Below, in pieces: positions 1 through 64,000 of a stretch of DNA of 64,000 bases. A program made the position numbers and the translations under genes. This DNA comes from Gemmatimonadota bacterium (GTDB lineage Bacteria > Gemmatimonadota > Gemmatimonadetes > Longimicrobiales > Gaopeijiaceae). Position 1 is the first letter of the stretch. Each line of letters begins with the position of its first letter. The DNA lies in the NCBI GenBank assembly GCA_022827345.1, contig JAJDTB010000009.1, forward strand, positions 124,001 to 188,000, in the 5' to 3' direction. The notes under the pieces are model-generated. The model ran no database searches, was not told the origin of the DNA, and worked only from the letters and a program-made list of their open reading frames with translations.

Positions 1-485
1 ACCACCGCGCCCGCTTCCTTGAAGACACGGAAGGGGTCGCCGAAGGTTACGGTGCGAATGTCGGCCCGGATAACCCCAGGCTCGGCGATCGACCGCGAAG
101 ACACGAGCCTGCCGGTGCTCGACAGGGTGAGCGCCGCTGCCTGGCCCGCATCCCACACGGTAACCGTGGCTTCGGACTCTCCCGGCCACAGGCCGTAGGG
201 AAACCGGAGTTCGCCGGGACCCTCTCCGGAAACCCCGAAGGCGGCCACCCGCGCGCCGCTCGGCGCGAACCCGTGAACGAACGGAGCGGATCCGGTCAGC
301 GCCCACAGGGTACCGCTGTGCTCCAGGATGTCCCGGACTTCCCAGAGCGCATCGTTGGCCGGCGAGACCAGCGTCAGTGTCTGCTCGCCGAATTCCGTGG
401 ACGGGAGTTGATCCGGCCCGTCCCTGCTGCACGCGGAGATGCCCAGGGCCAGGACCAGCGTGGCCCGCGAAGCAAAACGAATCAT
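1..485 (-). CDS. Beta-propeller-like lipoprotein, 3' part beyond the window
   Basis: The protein starts at the ATG whose first base is 485 and runs off the left edge of the window, so only about 161 N-terminal residues are visible. The first 18 residues form a short hydrophobic signal ending in GISACSR, a lipobox with the lipidated Cys near residue 17. The rest has spaced hydrophobic strands and a GEGPGELRFPYGLWP-type segment typical of 6-bladed propeller (NHL-like) proteins. It lies 22 bp after the thioredoxin-fold gene on the same strand and is probably co-transcribed with it. The function is unknown. The lipoprotein call is firm; the propeller call is inferred from the one motif seen. Confidence 0.7.
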   Translation of the reverse strand, partial: MIRFASRATLVLALGISACSRDGPDQLPSTEFGEQTLTLVSPANDALWEVRDILEHSGTLWALTGSAPFVHGFAPSGARVAAFGVSGEGPGELRFPYGLWPGESEATVTVWDAGQAAALTLSSTGRLVSSRSIAEPGVIRADIRTVTFGDPFRVFKEAGAV

Positions 486-507
486 GGCGCAACCTTCCTT
501 TCCGGTT

Positions 508-1062
508 TCATTGGGCTGCCGCCGCCAGGGCAGCGACGGCCTGCGAGGCCCGGTCCAGTTCCCCGCCGTAGTCCTGAAAGCGAAGTACGCCCTCGGAATC
601 GAAGACGAAAACCCATGGCGTGCGCGACACCAGCGAGTACTTCACGTCCGAGCGGCTCAGCTCCGGCATGCTCAGAAGCTCGACATCCCAGCCGAACCGC
701 TCGGCGTATGCGGCAGCGGCCCCCGGAGCGTCTCGCGTGACCGCCAGCGTGCGCGCGCCGGCCATCGCGGGACCGCCGCCGGCGAAGTGCCGGGCCCAGT
801 CCTCGGCGACGGTGTCCGAGTGCGCGCAGTCGGGGTGAAAGGCGAAGAGCACCGTGGCGGTTCTCCCGGTTTCGGCGAGGCCGAGACGTGTGGGGCCGCC
901 GTCCGCGGCAAGCCCGGCCAGCTCTCTCACCGCATCTCCAACGGACAGCGGCGGCGCGGATACGACGCTCAGGTCCAGCGGACGCAGGTGGCCGGCGGCA
1001 ACAGACAGCTGCACGGCGACTCCCGCCAGGAGAGCAGCCAGCAGCAGATCACGACGTGTCAT
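508..1062 (-). CDS. Membrane-anchored thioredoxin-fold protein with a single active-site Cys
   Basis: This is a 184-aa protein with an N-terminal hydrophobic segment (residues about 4-22) that would anchor or export it. A thioredoxin-like core follows. The strand and helix-N-cap region reads FAFHPDCAHSD, so the usual CxxC has only one Cys. RTPWVFVFDSEG further on supplies the cis-proline and following strand typical of TlpA/AhpC-type folds. I chose the ATG at 1062 because AAGGAAGG sits just upstream; an in-frame ATG at 1080 is the alternative. The gene lies between the ECF sigma factor and a lipoprotein on the same strand. Without CxxC it is unlikely to be a classical dithiol reductase; a peroxidase-like or monothiol role is possible. 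Confidence 0.7.
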   Translation of the reverse strand: MTRRDLLLAALLAGVAVQLSVAAGHLRPLDLSVVSAPPLSVGDAVRELAGLAADGGPTRLGLAETGRTATVLFAFHPDCAHSDTVAEDWARHFAGGGPAMAGARTLAVTRDAPGAAAAYAERFGWDVELLSMPELSRSDVKYSLVSRTPWVFVFDSEGVLRFQDYGGELDRASQAVAALAAAAQ

Positions 1063-1190
1063 CCAGTCCTTCCTTTGCATTTGATGACGGATTGCGGGGT
1101 ATACGCCTGTACAAATGCAATTAAGGACTGGGGGTGAGGGGTCGATTTGCGACATCGAACCAAAGACGAGAAAAAGGCGCCGGGACCGGG

Positions 1191-1796
1191 TCATCCTTCT
1201 TCCATCCAGTCCTGGATCAGGAGCCGGACCTTCTTCATCCGCCGGAGCCGGTACATCGCCCGCTGCAGGATGTACCGCACCGCCGCCGGTGCGACCCCGA
1301 GAATTTCCGCCGACTCCCGCGTGCTCCGGCCTTCGAACAGCCGAAGCACGATGGCATCGCGTTCCCGGTCCGGAAGCGTTGCGACCGCTTCGAAGACGAT
1401 CTCGCGCTCCCGCCGCGCTATCGCCAGCTCCAGCGGATCGGGCTCGTCGCTCGGCACCTTCGCGACATCGTCCAGCGGCATGGTCCGTTTGCGCCCGCCT
1501 GTCAAGCGGCGCAACCTCGTCCTGCCGACGTTCCTGCTGACCGCGATTGCCCACGCGGTGAACGACCCGCGGTGCTTGAAGGCGTCGAGGCGGTCCAGAA
1601 TCTGGACCCAGCAGTCCTGCAACAGTTCGTGCGCGTCCTCGTCGGTGAGCGCATAGCGCCGAATGGACGCACTGATTCGCGGACTGAGGTCGCGAACCAG
1701 TCTTGTCAGCAGCGTGCGGTCCCGGGCGTGCAGGCGCGCAAGGTCGATCGAGTCGTCGATCGAACGGCGCCCGCGCGCCGGGTCCGCTTCGGTCAT
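1191..1796 (-). CDS. ECF-type RNA polymerase sigma factor
   Basis: This 201-aa protein has the two-domain layout of group 4 (extracytoplasmic function) sigma factors. Region 2 contains DEDAHELLQDCWVQILDRL followed by GSFTAWAIAVSRNVGR. Region 4 contains LPDRERDAIVLRLFEG followed by a helix-turn-helix, STRESAEILGVAPAAVRYIL. The start codon overlaps the stop of the upstream M14 peptidase gene by 4 bp (ATGA at 1793-1796), so the two are translationally coupled. No anti-sigma factor is recognisable next to it. Its likely targets are unknown; the thioredoxin-fold and lipoprotein genes downstream are candidates. Confidence 0.92.
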   Translation of the reverse strand: MTEADPARGRRSIDDSIDLARLHARDRTLLTRLVRDLSPRISASIRRYALTDEDAHELLQDCWVQILDRLDAFKHRGSFTAWAIAVSRNVGRTRLRRLTGGRKRTMPLDDVAKVPSDEPDPLELAIARREREIVFEAVATLPDRERDAIVLRLFEGRSTRESAEILGVAPAAVRYILQRAMYRLRRMKKVRLLIQDWMEEG

Positions 1797-4700
1797 TCCT
1801 TGTCTCTGGGGGGACGCGGCCGGTGCATTCTCAGGGTGGTGCCGCCACGAAACCCCGAGCCGCTCCGCTCCACCTCGTGCTCGCCGTCATGGAGGTAGTC
1901 GAGGATTGCCTGGTCCCACGACAGCCCCGCCTTGGCCACGAGCTCCATCCAGGGACCGTACGCGGTCTCGTCCGGCGCCTCGGTGGTCCCGCTCCAGATC
2001 GTGATGTTGGGGCTGAAGCCGCCCCCGCCCGACGGTCCCCGCGACCCCTTCAGCGGCATCTCGATCAGCACGCTGTCGCTCATCGGCAGGCGGAAGACAT
2101 CGGGATCGAAGGCCGCCCCGTAGCGGCGGTAGCGGTCGTAGTTCCGCTGGTTCATCTCGAACACGTCGCGGTTGGAGTTGATCCCGCGCGTGATGTAGTC
2201 CCGGATCCTGAAGGCGGCGTCCTTGTGGCGGGGGAAACGGGGATCGTCGATGTACCCGAAGCCGGGCATGAACCAGCCCTTGTTGAACCCCCAGTTGCGT
2301 TCGGTGACCCGCCCGCGCCGCACCAGCCCCTGGTACTCCGAAAACAGCTGGACGACCTGGTGGCTCGGGTATCCGTGCGGGTTCAGGAAGATGTCGGGCA
2401 GCCAGCGGTCCCAGAGCTGTCCGCGCACCTTCGATTCGGGGTAGATGGGGAAGTCCTGCCCGCCGCCCGAGGTCGCATCCATGCCGAGCGATGCCAGGTA
2501 GCCCGCATGCAGGATGTAGTCCGGGGTGATCCGGTAGAGGTCGTAGGCGAGCTGCGCGCCGTCGGGGTTGGTGAAGGGATGAATGACGACGTTGACCTTG
2601 TCCAGCTTCGCCCGCTGCGCCGAATCGGTGAGCAGCAGCTCGGCGTGCCGGAGGACGTGACTTGTGGACGAGACCTCGTTGGCGTGCTGGCGCGCCGAAT
2701 AGATGACGGTGGGCTTGAAGGTGGTGGCCTTGACGCGCGACCAGTGGGTGGCGTTGATCGGCGGCATCAGGTCCATCGCCCAGGTGGTTCTCCCCAGATA
2801 GCTCTCGCCGACCCGGTACATGGTGGCCTCGTCGAAGGCGTGCGCGATCCTGGCCGTCATCTCGTGGCCTTCGGGGGGCGGAATCGGGGTGTCCCATTGG
2901 ACGATGCGCTCGCCCGAGTAGCTCCACCCTTCGGGGACAAGGTCGGTCCACACGGGGAGGGGTGCCGCGGAGCCGTTCGCGGGGAGGACGGCGGTGACGC
3001 GCGCGGAATCGTTCTGTTCGTGGGTCCATTCGGCCCAGACGCCGATCTCGCCGACATCGTCCCAGGCGAGGGCCGAGGCATAGAGCCCCGCGCCGCGCAG
3101 GTCGCCGAGGTTGGACAGGGTCGCCGCGACCTGCTCGGCGGAGATCATGCGGGCGTCGACCTGCTGGGGTGACGCCATGTTCAGCAGCGCCTCCCGCTCG
3201 TCCTCCTCCGAGTCCACGCGCACGCGCAGATCAAGACGGGGATAGGCGGGCGCCCCCGGCGCGACAACGGCCCGGCGCAGACTGGGGCGCTCCATCGTCA
3301 CCTTGGGGATGTCGAGGCGGCGTTCGCCGGTAGCGCCGTCGCGCGTTTGATAGCGGACGATGACGGCGGGACGGTCGGTGGCGAACCCGGTGAAGGTGAT
3401 CCGTCCGGTGCCGCGGGCGCCGTCCGCCTTCGGGCGCATGACGGGGATGATGCGGCCCGGGTAGGTGAGGTCCTGGCCGCGCGCGTTGCGGCCGATGAGG
3501 TGGAAGAACTCGATGGTCCCGAAGTAGATCTCCTCGTGGAGCGCGTCCATCGGCGAGATGATCTCGTTGTCGACGCCCAGGCGGTAATCCGGCTCGCTCA
3601 GTTCCAGTTCGACGGTGAGGGCGCCGAAGAAGGGGGCGTCCGCGCCGCCGCCGCGGGGGTTACCGTCGTGGCGGTCCATGACGTAGTCGTAGACGGCGGG
3701 CAGGGTGCGGGACTGGAAGCGGTCCCAGAAGCGCTCGGGATCGGTGACGATACGCTCGTGGGCGAGGGTGTCGCCGTCGGTGGTGGCGGTGAGCCAGCCG
3801 GTCGTAACGCGAACCTTCTCGTAGTCCTGGAAGCGGTCGAAGTAGGGACGGAGGACCCAGGCGGGGTCGAAGGTGTCCTCCAGGAGCGTGCTGCCGTCCG
3901 GCGCAGTGGCCCGAACGCGGTAAATCGGGCCGTTGTCCGCCATTTCGAAGCGGATTTGGCGGACAACGAGCCCCAGATCGGCGGCGAGGACCTCGTCGAT
4001 GGGGAAAATCTCGTGCAGCCAGCGCACCGGCGTCTGCATCGCCTGCTGGGGCCACTCGCTCGGCGGGTCGTTGCGGAGGAACTCGATGACGATCTCGCCG
4101 ATCTCCTGTCCGGCCAGCCGCGGCGCAACGGACTCGCGCAGCCACGAGAAGCCCTGCTTGAAGGCGGACAGGACCTCGACCGAAGTGGCATCGGGATCGG
4201 CGCCGGCCTCGATCAGGCGCCGGCGGGCTTCGTCGGCGATGGCGCGGCGGATTTCGGGAGGCTCCGAGAGGCGGGCTTCGATGCGGGCGGGAGCGCCGCG
4301 CTCGATGCCGGGCTCGATGCGGTCGTCGAAGGCCGACCAGAAGTCGTCCACCTCCGAAGGGAGCGTGAAGTCCTCTGCGAAGATCTCCGCCGCGCGCTGC
4401 ACGTCCCGGTTGTCGATCGCGACCGAGATCTCGTCGGCCCCGAGCGCGGCCGCCCGCTCGCGCACCGCCTCGGCGAGCCCGTCCGCCGGCTTCTCCACCG
4501 ACATCAGGATCTCGGCCGCGGCGATGTCCTCGCCCGCGAGCTCGGCGACGATCCTGTCCAGCTTGTAGAGCCCGATCGCGGCCTGGCCCGCGGGCGTGCG
4601 CCCCGCAAGGGTGCCCCACAGCGCGTACTCGATGTCGTCGAAGGTGGGGTTGCCGTCGCCGCGGGCGCTCACATTGGGGAAGACCTCCGCGATCTTCCTC

Positions 4701-6121
4701 GTCGCGAGGGTCGCGCCGCCGTGGTCGGCCCCGCTGACCACCAGACTCGGCTTGCTCCCGAACGCATTGGGCACGACCTCGATCAAGCCTCGGCCCGCGC
4801 CCACCTCACCCGGTGCGACCCTGCCGCTGTCGGCGAGCTCGGCCACGAGGGGGTGATCGCTGCCGACCAGCACGGTCGTCGGCTCGCTGGCGGCGGCCTC
4901 GATCTCGTCCGGCCTCCTCACGATCGGAACCGCCAGGCCCGTGGCCTCGAGCCCCATGCGCGCGGCCAGCTCCGGCACGCCCTCGGCCCCGGCGCCCGGC
5001 ACCACCACCACATCGATCCGGTCGGGGATCTCGCCCCCGCCGAGGAAGCCGTCCGTGGTGTACAGGTTCGAAAGGTCGAGGTCGTCCTTCGCCCCGGCGC
5101 CGGGACGTGCCCCGGCTGCGCGGCGACCGGACGCCGCTGCCAGGGTGGGGAGCACCACCCGGCGCGCCCCCGACGCGACGGTGAGCGAGCCGAGTCCGGG
5201 AAAGCGCAGGTCGGCCGAGTCGGGTCCGGCCGCCGCATCGCCGACGCGCTCCCAGGCGAGGAGCTGCAGGCGGTCCAGCGCGTCGGTGGCGAGCGTGGCG
5301 GCGGGGTCCGTCGTGCCCGTCTGGCCGTCCTCGCCATAGGCCAGGGTGGCGAGGACGTGGAGGAGTGGCGCACCGGGGTCGCCGCCGCGGTCCCCGGCCC
5401 CGGACGGCCCGCCCAGCGTAGCCTGGTGGAAGGCGATCGCGGGGGAGGGAGCCGTGCTGTCGCCGGCGCTCAGCCAGGTGGCCAGTTCGTCGGCGATGTC
5501 GGTGAGCGAGGGGCCGGAGAGGGTGCCTACGTGGGGCAGGGAGCCGGCGACGAGCCGGGCCGCGCGGAGAAGGCCGGCGTCGTCTTCGCCGAGGACGGCC
5601 AGGAAGCGGTCGCCGGAGGCGTTGGTGAGGGTGGCGACGGTGGCCGCCAGCGCCGGGGATCCCGCCGCACCGGAGGTGGGGACGCCGCCGCGCGAGGTGG
5701 CGGCGGGGATGAAGTCGTCCCGGGAGAGCCCCGCCGCCGCGACGGCACGCTCGCCGATCAGGATCGAGATGTCGCCGGGCCGGGGAGCGCGCCGCAGGGG
5801 CAGGTCGAGGGCCATGGTCTCGAAACCGAGCCGCGCCGCGATCTCGGCGGCGGCGGCCCGTTCGGCATCGGTGGCTTGGGGTGCGAGGATCAGCGCCGCG
5901 CCGAGGCGGTCGGGCACGCCGTCGCCGTTCTCGTCCAGGAGGAGGTTGCCGGGATCGAACAGCGCGGCGAGGTCGAGGGGGGGTGGGGCGGCGGGGGGCT
6001 GCGCGGCGGTGCGGGGTGGGGCGAGCGCAATCAGCGCGAGGACCGCCAGGGTGGGGAATCGCGCGGCCAGGGTGCCGCGAAGGGTGGTGGCCGGCCGTGA
6101 CTGAGCGTTCCTGGCTTTCAT
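1793..6121 (-). CDS. Secreted M14-family zinc carboxypeptidase-like protein, very large
   Basis: The 1442-aa protein has a signal peptide (LAVLALIALAPPRTAAQ). Its M14 metallopeptidase domain lies in the C-terminal third: zinc ligands in RQHANEVS (HxxE, near residue 1143), the third ligand in NPHGYPS (near 1245) and a candidate catalytic Glu in LIEMPLKG (near 1350). The long N-terminal part holds two copies of a similar module, one starting LLDENGDGVPDRL and the other GGGEIPDRIDVVV, each followed by an alpha/beta stretch. I chose the ATG at 6121 because ACAGG sits six bases upstream; an ATG at 6127 and an open frame up to 6400 also exist. It probably hydrolyses peptides outside the cytoplasm. 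It leads the cluster with the ECF sigma factor, with which it overlaps by 4 bp. Confidence 0.85.
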   Translation of the reverse strand: MKARNAQSRPATTLRGTLAARFPTLAVLALIALAPPRTAAQPPAAPPPLDLAALFDPGNLLLDENGDGVPDRLGAALILAPQATDAERAAAAEIAARLGFETMALDLPLRRAPRPGDISILIGERAVAAAGLSRDDFIPAATSRGGVPTSGAAGSPALAATVATLTNASGDRFLAVLGEDDAGLLRAARLVAGSLPHVGTLSGPSLTDIADELATWLSAGDSTAPSPAIAFHQATLGGPSGAGDRGGDPGAPLLHVLATLAYGEDGQTGTTDPAATLATDALDRLQLLAWERVGDAAAGPDSADLRFPGLGSLTVASGARRVVLPTLAAASGRRAAGARPGAGAKDDLDLSNLYTTDGFLGGGEIPDRIDVVVVPGAGAEGVPELAARMGLEATGLAVPIVRRPDEIEAAASEPTTVLVGSDHPLVAELADSGRVAPGEVGAGRGLIEVVPNAFGSKPSLVVSGADHGGATLATRKIAEVFPNVSARGDGNPTFDDIEYALWGTLAGRTPAGQAAIGLYKLDRIVAELAGEDIAAAEILMSVEKPADGLAEAVRERAAALGADEISVAIDNRDVQRAAEIFAEDFTLPSEVDDFWSAFDDRIEPGIERGAPARIEARLSEPPEIRRAIADEARRRLIEAGADPDATSVEVLSAFKQGFSWLRESVAPRLAGQEIGEIVIEFLRNDPPSEWPQQAMQTPVRWLHEIFPIDEVLAADLGLVVRQIRFEMADNGPIYRVRATAPDGSTLLEDTFDPAWVLRPYFDRFQDYEKVRVTTGWLTATTDGDTLAHERIVTDPERFWDRFQSRTLPAVYDYVMDRHDGNPRGGGADAPFFGALTVELELSEPDYRLGVDNEIISPMDALHEEIYFGTIEFFHLIGRNARGQDLTYPGRIIPVMRPKADGARGTGRITFTGFATDRPAVIVRYQTRDGATGERRLDIPKVTMERPSLRRAVVAPGAPAYPRLDLRVRVDSEEDEREALLNMASPQQVDARMISAEQVAATLSNLGDLRGAGLYASALAWDDVGEIGVWAEWTHEQNDSARVTAVLPANGSAAPLPVWTDLVPEGWSYSGERIVQWDTPIPPPEGHEMTARIAHAFDEATMYRVGESYLGRTTWAMDLMPPINATHWSRVKATTFKPTVIYSARQHANEVSSTSHVLRHAELLLTDSAQRAKLDKVNVVIHPFTNPDGAQLAYDLYRITPDYILHAGYLASLGMDATSGGGQDFPIYPESKVRGQLWDRWLPDIFLNPHGYPSHQVVQLFSEYQGLVRRGRVTERNWGFNKGWFMPGFGYIDDPRFPRHKDAAFRIRDYITRGINSNRDVFEMNQRNYDRYRRYGAAFDPDVFRLPMSDSVLIEMPLKGSRGPSGGGGFSPNITIWSGTTEAPDETAYGPWMELVAKAGLSWDQAILDYLHDGEHEVERSGSGFRGGTTLRMHRPRPPRDKE

Positions 6122-6599
6122 GGACATCCTGTCGTTGAGCTGGGTGAGTCGGCTGGATACCGGCTGAAACTGCTCCCAACTCGAGGATGCTGCCAAGACG
6201 GGACAGGACGGGGTCGATTCGACCGCTGCGACCATACCACTCACGTCACCCGGCAGCCAACTCGTCGAGTACGGGCGGTCGTAAACCACACCTGTTGCAC
6301 GACTTGCGAAGTCGTCAACGGACACCTGCGTTGCACACAACTTGCGACGTGTGCTATCGGCCCAGCATTCGATTGACATGCAGGCGCGCATCGCGCACAC
6401 ATCCGTACCGATTTGGTGTCCGGCAAGAAATCCATCTCGATGGTGTCAAGGGTCGATTGGCGAAACGAGTATAGCACAACGACAGCAGATGTCGCAAATT
6501 GACCGTCCGGGACCGGCTTGCCGGCATTTGGCGACCGGGCCCGCAACGCCGGAGATGACCATCAGAGTGGCCCTCCCGGGTGCCGCAGACGGGTGATCG
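6122..6599. other. Divergent intergenic region, 478 bp, no gene seen
   Basis: This gap separates the start of the M14 peptidase gene (minus strand) from the DUF1592 operon (plus strand), so it should carry promoters for both. It is less GC-rich than its neighbours. Short frames crossing it have no homology I recognise and no ribosome-binding site. The central part holds the repeated palindromic motifs listed separately at 6295-6354. Confidence 0.6.
6295..6354. promoter_or_regulatory. Two repeated operator-like sites
   Basis: Two copies of TTGCAC-N(1-3)-ACTTGCGA start 36 bp apart, at 6295 and 6331. The first lies on a 7-bp inverted repeat, ACGACTT-GCG-AAGTCGT (6299-6315). The second lies in a 6-bp inverted repeat, GCACAC-N10-GTGTGC (6333-6354). 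The position between divergent genes suggests a regulator binding site. The regulator is unknown, and this is inference from pattern only. Confidence 0.4.
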
Positions 6600-9221
6600 A
6601 TGCGACTTCACGAGAGCACCGGGCGACGGCCGGCCGGAGCGAACCGGGCGGTCACCTTGCGGGAGCGCAGTCCGCAGGCCAATAGTAGGCGCATGAGGGT
6701 GGCGATCGCTGGTGCTGTTCTGGGGCTCGGGCTTGCCGTTTCCGACGACTCGGCCGGCCCGCAAGCCGAGTTGCGCGCGGACACGGATGCGCGGGACCAG
6801 CAGGCCGTATCGGCGATCGGACCCGCCACAGCGAATGTCGACGTGGCCGGCACCGAAAGCCCGGCCCTGAACGCTGTCGTCCAGCGGTATTGCACACGCT
6901 GTCACAACGGCCGGCAACTGCGCGGCAACCTCACCCTGGAGGGCTTCGACGTGGCCGCGGCGAGCGAGCAGGCGCCCACGGCCGAGAAGATGATTCGCAA
7001 GCTGCGCGCCGGAATGATGCCTCCCCCGGGCCAGCGCAGGCCGGCGGGCGACACGCTGCTGGCGCTCGTCGAGACGCTCGAGGAGGTCGTCGACGCCGCC
7101 GCGGCGCGCGATCCCGATCCGGGCACGCGCAGGTTCCAGCGCATGAACCGCCCCGAGTACGAGCGCGTCATCCGCGACCTGCTCGCCCTGGAGATCGACG
7201 CCGGCCGCTGGCTTCCGGCCGACACCTACCTGGGCGCCTTCGACAACATGTCGGATGCCCAGGGGCTGTCCACCACGCTCCTCGAGGCCTACCTGCGGGC
7301 GGCGACCGAGGTGAGCCGGCTGGCCGTCGGCAACCCGGCAGCGCTTTCCCGATCGGTAAAATACACCAACCCCATCGAGGTTTCCCAGCACGCCTGGGAC
7401 CACATCGAGGGCACTCCCTACGGCACCCGCGGCGGGATGGTCGTCACGCACGACTTCCCGGCGGACGGCGACTACGTGTTCACTGTGGGAACGCTCTTCG
7501 GCAGAGGCACCCGCGACCAGGACGTCGATCTCTCCATCGACGGCGAAGGAGTCGCGCTGCTCGCGCTGGAGCACAACGGCCGTTCCACGGTGCCGATCCG
7601 CACGGCCCCCATCTTCGTCCGCGCCGGCCAGCGGCAGTTGGCGGCGGCCTTCGTCCGCACCATCGAGGGGCCCTACGACGACCGGCTGCAGACCCCCGGC
7701 TGGTCGTTCGTGGGCGGCGAGGATTCCCAGGCCTGGGCCAACTACGGGATCACCGCCCTCCCCCACCTCAGCGAACTGACCGTCACGGGCCCGCACGAGG
7801 CGCTCGGAGTATCCGACACGCCCAGTCGCCGAGCGCTCTTCCACTGCCATCCGGAGCGCGCGGCGGCGGGAGGGTCCGCAGCGCCCCCGGTCGACGCGGC
7901 GACTGCGGCCCCGGAGGCAGCAGCAACGGGATCCCCCGGCGCACGCGAGTGCGCCCGTGACATCGTGACCCGGCTGGCGACCAGGGCATACCGGCGTCCC
8001 GTAACGGATGAGGATCTGGCAGGCCCGATGTCCTTCTACGATGAGGGCGCCGACGAGGGCGGCTTCGAGGTCGGCGTGCGCATGGCGCTGCAGGCGATCC
8101 TGTCCAGCCCGTCGTTCATCTTCCGCCTGGAGCGCGTGCCGAGCGAGGTCGATCCCGGCGAGAGCTACCGCCTGTCCGACATCGATCTCGCGTCACGGCT
8201 TTCCTTCTTCCTGTGGGCGACCGTCCCGGACGCCGAACTGCTCGACGCGGCCCGGACGGGACGGCTCTCGGAGCCCGCGGTGCTGGAGGCGCAGGTCGGG
8301 CGCATGCTGGCGGATCCGCGCGCCGAGGCGCTCGCCACGCGATTCGCCTCCCAGTGGCTCAGGCTGCAGGATGCGGAAGACAACCAGCCGGAGCCGTATC
8401 TGTACCCGGACTTCACCGGTCAGCTGCGCGAAGACATGGTCCGCGAGACGCGGCTGCTCTTCGACCACCTGGTCCGCGGCGACCGCAGCCTGCTCGAGTT
8501 GTTCACCGCCGACTACACCTTCCTGAACGACCGGCTGGCCCGGCACTACGGCATCCCGGGGGTCTCCGGCGGCCACTTCCGCCGGATTCGATACCCGGAC
8601 GAGAGCCGCCGGGGCGTGCTGGGCCACGGCAGCGTGCTGATGCTCACGTCCATGTCGGCGCGCACGTCGCCGGTGCTGCGGGGCAAGTGGGTGATGGAGG
8701 TCCTCATGGGCACCCCGCCGCCCCCTCCGCCGCCGAACATTCCCGAGTTCGATGCCACGGAAGCGGCCGTGGACGGACGGCTGCTGACCACCCGCGAACG
8801 GCTTGCGCTGCACACCAGCAATCCGACCTGCAACGCCTGCCACCGCTTCATGGACCCGATCGGGCTGGCGCTCGACGGGTACGATGTCACGGGGCGCGTG
8901 CGGGTGCGCGAGAACGGCGCCCCGCTGGACACCCGCGGCACCTACTACGACGGCACCGAGATCAGCACCCCGGCCCACCTGGTCGACGTGCTCATGAAGC
9001 GGCCGCTCCCGCTGGTGCGCAACTTCGCGTCGCACCTGCTGGCGTATGCGGTCGGCCGCCGAATGGAATACTATGACGGCCCGGCGATACGCGAGATTGC
9101 ACGCAGGGCCGAAGCCGACGGATACCGGATGTCGGCATTTATCCTGGGCGTGGTGCAGAGTGACGCCTTCGGCATGGCCCGCCCGCGGCCGGCCCCAGTA
9201 CAGGAGGAATCCACGCAATGA
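6600..9221 (+). CDS. DUF1592-family protein with two CxxCH haem motifs
   Basis: The 873-aa protein is exported (hydrophobic segment near residues 33-47). It carries the domain series typical of planctomycete-type DUF1587/DUF1595/DUF1592/DUF1588/DUF1585 proteins. An N-terminal cytochrome-like module has CTRCH at residues 98-102. The C-terminal DUF1585 part has CNACH at 744-748, followed by FMDPIGLALDGYD. ATG 6600 is given as the start; the ATG at 6693 (MRVAIAGAVLG) gives a more compact signal peptide and may be the true one. It overlaps the DUF1552 gene by 4 bp. These proteins are associated with periplasmic haem and electron transfer in this family, but no substrate is established. The two-haem prediction is from motifs only. 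Confidence 0.9.
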   Translation: MRLHESTGRRPAGANRAVTLRERSPQANSRRMRVAIAGAVLGLGLAVSDDSAGPQAELRADTDARDQQAVSAIGPATANVDVAGTESPALNAVVQRYCTRCHNGRQLRGNLTLEGFDVAAASEQAPTAEKMIRKLRAGMMPPPGQRRPAGDTLLALVETLEEVVDAAAARDPDPGTRRFQRMNRPEYERVIRDLLALEIDAGRWLPADTYLGAFDNMSDAQGLSTTLLEAYLRAATEVSRLAVGNPAALSRSVKYTNPIEVSQHAWDHIEGTPYGTRGGMVVTHDFPADGDYVFTVGTLFGRGTRDQDVDLSIDGEGVALLALEHNGRSTVPIRTAPIFVRAGQRQLAAAFVRTIEGPYDDRLQTPGWSFVGGEDSQAWANYGITALPHLSELTVTGPHEALGVSDTPSRRALFHCHPERAAAGGSAAPPVDAATAAPEAAATGSPGARECARDIVTRLATRAYRRPVTDEDLAGPMSFYDEGADEGGFEVGVRMALQAILSSPSFIFRLERVPSEVDPGESYRLSDIDLASRLSFFLWATVPDAELLDAARTGRLSEPAVLEAQVGRMLADPRAEALATRFASQWLRLQDAEDNQPEPYLYPDFTGQLREDMVRETRLLFDHLVRGDRSLLELFTADYTFLNDRLARHYGIPGVSGGHFRRIRYPDESRRGVLGHGSVLMLTSMSARTSPVLRGKWVMEVLMGTPPPPPPPNIPEFDATEAAVDGRLLTTRERLALHTSNPTCNACHRFMDPIGLALDGYDVTGRVRVRENGAPLDTRGTYYDGTEISTPAHLVDVLMKRPLPLVRNFASHLLAYAVGRRMEYYDGPAIREIARRAEADGYRMSAFILGVVQSDAFGMARPRPAPVQEESTQ

Positions 9222-10642
9222 ACTTCATTACCGGAATCCATTTGTCGCGCCGCACCTTCCTGCGGGGAGTCGGCACCTCCATGGCGCTGCCCCTCCTCGA
9301 TGCGATGGTGCCCGCCGGCAGGAGGTGGACCGATCCCATGCGGCGGTCCGAGTTCACCCGCCTAGTCTGCGTCGAGGAGTCGATGGGGGTCGCGGGATCG
9401 AGCGACTGGGGGGCGGCCCGGCATCTGTTCGCCCCGGCCAGCGCCGGAAGGAACTTCGAGCTGGTCGCGGACAGTCAGCTCAAGCCGCTGGAGCGCTTCC
9501 GCGATGTCATGACGATCGTCAGCAACACCGACGTGCGGGCGGCGGAACCCAAGCGGGCAGAGGAGATCGGGGGCGATCACGATCGCTCGACCGCGGTGTT
9601 CCTCACCCAGGCGCATCCGAAACAGACGCAGGGGTCGGACATCTTCCTGGGGACCTCGCTGGACCAGCTGCACGCCCAGCGCTTCGGGCGGGACACGGCG
9701 CTGCCCTCCCTGGAGCTGTGCATCGAGGGAATCGACCGGGGCGGCGGGTGTGCCTACAACTACCACTGCGCCTATACGACCTCGCTGGCGTGGGCGTCCC
9801 CGAACCAGCCGCTGCCCGCCATTCGCGAGCCCCGCGTGGTGTTCGAGCGACTGTTCGGCGCGGGCGACACGCCGGAGGACCGCGCCGCCCGTCGCAGGGC
9901 CGACCGCAGCATGATCGACTGGATCACCACCGAGGTGGCGCGTCTGCGGCGCGAGCTCGGGGCGGTGGATCGCCTCGCACTGGACGAGTACGTGGACCAC
10001 ATCCGCGAGATCGAGCGCCGCATCCAGCTGGTGGAGGCCCGCCATGCGACGGGCGAGGAGCGCGCCATGCCGGAGGCTCCGTCGGGCGTCCCGGATTCGT
10101 TCGAGGAGCACATGAAGCTCATGTTCGACCTGCAGCTGATCGCCCTGCAGGCGGATCTGACCCGCGTCATCACCTTCAAGACGGGGTTCGACCAGTCGAA
10201 CCGGACCTTCCCGGGCAGCGGCACGACCCGCTCCATCCACGGGGCGTCGCACCACGGCAATGTGGCCGACCACCTGATGGACTACCAGAAGATCAACACC
10301 TACCGGCTCTCCCAGCTCGGCTACTTCCTCGACAAGCTGCGCGCGACCACGGAGGTCGACGGCTCCCTGCTCGACAAGACCGCGGTCATCTGGGGATCGC
10401 CGATGGCGGACGGCAATCTCCACAATCACCGCCGGGCCCCGCTTCTGATGTTCGGGGGCGCCAACGGGGCGCTGGAGGGCGGGATACACGTGAAGGCTCC
10501 GGACGGGACGCCGATGGCGAACGCGTTCGTGACGCTGATGCGGAAGATCGGTCATCCCGACGTGGACACCTTCGGTGACAGCGACGGGGCGCTGCCGCTG
10601 GACTTTCCCGAGCAGGCGTCGCCGGCGCGGGGTGGGCCGTGA
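9218..10642 (+). CDS. DUF1552 family protein, Tat-exported
   Basis: This 474-aa protein starts at an ATG that overlaps the stop of the DUF1592 gene (ATGA). The N-terminus has a twin-arginine signal, SRRTFLRGVGTSMALPLLDA. The body matches the DUF1552 family, which is regularly encoded next to DUF1592 proteins. Recognisable segments include HDRSTAVFLTQAHPKQT, SMIDWITTEVARLRREL and a His-rich stretch (SIHGASHHGNVADHLMDY). The fold resembles alkaline-phosphatase or sulfatase-like exported proteins, but I see no complete catalytic metal site. It probably works in the periplasm with the haem-motif partner encoded upstream. The stop overlaps the GTG start of the ankyrin gene. Confidence 0.88.
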   Translation: MNFITGIHLSRRTFLRGVGTSMALPLLDAMVPAGRRWTDPMRRSEFTRLVCVEESMGVAGSSDWGAARHLFAPASAGRNFELVADSQLKPLERFRDVMTIVSNTDVRAAEPKRAEEIGGDHDRSTAVFLTQAHPKQTQGSDIFLGTSLDQLHAQRFGRDTALPSLELCIEGIDRGGGCAYNYHCAYTTSLAWASPNQPLPAIREPRVVFERLFGAGDTPEDRAARRRADRSMIDWITTEVARLRRELGAVDRLALDEYVDHIREIERRIQLVEARHATGEERAMPEAPSGVPDSFEEHMKLMFDLQLIALQADLTRVITFKTGFDQSNRTFPGSGTTRSIHGASHHGNVADHLMDYQKINTYRLSQLGYFLDKLRATTEVDGSLLDKTAVIWGSPMADGNLHNHRRAPLLMFGGANGALEGGIHVKAPDGTPMANAFVTLMRKIGHPDVDTFGDSDGALPLDFPEQASPARGGP

Positions 10643-12702
10643 GCACCCGGATCGCAGGCCCGGGAGCCGGCGGGGCGTCACGGCGGCGGCGAAGTCTCCG
10701 GGGCGTGGGCCGCGGGCTGCTGGTCCGGGCCGCCCTGGCGGGCGTGTTGCAGATGACGTTCGGCGTCGCGGACGGAGCGGCGGTCCAGGGGGTCGATCCG
10801 GCGGCGCTGGCCGAGCTGGCCGAGCTGGCCGCAGCCGAGAGGCTGGAGCTCCGCGACGATCTGCTGGAGGCTGCCCGGCTTGGCGACGCGGAGGCGGTCC
10901 GGGCCCTGCTGCGGGCGGGAGCGGACGCGAGCGCGGCGCGGGGCGACGGGATCACCGCACTCCACCTGGCGGCTGAACACGGACACGCCGGATCGGTCCG
11001 CGCGCTGCTCCACGCCGGGGCAGCGGTGGACGCCGGAACGCGGATCGGGCGCTACACGCCCCTGCACCTCGCCGCCCGCGGCGGCCACGACAACGCGGTG
11101 GCCCTCCTGCTGGACGCCGGCGCCGACCCGCGCGCCGAGACGACCAACAGCCGCGCAACCGCGCTCCACCTGGCGGCCGGAGCCGTGGGGGGCACGGCGG
11201 CCGTGGCCGCTCTGCTGGAGCACGGTGCCGACCCCGACGCGCGCGAGGCGTCCGCCGGCCAGACGCCGCTCTTCTTCGCGGCGGCAGCAAACCGGGCCGA
11301 GGCGATCGCGGTCCTCCTGGACGGCGGTGCCGACCCGGGCCTCACCACCAACGAAGTCGATGTGCTCCGCAGTCTGGCGCTCGACCGCGAATCGAGCCGG
11401 CGGTTCCGCCAGCGGCTCAGGCAGCCTCCCGAGGCAGCTGACCCATACGGCCCACAGCCGGCGACCCATACAACCCATACCGACGGACCCAGCCCTGCCG
11501 TAGTCCAGGCCGCGATCCATGCAGAGCGCGAGTTCCTGCGCTCCGGCCACGATGTCGGCCCGGTCGACGCCCGCTCCCTGGCGCGCGTCGGGGCCGACTA
11601 CCCGGGCGGCCCCGATGTCGTCCGGCCCCCGTACCGCGAGTCACTCGTCGGACGCACCGGCGGCATGACCGCGCTCCTCTACGCCGCCCGCGAGGGCAAC
11701 CGCGAAGCCGCCGCCGCGCTTCTGGACGGCGGCGCCGACATCGACCAGCGGAGCGCCGACGGCACCAGCCCTCTCCTGATGACCGCGCTCAACGGCCACT
11801 TCGACCTCGCTCTCGAACTCATCGCGCGCGGCGCCGACCCCAACCCGTCCGCCCTCACCGACGGCGCGACCCCCCTGTTCGCCGCCCTTCAGACGCAGTG
11901 GGCGCCCAAGTCCAACTATCCCCAGCCCCGCGCCCAGGACCGCCAGCGCGCCGGGCACATCGAGGTCGTGCAGGCCCTCCTCGAAGCGGGCGCCGACCCC
12001 AACCCCCGCCTCCACACCCATCTCTGGTACTGGGAATTCGGCCTCACCAAGATGGGGATCGACCTGACCGGAGCCACGCCCTTCTGGCGCGCCGCCTTCG
12101 CCCAGGACCTCGAGGCCATGAGGCTGCTGGTCGCCCACGGCGCCGATCCGAACATCCCCACCCGCTGGCCGGACGTCGGCATGCGGGAGCGCCGCCAGCA
12201 GGACGGCCGCCAGCAGGAGGACTCGGGCCTGCCCCACATCCCCCCGGGAGCCCCGAACGCCTGGCCCATTCACGCGGCCACCGGGGGAGGCTACCTGGGC
12301 CTGGGCGCGTTCAGCGTGCGCAATCGGCCCCGCCAGTTCATGGCCGCCGTGCGCTATCTGGTGGAGGAACTCGGCGCCGACGTCAATCACCGCGACTCGT
12401 GGCTGTATACGCCGCTCCACTACGCCGCCTCCCGGGGCGACAACGAGCTGATCGAGTATCTGGTGTCTCAGGGCGGGGATGTGAAGGCGATCACCCGCCT
12501 GGGACAATCCACCGCCGACATGGCGCGCGGCGGGCGAGCGGGGTTCTTCAAGCGCGTCGCATACCCCGAGACGCTGGATCTGCTGACGAGCCTGGGTTCA
12601 ACGCTCGAGTGCCTGCACACGCACTTTCTCGACACCGGCGACTTCTGCCCCGGCGCGGGAGTCGGCGATCCCTGGGCGCCCCGGACAGACGGCAGGCGAT
12701 AG
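10639..12702 (+). CDS. Exported ankyrin-repeat protein
   Basis: The 687-aa protein begins at a GTG that overlaps the upstream stop (GTGA). An N-terminal hydrophobic stretch (LLVRAALAGVLQMTFGVADG) suggests export. At least eight ankyrin repeats follow, for example TALHLAAEHGHAGSVRALLHAGA and TPLHYAASRGDNELIEYLVSQGG. They form an N-terminal block (about residues 70-240) and a C-terminal block (about 340-640), separated by a Pro-rich linker. Ankyrin repeats bind protein partners; the partners are probably the DUF1592 and DUF1552 proteins of the same operon. The last about 40 residues contain two Cys (ECLHTHFLDTGDFC) that could form a disulfide. No enzymatic domain is visible. Confidence 0.9.
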   Translation: MSTRIAGPGAGGASRRRRSLRGVGRGLLVRAALAGVLQMTFGVADGAAVQGVDPAALAELAELAAAERLELRDDLLEAARLGDAEAVRALLRAGADASAARGDGITALHLAAEHGHAGSVRALLHAGAAVDAGTRIGRYTPLHLAARGGHDNAVALLLDAGADPRAETTNSRATALHLAAGAVGGTAAVAALLEHGADPDAREASAGQTPLFFAAAANRAEAIAVLLDGGADPGLTTNEVDVLRSLALDRESSRRFRQRLRQPPEAADPYGPQPATHTTHTDGPSPAVVQAAIHAEREFLRSGHDVGPVDARSLARVGADYPGGPDVVRPPYRESLVGRTGGMTALLYAAREGNREAAAALLDGGADIDQRSADGTSPLLMTALNGHFDLALELIARGADPNPSALTDGATPLFAALQTQWAPKSNYPQPRAQDRQRAGHIEVVQALLEAGADPNPRLHTHLWYWEFGLTKMGIDLTGATPFWRAAFAQDLEAMRLLVAHGADPNIPTRWPDVGMRERRQQDGRQQEDSGLPHIPPGAPNAWPIHAATGGGYLGLGAFSVRNRPRQFMAAVRYLVEELGADVNHRDSWLYTPLHYAASRGDNELIEYLVSQGGDVKAITRLGQSTADMARGGRAGFFKRVAYPETLDLLTSLGSTLECLHTHFLDTGDFCPGAGVGDPWAPRTDGRR

Positions 12703-12747
12703 GGGCGGACCGCATCGGCCGGACAGAGAGGTCAGCAGACGCACGCC

Positions 12748-14952
12748 TCACTCTCCAAAACGCCGCGCCAGCAGGTATCGATACAGCTTCAACGCGAGCC
12801 GCTCCTCATCCTCCTCCAGCCGGTGCCGGGCGGCCGGCGTCAGCACCATCGTCTCGCACGGCATGTCCGCGCTCACCGTTGGCGGCTGCTTGTCCGAAGC
12901 GTCGACCGGCCAGATCGCATCACCCGGTCCGAACTGACGGACTCGCCTGCCCGCGGGGTCATGGGCGGAAGCCCGGCCGGAGGTCAGCAGCTGCAGGCCT
13001 TCGCTCGGCGCACCCGGCCCCGCGAGAACTTCCCCGGAAGAGTACAGGCGCGGATTCAGCCAGCTTCGGAGCTCGTCCACCAGGTCCTCGAAACGGGTGA
13101 GCCGCTCGAGCTGGCTGTCCAGGTCGGCGGCGGCCCGCTCCAGCACGGAGACGCGGTGCTCGTCGATCATGCCGGCGTTCGTTCTCCAGGCTTCGATGAC
13201 GATCTCCTCACAGTGTTCGAGCGCGCGGTCCGTATTCGGCTCGACCCGCAGGGCGGCAAACTCCGAGGGGGGGAGATTGCGTTCCAGACCGCTCCTCACC
13301 TGTTCCGACGGCCCGCTCAGGACCATCGTCACGCCGGCGGCACCGGCCGATTGCGTCAGCCTCACGAGGACGTTCACCGCCGAAAAGTCGAAACCGGAGA
13401 CGTCGGTGAAATCCAGCATGATGCAGGTGGGGCGCGGGTCGCCGGCAAGCGACTCCCTGAGCTTATCGGCGAGGGAGTAGACGCTTCCGAAGAAGATGTA
13501 GCCGCGCAGGCGCCAGACCAGCGCGCGGGCGCCCTCCTCCTGGAGGATGACCCGATCCGGGACGGAACGCGTCTTGGTACTGCGGAGTTCGCGCACCGTG
13601 ACGCGCGATCGGACGGGGTCCACGCGGCTGAGGCGCACGGCGAAGAACACGAGGGTGACCAGCATCCCGGCGCCCACGCCTTCGAATAGCCCGAACACCA
13701 CGGTGACGCCCGCGATCAGCACGATGACGGCGTACTCCGTCCAGGGGAGACGCCTCCGGGTGCTCACGAGCCCTCCGTCCAGCATGCCGAGTCCGGCGAA
13801 GAACAGGATGCCGCCCACGAGCGGTACCGGCACCAGGTTCAGCATTCCGTCGCCCAGAAACAGCGCGGCCCCGATGACGAGGGCCGCGACGATTCCGGTG
13901 AGGCGGGTGGCTGCCCCGAACAGCTTGCTGCGCAGCGACGCGGGCACGATCATGCTCGCGGTCGTGCCGCCGCCCAGGCCCGCCACCACGTTCGCGAGCC
14001 CGGTCGCGCGAAACTCGCGGTTCCAGTCCAGGTCCTGGTTCGCGGCCATCTCGAGGCCGGCGAAGTTCATGATCACCACGATCAGCGCGACCAGCACCAG
14101 CAGCAGAACGTCGGGGAACTGCACCGCCATTGCGGCCCAGTCCACATGCGCCAGATCCGCAGGCCCCAGCGCCGGCCACAGGTTTGCTTCGGAGGTGCCC
14201 GTCAGCAGGAGACCCGCCGCCCTCGCCTCGTCGCCGGAGATGCCGCGGAGCGCCAGCGCGAGGTGATATGCACCGGTGGCGACCGCGACGCCCACCGGCA
14301 GGATGAGCGGACGGCCCCACCGCTTCATGGCGAGGTACAGGGCGGCGCCGAATACCAGGCCGGGGCCCCACTTCCATAGCTCCGGCGGTTGCAGGAGCGC
14401 CGGAATCGCGGGCCAGTCCATCTCCGCTCCCATCAGGGACATGGCGGCGAGGCACACGACGCCCCCGATTCCGGCCACGAACCCGGCCGCGACCGAATAG
14501 GGGACGAAGCGCACCAGATTGGCGAGCCCGAATCGTCCGATCACGAGAAAGCACGCGCCGGCGGTGACCGCCCCGATCGTGAGCGCCCCCGCGGTGGTGG
14601 CGAACAGGGTGTCGCCCTCGGCGCCCATCGTGGCACCGACCTGCGCCATCACGATGACCAGCGCGGGAGACAGCCCGGAGATCGCTCCGCGAAAGCCACC
14701 GGCGAGCGCGATGACGAGGCAGGCGGCGAAATTTCCGAAGAGCACCAGGCCGATGCCCTGGGAGGAATACGGGCCGAGCGGTCCCGAGAATATCAGGCTT
14801 CCGTAGGCGACCTGGGCGACGAGCAGGGCGAGCCCCGAAGTGAAACCGGCTGCCAGGGCCGGAAAGGCCTTCGCCGAGACGGTGTCCGCACGAAGCTCTG
14901 ACGCGAGGTCGCGAAGCGCTGAAGTCACCGTCGTGGTCTCGTGCGAGAGCAA
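12748..14952 (-). CDS. SulP-family anion transporter with STAS and cyclic-nucleotide-binding-like domains
   Basis: The protein has about 734 residues. The first about 430 residues are a SulP/SLC26 membrane domain with roughly 12-14 hydrophobic segments, including NFAACLVIALAGGFRGAISG and a NFAGLEMAANQDLDWNREF segment. A STAS domain follows (IMLDFTDVSGFDFSAVNVL). A C-terminal cNMP-binding-like fold spans about residues 630-734 (SSGEVLAGPGAPSEGLQLLTSG). The phosphate-binding cassette FGExAL is absent, so it may not bind a cyclic nucleotide. The start is a TTG at 14952 with no strong ribosome-binding site; GTG 14928 is an alternative. Likely substrates are sulfate, bicarbonate or another anion. 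Confidence 0.85.
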   Translation of the reverse strand: MLSHETTTVTSALRDLASELRADTVSAKAFPALAAGFTSGLALLVAQVAYGSLIFSGPLGPYSSQGIGLVLFGNFAACLVIALAGGFRGAISGLSPALVIVMAQVGATMGAEGDTLFATTAGALTIGAVTAGACFLVIGRFGLANLVRFVPYSVAAGFVAGIGGVVCLAAMSLMGAEMDWPAIPALLQPPELWKWGPGLVFGAALYLAMKRWGRPLILPVGVAVATGAYHLALALRGISGDEARAAGLLLTGTSEANLWPALGPADLAHVDWAAMAVQFPDVLLLVLVALIVVIMNFAGLEMAANQDLDWNREFRATGLANVVAGLGGGTTASMIVPASLRSKLFGAATRLTGIVAALVIGAALFLGDGMLNLVPVPLVGGILFFAGLGMLDGGLVSTRRRLPWTEYAVIVLIAGVTVVFGLFEGVGAGMLVTLVFFAVRLSRVDPVRSRVTVRELRSTKTRSVPDRVILQEEGARALVWRLRGYIFFGSVYSLADKLRESLAGDPRPTCIMLDFTDVSGFDFSAVNVLVRLTQSAGAAGVTMVLSGPSEQVRSGLERNLPPSEFAALRVEPNTDRALEHCEEIVIEAWRTNAGMIDEHRVSVLERAAADLDSQLERLTRFEDLVDELRSWLNPRLYSSGEVLAGPGAPSEGLQLLTSGRASAHDPAGRRVRQFGPGDAIWPVDASDKQPPTVSADMPCETMVLTPAARHRLEEDEERLALKLYRYLLARRFGE

Positions 14953-15260
14953 CCGGCGGCGCCTGCGGGCATTTCCGGGTGCACCGGCCCAATGAGTCGG
15001 CCTTGAATCTCCCTGCGCGTCACAGGCCCTCTCCCCGCTGAGAAATGCGTTCTCCCCGATGCCGGGAGCGTTCCCCCCGCTCCAGTCTTCGCTCGGGATC
15101 CCCAGGCAAACCCGTCCAATCTACGCCGGAAACGACACGTCGTACCAGCCGCGTTTCATGGGCATCGGGTTGCGTGATCTCCATTCGGCTTGCGGGAATG
15201 GCGCACGCACCGGAATCTTGATCCATCTCGCGCCACACCAACCCGCAGACCCTCGTCGCC
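14953..15260. other. Divergent intergenic region, 308 bp
   Basis: This lies between the SulP gene (minus) and the NHL lipoprotein gene (plus). I see no open frame with coding character, no RNA gene and no convincing promoter hexamers. It presumably holds both promoters. Confidence 0.5.
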
Positions 15261-16481
15261 ATGCACCGCCGCCAACGCCAGACCCTCGAAAACCGCCGCT
15301 TCTTCCGGGGGTGGCTTGTCGCGTGCCTCCTCGTCGCCGCCGGCGCGTGGGCGTGCAGTCCTGCTGCGGGAGATCGGGACGGCGGCAGCGGCCAGGGCGG
15401 AGGGGACGACCACAGCGGCGGGAGCGCGACGGTCGCCAAGGGCGGCGACGACCGCACCGGGCCGTACGATCCCGTGCCGGGATGGTGGAAGCCGGCGCCC
15501 GACCACGACGAAGAGTGGAGCTGGGGTCAGGTGGCGGGAGTGGCGGTGGATCACGCCGACCGGATCATCGTGGTGACGCGGGGCGACTGGCCCGCCGACC
15601 GGTCGCAGCCGCGCCAGGGCAGGCTGCGCCGCACCAACTTCGTCGTGGTGGCGAACGGCGACGGCGAGATCGTGGAGCAGTGGGCGCAATGGGACTCGAT
15701 CTTCACGCTGCCCCATCAGGTGTACATCAACCCGTACGACAGCGAGCGGCATGTGTGGGTCGTGGACAGCGGCGGCGGAGCCGGGCACATGCAGGTGGTC
15801 AAGTTCACCAACGACGGCAGCGAGATCGTCATGCGGCTGGGAGAGCGCGACCACCCCAAGACCCGCGCGGCCGCGCGCCAGCGCTTCGACTGGGGACCCC
15901 ACACCTACGGCTGGCCGTCGAAGCTGGCGTTCCTCCCCGACGGGACCTTCCTGCTGGCCGACGGATACTGGAACTCGCGCATCGTGAAGTACACGGAAGA
16001 CGGCGAGTTCATCATGGAGTGGGGCGCGCTCGGCGACGGCCCCGGCGAGTTCGATCTCCTGCACGGCCTCGCCGTCGATGAGGATCGGGTCTACGTCGGA
16101 GACCGCCAGAACGAGCGCCTGCAGCTGTTCACGCACGACGGCGAATTCATCGAGGAATGGCCCGGCATCTTCGACCCGGTCAACATCTGGATCGACGAGA
16201 ACCGGGCCGTGTGGGTGCTCGATGCAAGCCTGAACCGCATCCTCAAGTACGACCGCCAAGGGCGCCTGCAGGACTACTGGGGGGCGTACGGGAGCGCGGG
16301 CGCCATCGGGCGCGGCACCTGGCCGGGCGGGCTGTCGCTGCCACACCAGATGGACATGGACGACGACGGCAACCTCTACATCGCGTCCTACAGCGGCGGC
16401 TGGATCAACAAGTTCACGCCGAAGCCGGACGCGCCGGCGGAACGGCTGATCGGGCCGCGGCTCCTGCTGCCGGGGGAATAG
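15261..16481 (+). CDS. NHL-repeat beta-propeller lipoprotein
   Basis: This 406-aa lipoprotein has a signal peptide (WLVACLLVAAGAWAC, lipidated Cys at residue 32) and a Gly/Asp/Ser-rich linker to about residue 65. An NHL-type six-bladed propeller follows. Blade motifs include GVAVDHADRIIVV, HQVYINPYDSERHVWVVDSG, KLAFLPDGTFLLADGYWNSRIV, GLAVDEDRVYVGDRQNERLQ and HQMDMDDDGNLYIASYSGGW. Related propellers occur in peptidylglycine-lyase-like proteins, but no catalytic His/metal set is identified here, so a binding role is as likely. The stop codon (16479-16481) abuts the stop of the convergent fusion gene with no spacing. Confidence 0.88.
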   Translation: MHRRQRQTLENRRFFRGWLVACLLVAAGAWACSPAAGDRDGGSGQGGGDDHSGGSATVAKGGDDRTGPYDPVPGWWKPAPDHDEEWSWGQVAGVAVDHADRIIVVTRGDWPADRSQPRQGRLRRTNFVVVANGDGEIVEQWAQWDSIFTLPHQVYINPYDSERHVWVVDSGGGAGHMQVVKFTNDGSEIVMRLGERDHPKTRAAARQRFDWGPHTYGWPSKLAFLPDGTFLLADGYWNSRIVKYTEDGEFIMEWGALGDGPGEFDLLHGLAVDEDRVYVGDRQNERLQLFTHDGEFIEEWPGIFDPVNIWIDENRAVWVLDASLNRILKYDRQGRLQDYWGAYGSAGAIGRGTWPGGLSLPHQMDMDDDGNLYIASYSGGWINKFTPKPDAPAERLIGPRLLLPGE

Positions 16482-19400
16482 CTACCGCCCGGTCTCCTCA
16501 CCCGGCCGGTATCGCCTGATCGTCTGGCGGGCGATCTCTTCCTCGGTCCACGCCACCGCCTTCAGTTCTCCCCGCGCGAACAACGCGGCCTGGTCGGCGA
16601 AGTGGGGCGATTCGGTCCGCGCCGTCTGTCCGTAGGCAAGGACCGTGTAGGCCCGGGGAATGTCCTCGAACTCGACCAGCAGAACCCAGGAGTCCCCGCG
16701 GTTGGCCGCCCTCCGGCCGTCGTCCCTCTCCTCGTAGGACACGACGCGGAAGCAGCCCAGCGTGGGCGGGCAGCCCGACACCGGCACGTCGACGTCCGCG
16801 CGGATCACGCGATGCACCTCGCCCCAGGCGATGTCGAGCGCAATCCCGTCGTCGCGCATCGACCGGGCTGCCGCGGCGAGGGCCTCGCGGGCCGCAGCCG
16901 GATCTTTCAGACCGGCAGGAGTGTCCACCGGCCGCTCCGGGTCCCACTGCCGGGCCCACCGAAGCGAGTCGGGGGCGGCGACGAAGTACTCGGCCGCCCA
17001 GCGCTCGAAGAGTACGCCGCCCCGACTTTCCGCCGCAGCGGTGCGGTCCCAGGCGGCCAGAACCGCCGCCGCCTCGTCCAGGCCGTCCTCTCCGCCCGCG
17101 CCCCGCGCTCCATCCGCACCCGGGTCCTCGCCTGCCCCGGTTGCCGCGGCCAGAAGGTCGTCCATCACCCTCTCCGCCATGAGCATCCGCGGCGAATGCT
17201 TGAGCCGGATCACGTCGTCCATGTCGACGCGCCCCGCACCCTCGGCCAGCTCCAGCGACAGCTGGCTCCGCAGGCGCAGCCTCCGCTCCGGCAGGTTGTG
17301 CGGCACCGTGTCGCGGTCCATGGGCACGCTGAGGTTCGTGTAGTCGGGCGGGTCGTTGGCCTGCTGGACGTACCCGCCGGGCGGATTGAGGTAGAGCGGC
17401 AGGTCCTCCCACGCCACCAGTTCCGACCACATGTCGGCGCTCGAAGCCGCGTGCGCAGCCGTGTCGCCGGTGACCGGGTGGGGGAGCAGCGGCAGCCGGG
17501 CGTTGTAGTAGTGCGCGATGTTCCCGTCCCGGTCGGCGTAGGTGAAGTTCGAGGTGGGATGGGCGCGCATCCGCATGACTTCGAGCCACTCGTCGAGGTC
17601 CTCCGCCATCATCATCCGCATGAACTGCTCGCCGCGGCGGAACTCGCCGTCGCGCGGATCCTTCAGCAGGTAAACGTGCTCGCCGGTGCGGTGGATCACG
17701 GGCCCGTGCGGCGTGTGCCAGGTCGTCCGCGTCTCGAACGCGGTGCCTCCGTCGGCGGTCCGGTAGTCCACGCTCACGTCGCGCCGGGTCAGCGGCAGGG
17801 GCCGCCCGTCGAGGACCGCATGGTCGGCCAGGTCGGGATGCGCGTCCAGCCGATACACCTGCGACAGCGTCGGGTAGTTGTTGGTCGTCGCCCAGCCGAG
17901 CCGCGGATTGAAGCCGCCGATGATCCCGAACGCCGTCCCGATCCGGAAGTCCCCGTAGAAATCGATCACGCCGGGCACGCGCACGTGCGCCTCGTAGTAG
18001 GTGAGCCCGGAGGGACGGTCGAGCAGATCGTGGTCCCCCTCCCAGCGGAGGTGGGGGTTGCGGAGGAGGATCGGCCGCCCCGACTCGGTGCGCGAACCGT
18101 GAAACGCCCAGGCGTTGGAGCCGTCGAGGAGGAAGGATGGGGTGGGCTCCTGCGACCGTGCGCCTGCCGCAGCGTCATCGGGTTCCGCGCCCTCGGCCCG
18201 CAACCGCGCCACGAACCGTGCCGCGTCCCCGCGGCTCCAGGTCTGCACGTCGCGGGCGAGGGCGTCGACACCCGTGAAGTCCGGCTCGATCCAGGGCGGA
18301 TACTCGTCCGGGTGGAGGCGGATGTAGTGGTTCACGCCATCGGCGAAGCCGCGGTAGATGTCGCGGGTGCGCGGGTCGAGGCGGTGGAAGGTCGCCACGG
18401 CGCGGGCGTGGCCGTCGCGGGCCGCGAAATCGGCGGCGAGTTCATCCGGGCCGAGGTGGCGGGCGAGGGTGCCGCGGCTGGCCACCATCCCGACCGCGAT
18501 CGAAGCGCCGTAGTCCTCCGACTGCACGTAGCCGAGCGCGAACCCCATGGCCTTGAGGTCTTCGGCGAGGATGTGGGGGATGCCGTATTCTGTGCGGCGG
18601 ACCTCGACCCGGCGCGCCAGGGCGGCAGCGGTGTCGGGGGTCTGGGCCACGGGGACGGGAGACACCACCTCGGCGCTCTGTATGATGGCGCCCTCCTGCA
18701 CGGCATCGACGACCTCCATCCCCTCCACAACCTTCCCGTAGATGGTGTAGTTGAAGTCGAGGCGCAGGTTGTCGACCAGGTTGATGAAGATCTGTGCGTC
18801 GCCGGTGTCACGGCCGCGGGTGGAGAGGCCGACGGTGCCGCGCCAGTGGGCCGCGCCGCTGATCTCGTCGCGGCTGTAGGGGCCGTCGCCGGAGTACTCG
18901 TTGGCGTTGGGGCTGCCGCCCTGGATGACGAAGTTGGGTTCGACGCGGTGGAAGGTGAGGCCGTCGAAGTGGCCCTCGGCGGCGAGGCGGGCGAAACGGT
19001 CGGCGTTGGTCGCGGCGAGATCGGGGCGGAGCGCAATGACGATGTCGCCGAGCCCGGCCATGTGGAGGACGACGGCGGAGCGTTCGAGGTCGCGGAAGCG
19101 GGTGGCGGTGGGGGTGGGGGTGCGGGGCGGCGGTTGGGGCGCGGCCTGGTGGGCCTCGCCGGTGGCTTCGGTGAGGAGCGCGGCGGCGCGCTCGGCGATG
19201 ACGGGATCGAAGTCGGTCAGGTACGGGGCGAGGTCGTCGCGGCTGAAGCCGCCCACCGCGCCGATGCCGTCGAGGAGCGCGACGCGCACGTCCCGCTCCG
19301 TCTCGCGCTGCGCGGCGGAGAAGCGGGCGAGGGCGGAGAGGAGCGGGGGCACAGGGGCGTCGGCGCCGGCGCGTGCGACGAGCAGGCGGGTGGCGGTCAT

Positions 19401-20762
19401 GACCAGCTGCGGGTCGTCCGCCTCGAGCTGGGCGGTGTAGATGTCGGTGAGGTCGGGCGGCGGAGCAGCTCCGGCCTCCGTCGCGGCGGCGAGGCCACGG
19501 AGTGCGGCCTCCCGCACGTTGGGGGTCGGGTCGGTGGCGAGCTGCGTGAGCGTGCCCCGGTCTCCGGTCACGCCCGCGGCCCGCGCCGCCCAGGCTCTCG
19601 CGAAGGGGTTGGCGTGGGAGGCGAGGCGCGCGAGGTCCTCCGCGGCCGCTTCGGGTGCGATCGCGGCGAGGGCGTACAGTGCGCGGGCGGGGGCATGCCA
19701 GTCGGCGTCCGGGTCGCCCAGCCCGGCGATCCGGGCCCGGAGCGCGGCCACCTGCGCGGCGCGGTCGGGGCAGGGACGCGCGGCCAGGCCGATCGCCGTC
19801 GCCGCGACGTGCGGGTTCGAGTCATCCATCGCGGCGACGATCGCGTCGCACCCGGCCTCGGGGCGCAGCCGCCGGTCGAAGGCGGCGAGCGCATCGACCC
19901 GGACGCGCCAGTGCGGGTCGGCGAGGCCCGCGGGGACCACCTCGGCGGCAGCCGTTCCATGCCGGGCGGCGGCGATCACGGCCTGTCGGCGCACGCCCCA
20001 GTCGGAATCCTGCTGGAGCGCCTGGACGGCGTCGGCGTCGATCTGGCCGGTGGCGACGAGCGCGGCTGCCGCGAGGCGCCTCACCCGGGCGGCAGCCGTG
20101 GCCGCGTTGCCGCCGCTGGCCGCCTCCACCCTGGACAGCGACCCCACGACGGCGACGAGTTCATCGCTCAGCCGTCCGTCGGGCTGGATGGTCCTGGCGA
20201 AGGCATCGATCCCGCGGGCGAGCCCCACATGACCGATCAGCCCGCGGTCGTCCGCAGCCGACGGAAGACGGGCGGCAGCTCGAACCAGCGCCGCGTCGGT
20301 CTCGGCCCGGGCGGCAGGACTCCCCGGAGCGATGCGTCCCAGGTTGGTCGCGAGGCTGCCCAGCACCGCCGGGTCCGTTTCGACATCGATCCGCGCCGCG
20401 AGCGCACGCGCGGCCGCCTCCGATGGCTCGCCGAAGACTGCCTGCGCCATCGCCGCGGCCGCGGTGGCCCGCACCGACACATCGTCGTCGTCGAGGAGCT
20501 CGCCGATGCGCTCGAGTTGTCCCGGATCCTCCAGGCGCCCGAGCGCGCGCACGGCCAGCCTGCGAACGGCCGGGTCATCGCTCGCGAGGTGGTGGCCGAT
20601 GCGGTCGAGGCCGTTCTCGCCCCGCGCGTCCTCCTCCGCCACGATCTCGGCATGGGCGGCGTGAAGGTCACCGGCGGCATCCCCGCAGGCGAACAGGGTG
20701 AGGGCGACGCAGGTCAGCGCGAGACACGGACCTGCAAGCGTGATCGCCGAGCTTGTTTTCAT
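16482..20762 (-). CDS. HEAT-repeat / cyclophilin / penicillin acylase fusion lipoprotein
   Basis: A single 1426-aa frame joins three modules. A lipoprotein signal ends in ALTLFAC (Cys26). HEAT/PBS-type repeats fill about residues 45-540, for example DDPAVRRLAVRALGRLEDPG. A cyclophilin peptidyl-prolyl isomerase domain spans about 555-700, with FHRVEPNFVIQGG and AQIFINLVDN. A penicillin acylase (Ntn-hydrolase) domain runs from about 715 to the end: it begins VEVRRTEYGIPHI, has the nucleophile in DGSNAWAFHG (Ser882), then RNPHLRW and GWATTNNYPTLSQVY. The start ATG overlaps the stop of the upstream alkyltransferase-like gene (ATGA, 20759-20762). Family knowledge predicts autocatalytic cleavage before Ser882. 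The acylase has no signal of its own; export would depend on the N-terminal lipoprotein signal. The substrate is unknown. Confidence 0.87.
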   Translation of the reverse strand: MKTSSAITLAGPCLALTCVALTLFACGDAAGDLHAAHAEIVAEEDARGENGLDRIGHHLASDDPAVRRLAVRALGRLEDPGQLERIGELLDDDDVSVRATAAAAMAQAVFGEPSEAAARALAARIDVETDPAVLGSLATNLGRIAPGSPAARAETDAALVRAAARLPSAADDRGLIGHVGLARGIDAFARTIQPDGRLSDELVAVVGSLSRVEAASGGNAATAAARVRRLAAAALVATGQIDADAVQALQQDSDWGVRRQAVIAAARHGTAAAEVVPAGLADPHWRVRVDALAAFDRRLRPEAGCDAIVAAMDDSNPHVAATAIGLAARPCPDRAAQVAALRARIAGLGDPDADWHAPARALYALAAIAPEAAAEDLARLASHANPFARAWAARAAGVTGDRGTLTQLATDPTPNVREAALRGLAAATEAGAAPPPDLTDIYTAQLEADDPQLVMTATRLLVARAGADAPVPPLLSALARFSAAQRETERDVRVALLDGIGAVGGFSRDDLAPYLTDFDPVIAERAAALLTEATGEAHQAAPQPPPRTPTPTATRFRDLERSAVVLHMAGLGDIVIALRPDLAATNADRFARLAAEGHFDGLTFHRVEPNFVIQGGSPNANEYSGDGPYSRDEISGAAHWRGTVGLSTRGRDTGDAQIFINLVDNLRLDFNYTIYGKVVEGMEVVDAVQEGAIIQSAEVVSPVPVAQTPDTAAALARRVEVRRTEYGIPHILAEDLKAMGFALGYVQSEDYGASIAVGMVASRGTLARHLGPDELAADFAARDGHARAVATFHRLDPRTRDIYRGFADGVNHYIRLHPDEYPPWIEPDFTGVDALARDVQTWSRGDAARFVARLRAEGAEPDDAAAGARSQEPTPSFLLDGSNAWAFHGSRTESGRPILLRNPHLRWEGDHDLLDRPSGLTYYEAHVRVPGVIDFYGDFRIGTAFGIIGGFNPRLGWATTNNYPTLSQVYRLDAHPDLADHAVLDGRPLPLTRRDVSVDYRTADGGTAFETRTTWHTPHGPVIHRTGEHVYLLKDPRDGEFRRGEQFMRMMMAEDLDEWLEVMRMRAHPTSNFTYADRDGNIAHYYNARLPLLPHPVTGDTAAHAASSADMWSELVAWEDLPLYLNPPGGYVQQANDPPDYTNLSVPMDRDTVPHNLPERRLRLRSQLSLELAEGAGRVDMDDVIRLKHSPRMLMAERVMDDLLAAATGAGEDPGADGARGAGGEDGLDEAAAVLAAWDRTAAAESRGGVLFERWAAEYFVAAPDSLRWARQWDPERPVDTPAGLKDPAAAREALAAAARSMRDDGIALDIAWGEVHRVIRADVDVPVSGCPPTLGCFRVVSYEERDDGRRAANRGDSWVLLVEFEDIPRAYTVLAYGQTARTESPHFADQAALFARGELKAVAWTEEEIARQTIRRYRPGEETGR

Positions 20763-21073
20763 CCGTGCGGGTCCCAGCCGAATCGTTCCCACGATGCTTC
20801 CCCCTGTTCGTCGAATTCGATGCCTTCGTGCTCCAGCAGGGCTCTCTGGCGCTGGGCCACACCGTTGATGCGCGAAGTGGAGATGGCGCCGCGGCGGTTG
20901 ACCACGCGCCACCAGGGCACGTCGGTGTCGATCGGGAGGTGGCTCAGGGCGTATCCGACGCCGCGGGCTGCGCGGGGCTGGCCGACGAGGGCGGCGACGC
21001 CTCCGTAGTTGACGATGCGGCCCTTCGGGATGCGGCGGACGCAGGTGTAGACTCTCTCGGAAAACGCGGTCAT
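20759..21073 (-). CDS. Alkyltransferase-like (ATL) DNA-damage binding protein
   Basis: This 104-aa protein is a single-domain homologue of the O6-methylguanine-DNA methyltransferase DNA-binding domain. It contains RVYTCVRRIPKGRIVNYGGVAALVG, whose arginine-finger and helix-turn-helix region matches the family. The active-site PCHR motif is replaced by PWWR, so the acceptor Cys is Trp. That substitution defines ATL proteins, which bind alkylated guanine without repairing it and hand it to nucleotide excision repair. I chose the ATG at 21073 because homology begins there; an open frame extends to 21250. It overlaps the fusion gene by 4 bp, although the two have no evident functional link. Confidence 0.85.
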   Translation of the reverse strand: MTAFSERVYTCVRRIPKGRIVNYGGVAALVGQPRAARGVGYALSHLPIDTDVPWWRVVNRRGAISTSRINGVAQRQRALLEHEGIEFDEQGEASWERFGWDPHG

Positions 21074-21262
21074 GCGACAACCTATCCGCGGCCCCGCGAT
21101 CCGCCAAGAATGCGGTTCGGGTTCCGATAACGGAACCTGAGGCCCCAGTGTCCGTGTATAAACTCCCGGCGCACGGCGTGCCGCGATGCCATACCATATA
21201 GTTATGCCAGCAAGCTCCACGGGCTGCGAAGACGCGCCGGGGAGACTCACGCAGGAGGATCA

Positions 21263-23572
21263 ATGATCAGAATCGCAGCAGGGGTCCTTGCGGCCTCCAT
21301 GCTCGCAATGGGATGCGGTGGGGGCACGTCGAGAGTGACGGTCGATTCCGTGCCGCCTCCGCCGCCGGCCGATTCCACGCCGGCCGCTCTCGAAGAACCG
21401 GCGCAGGAGGACGCGGCACCGGAGGCGGTCGCGGAGCCCGGGACGACGGAGCCCGAGGCTGGCGCGGGCGAGGCCGGTGAGGCCGAAGAGGCTGAACTCC
21501 CGGATCTCGCGGCTACGCCGGGATTGCTCAACTACTCCGCCGCGGTCCGGATCGGAGCGCGGGTGGGCGACGTGCGGGCCGAGCCGGGCGAGATCGTCGT
21601 GGAGGTGGGCGACTCGCTCGAGATGGGCGAGGACTTCGACGTGGTGGCCTACGACCGCGACGGGAGTCCGCTCCGCGGCGTGCGGATCCTGAGCACGATC
21701 GATTCGCGGTTTGCGGTGCTGGACGAGGGTCACATCAAGGGTCTGGCGGAGGGCGACACCGAGCTGCGCATGGCGATCCGCGTGCCGCCCGCCAGCGGAA
21801 CCGGTGCCCCCGAGATCCGCAACTTCAGCGCGCCGCTCCGGGTGGTGGGTCCGCCCGTGGTGTCGCTGGAGATCGAGGATCCGGGCGTGCGGTTCTTCAC
21901 GGGAACGGTGCTCCAGATGGAGGCCCGGGCCCTGTCGGAGGGAGGCCGCGTGCGCGAGTCGGTGGAGATCGTGTGGACGAGCAACCGCCGCCGCCTGGCC
22001 ACGATCGACGAGCACGGGTTCGTGCGCGGCATTCGCCCCGGCGGGGTGGTGATCACCGCGATGGCCGAGGGGGTCGAGGCAACCTTCGAGTTCGAGGTGG
22101 AGGAGGATCCGGTGGTCGCGGTCGAGGTGACGGGGGCCGAGCGTGCGCGGACGGGTGATGTCGTGCGTTTCGCGGCGTTGGCGCTCGACGCGGAAGGCGC
22201 CGCGGTGGAGCCCGTGGCGGTCGACTACACGGTGTCGTCCTTCCAGGAGCGGGCGGACATGGGGGCGTCGATCTATCCGGACGGGGCGTTCGTGGCGGAG
22301 CGCCCGGGGCTCTACCGGATCGCGGCGACCGCGAACGGGAGCACGGGGCTGGCCTTCATCGACGTATCGGAGCGCGGGGTGGAGCACGAGGTCAGCGTCG
22401 TCGGGCGCGGGACCGCCGGGCCGTATCCGACCTCCGATCTCTGGGCCTTCACCGGTGTCGACGGCCGCGACTACGTGTATACGGGCACGCACGTCCTGAC
22501 CGGGGGGGGCGGCGGGATGCCGGTGCTGCCGCCCGAGGTCGCCGACGTGCGCGGAGGGCCCGGCGGCGGGGGTGGCTCGGGGCAGGCCATGCACGTCTGG
22601 GACGTCACAGATCCGGCCAATCCGATCCTCACCGACCAGGTCGAGGTGGACGCGCGCGTGGTGAACGACGTGAAGGTCAACAGCCGGGGGACGGTGGCGG
22701 CGATCACGCGCGAGGGCGCGTCGGACCGCAAGAACGGCATCGTCATGCTCGACCTGACCGATCCGGCCCACCCCGTCGTCGTCGACGAGTACACCGAGAC
22801 GCTCACCGGAGGGGTGCACAACGTGTTCTTCTCGGGCGACATCCTGTACGCGATCCACAACGGCACCTTCGACGTGCACATCCTGGACGTGTCCGATCCG
22901 GGCGACGTGGAGGAAGTGGGGCGCTGGGGCATCGAGTCCCCCGGCAAGTACCTGCACGACATCTGGGTGCTGGACGGCATGGCCTACGTGTCGTACTGGA
23001 ACGACGGGATCTACATCCTGGACGCGGGCAACGGGCGCTGGGGAGGCACGCCCACCGAGCCCGTCGAGGTGAGCCACTTCGCCTACGCGGAGGGCAACAC
23101 CCACTTCGCCTTCCCCTACACCAACGCGGACGGCCACAGCTACCTCTTCGTCGGCGACGAGATCTTCGACTGCGAGGATTGCATCTCGCGCAACGGCTAC
23201 CCGGGGGACGGATCGCGCGGTTTCGTGCACATCTTCGACCTGGAAGACCCCGAGAACCTGCGCGAAATCGCCCGCTACGAGGTGCCCGAGGCCGGCGCCC
23301 ACAACCTCTGGATCGAGGACGACGTGATGTACGTCGCCTACTACCAGGCGGGGCTGCGGGTGGTGGACGTGTCGGGCGAGTTGAGGGGCGACCTGTACAA
23401 ACAGGGCCGCGAGATGGCGTGGTTCACGACGGGTACGGCCGACGCGCAGGTGCCGAACGCGCCGATGGCGTGGGGGCCGCAGCCGTTCAAGGGCCACGTG
23501 TTCGTGTCGGACATGCACTCGGGGCTGTGGGTGGTGAAGGTGGAGCCGAAGCAGAAGGCGCCGGTGTCGTGA
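21263..23572 (+). CDS. LVIVD-repeat propeller lipoprotein with Ig-like N-terminal domains
   Basis: The 769-aa protein has a strong ribosome-binding site (AGGAGG, 21251-21256 region). A lipoprotein signal ends in MLAMGC (Cys18), and an Ala/Glu/Pro-rich linker runs to about residue 85. Two or three bacterial Ig-like (Big) modules occupy residues 95-370, including RILSTIDSRFAVLDEGHIKG and VWTSNRRRLATIDEHGFVRG. An LVIVD-type propeller fills residues 390-765, with repeats such as MHVWDVTDPANPIL, IVMLDLTDPAHPVVVDEY, VHILDVSDPGDVEEV and VHIFDLEDPENLREI. A CEDC pair may form a disulfide. It is a surface or periplasmic binding protein of unknown ligand. Its stop overlaps the GTG of the next propeller gene. 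Confidence 0.88.
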   Translation: MIRIAAGVLAASMLAMGCGGGTSRVTVDSVPPPPPADSTPAALEEPAQEDAAPEAVAEPGTTEPEAGAGEAGEAEEAELPDLAATPGLLNYSAAVRIGARVGDVRAEPGEIVVEVGDSLEMGEDFDVVAYDRDGSPLRGVRILSTIDSRFAVLDEGHIKGLAEGDTELRMAIRVPPASGTGAPEIRNFSAPLRVVGPPVVSLEIEDPGVRFFTGTVLQMEARALSEGGRVRESVEIVWTSNRRRLATIDEHGFVRGIRPGGVVITAMAEGVEATFEFEVEEDPVVAVEVTGAERARTGDVVRFAALALDAEGAAVEPVAVDYTVSSFQERADMGASIYPDGAFVAERPGLYRIAATANGSTGLAFIDVSERGVEHEVSVVGRGTAGPYPTSDLWAFTGVDGRDYVYTGTHVLTGGGGGMPVLPPEVADVRGGPGGGGGSGQAMHVWDVTDPANPILTDQVEVDARVVNDVKVNSRGTVAAITREGASDRKNGIVMLDLTDPAHPVVVDEYTETLTGGVHNVFFSGDILYAIHNGTFDVHILDVSDPGDVEEVGRWGIESPGKYLHDIWVLDGMAYVSYWNDGIYILDAGNGRWGGTPTEPVEVSHFAYAEGNTHFAFPYTNADGHSYLFVGDEIFDCEDCISRNGYPGDGSRGFVHIFDLEDPENLREIARYEVPEAGAHNLWIEDDVMYVAYYQAGLRVVDVSGELRGDLYKQGREMAWFTTGTADAQVPNAPMAWGPQPFKGHVFVSDMHSGLWVVKVEPKQKAPVS

Positions 23573-24720
23573 GGAAGGCCGGGCTGGTCGTTCTTGCGCT
23601 CCTTGCACTGGTCCCCGGTCGGCCCCTGCACGCCCAGGCACCCACCTACCGCGTGTACGTGGCCAACGAGTCCTCCGACCTGGTGAGCCGGGTGGCGTTC
23701 ACGCCGGGGGAGGGCGTTGTGGTGGAGAAGGAAATCCCCGTGGGGATCATGCCGGGGGACAACGACGGCGCGCACGGGATCAGCGTCTCGCCGGACGGCG
23801 AGTACTGGTACGTGACCATCGCGCACGGCACGCCCCGCGGATACCTGTGGAAATTCCACGCCGGGCCGGACACGCTGGTGGCGCGCACGCGACTGGGACT
23901 CTTCCCGGCGACGATGGGCCTCACGCCCGACGGCCAGTTCCTGATGGCGGTGAACTTCAACCTGCACGGCGACATGGTGCCGTCGGACGTGTCGGTCGTG
24001 TACACCCCCGAGATGATCGAGATCGCGCGCGTGCAGACCTGCCTGATGCCCCACGGCAGCCGCGTGCGCGCCGACGGCACACGGCAATACTCCGCCTGCA
24101 TGCATTCGGAGCGGCTGGTCGAGATCGATGTCGAGTCCTTCGAGATCAGCGCGCAGTTCGACCTCTCGCCGGGGCGCGAGGGGCCGTTTGACGGCGAGGC
24201 CGGGGAAGGGGCCGGCGGCGAGACCGGCGGCGAGATGGATCACGCGGCGATGGCCGACCGGGTGTGCAGCCCGACCTGGGTGGAGCCCGCGGCGGGGGTC
24301 CGGGCCGACCGCTTCGTCTACGTGGCCTGCAACAGGAACGGCGAGGTGCTCGAGGTGGATACGGAGGACTGGCGCGTGTCCCGGCGGTTCGCCACCGGCC
24401 AGGCGCCCTACAACCTCGAGGCCACGGCGGACGGCGCGCGCCTGGTGGCGACATTGAAGGGCGAGCAGGCGGTTGCGGTCTTCGACCTCGACGCCGGCAC
24501 CGAACTCGGGCGCATTCCGACCTCGCGGCCGGTCACGCACGGGGTCGTGGCCAGCCCCGACAGCCGCTATGCCTTCGTCTCCAACGAGTCGGTGGGATCC
24601 GTGCGCGGCACTCTGGATGTGATCGACCTCGAGACGCTCGAGGTGGTGGAGAGCATCGAGCTGCAGCACCAGTCGGGGGGAATCGACTTCTGGTCGGTGA
24701 CCCCGCCGGACCCCCGTTGA
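23569..24720 (+). CDS. YVTN-type beta-propeller secreted protein
   Basis: The protein has about 383 residues and starts at a GTG overlapping the upstream stop (GTGA). A signal peptide ends at PLHAQ. YVTN-type seven-bladed propeller repeats follow, such as YRVYVANESSDLVSRV, GISVSPDGEYWYVTIAHG, MGLTPDGQFLMAVNFN, RFVYVACNRNGEVLEVDTED and HGVVASPDSRYAFVSNESVG. A short acidic insert lies near residue 205 (GEAGEGAGGETGGEMD). It is translationally coupled to the LVIVD lipoprotein, so the two propellers probably function together at the cell surface. No catalytic residues are recognisable. Confidence 0.85.
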   Translation: MRKAGLVVLALLALVPGRPLHAQAPTYRVYVANESSDLVSRVAFTPGEGVVVEKEIPVGIMPGDNDGAHGISVSPDGEYWYVTIAHGTPRGYLWKFHAGPDTLVARTRLGLFPATMGLTPDGQFLMAVNFNLHGDMVPSDVSVVYTPEMIEIARVQTCLMPHGSRVRADGTRQYSACMHSERLVEIDVESFEISAQFDLSPGREGPFDGEAGEGAGGETGGEMDHAAMADRVCSPTWVEPAAGVRADRFVYVACNRNGEVLEVDTEDWRVSRRFATGQAPYNLEATADGARLVATLKGEQAVAVFDLDAGTELGRIPTSRPVTHGVVASPDSRYAFVSNESVGSVRGTLDVIDLETLEVVESIELQHQSGGIDFWSVTPPDPR

Positions 24721-25385
24721 GGCGCGCGCTACGCAGACTGGGCGGGGGCGACAGGCTGGGCAGGGCGAAGCGGCGAATGCTGCGGCGCGACATCGAGGGC
24801 CGGGGCGTGCGCGATGCGCGCGTGCTGGAGGCGATGGCGAGCGTGCCGCGCGAGGCCTTCGTCGAGCCGGATCATGCGCGCCAGGCGTACGCGGACCGCC
24901 CGCTTCCCATCGGCATGGGACAGACGATCTCGCAGCCGTACGTGGTGGCGTGGATGGCCGAGGCGCTCGAGCTGACGGCGACCGACCGCGTCCTCGAGAT
25001 CGGCACCGGATCGGGGTATGCGGCCGCGGTGCTGAGCCTGCTATGCGACAAGGTGTACACGGTGGAGCGACACGCGTATCTGGCGGCCGGGGCGGGTGAG
25101 CGGCTGGCGGCGCTGGGGTACGGGAACGTATGCGTGAGGCACGGGGACGGCGCCGGCGGGTGGCCTGAGCAGGCGCCCTACGACGCGATCGTGGCGGCGG
25201 CTGCCTCGCCGCGGGTCCCGGAACGCCTCCTGGAGCAGCTTGGCGTGGGAGGACGGCTGGTCATGCCGGTGGGTTCGGCGGGCGCGAGGCAGCATTTGGT
25301 GCGGAAGCGGTGGGGGGCGGACGGATTCACCGAAGAGGGGCTGGGGGTGGTGCGGTTTGTGCCGCTGGTCACCGGAGATGCGTAG
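24717..25385 (+). CDS. pcm: Protein-L-isoaspartate O-methyltransferase
   Basis: The enzyme methylates isoaspartyl residues with S-adenosylmethionine in protein repair. Visible marks are the N-terminal MLRRDIEGRGVRDARVLEAM segment, the substrate loop PLPIGMGQTISQPYVVAWM and SAM motif I, VLEIGTGSGYAAAVLS. A later segment reads YDAIVAAAASPRVPERLLEQL. The TTG at 24717 overlaps the upstream stop (TTGA) and gives 222 residues; the ATG at 24777 gives the usual short N-terminus of 202 residues and may be the real start. It closes a three-gene coupled run with the two propeller genes. Confidence 0.9.
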   Translation: MRRALRRLGGGDRLGRAKRRMLRRDIEGRGVRDARVLEAMASVPREAFVEPDHARQAYADRPLPIGMGQTISQPYVVAWMAEALELTATDRVLEIGTGSGYAAAVLSLLCDKVYTVERHAYLAAGAGERLAALGYGNVCVRHGDGAGGWPEQAPYDAIVAAAASPRVPERLLEQLGVGGRLVMPVGSAGARQHLVRKRWGADGFTEEGLGVVRFVPLVTGDA

Positions 25386-25889
25386 CTACCCGCCCCCCAG
25401 CAGAGTCCTCACCACCAGAATCCCCAGCCGCACGCCCGCGCCGAGCATGGGGAGGAGAAAGGAGATTCCGACGGACAGGGCCAGGCCGGCGCGGAAGAGA
25501 TGGGGACCGACCGGCAGCACGTCTCGCCCCCAGATCCTGTGGAGGACGGCTTCGGTCAGGGGCCCGAGGGTGTAGCAGGCGTTCGCCAGCACCAGCATCC
25601 CCAGGACACCGAGCACGGAAGGGAACTGGATCGCACCGCCCTCCAGCCAGGTCAGGAGGCCGTGCGACCCCAGCGAGACCGCGCCGCCTGCGCTGATGAT
25701 CGCGGTGAAGGCGAACCGGCGCCTCTCCCACCAGCTGAAAATGCCCCCGATCGTGCGCCTGGCCGGCTTCGGGTAGAGGAAGCGGGCCAGCGCCGAGCCG
25801 AGCGAGTCCGGGCGGTCGGGGCTCAGCCGGGCTTCCAGTGCCCGTTCGGCGGTGAGGTCCTCGTGCGTCGAGGGACGGTCGGTGGTCAC
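25386..25889 (-). CDS. Integral membrane protein, unknown
   Basis: The 167-aa protein starts at a GTG at 25889 preceded by AAGGACA; an ATG at 25940 is possible but lies inside the start of the divergent creatininase gene. A hydrophilic N-terminus of about 50 residues precedes three or four hydrophobic segments (FAFTAIISAGGAVSLG, VLGVLGMLVLANACYTLG, ALSVGISFLLPMLG, LGILVVRTLL). I recognise no family. The stop abuts the stop of the methyltransferase gene on the other strand. Confidence 0.65.
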   Translation of the reverse strand: MTTDRPSTHEDLTAERALEARLSPDRPDSLGSALARFLYPKPARRTIGGIFSWWERRRFAFTAIISAGGAVSLGSHGLLTWLEGGAIQFPSVLGVLGMLVLANACYTLGPLTEAVLHRIWGRDVLPVGPHLFRAGLALSVGISFLLPMLGAGVRLGILVVRTLLGGG

Positions 25890-25938
25890 TCTTGTCCTTG
25901 TAGCTGGAGCGAACGGCGCTTCGAAGATAGGTTGCCGC

Positions 25939-26700
25939 ATGACTGACACAACGTTGCTCCTGGAAGAGATGACCTGGCCCGAGGTCGAGCGCGCTCTCGC
26001 GGACGGATACACCACGGTCGTCGTCGCGGCGGGGGCGGTCGAACAACACGGGCCGCACCTCCCACTGTTGGTTGACGCGGCGCGCGGCGACCGCCTCGCG
26101 CAGGAGGTCGCGCGGAGACTCGGCAATGCGCTGGTCGCGCCCACGATCCGGGTCGGGTGCTCCGAGCATCACATGGGCTTCCCGGGCACCCTTTCGCTGC
26201 GGCGCGAGACCTTCACGGCCGTCTGCGTCGACTACGCGGCAAGTCTCTCGCGGCACGGTTTCCGCACGATCTGCTTCATTCCGTCGCACGGCGGCAACTT
26301 CGCCCCCCTCGCCGAAATGCACGACGACCTGTGCGCGGCGGCCGGCCCCGGCTGCGAAGTCCGCACGTACACCGACCTGCACGCCTTCGTGGCGCTGTGG
26401 GAGGGCGCGGTCGGGGAGCTGGCGCCCGACCTCGTGCATCGGGTGGGCGGGCACGCGGACATCGCGGAGAGCTCCGAGATGCTGTGCATCCGTCCCGAAC
26501 TGGTGCGCGAGGAACTGGCCGAATCGGGCACGGTCGTTTCGTTCGACGACTCGGTGGCGGAGCGGATCTTCCGGGACGGCTTCCGCTCCGTAACCCCCAA
26601 CGGGGTGCTGGGAGACGCGCGCGGGATGAGCCGCGAGATCGGCGACCTGTGCATCGCCCGCGCCGCCGACGGCATCGCCGCCGCGCTGCGGGGCGCATGA
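25939..26700 (+). CDS. Creatininase-family amidohydrolase
   Basis: This is a 253-aa member of the creatininase/MftE family of metal-dependent amidohydrolases. Metal-site motifs are VEQHGPHLPLLVDA near residue 35 and CFIPSHGGNF near residue 115. A GGHADIAESSEMLCIRP segment near residue 170 matches the family's conserved Gly-His-Ala-(Gly/Asp) and Glu. The family hydrolyses cyclic amides such as creatinine, or acts in peptide-derived cofactor maturation and guanidine-related degradation. No mycofactocin genes are present. It overlaps the PLP-dependent dehydratase gene by 4 bp, which suggests a shared catabolic pathway. Confidence 0.85.
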   Translation: MTDTTLLLEEMTWPEVERALADGYTTVVVAAGAVEQHGPHLPLLVDAARGDRLAQEVARRLGNALVAPTIRVGCSEHHMGFPGTLSLRRETFTAVCVDYAASLSRHGFRTICFIPSHGGNFAPLAEMHDDLCAAAGPGCEVRTYTDLHAFVALWEGAVGELAPDLVHRVGGHADIAESSEMLCIRPELVREELAESGTVVSFDDSVAERIFRDGFRSVTPNGVLGDARGMSREIGDLCIARAADGIAAALRGA

Positions 26701-27668
26701 TGCAACCGGTCGGACCCATCGCGTTCGGGGCCATCGAGGCCGCCCGCGCCCGGATCGCCGGCGCCGCCATCCGCTCGCCCCTCATCCGGCTCGACGCACC
26801 CGGGCTGCCCACCGAGGTGTGGGTGAAGCTGGAGTGCCTGCAGCCCATCGGGTCCTTCAAGATCCGCGGCGCCGCCAACGCGATGGCGCTGGCCGATTCC
26901 GCACTGCTCGCGCGCGGCGTCTACACGGGAAGCGCGGGCAACATGGCGCAGGGTGTTGCGTTCGCTGCCCGCCGGCTCGGGGTGCCCTGCCGCGTGGTGG
27001 TGCCCGAAACCGCGCCGCGCACGAAGCTGGACGCGATCGCGCGGCTCGGCGCCACGGCCGCACCGCTCCCGTTCGAGGAGTGGTGGAGCGTCCTGCGCGA
27101 CCACGGTCACCCGGCCGAGGAAGGGCACTTCGTCCACCCGGTCAGCGACCCCGCGGTCATCGCCGGGAACGGCACGATCGGCCTCGAAATCGTCGAGGAG
27201 CTCCCCGAGGTCGGCGCCGTGGTGGTGCCGTACGGGGGCGGTGGGCTCTCTTGCGGGATCGCCGCGGCGCTGAAGGAGCTGGCGCCGGGTGTCCCCGTCT
27301 TTGCGGCGGAGGTGGAGACCGCAGCGCCCTTCGCCGCGTCGCTCGAGGCCGGGCGGCCCGTCGAGGTGGAGTACCACCGCTCCTTCGTCGACGGGATCGG
27401 CTCGACCAGCATGCTCCGTGAGATGTGGCCGCTGGCGAGCTCGCTGCTCGCCGGGTCGCTGGTGGTCTCGATCGAAGAGGTGTGCACGGCGATCCGGTTG
27501 CTCGCCGGGACATCGCACGTCGTCTCGGAGGGGGCCGGCAGCGCGGGGGTGGCAGCCGTGCTGGGGGGCGTTCCCGGTGTGATCGACGGTCCGGTGGTCG
27601 CGGTCGTGTCGGGCGGCAACATCGACCCGCATGTCTTCCAGGCCATCATGGAGGGGCGTTCGCCGTGA
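26697..27668 (+). CDS. PLP-dependent threonine/serine dehydratase-like enzyme
   Basis: This 323-aa fold-type II PLP enzyme carries the Schiff-base lysine in GSFKIRGAANAM. It has the phosphate-binding glycine loop VVPYGGGGLSCGIAAAL and a C-terminal SGGNIDPHVF. It lacks the C-terminal regulatory domain of biosynthetic threonine deaminase, which points to a catabolic threonine/serine dehydratase or a serine racemase/hydroxyaspartate dehydratase. The start ATG overlaps the stop of the creatininase gene (ATGA). The substrate cannot be assigned from sequence alone. Confidence 0.85.
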   Translation: MMQPVGPIAFGAIEAARARIAGAAIRSPLIRLDAPGLPTEVWVKLECLQPIGSFKIRGAANAMALADSALLARGVYTGSAGNMAQGVAFAARRLGVPCRVVVPETAPRTKLDAIARLGATAAPLPFEEWWSVLRDHGHPAEEGHFVHPVSDPAVIAGNGTIGLEIVEELPEVGAVVVPYGGGGLSCGIAAALKELAPGVPVFAAEVETAAPFAASLEAGRPVEVEYHRSFVDGIGSTSMLREMWPLASSLLAGSLVVSIEEVCTAIRLLAGTSHVVSEGAGSAGVAAVLGGVPGVIDGPVVAVVSGGNIDPHVFQAIMEGRSP

Positions 27669-27728
27669 CTTCACTCATGCCATAGGTTGCCCGTCGGCTG
27701 TTCATCCGCGTGCCGCCTTCGGCAATAG

Positions 27729-27744
27729 TTAACATTCTTGTTAA
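27729..27744. promoter_or_regulatory. Palindrome upstream of the POT transporter
   Basis: TTAACA-TTCT-TGTTAA is a perfect 6-bp inverted repeat with a 4-bp spacer. It sits in an AT-rich patch unusual for this genome, 26 bp upstream of the transporter ATG at 27770. It could be an operator or part of the promoter. Confidence 0.4.
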
Positions 27745-27769
27745 GTATCTAATCACAGCAGAGGCCCGA

Positions 27770-29245
27770 ATGACCGCAGCAACGACAACCCGGCATCCCC
27801 GGGGGCTGATGACGCTCTTCTTCACGGAGATGTGGGAGCGCTTCTCCTACTACGGGATGCGCGCGCTCCTGATCCTGTACCTGGCGGAGGCCACGATCGG
27901 CCAGAACCCGGGAATGGGACTCGATGTCGCGACCTCCGGCGCCATCTACGGCCTCTACACCGGACTCGTCTACCTGCTGGGCCTGCCGGGGGGGTGGGTC
28001 GCGGACCAGCTGTGGGGACAGCGCAAGGCCGTCTTCGTAGGGGGCTGCATCATCGCGGCCGGGCACTTCAGCATGGCCGTGCCCAACGACTTCAACTTCT
28101 TCCTGGGCCTCATCCTGATCGTCATCGGGACGGGGCTGCTGAAACCCAACGTCAGTTCGGTGGTCGCGGACCTGTATCCGGAAGGTGGAGCGAGGCGCGA
28201 CGCGGGGTTCTCCATCTTCTACATGGGGATCAACGTCGGGGCACTCGCGGGGCCCCTGATCTGCGGCTGGCTGGGGCAGAACTGGAACTGGCACTGGGGA
28301 TTCTCGGCCGCGGGCTTCGGGATGGTGCTCGGACTGATTCAATTCCGGCGCGGATACGGCCGCCTGGGGGATGCGGGCGTGCTTCGCACCGACCGGACGC
28401 CGGAGCAGGTCGCCAGCCTGAGCCGCCGCTTCTTCGGTGGCTGCGCGGCGCTGGCGGCCGCGCTGGTCGCTTTCGGCTACCTGGTATCGAGCGGGGCGAT
28501 CCCGATCACTCTCACGGATATCGCGGAGGGCCTGGCCGCGGTGATCATGATCGTCGTGGTCGTGTACTTCGTCTACCTGATGGGATTCGGCGGGCACAAC
28601 GACGTCGAAAAGAAGAAGATCGTCGCAATCTTCTGGTTCGCGCTGCTGGCCGTGATCTTCTGGTCGGGCTTCGAGCAGGCGGGTTCGTCGCTGAACCTCT
28701 TCGCCGAGAACTACACGGACCGCACGATCGGATCGTGGAGCTACCCGGCGTCATGGCTGCAGTCCGTGAACGCCTTCTTCATCGTCTGCCTGGCGCCGGT
28801 CTTCGGTTGGCTGTGGGTGTGGCTGGCGAACCGCAACGCCAATCCGTCGACGGCGGTCAAGTTCGCGCTGGGACTGCTGGGTCTCGCCGCCGGCTTCTTC
28901 GTGATCGCGTGGGGCGCGGCCAACGCGACGCCCGAATCGCCGGTCTCGGCATCGTGGCTCATCGTCATGTACTTCCTGCACACGGTCGGGGAGCTGGCGC
29001 TGTCGCCGGTGGGTCTGTCGGCGGTCACCAAACTCGCTCCGCCCAGCCGCATCAGTCAGATGATGGGGCTGTGGTTCGTGGCGACGTCCCTGGGCAACGT
29101 GGTGGCGGGGCTGGTGGCCGGAAGGCTGGAGGCGCTGGAGCCGTCGCCGCTCTTCTTCGCGGTGACGACGATCATCGGCTCGGCCGGCTTCGTGGCGCTG
29201 CTCGCGAGCCCCTTCATCAAGCGGCTGATGGGGGACGTGAAGTAG
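27770..29245 (+). CDS. POT/PTR family proton-coupled oligopeptide transporter
   Basis: The protein has 491 residues and about 12-14 transmembrane segments. The N-terminus has the ExxER-type proton-coupling motif in FFTEMWERFSYYGMRALLILYL. The second PTR2 region has GADxx-like FFLGLILIVIGTGLLKPNVSS and FSIFYMGINVGALAGPLI. A further hallmark is FFWSGFEQAGSSLNLFAEN, with a Gln-Ala-Gly typical of the family. It imports di- and tripeptides into the cytoplasm using the proton gradient. I used ATG 27770, preceded by GCAGAGG, rather than the upstream ATG at 27710. It sits alone after the dehydratase gene. Confidence 0.93.
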   Translation: MTAATTTRHPRGLMTLFFTEMWERFSYYGMRALLILYLAEATIGQNPGMGLDVATSGAIYGLYTGLVYLLGLPGGWVADQLWGQRKAVFVGGCIIAAGHFSMAVPNDFNFFLGLILIVIGTGLLKPNVSSVVADLYPEGGARRDAGFSIFYMGINVGALAGPLICGWLGQNWNWHWGFSAAGFGMVLGLIQFRRGYGRLGDAGVLRTDRTPEQVASLSRRFFGGCAALAAALVAFGYLVSSGAIPITLTDIAEGLAAVIMIVVVVYFVYLMGFGGHNDVEKKKIVAIFWFALLAVIFWSGFEQAGSSLNLFAENYTDRTIGSWSYPASWLQSVNAFFIVCLAPVFGWLWVWLANRNANPSTAVKFALGLLGLAAGFFVIAWGAANATPESPVSASWLIVMYFLHTVGELALSPVGLSAVTKLAPPSRISQMMGLWFVATSLGNVVAGLVAGRLEALEPSPLFFAVTTIIGSAGFVALLASPFIKRLMGDVK

Positions 29246-29251
29246 GACTTC

Positions 29252-29307
29252 AGACGCTCGTGCAAGCGCGCAGCGGCGCGGCGAGGGCGGCGCTGCGCCG
29301 GGCGTCT
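29252..29307. terminator. Two-tier hairpin between convergent genes
   Basis: The outer arms AGACGC (29252-29257) and GCGTCT (29302-29307) enclose the inner arms GCGCAGCG (29268-29275) and CGCTGCGC (29291-29298). It lies between the transporter stop and the stop of the convergent repeat protein. There is no T tract, so it may act as a bidirectional barrier rather than a classical terminator. Confidence 0.4.
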
Positions 29308-30553
29308 ACCTGTCCAGGCGCAGCTCCCGGAAGATGTCCCAGGGGATGGTCCGGGACTGATCGCCGTTGGTGACGACGACGCCGCGGTTGGCGCTGTCGA
29401 CGTCGTTGCTGCCGTCGAGGTCGAAGGACCGGCCATCGCGCAGGAACACGGTGCTGGCGCCGCCGTTCTTCACGATGCGGGCGATCTGCGAGAATTCGAC
29501 GGCGAATTCGACGCCGTTGTTCCACCCGTTGAGCAGCTCCCAGCTCGCGTATTCGTCGCGGTCCCACTTGATGTCGCCGGAGAGAGTGGCGCCGGTTGCG
29601 GTGACGACCGTGCCGCGCAGGGGACGACCGCCGTCGAAGTCGCGCCACGACGCCTCGGATTCAGGAGTGTGGAAGCGGACGCGAGAGAAATAGTCCCACG
29701 GAACCTTGACCTGGCCCAGCGCCGGGTCCGAGACGGTGATGCCGCGGTTGGTGTTGTCGACGTCGTTGGAGCCGAACAGCGTGACCCGCTCCCCCGAATG
29801 GAGATCGACGTGGGCGCCGACGGGCCCGTACTGCCGGATCTCGCGGATGGCCCCGAAGGGGATCTCGTAGGAGACTTCCGCGCCCTGCACCTGCGCTTCG
29901 CCGTCGAGGATGTCCGAGGTGTAGATCTCGTCGACATCCCATGCGATGTGGCCGGTGAACTCGATCCCGCGGCCCGTGGTGAGCGTCCCGTACAGCCTGC
30001 CCTCGGCGGGGCGGGCGCTCGCGGGCGCGGGGTGGAGGTCGATCTGGCGGACATCGCGCCACTTCAGGTCGGCCTGGCCCCCTCCGGCGAGGTCGACGAC
30101 CAGTGCCCGCATCGAACGCCCGAGGTCGGTGGATTCTCCCTGCATGCCGATGGTCTGTCCGGACCGCAGGTGGAAGAGCGCCTGGTTGCTTCCGACCGGC
30201 ACGATGCGCTCGACGTGGCCGAAGCGGACCCCCGACTGCCCGCGATAGCCGCGGTCCAGCTTGGTGGCGTCCAGCAGGTCGCTCCAGCTGCCCTCGTTGC
30301 GGTCCCAGCGCAGAAATCCCTCGTGGGCGCGGCCGTTCCGGTCGATCACCGTCCCGTACAGCCGGTTCGCCCCGGACAGGTGCTCGACCACCTCGTAGCT
30401 TCGCACCGGTGCCGCCACGGTGCGGTAGGTGATGTGCGAAGCCCTGCCGATCCCGCCGGCCAGCGCCACCGTAGCGACGATGGCCGCCACGGCCGAGCCG
30501 GCGATCAGGGCGCCGTTCCTCAGGTCTTCGTTCAATTGCCGCGAGTGCCTCAT
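29306..30553 (-). CDS. Membrane-anchored protein with three internal repeats, unknown
   Basis: The 415-aa protein starts at the ATG at 30553 with GGGAGGATTGAC upstream. One transmembrane or signal segment spans about residues 16-36 (ALIAGSAVAAIVATVALAGG). Three repeats of about 100-130 residues follow. Each opens LYGTVIDRNGRAHEGFLRWD, LYGTLTTGRGIEFTGHIAWD or LRGTVVTATGATLSGDIKWD and continues with a beta-rich stretch. The last two contain nearly identical GSNDVDN/SANRG motifs followed by VPWDYF or IPWDIF. I do not recognise the family; it may be a secreted all-beta structural or ligand-binding protein. Confidence 0.8.
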   Translation of the reverse strand: MRHSRQLNEDLRNGALIAGSAVAAIVATVALAGGIGRASHITYRTVAAPVRSYEVVEHLSGANRLYGTVIDRNGRAHEGFLRWDRNEGSWSDLLDATKLDRGYRGQSGVRFGHVERIVPVGSNQALFHLRSGQTIGMQGESTDLGRSMRALVVDLAGGGQADLKWRDVRQIDLHPAPASARPAEGRLYGTLTTGRGIEFTGHIAWDVDEIYTSDILDGEAQVQGAEVSYEIPFGAIREIRQYGPVGAHVDLHSGERVTLFGSNDVDNTNRGITVSDPALGQVKVPWDYFSRVRFHTPESEASWRDFDGGRPLRGTVVTATGATLSGDIKWDRDEYASWELLNGWNNGVEFAVEFSQIARIVKNGGASTVFLRDGRSFDLDGSNDVDSANRGVVVTNGDQSRTIPWDIFRELRLDR

Positions 30554-30720
30554 GTCAATCCTCCCTGGATCCTGCGTGTCCCGGTACTGATAACAACATA
30601 CGGTCACAGGCGCGAATCGTGTCGGTCTTGTCCCCAAAACGGAATCAGATAGCTTGGAAGACGATGAACAAGGCCCCCAGCGGTCGATCCACCCCGGGAA
30701 AGACACGGTAACCCTCGTCC

Positions 30721-31158
30721 ATGTCGATGTGGAGCAAGATATTCGGCGGGTCCGCACGCCCGGATAAGGTCGACTACTACGAAGAAGCGCTGGCCCTCTC
30801 CAGGGAGGGCAAGTTTCACGAGGCCCTCACGTCCCTGAGGCTGGCGCTGAAGGAGTCGCCCGGCGACCCCATCGTCCTTCAGCAGATTGCGATCGCCTAC
30901 ACGCGCATGGGCATGGACTCGGAGGCGCTGAAGACCTACCGGCACGTCCTGGACAGGAACCCGCACGCACCCGGGGCGCACTACGGGATCGCCTTCATCC
31001 TCAGGCGCCAGGGGAAACAGGCCGAGGCGGTCGAGCACCTCGAGGCCTTTCTGGCGGGGGACCCCCCGGAACCGGATGCCGACGAGCATATCGCGTACGC
31101 CAGACGGGCTCTCGATGAAATCCAGGGGAATGCGGGCGCGGACGGCGACGAGTTCTGA
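30721..31158 (+). CDS. Tetratricopeptide-repeat protein
   Basis: This small 145-aa cytoplasmic protein has about three TPR units, including YYEEALALSREGKFHEALTSL, IVLQQIAIAYTRMGMDSEAL and APGAHYGIAFILRRQGKQAEA. TPRs mediate protein-protein contacts. ATG 30721 or 30727 could start translation. It begins a run of six plus-strand genes (OsmC, acyl-CoA ligase, CutA, TerB-like, membrane protein) with short spacings. Its specific partner is unknown. Confidence 0.82.
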   Translation: MSMWSKIFGGSARPDKVDYYEEALALSREGKFHEALTSLRLALKESPGDPIVLQQIAIAYTRMGMDSEALKTYRHVLDRNPHAPGAHYGIAFILRRQGKQAEAVEHLEAFLAGDPPEPDADEHIAYARRALDEIQGNAGADGDEF

Positions 31159-31184
31159 CCCTTCTGCGGGGGGATGATTGAAAG

Positions 31185-31598
31185 GTGAATGCGGACAAGC
31201 AGGTTCGACTTGCCTGGACCGGTTCCGGCCTCGTCTTCGACGGCGGTCCCGTGGACGGTCCCCAGATCATTGTGGACGGGGACTCGGCGACCGGTCCCTC
31301 TCCCATGGAACTCGTGCTCCTGGCCGTGGCGGCGTGCATGGCCATCGACGTACGGGTGATACTCCGGAAGGGCCGGGTCCATTTCGACAGCCTGGACGTG
31401 GAGGCCTCCGGCGCCAGGCGAGCCAATCCGCCGCAGCACTACGAAGGTCTGCGTCTCGTCTTCAGGGTTACCGGGGTGGCGCCGGAAAGCCGGCCCAAGG
31501 TCGAGCGCGCCATCGAACTGTCGCGTGAGAAGTACTGTTCCGTCATGTTCTCCCTGAGGCAGGACATTCCGGTTGAAATCGTCATTGAAGGGGGATAG
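31185..31598 (+). CDS. OsmC-family thiol peroxidase-like protein
   Basis: The 137-aa OsmC/Ohr-fold protein starts at the GTG at 31185. The family's ATGPSPMELVLLAVAACMAIDV helix contains one Cys (near residue 48), and the second conserved Cys is in EKYCSVMFSL. OsmC-type proteins reduce organic hydroperoxides with these two Cys residues. It is closer in layout to the YhfA-type OsmC subgroup than to Ohr. It ends five bases before the GTG of the acyl-CoA ligase and is probably co-transcribed with it. Confidence 0.85.
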   Translation: MNADKQVRLAWTGSGLVFDGGPVDGPQIIVDGDSATGPSPMELVLLAVAACMAIDVRVILRKGRVHFDSLDVEASGARRANPPQHYEGLRLVFRVTGVAPESRPKVERAIELSREKYCSVMFSLRQDIPVEIVIEGG

Positions 31599-31602
31599 GC
31601 CC

Positions 31603-33438
<1,836 letters not shown>

Positions 33439-33441
33439 AGC

Positions 33442-33831
33442 GTGAAGTCGAGCGGGTCCGGCGATGATGCCTCCGCGGCGGGCGGCGGAAGCGATGTCGT
33501 CACGGTGCTGATGACGGCGCCGGGGATCGCCGAGGCGGAAGCGGTCGTTCGGCGCCTCGTCGAGGAGCGGCTGGCCGCTTGCGGGAACATCCTCCCCGGT
33601 GCGGTGAGTATCTATCAGTGGGAGGGAAAGGTACAGCGCGACGAGGAGTCGGTCGTCATTCTCAAGACGGTTCGGGGCCTGCTTCCGGGGATGCTGGCGC
33701 GGGCGGAGCAACTCCACCCGTACGATGTGCCCGAATTGCTCGTGCATGATGTAGTGGACGGCGCCGGTGCCTACCTGGAGTGGGTCCGGCGCGAATGCCG
33801 CCCGCAGCGGCTGGAACGCAAGGATGATTGA
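33442..33831 (+). CDS. cutA: CutA-like divalent-cation tolerance protein
   Basis: The 129-aa protein starts at the GTG at 33442, three bases after the ligase stop. Family motifs are VLMTAPGIAEAEAVVRRLVEERLAACGNI, then VSIYQWEGKVQRDEESVVILKT and HPYDVPELLVHDV. CutA proteins are small trimeric PII-like proteins linked to copper and divalent-metal tolerance. An N-terminal Ser/Gly/Ala-rich extension of about 18 residues is extra. It overlaps the TerB-like gene by 8 bp. Confidence 0.9.
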   Translation: MKSSGSGDDASAAGGGSDVVTVLMTAPGIAEAEAVVRRLVEERLAACGNILPGAVSIYQWEGKVQRDEESVVILKTVRGLLPGMLARAEQLHPYDVPELLVHDVVDGAGAYLEWVRRECRPQRLERKDD

Positions 33832-34324
33832 CCGCCTGAAGTCCTTCTTCGCCCGCGAAATGGCGGTCGGGGCGGAGGAGCCGGATGCGCATCGCGCCGC
33901 CGAGAGACTGCGGGTGGCGGCCTGTGCGCTGCTGCTCGAGGTGGCCCATGCCGACGACTTCTTCAGCACCGGCGAACGTAAGCACCTGCGGGCGCTGGTC
34001 CGGCGGCACTTCGGGCTGAAGCGGGAAGCCGCCGACGAACTGATCGCGCTCGCCGAGGACGAGCGGGGGCGGAGCGTCGACCTCTGGGGGTTCACCAACC
34101 TGATCAACGCCAGCTATTCCACCGGCCAGAAGATGGTGCTTGCCGAGGCGATGTGGGGCATCGTGCTGGCGGACGGCGAACTGGCCAACCGGGAGGACTA
34201 CCTGATGCGAAAGATCTCGCACCTGATCGGACTCAGGTCCGGCTACCTGGCCGAGGCCAGAAGGCGTCACGACGCAGTGGGGCCGGGGACCGTGGAACCG
34301 GAGAGCGCGTCATGTCCCTCCTGA
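33824..34324 (+). CDS. TerB-like protein
   Basis: The 166-aa protein starts at the ATG at 33824, overlapping CutA by 8 bp. Its all-helical body includes ACALLLEVAHADDFFSTGERKHLRALVRRHFGL and later MVLAEAMWGIVLADGELANREDYLMRKISHLIGL. The paired acidic D/E turns (HADDFFSTGE, LADGELANRE) are typical of TerB domains and may bind metal. TerB proteins are associated with tellurite resistance and membrane stress complexes, but no other ter genes are nearby. Its stop overlaps the start of a small membrane gene by 13 bp. Confidence 0.8.
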   Translation: MIDRLKSFFAREMAVGAEEPDAHRAAERLRVAACALLLEVAHADDFFSTGERKHLRALVRRHFGLKREAADELIALAEDERGRSVDLWGFTNLINASYSTGQKMVLAEAMWGIVLADGELANREDYLMRKISHLIGLRSGYLAEARRRHDAVGPGTVEPESASCPS

Positions 34325-34614
34325 TCCAGATTCTCGTCGGGCTGGTCGCGGTCGCACTGGGCATCTTCCTGGGCATGCCCGGCAAGCAGCCGGACGAGGA
34401 AGCGGACGGCGCGGGGGGCAGGCGCATCGGGGCGCACGGCGAAAAAAAGGTCCGGGAGCTGGAGAACGCCCTCGGCCGGGCTGCGCGCCGAAGCAAGGGG
34501 GCAAAGCGCTACTTCACCCCGCTCGATCTGCTCAGGCGGGATCGGCGCGCGTCGGAGCGGCGGCGCACGCGCAGGCACTTCAAGACGGTGGCTCCTTCGC
34601 GGAGGAAGCGCTAG
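34312..34614 (+). CDS. Small single-pass membrane protein
   Basis: The 100-aa protein has one N-terminal transmembrane segment (SLLIQILVGLVAVALGIFLG) and then a basic, Arg/Lys-rich cytoplasmic tail. It overlaps the TerB-like gene and is probably translated with it. Its stop codon TAG (34612-34614) is the first three bases of the adjacent 85-bp MITE. Without the insertion the frame would continue as TAC CCC ATC AGG TAG, four codons longer. The function is unknown. Confidence 0.7.
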   Translation: MSLLIQILVGLVAVALGIFLGMPGKQPDEEADGAGGRRIGAHGEKKVRELENALGRAARRSKGAKRYFTPLDLLRRDRRASERRRTRRHFKTVAPSRRKR

Positions 34615-34696
34615 TGTCCCGTCCCGGCGAGCGCAGCGGACCAGCGCGGATGTATCGGTGCTCGAATAGCCGAGAAATCTCCGGGACAGGACACTA
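34612..34696. repeat. 85-bp MITE with 16-bp terminal inverted repeats
   Basis: The element starts TAGTGTCCCGTCCCGG and ends CCGGGACAGGACACTA, so its ends are inverted repeats matching at 15 of 16 positions. Reverse-complemented, its first 72 bases match 37232-37303 at 66 of 72 positions, and its other end is identical to 44538-44553. A TA at each edge is consistent with a TA target duplication, as in the IS630/Tc1-mariner group (inference). It encodes nothing. It sits between two convergent genes and supplies or overlaps both of their stop codons. Its pairing arms could also act as a terminator. Confidence 0.85.
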
Positions 34697-36262
34697 CCCC
34701 ATCAGGTAGTTGATCACGACCAGGATGCAGCCGATGAAGGCGCCGAGGGCGTAGCCCAGGTAGACGATCGTGCGGAGTTCCCGGTCGGTGACCTTGCGGA
34801 CGAGTTCCTCCATCCGCGCCACGGGGAAGTCGCGGACCTTTTCCTCCACCCTGCGGGCGACGTCGAGCTTGGCGACGACGGCAGGGATCTGGGACTGCAT
34901 CCAGAGCCACAGAGGATCGCCGACGGCGCTCTGGATGCTTCGGGCGGCGTTCGCGGGGAGCCATCTGGCCGGCCGCCCGATCGGGCGTTCCAGGACCGTG
35001 GCGGCGATGCGGCGGGCCGCCTCGCGGTAGACGGTGCCGGCGACGTCGCTTCTTGCCGCCGTAACGACCCACTCCGAAACGCGCTCCGGCGGGATGTCGT
35101 CGATCAACTCCGCCCAGGTCTGCTTCGACGCCCGGCTCAGCGCGGCTTCCACCCGCTCGCGTACGAAGTCCCGGGCGGCGGGTTCCCGCACGAGCTCGAC
35201 GAGCCACGACGAGATCGTGCCCGACGCCTCGACCACCTCGGGATCGCCCGGATGTCCCAGCACGTCCGTCACGGGACGGTCGAGGAGGTCCTCGATCGCG
35301 TCGTGGATGTTCCTGCCCAGCGCGGCCTCGACTCTGCGCTCCCTGAAGAGAACGGCAATCCGTTCGGCTCCTTGCACCTGAATGGTGTTGACGACCTTCT
35401 TCACGGCGTCGCCCGAGAGGACCATCTTGGCCACCAGCTTCTTATGGAAGTGGAGATCCTCCATGAAACGGTCCAGCACGTCCTGAATGGCCTTCTCGAA
35501 GCGCCCGCGGGCGCCGGGATCCTCGAGCACCTTGCCCATGCGCTGGATCGCGAGGGGCACGAAGTCGGCGATGGCGTGCTGGAGCGTGCCGGTCACGCCG
35601 GGAGGGAGCAGGTCGCGGATGGTGAGGGACGGGATCAGGAGACGGTCGGCGGCGTGCTCCACGTATTCGGCCACGGTCCGCTGGAACTTCTCGCTCTCGG
35701 CCGCGTTGGCGACCCACTGTTCGGCCGCCCCGGCGACGCTCGCTTCGCGCGACGGCGTGAGGATGTCCGATACCGGCTGGTCCGCCAGGTAGTCGGTAAG
35801 GGTAGCCGCCCTGCGCTCGACGGCCTCCTCGAAGGCCTCGGATTCGATGTGCCTCTCGATTCTGGAGATGGCGTGCTCCAGCACCTCGTCGACGATGGGG
35901 GCCGCGCCGGCCATCACCTCCGGGCCGAGGACCTCGCTCAGGGAGCCGCGCTCCACCTCGAGCAGCTCGTGGAGGAAGCGCTCCAGCCCTTCGTCGAACG
36001 CTTCCCGGAACTCGGGCTCGGCGAACACGCGGGTGAGGTCCTCTTCCGTGAGGAGACGGTTGCCGACCGCGTTGCCTATGGCGCGCGCGAGCCGGGCCTG
36101 GTTCTTGGGGACCGCGCCCTGGAGCAGCCGCACCCGCCAACGCCACAGGGTCGGGGGGCGGTGGGGGTGGAAGAGCATCCAGATGGCTACCGTGTTGGTG
36201 AGGCCGCCGGCCAGCGCACCCATGACGATCGACACGATGGCACGCAGGAGCACGTCGTTCAT
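34694..36262 (-). CDS. DUF445 family membrane protein
   Basis: This 522-aa protein has hydrophobic segments at both ends: LLRAIVSIVMGALAGGLTNTVAIWMLF at the N-terminus and IVYLGYALGAFIGCILVVIN at the C-terminus. A long helical, acidic/basic central region lies between them. The layout, the N-terminal AGGLTNTVAIWMLFHP signature and the repeated helical segments match the DUF445 (YheB/YjiN-like) family, whose role is not established. The TAG stop at 34696-34694 coincides with the edge of the MITE. It lies 13 bp downstream of the lipoprotein gene on the same strand and is probably co-transcribed with it. Confidence 0.87.
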   Translation of the reverse strand: MNDVLLRAIVSIVMGALAGGLTNTVAIWMLFHPHRPPTLWRWRVRLLQGAVPKNQARLARAIGNAVGNRLLTEEDLTRVFAEPEFREAFDEGLERFLHELLEVERGSLSEVLGPEVMAGAAPIVDEVLEHAISRIERHIESEAFEEAVERRAATLTDYLADQPVSDILTPSREASVAGAAEQWVANAAESEKFQRTVAEYVEHAADRLLIPSLTIRDLLPPGVTGTLQHAIADFVPLAIQRMGKVLEDPGARGRFEKAIQDVLDRFMEDLHFHKKLVAKMVLSGDAVKKVVNTIQVQGAERIAVLFRERRVEAALGRNIHDAIEDLLDRPVTDVLGHPGDPEVVEASGTISSWLVELVREPAARDFVRERVEAALSRASKQTWAELIDDIPPERVSEWVVTAARSDVAGTVYREAARRIAATVLERPIGRPARWLPANAARSIQSAVGDPLWLWMQSQIPAVVAKLDVARRVEEKVRDFPVARMEELVRKVTDRELRTIVYLGYALGAFIGCILVVINYLMG

Positions 36263-36275
36263 CGGCTGCGTCCGG

Positions 36276-37226
36276 TCACCGCTGCAGGTGGCGGAGGAAG
36301 CCGATCACCTCGATCCGCTCGGAATCGATGGTGACGGATCCCGTGATTTCATACACGCCGAGGGCGGGCAGGCGCGCGCCGGTTCCCCGCATCGTATGCT
36401 GGTGGGAGCTCACGGCTTCGAGTCGGCCGGTCAGTTCGGGGTCGGTCGCCGAGATGGTCCATACCACCGGGATATCGCGGCGGGCCCGCTCGAAGGTATA
36501 GAGTTCCGGCCAGGCTACTTCGACTTCGGGCCACGAATAGGTGGCGGTATCGAGCCGTGCCCAGGCGCGGTATGGATCGGACCCTTCGGAATCGGCGAAG
36601 AGCAGCTGGAAGCGGGGGCCCCCGGTCAGCAGAGCCAGTTCGGTGACCTCGTCGACTTCGTTCGGTCTGGCGGTCAGGGCATCGAGTACGAGACCGCTCG
36701 TCTCTACCCCGGCGAGGCGCGAAGTCCCGTTCAGCAAACGGTATGTCTCTCCCCGCTGACCGCCCCACTCCGCGATGACTTCGCCCATTCGCACCGACAG
36801 ATCGCGCACGCCCTCCTGGAAGTAGATCTCCTGCAGCGCGTCGTCCATCCCGACGATCAGCCTCGCAGATCCGCGCGGCACGATCCGCCACGGAGAGCGG
36901 GTCGTTTCGGTCGACCAATCGTCCTCGACGAAGAGACGCCATTCCCCGGCCCGCCCAAGCCAGCCGCGCGTGGAGCGCAGGATCCGGTCGGGTTCGACCC
37001 GGTTCGCGAATTCCCAGGGCACGAACATCGACGAATCCCGCGAGGCGGCGACGAAAGCCACCGTCCGGCGATATGTCGTGCCCGCCGTCCCCGGTTCGAC
37101 CTCCGGCCGAGGGGACGCGCCGGGATGGCCGGGGGTCTGCGCGGGCCTGTCCTCGACCGGGTCACCGGCGCAGGACGCCAGCAGAAGAGCGACGAGCACT
37201 GCATGCGCGGCCTGGGCCGAGGACAC
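36276..37226 (-). CDS. Lipoprotein, unknown function
   Basis: The 316-aa protein has a lipoprotein signal peptide, AVLVALLLASCAG (Cys near residue 19), followed by a Pro-rich linker to about residue 45. The remainder is a beta-rich domain with Trp/Tyr-rich strands (WRLFVEDDWSTETTRSPW, DTATYSWPEVEVAWPELY) ending GVYEITGSVTIDSERIEVIGFLRH. The terminal pattern recalls lipocalin/CrtC-like barrels, but I cannot assign it. The GTG start lies five bases from the left end of the island at 37232, so the island separates it from its former upstream sequence. Confidence 0.72.
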   Translation of the reverse strand: MSSAQAAHAVLVALLLASCAGDPVEDRPAQTPGHPGASPRPEVEPGTAGTTYRRTVAFVAASRDSSMFVPWEFANRVEPDRILRSTRGWLGRAGEWRLFVEDDWSTETTRSPWRIVPRGSARLIVGMDDALQEIYFQEGVRDLSVRMGEVIAEWGGQRGETYRLLNGTSRLAGVETSGLVLDALTARPNEVDEVTELALLTGGPRFQLLFADSEGSDPYRAWARLDTATYSWPEVEVAWPELYTFERARRDIPVVWTISATDPELTGRLEAVSSHQHTMRGTGARLPALGVYEITGSVTIDSERIEVIGFLRHLQR

Positions 37227-37231
37227 GCTGC

Positions 37232-37303
37232 TAGTGTCCTGTCCCGGAAATGTCTCGGCTATTCGAGCACCGATGCATCCGTGCTGGACCGCTACGCTCG
37301 CCG
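37232..37303 (+). repeat. Left end of the island, homologous to the MITE
   Basis: These 72 bases match the reverse complement of the MITE at 34625-34696 at 66 of 72 positions. The match stops abruptly after CGCTCGCCG. The missing 13 bases of the MITE pattern occur at the far end of the island. Confidence 0.85.
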
Positions 37304-37498
37304 CGCCGCATTGTCACGTGTACATTACATTTGGTCATGTTGTCTTTACGTTTCTATCTTCGGGGCTCCGCTCTGCGTTGCTCTTCGGACGAATAGCGGT
37401 GCTGTTCGTCTCTCAGAGCGCCTTGCCAGCCCAGCAGGTGGTCGCATGCTCGCAATCCGTTGTGGGTATTGAACTTGTGAGTCTGGCAGGCCCGATTC

Positions 37499-37526
37499 CC
37501 GCCAATTGACTCCCGCCGATTGGCGG
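37499..37526 (-). terminator. Hairpin 3' of the recombinase fragment
   Basis: Arms CCGCCAA (37499-37505) and TTGGCGG (37520-37526) form a 7-bp stem with a 14-base loop. It lies three bases beyond the stop of the recombinase reading frame. No T tract follows. Confidence 0.4.
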
Positions 37527-37528
37527 CC

Positions 37529-37984
37529 TCAGGCGTGAGACCGCCGACGAGCTTCCAGAGCCGTCCGAAGCTGTCCCGCATCCGGGCGCTGGTAGCATTC
37601 AAGCACCGTCTTGGCGGTCTTCCAGCCGCCCAGCTCGCAGAGCACCTTCAGCGGCTGGTCCATCAGGTCGCTCGCGAACTTCCGCCTCAGCGAATGCCAG
37701 CCTCTTCCGGGCATCGGCTCCAGACCCGCAAGAATCTGGGCCTTGCTCCACCAAGCGTGCAACCGGGCAGCCCCGAGACACGCCAGCGGATTCCTGGGCG
37801 CGGGCAGCACCGGTGCTTCTCCGATTCCGGGGTTCCTTCTCCGGGCCTCGTCGAGAGCGGCGAGCGCGTCGCCCGTGACGGGCGTGGCGTGTTCGTGGCC
37901 CGACTTGTCGTGTTCGGCACGCCAGAGGATCGTCCCGCCCTCGATGTCGATGTCGCACCACCGAAGCTGGAACTCGCCGGGGCG
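37529..37984 (-). pseudogene. Tyrosine recombinase/integrase, C-terminal catalytic fragment
   Basis: The frame encodes the C-terminal half of a phage-type integrase. It begins FQLRWCDIDIEGGTILWRAE, contains the HxxR box in GWHSLRRKFASDL and ends GGWKTAKTVLECYQRPD with the nucleophilic Tyr. The N-terminal SAM-like domain and the first catalytic Arg are missing. The frame stays open to 38185, but that part reads as shadow of a gene on the other strand, so the coding homology appears to end near 37980. It is probably inactive. It sits just inside the left end of the island. Confidence 0.75.
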
Positions 37985-38287
37985 ATCCGGGACCGGGAGG
38001 ACCTGGTCGAGGGCTGGCGCGAGGATCTCGACCGGCATCACAGGGACGAGCGGGCGGAGTTGGGCAAGGCACACGGCGAGCGCGCCCGGGAGATCGAGCG
38101 CGGTTGGAGCAAGTTCTATCGAAGTAGGCTGGTGGACGCGGAGCGGAGCGCATGGGCCGTGCGGGAGACGATGAGGGAGCGCCAAGAGACGGGGGAGCGG
38201 AAGAGCCGCCCGAGCATCATCATCCCCATTCCCCGGCCTCGCCGGCCCAGAGACCCCGAGTGTGGCGGCGGAGGGTTCGAGCGATGA
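37985..38287 (+). pseudogene. 5'-truncated gene fragment of unknown family
   Basis: From about 37985 the plus strand has clear coding character (most codons end in G or C). It gives a charged helical stretch such as WREDLDRHHRDERAELGKAH and EIERGWSKFYRSRLVDAERS, with a Pro-rich tail. There is no good start codon. It meets the recombinase fragment head to head, so a rearrangement probably removed the 5' ends of both genes. The stop overlaps the next ATG (ATGA at 38284-38287). I do not recognise the family. Confidence 0.5.
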
Positions 38288-38403
38288 CCTTCATGTCGCG
38301 AGATGGCCTTCCCGCAGGGATGAGTCGACTTTTTCGTGCGTCGGCGGGAGGTCATGGGGACATGGTCACACACCACTTTAGGGACGCCGCTGACGATGAC
38401 TGA
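38284..38403 (+). CDS. Small ORF, 39 aa, doubtful
   Basis: The ATG at 38284 overlaps the upstream stop and the TGA at 38401-38403 lies past the start of the next gene. The product is small and His/Asp-rich (ends VTHHFRDAADDD). Only the start/stop overlaps support it; there is no recognisable family. Confidence 0.3.
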   Translation: MTFMSRDGLPAGMSRLFRASAGGHGDMVTHHFRDAADDD

Positions 38404-39019
38404 CGGGGAGTGTGCCAAAGCTGTCGCGTGGGTACAGGAACACTTCGCGTGGCAACTTGACACGACTGCGTACGGCCCGTGGGAGATGCCCGAGGAAGCC
38501 GACGTTTCGGAGGCGCTCCGAGACTTCTATCGACGCGGGCGACCTTCGGTTGCAGAGCAGATGGACGCCCGCTCCCGGGTTGTGTGCGTGGCGGCCGATT
38601 TGCGTGACGGCCGGATGGACATCGAGGAAGTAATCGAGAAAGCCAAGACGTCGCGGGTACACTGGGACGGGTTGACGCTCCTTTCCCAATGGCACTTGCT
38701 CAACCCAGCGAAGTTCGGCCCGCTCCGCCCTCAATTGAGTGCTTGGGTTGCCAGGGTACTCGGGGACATGATGCTGAACCCGAAACTGGTGAGGCCATCC
38801 CCCCGTGGCGCTCCCCGAAAGTCTGGCCGGAACGGGGTCATCGTGGGGGCCATCACGTGGGTCATCCGGCAGTTCGACCTCCCGGCGGAACGGCGGAATC
38901 GCGAAGGGCCACGGCAATGCTGCGCCGAGGGGGGGTCGGCGTGCGATGTCGTGGGCAAGGCGCTGACCGATGTGACGTACGGGCAGGTCCGGCGTATCTG
39001 GGAGAATCGCCAGCAATAA
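38396..39019 (+). CDS. Hypothetical cytoplasmic protein, 207 aa
   Basis: The start ATG at 38396 overlaps the preceding small frame by 8 bp. The protein is soluble with mixed helices (DVSEALRDFYRRGRPSVAEQM, RMDIEEVIEKAKTSRVHWDG) and ends near the tRNA-like sequence. It contains an HWDGLTLLSQWHLLNP segment, but I recognise no family. Codon use is slightly less GC-biased than the chromosomal genes, as expected of island cargo. An ATG at 38354 gives a longer version. Confidence 0.6.
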   Translation: MTDGECAKAVAWVQEHFAWQLDTTAYGPWEMPEEADVSEALRDFYRRGRPSVAEQMDARSRVVCVAADLRDGRMDIEEVIEKAKTSRVHWDGLTLLSQWHLLNPAKFGPLRPQLSAWVARVLGDMMLNPKLVRPSPRGAPRKSGRNGVIVGAITWVIRQFDLPAERRNREGPRQCCAEGGSACDVVGKALTDVTYGQVRRIWENRQQ

Positions 39020-39193
39020 ACCCGCGCAATAAGTGCGCCGTGACGGGCTCCGGTCGCTTGTCTACCGTCTCTCCACGCGCGACGCTAGTCGGAGGCACGG
39101 CGCGGGATTCCGCCGAGCCCACGAAGCGGGTGCTTTGGGAGAAGTGAAGCGCGGGCCGCCGTGGGGGCAACCACGACGACCCGCTGAAAAAGA

Positions 39194-39267
39194 GGGGCCG
39201 GTGCAGTTTGGGCGCTGCCGCCGGATTCGCGAATCCGGTCGCGGGGGTTCGATTCCCCACGGCTCCA
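39194..39267 (+). tRNA. Degenerate tRNA-Ala-like gene (CGC anticodon)
   Basis: A 74-base cloverleaf can be drawn. The acceptor arms GGGGCCG and CGGCTCC pair with a G3-U70 wobble, the identity mark of tRNA-Ala (also of tmRNA). The D arm is GCAG-N8-CTGC. The anticodon arm is the perfect palindrome CCGGATTCGCGAATCCGG, which forces an 8-base loop. The T loop TTCGATT sits on a stem with a G-A mismatch. No CCA is encoded (CTC follows). It is more likely a decayed or element-carried tRNA than a standard gene. Confidence 0.4.
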
Positions 39268-39410
39268 CTCTCTTTGTTCTCACGATGTCCAACAAGTTGG
39301 ACGATGGGCTCAATGGCCGGTTGCCGCAAGGGAAGGAGGCTAACAGGTAGCGACAGCTCTCCCCCGGACACATGGGGAATCAAGATGCCGTGGCCGAAGG
39401 GCTGACACCA

Positions 39411-39914
39411 TCATTTCGAGTACCCTGCCAGTGTTCTCGCCTTCTTAATTCTGCCGAAGGAGGCGAGGACGCTGGCACGTTCAAGAAATGGCTTCCACGG
39501 CCCCTCCTCGTTTCCGATTTCAGAAGCCGGAGGGGTAGCGATTCCCATTTCCTCCAGGTGGCCGCCGATCACCCGGATTTCCGAATAGTGGTGTGGGTTG
39601 CTGGTGAGTTGAGAAAGGCGGTAGAGTTCCTGCTCCATCGACCGAAATCGGTCTCTGTCACTTGGCATCGTGGCCCCGCGCCTCCGGTCCAACCAGCGCG
39701 GATACACGTAGAGCGCCATAATGGGTACTCCAACGACGATGCTGACGAAGCGGACCCATTGGGGATCGAGCCATGCGACCCATTTGGCCCACGTCGAGAG
39801 GTCGTCGGGCATACCGGCGATTCCGATCAGCCAAACGACTGCGGCAATCATCTTGCCAACCGCCCCTGCCGCTGGCAACACTCGCTGCCGCCACGAATCG
39901 CGTTTCTGTGCCAT
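39411..39914 (-). CDS. Membrane protein, unknown, 167 aa
   Basis: Two hydrophobic segments are visible near residues 13-35 (LPAAGAVGKMIAAVVWLIGIAG) and 50-70 (VRFVSIVVGVPIMALYVYP). A soluble, charged C-terminal domain of about 95 residues follows. I recognise no family. It lies 14 bases downstream of the restriction-modification gene on the same strand, so it may be co-expressed with it. Confidence 0.6.
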   Translation of the reverse strand: MAQKRDSWRQRVLPAAGAVGKMIAAVVWLIGIAGMPDDLSTWAKWVAWLDPQWVRFVSIVVGVPIMALYVYPRWLDRRRGATMPSDRDRFRSMEQELYRLSQLTSNPHHYSEIRVIGGHLEEMGIATPPASEIGNEEGPWKPFLERASVLASFGRIKKARTLAGYSK

Positions 39915-39928
39915 GCGCTTCTAGCCCT

Positions 39929-42900
39929 TCAGCGCGGTGCGGTCAGCAACAGGGCAACGATTCGCCGGGCAGTGTCGGTGAAGTGCTGAACTTCGTGGGT
40001 ACGCAGCCTCCTGCCCAGAACCTTGTGCTCCCGGTAGGACAGCCACTTCTTGAGCACTGGGTAGCCGCCGAGCCCATAGTCCCAGACGCCGGAGGGGACG
40101 TTGCGCCAGAAGGCTTCCGCGTTGAGATACACATCGAAGGTCGTCTCACCAAGGGCGGCAACGTGTTCCGCCAACGCTGCACGCTCGCCTGGTCGATAGG
40201 CACGTTCGACGATGCGGCCCTTCCCGGGCATTACGGTGTCGCCCGTTCCGAAGTGGCCCCAGCGCGCGGTTACGGCGAAGTCCTCACCCGCCATGTAGCG
40301 TCCCGCGACCGTGCTCGGCACCGCGATTCCGGGACGTAGGGGCGTCTCGACCGCGCCTGACACAGGATGTTCCGAGTCGAGTAGCGCGGCCAGCTTGCGC
40401 CCGTGCGCCGCCGACCGGGCGAGTGCTGACGCCGCTCCTTCGGCCGCGCCGTCCGGCCAACCGGGCAGAGGGATGCGCGGCCATCCCATGCGTAGCGCCC
40501 CCGCGTTGGCTTCTCGGTACGCCGGATCGTGCAGGGTAGCCAGCACGTGGTGGAACAGGTCCTCGACACCGAGGCTCAGTCGGTTGAGATACTGTTGCGC
40601 CGTCCCCGAGAGATTGGCACGACGTTCGGTACCTGTTGCCGCGCCCAAGCCCTCTTGGCGAAGCCACACCGGGATGCAAGTGGCACCACGATCCATCAAG
40701 TCGAGGCAACCGAATGGCGAGATGACTTGGGGCGGTGACCATTCCCGGCGCGGCTTCTTCTGGGCCACCAAGAATCGGTTTCCCTCGAACACATGTGTCC
40801 TGTAGTCGGCGCGCTTCTCGTCGAGCAGCTTCGTATCCTTCTCCCAATAGAGCCACCGGTTGTCGAACGGTCGATAGGCGAAGCGGATGAAACCGGATTC
40901 GTCCGGACCGCCGCGCTTAAGCAAGGCATCCCGCACGGCGCGGGCATCGAACCTCGCCGTGGACTTCATGACCTTCGGATGGCGTCGCGCGATCTCCTCA
41001 TGGCTCAGGGCCGAATCGAAGTATTCGCCAACGCGTGCCCGGAGGTGGCCAAGATCGGTATCGACGAGAAATCGATCACGAGCGGTTTGCACCCCCGGAA
41101 ACGAAACCGAGAACAGGTCGGGCAGGGCAGGCCAGTCGAACCAGTCGGGGCTTACCGTCGTTGGCTTGAATGGCAAGCCCAGCCGAAGATTCGGCTCAAG
41201 TGTGGAGTAGCCGGGGTCGCCAGAGTCCGGTGCGAGGCTGTCCAATAGCGCCCGCCGTCTCTCATCTGCCTTCGCTTGGTGAAAGTCGCGGTAGCAAACG
41301 TGGCCCTGCGGGCTCTCGTGGGTGCCCCTTCCAGACTTGTAGGCAAGGGTGATGTTGGTACCAACCTTGATGCCCGGCGACTTCCCTTGGACCGCAAAGA
41401 CCGTCTCGCTCGTCCTCCCGTCTGGGGCGTATTCTGAAATGATGCGGTCACCATGTAGGTTGTCGATTTGGATCGCGTCGAACGCGTCGAGATACCGCTC
41501 ACGCATTCCGGTGTAGGACAGCCCGTCGAGCCAAGAATAGTTGGAGATGAAGCAGACCACGCCTCGGCCGGTCTTCTCAGTGATGCGCCGCTCCGCCATG
41601 CGGAAGAACCGGACGTAGGGATCGTTCAGGCCTCGGCCCTCCGGCTTCCGTACCCGGTTCGTGGTGCGATAGGCCTCCGAAAGTTCGCGTTCCTCGTCCA
41701 CCGCCATGCCCGCATAGCCATTGTAGGGCGGGTTGCCGAGGATCACCAAGATCGGGATGTCCTGCTTCACAAACTCCGCGAGATCGCGCTCGTAGCTTAG
41801 TTCGGGGAACGCCTCCAACTGCTCGGGCGGTGCTGTTGCTGCCCAGCCGGTCAGCGCGTTGGTGAGAAACACCCCGGCACGCTCCGATCCGTCCTCCGCC
41901 AGCGGCGCGCCCAGGTTTTGCATGGTGAGCCCGACCTGCAAATGCGCCACCACGAACGGCGCGGGCATGATCTCGAACCCGAACACCCTCTCGGTCGCCG
42001 CCCTCCTGACCGCCGCACCCGCAAGCGCGCCAAGGCCCTGCTCCCCGAGATTGCCAGCGATACGGCGAAGCACCTCCGCCAGATAAGCTCCCGTTCCGCA
42101 GCACGGGTCCAGCACATAGACGTTCTCCGCCGCGAGTCCTGCCGCGATGCCAAGATCGTCCTTGAGGGCACTGTCCACGCGGGCCACCATGTAGCGGACC
42201 ACTTCGGTCGGCGTGTACCACACGCCCAACTGCTTGCGGAGGGCCGGGTCGAAGGCTTCGAGAAACGGCTCGTAGAAGTACGGCACCGCTTCGCCTTCGT
42301 CGAACCGCGAGAAGAACGTGGTCCGGTCCACGCGGTCGAGCGCCGCCGATGTCCAGTCCAGCACCTCGACTAGGCCGAGCGGCTTCAATCGGCCGGGATC
42401 GGCCAACTGCAGGAACAATGCTCGCAGCACCGGCGCTCGCAGGTGCCACACCTCCGCGCGCCACCTGAACCGCCGCGGGCCGTTCTTCTTCTGCTCGTGG
42501 CGGGACCACAGCACCCATGCGGAGAAAATGCCGTAGAACAGCGTCTGGATCAGGGTCGAACGGAAGAAGCGCTCCCCGCGCTCCCCCTCGAACCGAATCC
42601 CGAGCGCTTCCTCCATCGCCGAGCGTACGGCGAGAAGCGATGAAACGTCCCCCGCCGTCTCGACGCGGGCCAAACCATCGCGGGCGTAGGACGCCAGCAG
42701 CCACGCCAAGTCCTTCGGTTCGGCCAAGGCGGCGCGGTGCGAAAGCACTCGGGCAAGATACTCGCCGAGGCCCGCGCCGACCTCGCGGGCGAAGGCGCGG
42801 GGAGTCTCCAGCTTGCCCCAGAACTCGTCGGCGTCATCAGCCAAGCGGTAGGTTTCGAGCCTGGCGGGGCCTCCCACCCCGTTCGCGCCCACCAAGACGA

Positions 42901-43285
42901 AGTCCCGTAGATTCGTGACCAACACCAGACGGTAGCGTTCCCAATAGCGGCTGACCTGATCGGATTCCGCAGTCAACCATGCATCGTCGCCAACGCCCTT
43001 GACCTCGACGACGCCACGCGCGGGAACCTGCCCCGGCCTCGGACGGCCCTTTTGAACCTGCCTTGCTGTGTAAAGGGCAAGGTCGGGATGGCCAGCCCCC
43101 TGATCCGCCAGTTCCTGAACGCAGAACACCTTGGGCTTGAGCGTGGCCCCGACGGCGCGCAACAGGCCCTCAAGTGCCGGATAGTACGAGCGTTCCCCCG
43201 TCGCGCCGCCGGATGCGCGCACGCGGCGGAGATCGGCGAAGTAAGCCTCTACTGCGGCGACCAGCTTCTTGGTCGGTCCGGCCAT
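39929..43285 (-). CDS. Single-chain type ISP-like restriction-modification enzyme
   Basis: The 1118-aa protein has AAAAGGACACC before the ATG at 43285. Its N-terminal region has a PD-(D/E)xK-like pattern: HPDLALYTAR with Pro67-Asp68 and VVEVKGVGD at residues 93-100. This is a likely nuclease. An N6-adenine methyltransferase core follows, with motif I LDPCCGTGAYL near residue 394 and motif IV NPPYNGYAG near 517. The C-terminal half has FAYRPFDNRWLYWEKDTKLL, as in the target-recognition part of type ISP/IIG enzymes. I see no helicase/translocase motifs between nuclease and methyltransferase, so it is shorter than classical type ISP enzymes. It is the main cargo of the island and probably protects against foreign DNA. 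Confidence 0.87.
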   Translation of the reverse strand: MAGPTKKLVAAVEAYFADLRRVRASGGATGERSYYPALEGLLRAVGATLKPKVFCVQELADQGAGHPDLALYTARQVQKGRPRPGQVPARGVVEVKGVGDDAWLTAESDQVSRYWERYRLVLVTNLRDFVLVGANGVGGPARLETYRLADDADEFWGKLETPRAFAREVGAGLGEYLARVLSHRAALAEPKDLAWLLASYARDGLARVETAGDVSSLLAVRSAMEEALGIRFEGERGERFFRSTLIQTLFYGIFSAWVLWSRHEQKKNGPRRFRWRAEVWHLRAPVLRALFLQLADPGRLKPLGLVEVLDWTSAALDRVDRTTFFSRFDEGEAVPYFYEPFLEAFDPALRKQLGVWYTPTEVVRYMVARVDSALKDDLGIAAGLAAENVYVLDPCCGTGAYLAEVLRRIAGNLGEQGLGALAGAAVRRAATERVFGFEIMPAPFVVAHLQVGLTMQNLGAPLAEDGSERAGVFLTNALTGWAATAPPEQLEAFPELSYERDLAEFVKQDIPILVILGNPPYNGYAGMAVDEERELSEAYRTTNRVRKPEGRGLNDPYVRFFRMAERRITEKTGRGVVCFISNYSWLDGLSYTGMRERYLDAFDAIQIDNLHGDRIISEYAPDGRTSETVFAVQGKSPGIKVGTNITLAYKSGRGTHESPQGHVCYRDFHQAKADERRRALLDSLAPDSGDPGYSTLEPNLRLGLPFKPTTVSPDWFDWPALPDLFSVSFPGVQTARDRFLVDTDLGHLRARVGEYFDSALSHEEIARRHPKVMKSTARFDARAVRDALLKRGGPDESGFIRFAYRPFDNRWLYWEKDTKLLDEKRADYRTHVFEGNRFLVAQKKPRREWSPPQVISPFGCLDLMDRGATCIPVWLRQEGLGAATGTERRANLSGTAQQYLNRLSLGVEDLFHHVLATLHDPAYREANAGALRMGWPRIPLPGWPDGAAEGAASALARSAAHGRKLAALLDSEHPVSGAVETPLRPGIAVPSTVAGRYMAGEDFAVTARWGHFGTGDTVMPGKGRIVERAYRPGERAALAEHVAALGETTFDVYLNAEAFWRNVPSGVWDYGLGGYPVLKKWLSYREHKVLGRRLRTHEVQHFTDTARRIVALLLTAPR

Positions 43286-43792
43286 GGTGTCCTTTTCTGA
43301 GAGTCGGGCACGCCGTCGGCTCACGGCGCGGTCACGTGACTCCGGAAAGATACATCACGTACGGGTTCGCGGCGGCATCCAACCCGAAGCCCGGTCCGAA
43401 GCAGCCGAGTCCGCGGCCGCAACCGCCGAAACCCGGACCGTCCCTGGCGCAAGCACCTCCGCGCCGACTCCCGACAGGCCATCGCGCGCAGGGAACGCCG
43501 CGATGCGTGAACCTAGACCGGCGGAATGCGCGCGACGACGCTGCTCCCGCCGCTTCGGCGTCGGTCCCCCCGGCCCTTGGGACGGTCCCCGACCGTCCCT
43601 CGCGCCGGGGTCGAACACCCCTTCCCAACCCGGACGGCAGGAGGATCTGTGGGAATCCCAGCGTCGAGGCATTTATTTTTTCCTCTGAGGTAACGGACAC
43701 TGATGAGTGCTGACGCGAGAAGAGAGGCACCCCGTGTGGCAGATGGGAAACAGTCGCTGGCGATCTCATGCTGGTGGCTCGGCAGGTAGCGC
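43286..43792. other. Island non-coding stretch, about 500 bp
   Basis: The interval between the restriction-modification gene and the small plus-strand genes contains only short open frames without family similarity or ribosome-binding sites. I see no RNA gene or repeat in it. Part of it must hold the restriction-modification promoter. Confidence 0.5.
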
Positions 43793-44008
43793 ATGATGTC
43801 GGCAGACGTATGGGCGGTCATCGGCGTCGGCGTTGCGATTCTCGGCATTGGAGGGATTGCGTACCGGGAGCTTCGTAGCGACATCCGTGGCCTTCGGGGC
43901 GACGTGTCCAATCTGCGTGAACGAGTAGCCAAGCTTGAGGGACGGTTCGAAGGACCCAGCTACAGCCAGATGCTCCAGTCGGGAGGAGACCAGAATGCAG
44001 GACCCTAA
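43793..44008 (+). CDS. Small membrane protein with coiled-coil tail
   Basis: The 71-aa protein has an N-terminal transmembrane segment (VWAVIGVGVAILGIGGIAY) and a heptad-like tail (LRGDVSNLRERVAKLEGRF). This layout resembles small phage or plasmid membrane accessory proteins, but the function is unknown. It overlaps the next gene by 14 bp and the two are probably translated together. Confidence 0.6.
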   Translation: MMSADVWAVIGVGVAILGIGGIAYRELRSDIRGLRGDVSNLRERVAKLEGRFEGPSYSQMLQSGGDQNAGP

Positions 44009-44258
44009 CGACGCGATCCTGAGCGAACTGACCATCGCCGAGTGGTTTGAAGCGTTCCGGCACATCACCGCCCCCGCCGTGGGGAAGCGAGGTCCTATCC
44101 GACCGGGCTCCGGAGTCTCCGACATGGTGCCCGGACCCTACCCGGATTGGCACTACGTAGCGCTCGCGTTGCGGAAGCTCCTCGAAACGGTCGACGAGCA
44201 GAAGTCACAGATCGAAAAGCTTGTCAGGCGCGTTGAAACCCTTGAACAAACGAAGTAG
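43995..44258 (+). CDS. Small protein with C-terminal coiled coil, 87 aa
   Basis: GGGAGGAGACC precedes the ATG at 43995. The N-terminal part is mixed (ILSELTIAEWFEAFRHITAP), and the C-terminus is a coiled coil (LLETVDEQKSQIEKLVRRVE). It overlaps the upstream membrane gene. The complementary coiled coils suggest that the two products bind each other. Function unknown; no family recognised. Confidence 0.6.
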   Translation: MQDPNDAILSELTIAEWFEAFRHITAPAVGKRGPIRPGSGVSDMVPGPYPDWHYVALALRKLLETVDEQKSQIEKLVRRVETLEQTK

Positions 44259-44537
44259 CCCGCCGCCAAGGTTCGAGCTCGTCGATCTGGATACGGCCGG
44301 CACTCCCCAAACCGTTCGTCAACCACCGACCTCAAAGCCCTACGGCCCCATCTGGGGACTCCCGCCAACCTGTTGCGATTTTCCCGCCATTTCAGCATGA
44401 GAGAGTCAGCCGTGGCTCAACGGCAAGAACGGCAGATCGTGCAGCCCTAGTTGAGCTTACGTGACTTCTTGCCGTGATTCACACCTCAGACAACCTGCCA
44501 GCCCGGCGCCTCGGCACTCTCGTTAGCACGCGACCTT

Positions 44538-44553
44538 CCGGGACGGGACACTA
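44538..44553 (-). repeat. Right terminal inverted repeat of the island
   Basis: CCGGGACGGGACACTA is the exact reverse complement of the left end of the MITE at 34612-34627. It differs at one position from the reverse complement of the island's own left end. Its last three bases form the TAG stop of the minus-strand gene at 44551-44976. Confidence 0.85.
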
Positions 44554-44976
44554 GGAGTCCGCCGTCTCGGACGGGTAGGCGGATCCGGAATCCAGCAGCT
44601 GTTCCGGACGCACGCCGAGCATGCGATCCAGCGCTTCGATGAGGCGGCGGAGACGCCGCGGGTTGGTCTCGCCGTTGACGGTCTCGTCCGTGGCGATGAC
44701 GGAGACATCCAGGCAGGTCTGGGCGTTTGCGTCCAACCCGATCGAGATCATGGCCCTGGCAGGGGCGGGCCGCCACATGTTGCGCACTCGAGCCTCGATT
44801 ACACCAAGATGCTCGTCCTTGTACGCGACCCTCCAGCCGCGGAGCCTGCCCGAGGTCAAGGTCACGAGCGCCTGCCAGATCGTGCCGAAGGGAATCGCAT
44901 ACGTCCGTCCTCTCAATTCCGCATCGACGGAATCCATGCCGTCGCGCTTTGCCTGCCTGGTGGGTGCCTTCGACAT
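44551..44976 (-). CDS. Hypothetical protein, 141 aa
   Basis: The small soluble protein contains AIPFGTIWQALVTLTSGRLRGW followed by YKDEHLGVIEARV, an alternation that recalls DUF1499-type lipid-associated proteins, but the match is weak. Its TAG stop is formed at the edge of the island's right repeat. Before the insertion it would have ended four bases upstream of the lipoprotein gene at 37226, so it was probably the first gene of that operon. It is divergent from the nucleotidyltransferase gene. Confidence 0.65.
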   Translation of the reverse strand: MSKAPTRQAKRDGMDSVDAELRGRTYAIPFGTIWQALVTLTSGRLRGWRVAYKDEHLGVIEARVRNMWRPAPARAMISIGLDANAQTCLDVSVIATDETVNGETNPRRLRRLIEALDRMLGVRPEQLLDSGSAYPSETADS

Positions 44977-45196
44977 TCTCGCTTCTGCGGCTCGACAGTG
45001 GATCTTGTCAGAGTGGGCCTCCGATCTGCCGGGAGCGCCGACTCAAGGCTCGAATCCAAAGCTGTAGCAGGCACATGCCCCCGGTCAACCGAGGCGCGAG
45101 ACCGCTATCTTCAGTCATGACCTCACTGCCGCGCGGAGCAGGCGACGATCGGCGCGCCAGGGCCGCCGGCCCGAACCATGAGCGCACCCCGCATCC

Positions 45197-46207
45197 ATGA
45201 AAGCCGTCATTCCTCTCGCGGGAAAGGGAACCCGGCTCCGGCCGCATACCCACCTGATCCCCAAGCCGCTCGTGCGCGTCGCCGGCAAACCCGTCCTCGA
45301 TTACATCCTGGACGACCTGCTCGAGGCGGGGGTCGACGAGATTGTCTTCGTGGTGGGGCACCTCGAAGGATCGATTCGCGCGCACATCGCGGAGAGGTAC
45401 CCGCAGGTGATCGCGCGCTACGTCGTGCAGGAGGTGCAGGACGGCACGGCGGGCGCCATCGGGCTGGCCGAGCCGTGGGCCGATGACGAGTTGCTGATCG
45501 TCTTCGCCGACACGCTGTTCGACGCCGATCTGGGGCTGGTGCGGACGCTGGATCCGGGCAGGGCGGGCGTGATCTGGGCCAGGGAGGTGGACGACTACGA
45601 GCGCTACGGCGTCATCGTGACCGATCCCTCCGGCGACATGCGGCGCATCGTGGAGAAGCCGCGCGAGCCCGTTTCCCGGCTGGCCAACATCGGACTCTAC
45701 TACATCAGGGACCATGAACTCCTCTTCGAGGGCATACGGCACACCCTGGCGGCCGGGCCCGCGCCCTCCGGGGAGTTCTACCTCACCGACGCCTTTCAGT
45801 ACATGGTCGATGCGGGGGCACGGATCGCCACGGCACCGGTGGGGACGTGGCTCGACGCCGGAAACGTCGGGGCGGTGCTGGACGCGAACCGCCATCTGGT
45901 CGCGGCGGGACGCGGAGGCGTGGCGAAGTCCGCGCGCGTGGAGGACTCCGCCGTGTCGCCCGTGTCGCGGATCGAGGACGGCGCGTGCGTGACCGGGTGC
46001 CGGATTGGCGATAACGTTACGGTGGAGGCCGGAGCCCGCGTGAGTGATTCCGTACTCACGGACACGATCGTGGGGGGCGGGGCGACGGTGGCGGGATGCC
46101 GACTCCGGCGGTCCATTGTCGGGAGCGGCGCGGTGGTGCGGGATTTCGACGGGTCGCTCAGCATCGTTGACCATTCGGAAGTATGTGCGGGGTGTCCAGA
46201 TGGATGA
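45197..46207 (+). CDS. Sugar-phosphate nucleotidyltransferase
   Basis: The 336-aa enzyme has the Rossmann-like nucleotidyltransferase core with PLAGKGTRLRPHTHLIPKPL at the N-terminus and FADTLFD for the metal-binding Asp. WLDAGNVGAVLDANRHL matches RmlA/GlmU-like enzymes. The C-terminus (residues about 245-325) has hexapeptide-type left-handed beta-helix repeats. It makes an NDP-sugar from a sugar phosphate for cell-surface polysaccharide. The exact sugar is not predictable. It overlaps the DRE-TIM gene by 8 bp. Confidence 0.88.
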   Translation: MKAVIPLAGKGTRLRPHTHLIPKPLVRVAGKPVLDYILDDLLEAGVDEIVFVVGHLEGSIRAHIAERYPQVIARYVVQEVQDGTAGAIGLAEPWADDELLIVFADTLFDADLGLVRTLDPGRAGVIWAREVDDYERYGVIVTDPSGDMRRIVEKPREPVSRLANIGLYYIRDHELLFEGIRHTLAAGPAPSGEFYLTDAFQYMVDAGARIATAPVGTWLDAGNVGAVLDANRHLVAAGRGGVAKSARVEDSAVSPVSRIEDGACVTGCRIGDNVTVEAGARVSDSVLTDTIVGGGATVAGCRLRRSIVGSGAVVRDFDGSLSIVDHSEVCAGCPDG

Positions 46208-47441
46208 GAGCCGACTGATCCATGACTGGAATGTGGAGGAGTTCGACACGCTGGCCTGGGGCCGGCACGTGGAGCTCGACGACGAGACCCTGAGGGACGG
46301 CCTGCAGTCGCCCTCGGCCATCGACCCTCCCATCGCAACCAAGATCCGGCTGATCCACATGATGGACGGGCTGGGCATCCACGCGGCGGACATCGGTCTG
46401 CCCGCGGCGGGGCCCCGGGCGGTGGCGGACGTGACTCGGCTCTGCGAGGAGGTGCGGGACGCGGGGCTGTCGATCGAGGTCAACTGCGCTGCCAGGACGA
46501 TCGTGTCCGATATCGAGCCCATCGTGCGGATCGCGCAGGATACCGGCGTGCCGATCGAGGTGGCCGCCTTCATCGGGAGTTCGCCCATTCGCAGGTTTGC
46601 GGAGGGATGGACGCTGGATCACATGCTCCGGACGGCCGAGGCGGCGGTGTCCTTCAGCGTGCGAGAGGGCCTGCACGTCATGTTCGTGACCGAGGACACC
46701 ACCAGGGCCGACCCGGAAACGCTCAAGGCACTCTACGGGAACGCGATCGAGTGGGGGGCGCGCCGAATCTGCCTTTCGGACACCGTGGGCCACGCGACGC
46801 CCTCGGGGGTGAGAGCCCTGGTGAGGTTCGTCAAGCACGCGATCATCGGGCCGTCGGGCGAGAATGTGAAGCTCGACTGGCATGGCCACCGCGACCGCGG
46901 GCTCGGTCTGGCCAACGCGCTGGCCGCGATCGAGGGAGGGGCCGACCGGATCCACGGGACCGCCCTGGGGATCGGAGAACGCGTGGGAAACGTCGAAATG
47001 GACCTCCTGCTGGTCAATCTGGCGCTGGCCGGCGTCCACGACGCCGACCTGACGCACCTCGCCGCCTACTGCGAACTCGTCTCCCGGGAGTGCAATCTGC
47101 CGCTGCCGCTCAACTACCCGGTCCTCGGCGGAGATGCCTTCCGGACCGCGACCGGGGTCCATGCGGCGGCGATCGTCAAAGCGGAAGCCAAGGGGGCCGA
47201 CTGGCTGGCTGATCGTGTCTATTCGGGGGTGCCGGCGTCGATGGTGGGCCGCGCCCAGGAGATCGAAGTGGGCCCCATGTCCGGGATTTCCAACGTTCGG
47301 TACTGGCTGGCCGGGCGGGGCTACGACGCAGACGATGCCGAACTCTGCCGGCGGATCTTCGATGTCGCGAAGGAGGGTGACCACACGCTTTCGGAGGAAG
47401 AGGTGCTCGAGATCGTAAACGAGGGCAGGCGGAGCGGTTGA
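46200..47441 (+). CDS. DRE-TIM metallolyase (isopropylmalate/homocitrate synthase-like)
   Basis: The 413-aa TIM-barrel enzyme has LDDETLRDGLQSPS, the family start motif in which RDGEQ is RDGLQ. The metal-binding HxH is in DWHGHRDRGLG, followed by HGTALGIGERVGN. The family uses acetyl-CoA with a 2-oxo acid (IPMS, homocitrate, citramalate synthases) or cleaves HMG-CoA. No C-terminal allosteric LeuA dimer domain is visible. The neighbouring genes give no clear pathway. It overlaps the nucleotidyltransferase gene by 8 bp. Confidence 0.82.
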   Translation: MDESRLIHDWNVEEFDTLAWGRHVELDDETLRDGLQSPSAIDPPIATKIRLIHMMDGLGIHAADIGLPAAGPRAVADVTRLCEEVRDAGLSIEVNCAARTIVSDIEPIVRIAQDTGVPIEVAAFIGSSPIRRFAEGWTLDHMLRTAEAAVSFSVREGLHVMFVTEDTTRADPETLKALYGNAIEWGARRICLSDTVGHATPSGVRALVRFVKHAIIGPSGENVKLDWHGHRDRGLGLANALAAIEGGADRIHGTALGIGERVGNVEMDLLLVNLALAGVHDADLTHLAAYCELVSRECNLPLPLNYPVLGGDAFRTATGVHAAAIVKAEAKGADWLADRVYSGVPASMVGRAQEIEVGPMSGISNVRYWLAGRGYDADDAELCRRIFDVAKEGDHTLSEEEVLEIVNEGRRSG

Positions 47442-47442
47442 C

Positions 47443-48195
47443 TTGGCTGCCGATCGCGCCGGGTCGGGGAGCCGGGAGCCGCGGCCCCGCATCCTGGTAA
47501 TCGAGGACGACCCCGGGATCAGTTCGGTTGTCGCGCACCAGCTGACCCGGGCGGGGTACCGGGTCGACACGGAAAGCGGCGGGATCGGCGGACTGAACTC
47601 CCTTCACAGGGACATCCCCGACCTGCTGATCCTCGACAGGATGCTCCCGGAACTCTCGGGAGACGAGGTGCTGGCCTCCATCCGCCGCGACCCGGCCACC
47701 CGCGGCCTGCCGGTGATCGTCATCTCTGCCAAGGGGGGGGAGATGCAGCGGATCGAGGGGCTGGAGATGGGGGCCGACGACTACGTTGCCAAGCCCTTCA
47801 GTCCGCGGGAGCTCGTGCTGCGGGTCGATGCGATCCTGCGGCGCGCCAGGGCTGACGGTGTCGCTACAACGGGGGGTGGGCGGTTCCTCGAAGTGGGCGT
47901 CCTGCGCGTGAACCTCGATGCCACGCAGGTTACGCTGGAGGGCTCGACGGTTCCGGTCACCCCGACGGAGTACAGACTGCTGAAGGTCCTGCTGGAGCGG
48001 CGGGGACAGGTGCGGACACGCGACGAGCTGTTGGGGGAGATCTGGGATACCGACCCTGAAGTCGCTGCCCGGATTCGCACCCGGACCGTTGACATGCACG
48101 TCCGGCGCCTGCGCTCCAAGCTGGGTCCGGTGGGGACGTGGATCGAAACCGTGCGGGGGGTCGGATACAGGCTTCGCGAGCGGGAATCGGCTTGA
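47443..48195 (+). CDS. phoB: PhoB-like response regulator
   Basis: This OmpR/PhoB-type response regulator of about 250 residues has a receiver domain with the phosphoacceptor Asp in LLILDRMLPELSG and the conserved Lys in VAKPFSPREL. A winged-helix DNA-binding domain ends VRGVGYRLRE. The start is a TTG at 47443, one base after the upstream stop. It precedes a PhoR-like kinase and the pst operon, so it most likely activates phosphate-starvation genes by binding Pho boxes. The operon's own promoter is not recognised. Confidence 0.9.
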   Translation: MAADRAGSGSREPRPRILVIEDDPGISSVVAHQLTRAGYRVDTESGGIGGLNSLHRDIPDLLILDRMLPELSGDEVLASIRRDPATRGLPVIVISAKGGEMQRIEGLEMGADDYVAKPFSPRELVLRVDAILRRARADGVATTGGGRFLEVGVLRVNLDATQVTLEGSTVPVTPTEYRLLKVLLERRGQVRTRDELLGEIWDTDPEVAARIRTRTVDMHVRRLRSKLGPVGTWIETVRGVGYRLRERESA

Positions 48196-48208
48196 AGGCG
48201 CTTCGGGG

Positions 48209-49933
48209 ATGAGGCTTCCGCTGAGACTTGCGACCGCGCTCGCGACCTCCGGGTGCGTGTTGGTGACCGTGGCGGCTGCGTGGTTGGCGGTGCGCGCCGC
48301 GGCGACGCAGATCATGTACTCTCAGGGACAGCAGCACCTCGCCGCGGCCGCGGAGCTCGGCGCCGGCCGATTGCGCGCCTCGGGGGGTGTCGCCCTGGAC
48401 AGCATCACCAGCGCGCTTGCGCTCTCCACCGGGTACAGGGTCAGCGTGTTCGATGCGAACCAGCGCCTGGTCGCGGATTCGAACCTTGGCACCGTGGAGG
48501 CGGACGGCGGCGGGGTCGTCGCCCGTCCCGAGGTGGCGGGGGCGCTGAACCGGCTGCGGTCGTCGTCCAACCGGACCAGCGCGGTCGATGGCCGCCCCTA
48601 CCTGTTCAGCGCGGTTCGATTGTATCGGGGCGGCGAGCAGGCTGTCCTGCGGCTGGGCGCCCCGGCCGAACCGATCCGCGACGCCGCGTCCCGCCTGGCC
48701 ATGTGGGCCGCCTTCACGGTATTCGCCGCGGGTGCGTTAGCCGTGGTCGCGCTGGACCGCGGCGCGGGTGGCACGGTGCGGGTGCTGCGCGATATTCGTG
48801 TCCTGCTGGCCAGGATCGGGGCCAACGAGCCCCCCGGTGCGCGGGTAAGGCTGCCCCGCGTGATCGAGCTGGCGCGGGTGGCTTCGGCCGCCAACCGGGT
48901 CCGGGGCGAACTCGAGGACCAGGTCGGCCGGGTCACGCGGGAGCGGGACGAGCTGGCCCAGCTCATGGACGAGGTGGGCGAGGGGCTGATGGCGCTGACC
49001 AACGACGCCCGCGTCCTCCGCATCAATCCCGCCGCCCGGCAGCTCCTCGGGCTCACCGATGTCATACCGTTCTCGCCGGTGGGGTCGATCGTGCGCGACC
49101 CCGTTCTGCGTGACCTGCTGGAGGCGTCGGTCGTGCGCCGCGAAGGCCGCCTGGAGCTGCGGCTCGACGAGCGTGAACTGGAGGTGCGCACGAAGCGGGG
49201 CACGGACGGCGGAGCGGTGGTGCTGATCGTCGACATCACCGAGATCAGGCGGCTCGAGGCGGTCCGCGCGGATTTCGTCGCCAACGCCTCGCACGAACTC
49301 AAGACGCCGCTCACCGTGATCCGGGCTGCGGCCGAAACGGTCCTCGACGAGAGTCTGCCGAGGGACCTTCGCGGCCGGTTCCTGCGTTCCATCGAAGGCA
49401 ACACCGTTCGCCTTCAGCGCCTGGTAGACGACCTGCTCGACCTCTCCAGGTATGAATCGGGGGCATGGCGCCCCGAGAAGGAGTCGTTCGCGCTGGAGGA
49501 CGTGGCGCGGTCGGCCTGGACGGAGTTGTGCGACAGAGCGGCCGCCCGCGGGATCGATTTCGAGATTGCGGGGAGAGGCGAGGCGCTCGGTGACGAGGCG
49601 GCCACCTACCAGGTCTTCCGCAATCTCTTCGAGAACTCGATACGATATGTGCCCGAGGCCGAAGCGCGGATCTCGGTAGACATCGGGTCTGCCGGGAGTC
49701 GCCTGGTTGTAGCCGTGGAAGACAATGGGTCCGGGATTCCGGCCGCCGCGCTGCCCAGGATCTTCGAGCGCTTCTACCGCGTGGATGCGGCCAGGTCGCG
49801 GCAGGAGGGCGGGACGGGTCTGGGGCTGGCGATCGTTCGTCACCTGGTGTCCAGCATGGGTGGCGCGGTCGACGCCAGCAGCATCTGGGGGGCGGGCACC
49901 ACGATCACCTTCACCATTCCGAGTGCAAGATGA
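48209..49933 (+). CDS. phoR: PhoR-like sensor histidine kinase
   Basis: The 574-aa kinase has two N-terminal transmembrane segments enclosing a periplasmic loop and a PAS-like region (LINPAARQLLGLTD type). The HisKA domain carries the phosphorylated His in NASHELKTPLTVI. The ATPase domain has DNGSGIPAAALPRIFERFYR and GTGLGLAIVRHL. It would sense phosphate status through PstSCAB-PhoU and phosphorylate PhoB. Its stop overlaps the PstS start by 4 bp (ATGA). Confidence 0.92.
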   Translation: MRLPLRLATALATSGCVLVTVAAAWLAVRAAATQIMYSQGQQHLAAAAELGAGRLRASGGVALDSITSALALSTGYRVSVFDANQRLVADSNLGTVEADGGGVVARPEVAGALNRLRSSSNRTSAVDGRPYLFSAVRLYRGGEQAVLRLGAPAEPIRDAASRLAMWAAFTVFAAGALAVVALDRGAGGTVRVLRDIRVLLARIGANEPPGARVRLPRVIELARVASAANRVRGELEDQVGRVTRERDELAQLMDEVGEGLMALTNDARVLRINPAARQLLGLTDVIPFSPVGSIVRDPVLRDLLEASVVRREGRLELRLDERELEVRTKRGTDGGAVVLIVDITEIRRLEAVRADFVANASHELKTPLTVIRAAAETVLDESLPRDLRGRFLRSIEGNTVRLQRLVDDLLDLSRYESGAWRPEKESFALEDVARSAWTELCDRAAARGIDFEIAGRGEALGDEAATYQVFRNLFENSIRYVPEAEARISVDIGSAGSRLVVAVEDNGSGIPAAALPRIFERFYRVDAARSRQEGGTGLGLAIVRHLVSSMGGAVDASSIWGAGTTITFTIPSAR

Positions 49934-50925
49934 AGTCGCGTGCCCGGTCGCTGGCGGCGGCGTGCGCGGGACCTGCCGTGCCCGCGGCGGCGCGTCCGGG
50001 ACTCCCCGCGATGTCCGCGGCGGCGTGCGCAGGACTGCTTGCGGTGCTCACGGCGGCGTGCGGTGGCGGAGAGGGCGGACGGGTCGTGCGCGTCGGCGGT
50101 TCCAGCAGCCTTTATCCGCTTTCGGTCGCGGTGGCGGACGACCTCGCCGCGGCGCGGCCCGACGTGCGGATCGTGGTGGCCACGTCCGGCACTGCGGGCG
50201 GACTCCGTCGCCTGTGCGAGGGAGGTATCGACGTCTCGGGGGCTTCCAGACCGATGTCAACAGCGGAAGCGGCCCTGTGCCGCGCGGCGGGGATCGACTA
50301 CCTGGCAATTCCCGTGGCAAGAGACGGCATCGCGATTGTGGTCAACGCCGCCAACACGGTGCTTGAATGTCTCACGCTCGGTGAACTGGCGCGTCTCTGG
50401 GAGCCGTCCAGTCCGGTGCGGCGGTGGAGGGATCTGCGGCCGGCACTGCCCGCGGAGACCATTCGGCTGTTCGGACCGGGGAGCGACTCCGGCACCTTCG
50501 ACTTTTTCACCAACGTGGTCGTGGGCCGCCCGGGCGCGAGCCGCGTGGATTACTACCAGACCGAAGACAACAATCTCATCGCGCGAGGGATCGCGGGCGA
50601 CAGGTGGGCCCTGGGATATCTCGGATCCGCCGCGACCGCCACCGATCACACCGTGCTGCGCACCGTCGCAGTCGATACGGGATTCGGCTGCGTGCTTCCG
50701 ACCGGGGAGGCGGTCTCCGACGGTCGCTACAGTCCCCTGTCTCGCGACCTGTACCTGTATGTCGCCCTGGGGTCGCTCACGCGGCGCGATGTATACGACT
50801 TCGTCCACCACTATGTGGCTTCTACCGCACGCCTGAGCCGAATGACGGGATTCGTAGCGTTGCCGGCGGCGGAATACGGGCGCGGGCTCGACCTGTTGGC
50901 GCGCACGCGCGGGGAGGCGCCATGA
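49930..50925 (+). CDS. pstS: PstS-like phosphate-binding lipoprotein
   Basis: The 331-aa product contains a lipobox (GLLAVLTAACGGG, Cys44). A PstS-type periplasmic-binding fold follows, with GGSSSLYPLSVAVADDL and later GPGSDSGTFDFF, the segments that bind phosphate oxygens. The start ATG overlaps the kinase stop. An internal ATG at residue 28 gives a more normal signal peptide length and may be the real start. It delivers phosphate to PstC/PstA. Confidence 0.9.
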   Translation: MKSRARSLAAACAGPAVPAAARPGLPAMSAAACAGLLAVLTAACGGGEGGRVVRVGGSSSLYPLSVAVADDLAAARPDVRIVVATSGTAGGLRRLCEGGIDVSGASRPMSTAEAALCRAAGIDYLAIPVARDGIAIVVNAANTVLECLTLGELARLWEPSSPVRRWRDLRPALPAETIRLFGPGSDSGTFDFFTNVVVGRPGASRVDYYQTEDNNLIARGIAGDRWALGYLGSAATATDHTVLRTVAVDTGFGCVLPTGEAVSDGRYSPLSRDLYLYVALGSLTRRDVYDFVHHYVASTARLSRMTGFVALPAAEYGRGLDLLARTRGEAP

Positions 50926-51848
50926 CGGCGTTTCGGTCGTCAGCGGGCGCTCCCCCAACGGATCCGCGCGAGCGCCTCATGGGCGGGCTGCTTCTCGGGT
51001 GCACGGCGCTGGCGGCGGCGGCAGCGGCGGCCGTGATCGGGGCACTCGGACTGGAGACGGTGCGGTTCTTCGCCGATGTCCCCCTTTCGCAATTCCTGGC
51101 CGACCTCGCGTGGACGCCTTCGGCCGAAGAGCCGGGTTTCGGCATTCTGCCCCTGCTCGCCGGCACGGCACAGATCGCCGGGGGCGCCACCGTCATGGCG
51201 CTGCCCGTTGCCCTGGTGCTGGCGGTCTTTCTGGAGTTCTACGCGGGGAAGCGCACTGCATCGGTCATGAACGCGGCCGTCGCCGCACTCGGTTCCGTCC
51301 CTGCGGTCGTGTACGGGTACTTTGCGCTCAACTTCGTCACCCCGGCGCTGAAGGGTGTGTGGCCCGGGCTGGAGGCTTTCAACGGGATCTCGGCCTGCCT
51401 TGTCGTGGGCCTCATGATTTTGCCCACCATCGTCGTGCTGTCCCGGGAGGCGCTGGGAGCAGTGCCCCGGTCCATTCTTCGCCAGGCTGTGGCCCTGGGT
51501 GCGACCAGGGAGCGGGCGGTGCTGCGCCTTGCGTTGCCGGCGGCCTGGCTCGGCGTCCTCGGATCGGTCGTTCTGGCAATGACGCGGGCCGTGGGTGAAA
51601 CCATGATCGTAACGCTCGCCGCGGGCAATCCGACCGGCGTGAGCTGGAATCCGCTGGAAGGTGTCCGCACGCTCACGAGCTTCCTCGCGCAGGCCAGCAT
51701 GGGCGATCTTGCGCCCGGCAGCATCGAGTACGGGGCCTGCTTCGCGGTCGCCGCCGTCCTGCTCCTGCTCACCTTCGGGATGCATGCGCTCGGCCGTGCA
51801 CTCGTCTCCAGGGGCCATCCGGACGGCCCAGGCGGATCCCGGTCATGA
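50922..51848 (+). CDS. pstC: Phosphate ABC transporter permease PstC
   Basis: The 308-aa permease has six or more hydrophobic segments (LLLGCTALAAAAAAAVIGAL, VVLAMTRAVGETMIVTLAAG). The EAA-type cytoplasmic loop AVALGATRERAVLRLALPAA contacts the ATPase, and PAVVYGYFALNFVTPAL matches PstC. It overlaps pstS and pstA by 4 bp each. Confidence 0.92.
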   Translation: MTAFRSSAGAPPTDPRERLMGGLLLGCTALAAAAAAAVIGALGLETVRFFADVPLSQFLADLAWTPSAEEPGFGILPLLAGTAQIAGGATVMALPVALVLAVFLEFYAGKRTASVMNAAVAALGSVPAVVYGYFALNFVTPALKGVWPGLEAFNGISACLVVGLMILPTIVVLSREALGAVPRSILRQAVALGATRERAVLRLALPAAWLGVLGSVVLAMTRAVGETMIVTLAAGNPTGVSWNPLEGVRTLTSFLAQASMGDLAPGSIEYGACFAVAAVLLLLTFGMHALGRALVSRGHPDGPGGSRS

Positions 51849-52684
51849 GCGCCCCCGCCCGGAGCCGCGAGAACCACCGCGTCCGGCGCTGGCTGCGGGC
51901 GCTGGGCGGGGTCGCAGCGGGAATCACGTTGGCGGCCCTGGGCATGCTGGCGGTGGTGCTGCTGCTCAATGCGGGAAGAAGTCCCGATGCGGGCATTTCG
52001 GCCAGTTCCGGCCTGGTTTCGGCTTTGGCCGGGACTCTCTGGCTCGCCCTTCTCACGGCGGTGATCGCCGTGCCGGTGGGCGTCGGAGCCGCCGTCTATC
52101 TCGAGGAGTACGCTCCCCGCACGCGCGCCTGGCGCTTCCTGGCATCGGTCCTGACCAACCTCGCGGGAGTCCCGCCGGTCGTGTACGGGATCGCAGGCCT
52201 TGCGCTCTTCGTGCGGGGTATGGGCCTGGGGCCGAGCATTCTGGCGGGAGGCCTCACCCTTGCCGTGCTGACAGTCCCCAGGGTAGTCGCGAGTTCAAGA
52301 AGAGCCCTGGCGTCCGTCCCGGAATCCCTGCGCTGGAATGCCCTGGGCCTCGGGGCCACGCGGTGGCAGGTGGTGCGCGACCAGGTGCTGCGCGCGGCGG
52401 CGCCGGACATCGTCAGGGGTTGCTCCGCGGCGCTCCTGCGGGCAGTCGGGGCCGCGGCTCCGCTGCTGATCATCGGCGCGGCCGGCTTCACCACCTTCGC
52501 ACCGGCGTCTCCGGGCGATCCCCTCACCGCTCTGCCGACGCAGACCTTCGCATGGACGGCCCGCCCGCAGGCCGGTTTTCCGGCTCTTGCCGCTGGAGCA
52601 TCTGTCACGCTCCTTTTCGTGATGGCATTGATAGGGCTGGTTCTGTGGGATCTCCGGCGCAGGCACGGGGAGGCGCGCCGATGA
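51845..52684 (+). CDS. pstA: Phosphate ABC transporter permease PstA
   Basis: The 279-aa permease has the family segments VPVGVGAAVYLEEYAPRTR and GVPPVVYGIAGLALFVRGM. The ATPase-contacting loop is ALGLGATRWQVVRDQVLRAA. It forms the membrane pore with PstC. The start and stop overlap pstC and pstB by 4 bp. Confidence 0.92.
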   Translation: MSAPARSRENHRVRRWLRALGGVAAGITLAALGMLAVVLLLNAGRSPDAGISASSGLVSALAGTLWLALLTAVIAVPVGVGAAVYLEEYAPRTRAWRFLASVLTNLAGVPPVVYGIAGLALFVRGMGLGPSILAGGLTLAVLTVPRVVASSRRALASVPESLRWNALGLGATRWQVVRDQVLRAAAPDIVRGCSAALLRAVGAAAPLLIIGAAGFTTFAPASPGDPLTALPTQTFAWTARPQAGFPALAAGASVTLLFVMALIGLVLWDLRRRHGEARR

Positions 52685-53472
52685 GTGCGCGGGATGAGGG
52701 CACTCGCACCGCCGGGGACGGGGCTGTCCCGGTGCTGTCGGCCGAAGGGCTGACGGTCCGTTTCGGGGAGAAGACCGCGCTCTCCGACGTGTCGATCGAG
52801 ATTCCGCGCGGCTCCACCGTGTCGATCATCGGGCCGGCCGGTTCCGGGAAGACTACCCTGCTGCGATCATTCAATCGGATGAACGAAGTGATCCCGGGGT
52901 CGAGCCAGGCGGGAACGATCCGGTTCGCGGGCGGGGATCTTCACTCGGCGGCGATGGATCCGGCGGAGGTCCGCCGCCGAATCGGAATGGTCTTCGAGGA
53001 TGCCGCCCTGTTTCCGGGGTCCGTGTTCGACAACCTGGCATTCGGACTGCAAGCGCGGGGTGAGGAGGGGGATCTCCATGGCATTGCGGAGGTTGCCCTC
53101 CAGGCGGTCGGCCTGTGGTCGGAGGACGCCGAAATCCTGGAAGCGCGCGCCAGCGATCTGTCGGCCGAAGAGCGCCGCCGGATGTGCATCGCCCGGACGC
53201 TCGCCCTCGAGCCGGACGTACTGCTGGTCGACGAGCCCACCTCCACGCTCGATCCTGCCGCGGCCGCCCGGGTGGAATCGCTGATCCACGCGCTTCGCGA
53301 CGACTACACGATCGTCTTCGCCACCTGCGACCACACGCAGGCCGGACGCCTTTCCGACCTTACCGCGTACCTCGATTCCGGCAGACTGCTGGAGTACGGC
53401 CCGACCCAGACGCTCTTCACCAATCCCCGAAACCCACGCACCGAATTCTACCTCACCGGACGCCTGCAATGA
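52681..53472 (+). CDS. pstB: PstB-like ATPase with altered catalytic motifs
   Basis: The 263-aa ABC ATPase has intact Walker A (GPAGSGKTT, residues 51-59) and Walker B (VLLVDEP, 180-186, with the catalytic Glu). Other motifs differ from normal PstB. The Q-loop Gln is Glu (VFEDAALFP, residue 106), the signature LSGGQ is LSAEE (160-164), and the switch His is Cys (FATCDHTQA, residue 216). The expected position for PstB in a coupled pst operon is kept. It may be a slower or regulated ATPase, or the partner-site asymmetry may compensate. Confidence 0.87.
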   Translation: MSARDEGTRTAGDGAVPVLSAEGLTVRFGEKTALSDVSIEIPRGSTVSIIGPAGSGKTTLLRSFNRMNEVIPGSSQAGTIRFAGGDLHSAAMDPAEVRRRIGMVFEDAALFPGSVFDNLAFGLQARGEEGDLHGIAEVALQAVGLWSEDAEILEARASDLSAEERRRMCIARTLALEPDVLLVDEPTSTLDPAAAARVESLIHALRDDYTIVFATCDHTQAGRLSDLTAYLDSGRLLEYGPTQTLFTNPRNPRTEFYLTGRLQ

Positions 53473-54155
53473 CGTCGGCCAATCTTTCCCGGAGCCACTT
53501 CGACGGCGAGCTCGACTCCCTGCAGAATCTCCTCCTGGAGATGGCGGGCAGAGCCGAGGAGCTGGTGCGCATCGCCATGGAGGAGCTGGCGCGCCGGGAG
53601 GTGCTCGGGGCGGAAGAGCTCCACGCCACCGAGGACAGGATCGACCAGCTGGAGGTGGAGATCGACGAACGCGTCGTGGAGTTCCTCGCGCTTCAACAAC
53701 CGATCGCCACCGATCTCCGCTTCGTGTTCGTCGTCGTGAAGGCCTGTCGCGACATCGAGCGCATCGGCGATCACGCGGTCAACATTGCCGGCGCGGGCCA
53801 TCGTGCGGCCGCCTACCCCCCGCTTCCGGAGATTCGCGAGATATGGGAGATGGGGGACCGGGCACGCGGCATGTTGAGCCGGGCGCTGGGCGCGCTCGTG
53901 AACCGCGACGCGGATACCGCCCGAGGCGTCATCGCCGAGGACGAGGTGGTCGACACCCTGCGGCACTCCGCCTTCGACCTCATTGTCTCCTACATGCAAC
54001 AGCAACAACGGTACATATCCCCGGGGGTGAACATGATCCTGGTTGTTCAGAACCTGGAACGGATTGGCGATCTGGCGACCAACATCGCCGAGGAGATCGT
54101 GTATCTCGTGGAAGGACACTCGATCAAGCACGGCGGCGGGGAGAGGCAGTCATGA
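53469..54155 (+). CDS. phoU: PhoU phosphate-signalling regulator
   Basis: The 228-aa protein has the PhoU two-repeat helical layout, with metal-binding ExxxD-type motifs in DLRFVFVVVKACRDIERIGD and VNMILVVQNLERIGDLATNI. PhoU links the Pst transporter to PhoR and represses the Pho regulon when phosphate is plentiful. It overlaps pstB by 4 bp and the SDR gene by 4 bp. Confidence 0.93.
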   Translation: MTSANLSRSHFDGELDSLQNLLLEMAGRAEELVRIAMEELARREVLGAEELHATEDRIDQLEVEIDERVVEFLALQQPIATDLRFVFVVVKACRDIERIGDHAVNIAGAGHRAAAYPPLPEIREIWEMGDRARGMLSRALGALVNRDADTARGVIAEDEVVDTLRHSAFDLIVSYMQQQQRYISPGVNMILVVQNLERIGDLATNIAEEIVYLVEGHSIKHGGGERQS

Positions 54156-55051
54156 GCGGCGAAGCCGACCGTCCCCGCTCGGGCGGTGTGAGCGGGGACG
54201 CAGGCGGTACCGGGTCCGACATGGGCGGCGCCGTCGAGGAACTGCTGCACGAGGTCGCCACGCGCACGCAGCCGGCCCCGTTGCCGGACGCGCCGCCGAT
54301 GCGCGGACAGGGCGCGATCGTCACCGGCGGCTCCAGCGGGATCGGACGCGCCACCCTGATCGCGCTGGCGGACAGCGGGGTCAACGTCGCGTTCAACTAC
54401 CTCGACGAGGGCCCCGAGAGCCGCGACGCCGCCAGCATACTGGAGGAGGACCTGGCCCGCAGGGGGGTGGAGGTCTTCGCGCGCGCCGGAGACGTGCGCG
54501 ACTCCGTCGAGGCCGCCGAGTTCGTCGCCGAGGCAAACGCGCGGCTGGGCGGCCTTCACATCCTGGTGAACAACGCGGGGGTCGGCCGGGACCGGGCCCT
54601 GTGGAGGATGTCGGACGACGAATGGAGTACCGTCATCGACACGAACCTCTCCGGGGCCTTCTACTTCACCAGGGCCGTTGCCCCGTACTTCCGGGCACAG
54701 GAGTACGGCAAGATCGTCTTCGTGTCGTCGGTGCATGGCCTTTCCAGCGAGTTCGGGCTTGCGAACTACTGCTCGACCAAGGCCGGGCTGATCGGGCTGA
54801 CCCGCAGCACGGCGGTCGAACTGGGTCCTTCGAACGTGAATGTGAACGCGGTGGCCCCCGGCTACATCCGCACCACGCAGCTTACCGCGCACGTCCCCGC
54901 GGAGATCCTCGACCGTGCCCGCGAGAGGAGCTCGCTCGGCCGTCTGGGCGACCCTCAGGACGTGGCCTCCGTCATCCTGTTCCTCTGCTCCGAGGTGGCG
55001 CGCCATATTACAGGTGCCGTCATTCCAGTGGACGGCGGATACCTGACATGA
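54152..55051 (+). CDS. Short-chain dehydrogenase/reductase (FabG-like)
   Basis: The 299-aa SDR has a 45-residue extension before the NAD(P)-binding TGGSSGIG motif. The core has NNAG and the catalytic Tyr-Lys in YCSTKAG, with the Ser in [12 protein letters not shown]. The extension is not part of the enzyme core. It probably reduces a keto or oxidises a hydroxy group; the closest type is 3-oxoacyl-ACP reductase. It is coupled to phoU by a 4-bp overlap but has no obvious phosphate role. Confidence 0.88.
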
Positions 55052-55067
55052 GGATCGGATACCGGAT

Positions 55068-55481
55068 ATGAAGACCGACATGAAGACAAAGAAGAGGAAT
55101 GACCGGGAATGGCGCGCCAGACTCACCCCCGAGCAGTACAAGGTCACGCGCAAGGGGGGGACGGAGCGGGCGTTCACCGGAGAGTACTGGGACCACAAGG
55201 AGGACGGCACCTACATGTGCGTCTGCTGCGGCGAGCCCCTCTTCGAGTCGTCGGCGAAGTTCGACTCGGGAACGGGATGGCCGAGCTTCGACAGCCCGGC
55301 GGTGGCCGAGAACGTCGGGGAGCGCGACGACCGCAGCTTCTTCATGCGGCGCACGGAGGTGGTGTGCACCCGGTGTGACGCCCACCTGGGGCATGTGTTC
55401 CCCGACGGGCCCCCATCCACCGGCATGCGCTACTGCATCAACTCGGCGGCGCTGGATTTCGAGGGGCGGGACGAAGCATGA
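55068..55481 (+). CDS. msrB: Peptide-methionine (R)-S-oxide reductase MsrB
   Basis: The 137-aa enzyme has the two zinc CxxC pairs (CVCCGEPLF and [12 protein letters not shown]) and the catalytic Cys in RYCINSAAL. It reduces methionine-R-sulfoxide in oxidised proteins, using thioredoxin. It follows the SDR gene by 16 bp. Confidence 0.95.
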
Positions 55482-55520
55482 CGGCCGCGGAGAGATTCAC
55501 ATGCATACTCACATACTCAT

Positions 55521-56537
55521 ATGAGTAACGTCATCACGGTCATCCCCGGCGACGGGATCGGCCCCGAGGTCGCCGACGCGGTCCTGGACATCCTGAACGA
55601 GGCGGGGGCGAGCCTCGAATACGAGCACCGGTCCGCGGGCGTGGGGGCTGTGGCGACCCACGGCAGTCCTCTGCCGCAGGAGACGGTGGACTCGATCGAG
55701 CGCAACCGCATCGCCCTCAAGGGCCCGCTGGCAACGCCGTCCGGCTCCGGTTTCCGCTCGGTCAACGTGGCCATCCGCAAGACCTTCGACCTGTTCGCGA
55801 ATGTGCGCCCCGTCCGCACGATCCTGCCCGGCGGGCGCTACGACGGCATCGACCTCGTCCTGATCCGCGAGAACACCGAGGGGCTGTACGTAGGCGTCGA
55901 GCACTTCATCGGGATGGACCGCGACCCCAAGGCGGCAGCCGAATCCGTGATGATCACCACGCGCTACGGCTCGGAGCGGATCGTGCGCTTCGCCTTCGAC
56001 TACGCCGTTGCCAACGGGCGCGCCAAGGTCACGCTGGCCCACAAGGCGAACATCCTCAAGCACACGCAGGGGCTGTTTCTCGATGTTGGCAAGCGCATTT
56101 CGGCGGACTATGCGGACCGCGTCGCCTTCGAGGACCGGATCATCGACGCCACCGCCATGTACCTCGTCCTCGACCCGTACCGCTTCGACCTCCTGGTCAT
56201 GGAGAACATGTTCGGGGACATCCTGAGCGACCTCATGGCGGGGCTCGTGGGCGGTCTGGGCTTCGCGCCGGCCGGCAACATCGGTGAAGACCACGCCGTG
56301 TTCGAGGCCGTGCACGGGTCTGCGCCCGACATCGCGGGGCAGGGCGTCGCAAACCCGACCGGCCTCCTGCTCTCCGCCTGCCTCCTGCTCGACCACGTCG
56401 GCCAGGAGGACGTGGCGGCGCGCATCCGGACGGCGGTCACCTCGGTGATCCGGAGCGCTGCCGCCCGCACGCGCGACATGGGCGGCACCGACACCACCGC
56501 CAGCTTTGCCGCGGCGGTGAAGGGGGCCCTCGCGTGA
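55521..56537 (+). CDS. Isocitrate/isopropylmalate dehydrogenase family enzyme (probably NAD-type IDH)
   Basis: The 338-aa enzyme begins VITVIPGDGIGPEV, the family start. It has the substrate loop SGSGFRSVNVAIRKTFDLFANVRP and the ENTEGLYVGVEHF segment. The catalytic Lys is in AHKANILKHTQGLF, the metal Asp residues are in DLLVMENMFGDILSDL, and HGSAPDIAGQGVANPTG follows. The short single-chain form and substrate loop suggest an isocitrate or homoisocitrate-type enzyme rather than IPMDH. It decarboxylates the substrate in the TCA cycle or a related pathway. Confidence 0.85.
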   Translation: MSNVITVIPGDGIGPEVADAVLDILNEAGASLEYEHRSAGVGAVATHGSPLPQETVDSIERNRIALKGPLATPSGSGFRSVNVAIRKTFDLFANVRPVRTILPGGRYDGIDLVLIRENTEGLYVGVEHFIGMDRDPKAAAESVMITTRYGSERIVRFAFDYAVANGRAKVTLAHKANILKHTQGLFLDVGKRISADYADRVAFEDRIIDATAMYLVLDPYRFDLLVMENMFGDILSDLMAGLVGGLGFAPAGNIGEDHAVFEAVHGSAPDIAGQGVANPTGLLLSACLLLDHVGQEDVAARIRTAVTSVIRSAAARTRDMGGTDTTASFAAAVKGALA

Positions 56538-56597
56538 AGAAGGCGTCCGCCGAACGGTGCGCAGGTTGAGGGAGGACAGGGTGACGAAGGCTGCCCC

Positions 56598-56924
56598 ATG
56601 AAGCGGACCGCACTCCGGCACGATCTGGCTACCGACATCGCCTGCGTGAATTGCCACCGCCCCGACCCGGACTCGAATCTGGACCGGCATCTGTGGTGCG
56701 AGCGCTGCATCGCGGTGGCGCGGCACCAGGCCAAGCGGATCGGCTGGATGTGCGGCGCCGTCCTGGCCGCCGCCCTGGCGCTGTGGATCTACCTCGTGCA
56801 GCAGCCGTCCCGCATGCTGATCGGGGGGTGGCTGGGCGCCGTCCTCGCCACCTTCTGGCTCGGTGGCCGCGCGGGCATGGAGCTGACGTACGGCATCCTG
56901 CGCTTCCGCGGCCGGCCGCAATGA
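56598..56924 (+). CDS. Small zinc-ribbon membrane protein
   Basis: The 108-aa protein has two Cys pairs, CVNCH and CERC, that could hold a zinc ion. Two hydrophobic segments follow (MCGAVLAAALALWIYLV and LIGGWLGAVLATFWLGGRAG). The CVNCH pair could also look like a haem motif, but the second CERC pair favours a zinc ribbon. Function unknown. It lies between the dehydrogenase and acyl-CoA dehydrogenase genes. Confidence 0.65.
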   Translation: MKRTALRHDLATDIACVNCHRPDPDSNLDRHLWCERCIAVARHQAKRIGWMCGAVLAAALALWIYLVQQPSRMLIGGWLGAVLATFWLGGRAGMELTYGILRFRGRPQ

Positions 56925-56960
56925 CCACCTGACCATCCATCCCCCACGGAGACCACTTTC

Positions 56961-58145
56961 ATGGCCTCAAGGTTCGAGGGCTCGGACTTCTACGACATCG
57001 ACGCCCTCTTTTCAGAAGAAGAACGCATGGTCCGCGATACGATCCGCGATTGGGTCGAGGACCGCCTGCTGCCGATCATCGGCGAAGCGTACGTCAACCA
57101 GCGCTTTCCGACCGAGCTGATCCCCGAGATCGGCGAACTGGGCGTGCTCGGCGCCAATCTGCCGGAGGAGTACGGGTGCGCGGAGCTGAACAACGTCGCG
57201 TACGGGCTCATCATGCAGGAGCTGGAGCGCGGGGATTCCGGGGTGCGGTCGTTCGTGTCGGTGCAGGGTGCGCTCGTCATGTACCCCATTTACGCGTTCG
57301 GGAGCGAGGAGCAGCGGCGGACGTGGCTGCCGGGGCTGGCTTCGGCCGAGAAGATCGGCTGCTTCGGCCTCACCGAGCCGGACTACGGGTCGAATCCCGC
57401 CGGCATGATCACCCGGGCGCGCGAGACGGCTGACGGATGGGTGCTCAACGGCACCAAGATGTGGATCACGAACGGCTCGATGGCGGATGTGGCGGTTGTG
57501 TGGGCCCAGACCGGTGAAGCCGGCGACACGAAGGGCATTCGCGGCTTCGTCGTGCCCACCGACACGCCGGGCTTCAGCGCCCGCGACCAGAAGGGCAAGC
57601 TGTCACTGCTGGCTTCGGACACGAGCGAACTGGTGCTCGACGACGTGCACCTGCCCCACGACGCGATCATGCCCCGCACGACCGGCCTCAAGAACGCGCT
57701 GATGTGCCTGACCCAGGCCCGCTACGGCATCTCGTGGGGGGCGGTGGGGGCGGCGATGGCCTGCTTCCACGAAGCGTCGAGCTACGCAGGGCAGCGGGTG
57801 ATGTTCGACGGCACCATCGCCGGCAAGCAGATCCAGCAGGTACGCCTCGCCGACATGCTCACCTCGATCACCCAGGGGCAGCTGCTCTGCTACCGCCTGG
57901 GCCGCCTCAAGGACCAGGGCACGATGACCCCGCAGCAGGTCAGCCTGGCCAAGCGCGCCAACGTGAACATGGCGTGCGACATCGCGCGCGAGGCGCGGCG
58001 GCTGCTGGGCGCCAACGGCATCCTCGCCGAGTACTCGGCCATGCGCCACATGGCCAATCTGGAGTCGGTCTACACCTACGAAGGCACCCACGATGTCCAT
58101 TCGCTGATCCTCGGACAGACGATTACGGGGGTTTCGGCGTTCTGA
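56961..58145 (+). CDS. Acyl-CoA dehydrogenase, glutaryl-CoA dehydrogenase-like
   Basis: The 394-aa flavoenzyme has the FAD-binding segments FGLTEPDYGSNPAGM and KMWITNGSMADVAVVWAQ. A C-terminal ANLESVYTYEGTHDVHSLIL has the Glu in YEGTHDVH as catalytic base, as in glutaryl-CoA dehydrogenase. RSFVSVQGALVMYPI also fits the GCDH subfamily. It oxidises and may decarboxylate glutaryl-CoA in lysine/tryptophan breakdown. No electron transfer flavoprotein genes are in the window. Confidence 0.9.
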   Translation: MASRFEGSDFYDIDALFSEEERMVRDTIRDWVEDRLLPIIGEAYVNQRFPTELIPEIGELGVLGANLPEEYGCAELNNVAYGLIMQELERGDSGVRSFVSVQGALVMYPIYAFGSEEQRRTWLPGLASAEKIGCFGLTEPDYGSNPAGMITRARETADGWVLNGTKMWITNGSMADVAVVWAQTGEAGDTKGIRGFVVPTDTPGFSARDQKGKLSLLASDTSELVLDDVHLPHDAIMPRTTGLKNALMCLTQARYGISWGAVGAAMACFHEASSYAGQRVMFDGTIAGKQIQQVRLADMLTSITQGQLLCYRLGRLKDQGTMTPQQVSLAKRANVNMACDIAREARRLLGANGILAEYSAMRHMANLESVYTYEGTHDVHSLILGQTITGVSAF

Positions 58146-58198
58146 AGCTGCGGTGCGTGACATCGCACGAGGCCGTGTTGGTAGGGGGCTGGCGCTAG

Positions 58199-58327
58199 CC
58201 CGACTGGAGAGTTGTCCTGGCGTGGCTCAAGGCCCAGGGCAGAGGCTATCAAACTCGGATCAACGCCATCCTGCGGGCCTACTACGAGGCACACGAAAGC
58301 CGGCGTGCACGCTCCCGGCAAGGCTAA
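58199..58327 (+). pseudogene. BrnA-type antitoxin C-terminal remnant
   Basis: Between the in-frame stop at 58196-58198 and the TAA at 58325-58327 the frame reads VLAWLKAQGRGYQTRINAIL then RAYYEAH, the C-terminal part of BrnA antitoxins. There is no N-terminal part, no start codon and no BrnT toxin gene nearby. It is a fragment of a former toxin-antitoxin system, probably not translated. It overlaps the stop of the divergent carrier by a few bases. Confidence 0.6.
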
Positions 58328-59745
58328 GAGGACACTCCCCCCGCCAGCGCCCTCTGCCTCTTCCCCAGCCACAGCGCCACCACCAGCCACACACCCGCAA
58401 CCGGCACCATGGTCCACGCCAGCGCCGCCGTGCCGAGCCCCAACGCGCCCAGCCCCGCGAACGACCACGCTCCCGTCTGGTCGCCCGCGCGGTACACGAA
58501 CGTGTCGTTGAAGTTCTTGGCCTTGTACTTGTCGCGCCGGGGTAGGACCGTGTAGAGCACCTCGCGGGTGGGCACCGCAACCGCGAAGTTGCCCGCGCGC
58601 CGCAGCACCTGGAAGACCACGAAGACCGCGAATACGGGGGCCGCGCCCAGGGCCAGGAACCCCGCCATGCTGAGCAGCGGCAGAAGCGCCAGGGTGAACC
58701 CCACGCCCAGCCGTTTCATGATGCGTCCGGTGAGGAAGAGCTGGGTGAAGAGCGTCAATGTGTTCACGGCGAGATCGATGCGGGCGAAGACGGACGTCCG
58801 CTCGGCGGGGTCGGAGAAGGTCCGCGACATGATCTCGGCCTGGATGTTGTACAGGAAGGTCGACCCGATCGTGAAGAGGAGCATGAAGGCGCAGATCCCC
58901 AGCAGGTAGGGCGACTTGAGAACCCGCTGGATCCCCTCGAGGGCCGAGCCGCCGATGACGGGGTCCTGCATCGCCGCAGCCGCGCCCAGCTCGCCTCCAT
59001 CCTCGCGCAGCTCGTCCACGGCACCGTCCGCCCGTCCCTCGCCGGGGCGCGCCTCCGCATGCGCTTCGACCGCGCCCGCGCCGTCGGTCCCACCCGCCCG
59101 CGCCGCCCGCAGCCGTCCCACCCGGCTGTCCAGGCCCCTCACGCACTGGACCGCACACTCCAGCAGCACGATCGAGAACCAGAGGAGCGTCGCCGGAGAG
59201 AGCTCGCCCACCAGGAACGCCGTGATCGACGACCCCACGATCCCTCCGAGCGTGCCGCCCACGCCGATCAGGCCGAACAGCCGCCGGCTCTGGCGCTCCC
59301 TGTAGATGTCGGTCATGAAGGACCAGAAGACCGACACCACAAAGAGGTTGAAGACGCTGATCCAGACGAAGAACGACCGGCCCACCCAGACCGTAGCGGC
59401 ACCGTCCGACAAACTGGTCAACAACAAATAGTAAACAAATAGGTTAAGTATAAAAAAGCGATAGGTGACGGGAACAAAGCGCTTTCTGGGCCACCGGGAC
59501 ACGATTGATGCAAAAACGGGGTGCACAAGCAGCATTGCCGCGAGGGTAGCCGTGAAGAGCCACGGCAGATTCTCGACGCCGCCGGCCACGCCCATCTCCT
59601 CGCGGATCGGCCGGATCACGTAGTACGCCGAGAGGATGCAAAAGAAGTATGCGGCCGAAAGGAGCACAATCCCCGTCTCCTCCGGCCGGGCTCCAGTAAG
59701 GCGACCGACCAGGCCTCGCGGCGCTGCTTCCAACGGCTGATTCAA
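58324..59745 (-). CDS. ATP/ADP-translocase-like MFS carrier
   Basis: The protein has about 473 residues and 11-12 transmembrane segments. It begins near GLVGRLTGARPEETGIVLLS, with first segments SAAYFFCILSAYYVIRP and LPWLFTATLAAMLLVHP. The GVGGTLGGIVGSSITAF segment and RRDKYKAKNFNDTFVYRAGD near the C-terminus match nucleotide transporter (TLC/Npt-like) carriers. The start is uncertain: TTG 59745 is used because homology begins there; the frame stays open to ATG 60012. A long Ala/Gly-rich acidic loop splits the two halves. It may exchange or transport nucleotides or a related solute. Confidence 0.75.
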   Translation of the reverse strand: MNQPLEAAPRGLVGRLTGARPEETGIVLLSAAYFFCILSAYYVIRPIREEMGVAGGVENLPWLFTATLAAMLLVHPVFASIVSRWPRKRFVPVTYRFFILNLFVYYLLLTSLSDGAATVWVGRSFFVWISVFNLFVVSVFWSFMTDIYRERQSRRLFGLIGVGGTLGGIVGSSITAFLVGELSPATLLWFSIVLLECAVQCVRGLDSRVGRLRAARAGGTDGAGAVEAHAEARPGEGRADGAVDELREDGGELGAAAAMQDPVIGGSALEGIQRVLKSPYLLGICAFMLLFTIGSTFLYNIQAEIMSRTFSDPAERTSVFARIDLAVNTLTLFTQLFLTGRIMKRLGVGFTLALLPLLSMAGFLALGAAPVFAVFVVFQVLRRAGNFAVAVPTREVLYTVLPRRDKYKAKNFNDTFVYRAGDQTGAWSFAGLGALGLGTAALAWTMVPVAGVWLVVALWLGKRQRALAGGVSS

Positions 59746-60026
59746 GTGCGGATCCGTGGGGTGCCGGTCAGGGTGCCGTGTCGAGAGTGCTCGGGGCTGG
59801 GCCTCCACCCCCGGGGCTGTCGGAGGACTTCGGCCAGCGCGGGTGTGCGGCTTGCCTCCGATGGAGAATGGGCTTCTTTTCGAGAACGTCAATGCCGGGA
59901 CGTCGGTAGCGCGTTGCGAATCCCCCGGAAGCATCGCCGGCGGAAACACGGCGGGGATGCCTGCGGCAGGCGGTCCGTCCCCCGGGCAAAGTCCAGGTCG
60001 AAGGGCGAACATCGGGAGCTTTCATC

Positions 60027-61391
60027 ATGGCGAAAATGCTCAACATGAAGCGTGGCGAACTCCCCCTCGCCGTCATGTCCGCCCTCTTCTTCTTCCTCGT
60101 ACTCTGCGGCTACTTCTTCCTCCGTCCCGTACGCGAGGCGATGGGGGTCGCGCGGGGGATGGACGAACTGCGGTGGCTCTTCGTGGCGACGTCGGTCGCG
60201 TCGCTGGCGGCGGTGCTGGTCTTCGGCGGCGTGGTGGCGCGCATGAACCGGCGCCGTTTCATCCCGGTCGCCTACCTCTTCGTGATCGCGTGCCTGATCG
60301 GATTCGCGGCGCTGCTCATCCAGGACGTGCGTGCGGGGGGCGGGCTCATCGGGACCGATGCGCAGACCGGGCTGTCACGCGGCGTGGGCTACACCTTCTA
60401 CATCTGGCTGACGGTCATCAACCTGTTCACCACCAGCGTGTTCTGGGCCTTCATGGTGGACATCTTCGACGTGGACCAGGGCAAGCGGCTGTTCGCGTTC
60501 GTCGGGATCGGGGGCACGCTGGGCGCGCTCGCGGGCGGCTGGGCGACCAACCTGATCAGCGGCATGACCGAGACGCCGTACCTGCCCGCCGGGCTGATGC
60601 TGACCGGGGCGGGGTGCTTCGCGCTGGCGATCGCGGTGATGCTGATGCTGGACAGGATGGCGGTGCGGTCGGATGCGTCGTCGCTCGGCGCGGTGGGGAG
60701 CGGGTCTGCCGACAGCGGGGGGACGGTGGAAGAGGATGCGGCGGCGCAGGATGAAAGCGGTGGCGAAATCGGGGGCACCTTCTGGGACGGTGCGCGGGCG
60801 GTCGTCACCTCGCCGTACCTCCTCGGGGTCGGGCTCTGGGTCGTGTTCATGGCCATCTCCAACACCATGATCTACTTCACCCAGGCGAACATCATCCTGA
60901 ACGACTCCGACACGTTCAGCCAACTGGTGGGGAGCTTCGCGCAGTTCGACTACGTGGCGCAGATCGTGACGCTGATCACGCAGGTCTTCATCACCACCCA
61001 CCTGATCCGCAAGGTCGGCGTGGGGTGGACGCTGGCCGTGCTGCCGCTGGTCACCCTGGCCGGCTTCGCAGTGCTCGCGGTGTGGCCCGTCTACGGAGTA
61101 ATGCTGATCTTCCAGGCCGTGCACCGGGCGACCCGCTACGCGATTTCAAGGCCCTCCCGCGAGACGCTGTTCAGCGTCGTGACCCCGTCGGAGAAGTACA
61201 AGGCCAAGCCGGTCGTGGACGTGTTCCTGTACCGCTTCGGTGACGCGGCCGGTGCGGGGATCGACGGGATGTTCGCCGCTCTGGGGCTGACGCTGGCCTG
61301 GGTGGCGATGTCCACCGCGCCGCTGGCGGCGATGTGGATCGCGCTGTCGATCGGGATGGGGGCTGCCCAGGCGCGGAAGGTGGCGGGCTAG
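60027..61391 (+). CDS. ATP/ADP-translocase-like MFS carrier, paralogue
   Basis: The 454-aa protein is a clear relative of the divergent carrier at 58324-59745. It starts with SALFFFLVLCGYFFLRPVRE, has GIGGTLGALAGGWATNLI and ends with SEKYKAKPVVDVFLYRFGDA. It has about 12 transmembrane segments and an acidic low-complexity central loop (GTVEEDAAAQDESGGEIGG). The start ATG at 60027 has GGGAGC upstream. The two genes lie back to back with about 280 bp between them. The substrate is unknown; nucleotides are the family precedent. Confidence 0.8.
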   Translation: MAKMLNMKRGELPLAVMSALFFFLVLCGYFFLRPVREAMGVARGMDELRWLFVATSVASLAAVLVFGGVVARMNRRRFIPVAYLFVIACLIGFAALLIQDVRAGGGLIGTDAQTGLSRGVGYTFYIWLTVINLFTTSVFWAFMVDIFDVDQGKRLFAFVGIGGTLGALAGGWATNLISGMTETPYLPAGLMLTGAGCFALAIAVMLMLDRMAVRSDASSLGAVGSGSADSGGTVEEDAAAQDESGGEIGGTFWDGARAVVTSPYLLGVGLWVVFMAISNTMIYFTQANIILNDSDTFSQLVGSFAQFDYVAQIVTLITQVFITTHLIRKVGVGWTLAVLPLVTLAGFAVLAVWPVYGVMLIFQAVHRATRYAISRPSRETLFSVVTPSEKYKAKPVVDVFLYRFGDAAGAGIDGMFAALGLTLAWVAMSTAPLAAMWIALSIGMGAAQARKVAG

Positions 61392-61620
61392 GGAGTTCCC
61401 GGAAGTCCCGCGTCACACCGAGGGCGGTGGGCCCGGGCCGGCAAGGCAGAAAACGCCGCAGGAGAGGGCTTGGGGGGAGGAGGCGGGGTGGTCGCGAACC
61501 CGGGCTGAGGAACCTCGGGATCCTTGAGCGAAAGCCGGTGTAACCCGGTGCTGTACCCGAAATCCGGGACAGCTTCAAGCCGCTCAACACCGGGACATTC
61601 CGTTGAACATTTTCGCGTCC

Positions 61621-64000
61621 GTGCCTTGCCTCCGAGTTCACTTTCCGCCGGATGGCTCGCAAGATTCGTGGTCAAGGGCAGGGCAACGCCCAGGAGTCCG
61701 CAGCCCCTGTATCCGCACCCTCGCCGCCTCGGTCGTCGCAGGTATGGTGGTTCTCTGCTCGACGGGTCCGGCGCTCGCCCAACAGAGCCCCACAGTCTGG
61801 ACCGCTACGATGACCGTGGGCAGGGATCCCGGTCCGGACAGCCTGCTCAGCTGGCATGGATACGCGAACGACTACGAGCAGTGGGGAGCTTTGAGCGAAG
61901 ACGGCTTCACGCATGGAGGCACGGACTACCAGGTCGTAGGCGTGTGGCAAAATGCCGTCCTGGGAGACTTCTTTCTCGTGTTATCCCCCAGGCTTCCCCC
62001 CAATTGGCGGACGCTGACGCTGACAGCCGGGTCGCTACAGCTGCACGGAGCGAACGCCTCCTACGGGGAGGGCACGTATATCAAGTGGGTCGGAGCGGCA
62101 GTGGCGGACTGGGAGGTGGGCGACCGGGTGACGGTCACCCTGAAGATCGGAGGTCTTCCTCCGCCCGATACCAACCCGAGCGTCACCGCCCGTTTCGGCG
62201 CGTCGTCCTACACCGCGACCGAGGGGGGCACGGCCGCCACGGTTCAGGTGCGCCTCAGCGGCGAGCCGCGCCGACGCGTCGAGATTCCGATCGAGACCAG
62301 CAACCAGGGCGATGCGACGGACGACGACTACTCGGGTGTGCCGGACAACGTCGTGTTCGACGCCGGCGAAACCCTCAAGACCTTTGCCGTCACGGCGACC
62401 GACGACAGCATCGACGACGACGGCGAGTCCGTCATCATCTCCTTCGGCCGGCTGCCCTCCGGCACGAGCGCCGGAAGCCCTGCGTCGACCACTGTCAGCC
62501 TCGTTGACAACGATGGCCAGGGTGGGGACGACGGGAATGGGGGTGGCGGCGGCGGCGATGGCGGCGGTGGCGGAGGTAGTGAGGGCGACGGAGGTGGCGG
62601 CGGCGGCAATGGCGGAGGTGGCGGAGGTGGTGAGGGCGACGGAGGTGTCGGCGGCGGCAATGGCGGCGGCGGTCCGGGCGGCGGTGGTCTCGGTGGCGGC
62701 GGCACCATGGTCTCTTTCGATGCCGCCAGCTATCAGGTGTCCGAAGGATCCTCGGTCGAGATTGCGGTAACGCTGGGCGCCGCACAGCAGACCACGGTGG
62801 AGATTCCCATCGTCACCAGGACCAGCGAGCGCGTCTCCGAGGCCGACTACTCGGGCGTGCCGGCCGCGATCGTCTTCGAAGCCGGAGAAACCGCCAGGAG
62901 CTTCACCTTCTTCGCCCGCCCGGACGGCCTGTTTGAACACAACCAGACCATTGAGCTGTCGTTTGGCTCGCTCCCATCCGGTCTGCGCACCACCGAACCC
63001 GCGACGTCCGTCGTCACCATTGCCGACTCGCGCCGGGAACCTGCTATCGTGGTCAGCACCGCAAGCGCGATGGAGAGCGATCCCTACATCGAGTTCGCCG
63101 CCGAGCTGACAACTCCCACGGAAGGACTGGTATCGGTGGACTGGACCACCTCGAAGTGGACGGCGTCGGCACGGACGGCCGTCGCGGGAGAGGACTACGA
63201 AGAGATGTCGGGCACGCTGAGTTTCGAGACGGGAACCACGGGCCCGATCACCATCCAGGTACCGTTGATCGACGATGATGTCGACGAGACGCAAGAGTTC
63301 TTCACGATCCGTCTCTCCAACCCCGTCAACGTGCGACTCCTGGGCGCGGCCACGGGAGCGATCGAAGACGACGACCAGCGCGGCGTGACCGTAACGCCGG
63401 AGGCACTCGCCCTCGAGGAGGGCGGAAGCGGCAGCTATACCATTGCCCTCGGTTCAGAGCCTACCGGAGTCGTCACCGTCGGCGTATCGGTGAGCGCCGG
63501 CCCGCCCATCGATGTCACTCCGTCCGAACTGACGTTCACCCCCGGAGACTGGCAGACAGCCCGGCAGATCACCGTTACCGCACCGGACGACGACGACGCC
63601 ATCGTGGAACCCCCCGTCGACCTCCTCCATGAGGTGACCGGCGGAGACTATGATGGTCAACCGGCGGCATCGGTCGAGCTGACGATCCTGGAGACCGACT
63701 TTCCGGAGATCACGATCGACGACGCACAGGCCGATGAGGGTGAAGGCCGACTCGTCTTCAACGTACGAATGGACAAGGCAACAAATCGCGCCGTGACCGT
63801 CCGCTGGGCGACGGAGGACGGCACGGCGATGGCGGAGCAGGACTACGCTGCCGCCGCCGGCCAACTCGTTTTCAGACCGCTCGAGACGGAAGGGGAAGTC
63901 GCGATCGAACTGCTCGACGACGATCTGGACGAACCCGCCGAGCACTTCTCCGTGGTCCTCGCCGCGCCGACGCGCGCGACGGTGGCAGACGACCGCGGGG
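61621..64000 (+). CDS. Calx-beta domain secreted protein, 3' end beyond the window
   Basis: The frame runs off the right edge (about 793 residues visible). A GTG at 61621 is the most likely start; an ATG at 61744 gives a signal peptide that is too short. The signal region is TLAASVVAGMVVLCSTGPALAQ. A non-repeat N-terminal domain follows. Calx-beta modules then appear, with segments such as YTATEGGTAATVQVRLSGEP, YQVSEGSSVEIAVTLG, LALEEGGSGSYTIALG and ADEGEGRLVFNVRM, each ending in DD/DDD calcium-site motifs. A Gly-rich linker sits between modules one and two. It is a cell-surface, probably calcium-binding, adhesion-type protein. Confidence 0.8.
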   Translation, partial: MPCLRVHFPPDGSQDSWSRAGQRPGVRSPCIRTLAASVVAGMVVLCSTGPALAQQSPTVWTATMTVGRDPGPDSLLSWHGYANDYEQWGALSEDGFTHGGTDYQVVGVWQNAVLGDFFLVLSPRLPPNWRTLTLTAGSLQLHGANASYGEGTYIKWVGAAVADWEVGDRVTVTLKIGGLPPPDTNPSVTARFGASSYTATEGGTAATVQVRLSGEPRRRVEIPIETSNQGDATDDDYSGVPDNVVFDAGETLKTFAVTATDDSIDDDGESVIISFGRLPSGTSAGSPASTTVSLVDNDGQGGDDGNGGGGGGDGGGGGGSEGDGGGGGGNGGGGGGGEGDGGVGGGNGGGGPGGGGLGGGGTMVSFDAASYQVSEGSSVEIAVTLGAAQQTTVEIPIVTRTSERVSEADYSGVPAAIVFEAGETARSFTFFARPDGLFEHNQTIELSFGSLPSGLRTTEPATSVVTIADSRREPAIVVSTASAMESDPYIEFAAELTTPTEGLVSVDWTTSKWTASARTAVAGEDYEEMSGTLSFETGTTGPITIQVPLIDDDVDETQEFFTIRLSNPVNVRLLGAATGAIEDDDQRGVTVTPEALALEEGGSGSYTIALGSEPTGVVTVGVSVSAGPPIDVTPSELTFTPGDWQTARQITVTAPDDDDAIVEPPVDLLHEVTGGDYDGQPAASVELTILETDFPEITIDDAQADEGEGRLVFNVRMDKATNRAVTVRWATEDGTAMAEQDYAAAAGQLVFRPLETEGEVAIELLDDDLDEPAEHFSVVLAAPTRATVADDRG
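62518..62703 (+). repeat. Glycine-rich low-complexity coding repeat
   Basis: About 60 codons are mostly Gly, with scattered Asp, Asn, Glu and Ser, built from imperfect units of the type ggcggaggtggc. It lies inside the Calx-beta gene and acts as a flexible linker; it is prone to length variation. Confidence 0.8.

What the first reader, a model, noticed from the sequence alone, without database searches (positions are those of the whole stretch)
16482..20762. HEAT repeats, cyclophilin and penicillin acylase fused in one lipoprotein
One uninterrupted frame carries a lipobox, HEAT repeats, a complete cyclophilin domain (FHRVEPNFVIQGG) and a penicillin acylase with its SNAW nucleophile at Ser882. 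Penicillin acylases normally have their own signal peptide and mature by self-cleavage, so a folding-enzyme domain directly upstream could act as a built-in chaperone. I know of no described protein with this order.
Basis: partly seen in the sequence, partly recalled or inferred. Interest (0 to 1): 0.75.

Follow-up and report, generated by a model that had tools for sequence, protein, structure and literature searches.

The report
Foldase lipoprotein fused to acylase, repeatedly
A Gemmatimonadota bacterium carries one long gene in which a lipid-anchored HEAT-repeat/cyclophilin protein is joined to a penicillin-acylase-type enzyme; most of its close relatives keep the two as neighbouring separate genes, and the join has happened independently at least three times in this one genus, which suggests the two proteins work together at the cell envelope.

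Summary
Lipoprotein signal, HEAT repeats, cyclophilin and a GL-7-ACA/PvdQ-type Ntn acylase (GSNAW, Ser882) form one open frame, and no frameshift or stop is seen near residue 705. In the same genus, 14 of 17 genomes with a readable junction have the two halves as adjacent separate genes, mostly with a 4-bp stop/start overlap, and the acylase has its own signal peptide. Only three are fused: the window's genome, G017 and G015. Each fused gene sits beside unfused sisters and has its own breakpoint, and one origin is rejected (AU p = 4.9e-7 on the acylase tree, 0.017 on the HEAT-cyclophilin tree). Each fusion removed the first stop codon and the acylase signal peptide and left both domains whole. 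No fusion was seen outside the genus. Most likely the fusion tethers a previously soluble, exported acylase to a lipid-anchored HEAT/PPIase platform through a short flexible linker. The 'built-in chaperone' idea is possible but unproven: each half also occurs without the other, and one genome has an in-place acylase swap. New architecture made of known parts.

The parts
16482..20762 (-). fused gene, 1426 aa: lipoprotein signal - HEAT - cyclophilin - Ntn acylase
20688..20762 (-). signal peptide residues 1-25 (lipobox LFA|C)
   Evidence: sequence; equivalent Cys in nearly all orthologues
20685..20687 (-). Cys26, predicted lipidated cysteine
19161..20678 (-). HEAT-repeat alpha-solenoid, about residues 29-534
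   Evidence: HEAT_2, HEAT; model (helical throughout, pLDDT mostly above 90; PP2A A subunit, importins)
18645..19070 (-). cyclophilin domain residues 565-706 (R606, F611, Q614, Q657, F659 conserved; Tyr672 at the H126 position)
18621..18665 (-). fusion junction residues 700-714 (SPVPVAQTPDTAAAL); sister G009 has a stop, a GTG start and a signal peptide here
   Evidence: pLDDT below 50 at 702-708
16530..18608 (-). acylase domain residues 719-1411 (GL-7-ACA acylase/PvdQ/MacQ fold)
18132..18188 (-). probable spacer loop before the self-cleavage site, residues 859-877
   Evidence: pLDDT below 50; position like the spacer of GL-7-ACA acylase (inference)
18117..18119 (-). Ser882, predicted N-terminal nucleophile of the beta chain
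18051..18053 (-). His904, equivalent of His23-beta
20759..21073 (-). upstream gene: alkyltransferase-like (ATL) protein, PF01035; its TGA overlaps the ATG of the fused gene (ATGA); the atl-HEAT-cyclophilin pair is conserved, also where no acylase follows
15261..16481 (+). convergent NHL-repeat protein; its stop abuts that of the fused gene; the same downstream neighbour is seen in G009, G002, G013 and G015

Best explanation
An operon atl - heat-cyp - acylase, in which the last two genes were separate, lost the stop codon of heat-cyp and the start and signal peptide of the acylase by an in-frame deletion. The product is exported as one lipoprotein, is anchored through Cys26, and probably self-cleaves before Ser882. 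That would leave a HEAT-cyclophilin-alpha chain holding the catalytic beta chain. The main effect is to tether an acylase that was soluble in the sister lineages to the membrane and to a HEAT/PPIase platform with fixed stoichiometry. Shown: adjacency, three independent fusions, breakpoints, intact catalytic residues, purifying selection. Inferred: lipidation, self-cleavage, tethering as the benefit. The natural substrate is unknown (an acyl amide, given the relatives).
For: One frame with three domains. Unfused adjacent genes with own acylase signal peptides in 14 of 17 genomes. Sister G009 (95% identical acylase, same flanking genes) is unfused. One origin rejected, p = 4.9e-7 (acylase) and 0.017 (HEAT-cyclophilin). 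dN/dS 0.1-0.3. Junction modelled as flexible. Anchoring of the acylase arose by another route too: acylases of G005, G011, G020, G022 and several order-level relatives carry their own lipobox. No second orthologue in the genome (next acylase hit 27%).
Against: No data on expression, lipidation or cleavage. All three fused genomes appear to be metagenome assemblies. G015 is cut at its 5' end and has a frameshift near residue 1332. The lipobox has Phe at -2. Most unfused acylases of the genus are not lipoproteins, so anchoring is not generally required.
Confidence: 0.55

Rival explanations
1. Built-in foldase: the HEAT-cyclophilin part, made and exported first, binds and isomerises the acylase precursor in cis and speeds folding and self-cleavage. 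Fusion improves on an earlier trans-acting helper.
For: Gene order and mostly 4-bp overlap put the helper first; three independent fusions; cyclophilin active-site residues conserved; FkpA raised penicillin acylase production in E. coli (PMC2642769).
Against: Both parts occur without the other across the phylum; HEAT-cyclophilin kept without acylase in G003, G010, G014; clade-swapped acylase in G016; cyclophilin residues equally conserved in unfused proteins.
Confidence: 0.2
2. Nearly neutral fusion: genes that overlap by 4 bp with reading frames one base apart fuse easily by small deletions; because heat-cyp already supplies export, loss of the acylase signal peptide costs nothing, and the fused forms come and go.
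For: Fused forms are at tips beside unfused sisters; both halves keep the same constraint as unfused pairs; no fused clade of several species; G015 shows a frameshift.
Against: Three separate events among 17 genomes, all leaving both domains whole, with the fused G017 gene still under constraint at dS about 0.8 from unfused G001 (the date of its fusion on that branch is unknown). No background rate was measured.
Confidence: 0.2
3. Assembly artefact: a misassembled deletion joins two genes.
For: The fused genomes appear to be metagenome assemblies; reads were not available.
Against: Three independent assemblies with different, in-frame breakpoints; the G000 junction holds bases absent from G009; flanks syntenic on both sides; G017 comes from an Illumina-PacBio hybrid assembly (bin94, coverage 190x; PMC5649159).
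Confidence: 0.05

Closest known systems
GL-7-ACA acylase / cephalosporin acylase (1keh, 3s8r)
   Same: Best solved relative of the acylase half: phmmer 6e-72; Foldseek TM (target) 0.86, 28% identity; Ser1, His23 and the Asn equivalent conserved
   Different: No N-terminal HEAT or cyclophilin; begins with its own signal peptide (from knowledge of the family); the residue aligned with Arg57-beta (glutaryl carboxylate site, from memory) is not Arg, so the substrate probably differs
PvdQ and MacQ acyl-homoserine lactone acylases
   Same: Same Ntn fold; NCBIfam PvdQ model matches over the whole acylase half
   Different: 219.8 bits against a cut-off of 950; about 24% identity; not fused
HEAT-cyclophilin lipoproteins of Gemmatimonadota
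   Same: Full-length homologues (37-58% outside the genus) as one gene in many genera of the class
   Different: End about two residues after the cyclophilin in the unfused genus members; no acylase attached
Thermus thermophilus penicillin acylase
   Same: Membrane-anchored at its N-terminus on the outer face of the inner membrane (PMC3461476)
   Different: Anchored by its own signal-anchor, not by another protein
Dual-family immunophilins (cyclophilin fused to FKBP)
   Same: Natural cyclophilin fusion (PMC6316441 abstract)
   Different: Partner is a second PPIase, not a hydrolase

Membership tests
Penicillin amidase family (PF01804, Ntn hydrolase) | family profile above gathering score | tested here: met
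   376.6 against 21.3 bits, nearly full length
Penicillin amidase family (PF01804, Ntn hydrolase) | Ser/Cys nucleophile after Gly, with catalytic His and Asn | tested here: met
   G881-S882-N883, H904, N1072 conserved in all rows aligned
Penicillin amidase family (PF01804, Ntn hydrolase) | self-cleavage into alpha and beta chains | not testable with these tools
   only a low-confidence loop before Ser882 is seen
PvdQ (NF051460 equivalog) | score above curated cut-off | tested here: not met
   219.8 against 950
Cyclophilin PPIase (PF00160) | family profile above gathering score | tested here: met
   103.7 against 21.7 bits
Cyclophilin PPIase (PF00160) | catalytic Arg and proline-pocket residues | tested here: met
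   R606, F611, Q614, Q657, F659 invariant in 20 orthologues; Trp121 and His126 positions differ (Arg/Leu, Tyr)
Cyclophilin PPIase (PF00160) | isomerase activity | not testable with these tools
   needs an enzyme assay
HEAT repeat protein | HEAT profile and alpha-solenoid | tested here: met
   HEAT_2 76.3 against 27.7 bits; solenoid model matching PP2A A subunit and importins
Bacterial lipoprotein | signal peptide ending in a lipobox Cys | tested here: inconclusive
   LTLFAC at 21-26, Phe at -2 atypical; Cys at the equivalent place in nearly all orthologues with a readable N-terminus; no dedicated predictor available
Intramolecular chaperone | required in cis for folding of its partner | not testable with these tools
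   comparative genomics argues it is not strictly required

The most novel reading that the evidence does not exclude
The HEAT-cyclophilin lipoprotein is a maturation platform for envelope Ntn acylases. Evolution has repeatedly turned a two-gene foldase/client pair into a cis foldase fused to its client, so the genus and its relatives form a natural series (unlinked, adjacent and overlapping, fused) in which folding in cis and in trans can be compared.
Probability: 0.2. Interest if true: 0.7.

Novelty: new variant of a known kind. Interest (0 to 1): 0.45.

Why it matters
No paper found here describes a HEAT-cyclophilin-acylase protein. More telling than the single protein is that the same two genes fused at least three times in one genus while close sisters keep them apart. 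That is a Rosetta-stone type sign of a functional link between an envelope PPIase and an Ntn acylase, and it gives matched fused and unfused pairs (95% identical) in which to test what fusion changes: localisation, maturation rate or nothing.

Tried and rejected
Frameshift or stop at residue 705: none. Single ancestral fusion: rejected by the AU tests. Fusion elsewhere: none in the genomes drawn from the order and phylum; large open frames upstream of the acylase in G043, G087, G065 and G118 were read and look like non-coding frame at high GC. Viral contigs: no relatives. Plasmids: no record covers 80% of the query, and the best rows match the acylase half only. Alignment A2, mixing cyclophilin-only and acylase-only rows, was misaligned and dropped. 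The model of residues 541-1426 has a poor cyclophilin part because few rows cover it, so packing of the two domains cannot be judged.

Full report
WHAT IS THERE. The coordinates are right but the strand is minus. The complement of 16482-20762 gives 1426 residues from ATG to TAG. The opposite strand is open too, so length alone proves little at this GC. Third-position GC stays at 0.77-0.97 along the minus frame and through the junction. Pfam gives HEAT repeats, cyclophilin (565-706) and penicillin amidase (719-1411), each far above its cut-off. The acylase half is closest to GL-7-ACA acylase by sequence and by predicted fold (1keh, TM 0.86). Ser882, His904 and Asn1072 align with its catalytic residues and are invariant in relatives.

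THE SAME GENES IN RELATIVES. The genus holds 23 genomes. Named records place it in Gemmatimonadota, some labelled Longimicrobiales; one fused member, G017, is bin94 from the sponge Aplysina aerophoba (PMC5649159). Seventeen genomes have a readable junction. In 14 the HEAT-cyclophilin gene ends about two residues after the cyclophilin domain, and the acylase follows on the same strand in another frame, mostly with ATGA or GTGA overlapping its stop, and with its own signal peptide. Two of the unfused cases (G001, G021) are single-contig chromosomes. In three genomes (G000, G015, G017) the frame runs through. Three further genomes (G003, G010, G014) have HEAT-cyclophilin and no acylase orthologue.

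THREE FUSIONS, NOT ONE. G000 is sister to unfused G009 (acylase 95% identical, same flanks). G015 groups with unfused G013 and G002. G017 groups with unfused G001, G004 and, in the acylase tree, G016. Three changes are needed on both trees, and holding the fused rows together is rejected (p = 4.9e-7 on the acylase, 0.017 on HEAT-cyclophilin). Junction DNA agrees: the breakpoints differ and each fused acylase start matches its own sisters. Linkers are SPVPVAQTPDTAAAL (G000), VRSTDPAIAL (G017) and RSDTATAL (G015). All three deletions removed the stop and the signal peptide and kept both domains complete.

WIDER SETTING. In samples from the order (146 genomes) and the phylum (200 genomes), HEAT-cyclophilin and the acylase are both common, but no fusion and no neighbouring pair was listed outside this genus; the one case noticed on a shared contig, G177, is about 80 kb apart. 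Adjacency is thus a derived trait of the genus and fusion a further step. Upstream lies an ATL protein gene overlapping by ATGA; atl plus HEAT-cyclophilin also stand together without the acylase. G016 carries a HEAT-cyclophilin of the G000/G009 group and an acylase of the G001/G004 group, an apparent in-place swap.

HOW IT MOST LIKELY WORKS. Shown: single frame, intact catalytic residues, purifying selection on both halves (dN/dS 0.1-0.3; the comparison includes time before the fusion). Predicted: a HEAT solenoid followed by cyclophilin, a linker at 702-708 and a loop at 859-877 with very low confidence. Inferred: export as a lipoprotein, self-cleavage before Ser882, and a HEAT-cyclophilin-alpha chain holding the beta chain at the membrane. 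Tethering is preferred over a foldase role because anchoring of this acylase also arose by a simple lipobox in G005, G011, G020, G022 and some other genera, and because each part works, or at least persists, without the other. A membrane-anchored penicillin acylase is known from Thermus (PMC3461476). The foldase reading keeps some weight: FkpA, a periplasmic PPIase/chaperone, is reported to enhance penicillin acylase production (PMC2642769).

NOVELTY. Each part belongs to a known family, and PvdQ equivalog membership was tested and not met. The three-part architecture and its repeated origin were not found in the papers searched; that library is open-access only, so absence is weak. I rate it a new variant of a known kind.

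Noticed in passing
L050 (G016), 6164-10641: HEAT-cyclophilin and acylase of G016 belong to different clades: an in-place replacement of the acylase within the operon.
   Followed up: partly
L049 (G015), near 2729-2753: Frameshift near residue 1332 of the fused protein: assembly error or early decay.
   Followed up: no
window 20759-21073 (-): ATL-type DNA-repair protein gene translationally overlapped with an envelope lipoprotein gene, a pairing conserved in the genus and in G049 and G140.
   Followed up: partly
window 6600-12702 (+): Gene trio: PSD/PSCyt3 multidomain protein (DUF1592/1588/1585/1587), DUF1552 protein, ankyrin-repeat protein.
   Followed up: no
window 15261-16484: NHL-repeat gene and fused gene converge with no bases between their stop codons (TAG then CTA).
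   Followed up: no
window 12748-14952 (-): SulP-type transporter with STAS domain and a further C-terminal region not matched by Pfam.
   Followed up: no
window 39194-39268 (+): ARAGORN tRNA-like hit with a four-base anticodon (cgcg), probably false.
   Followed up: no
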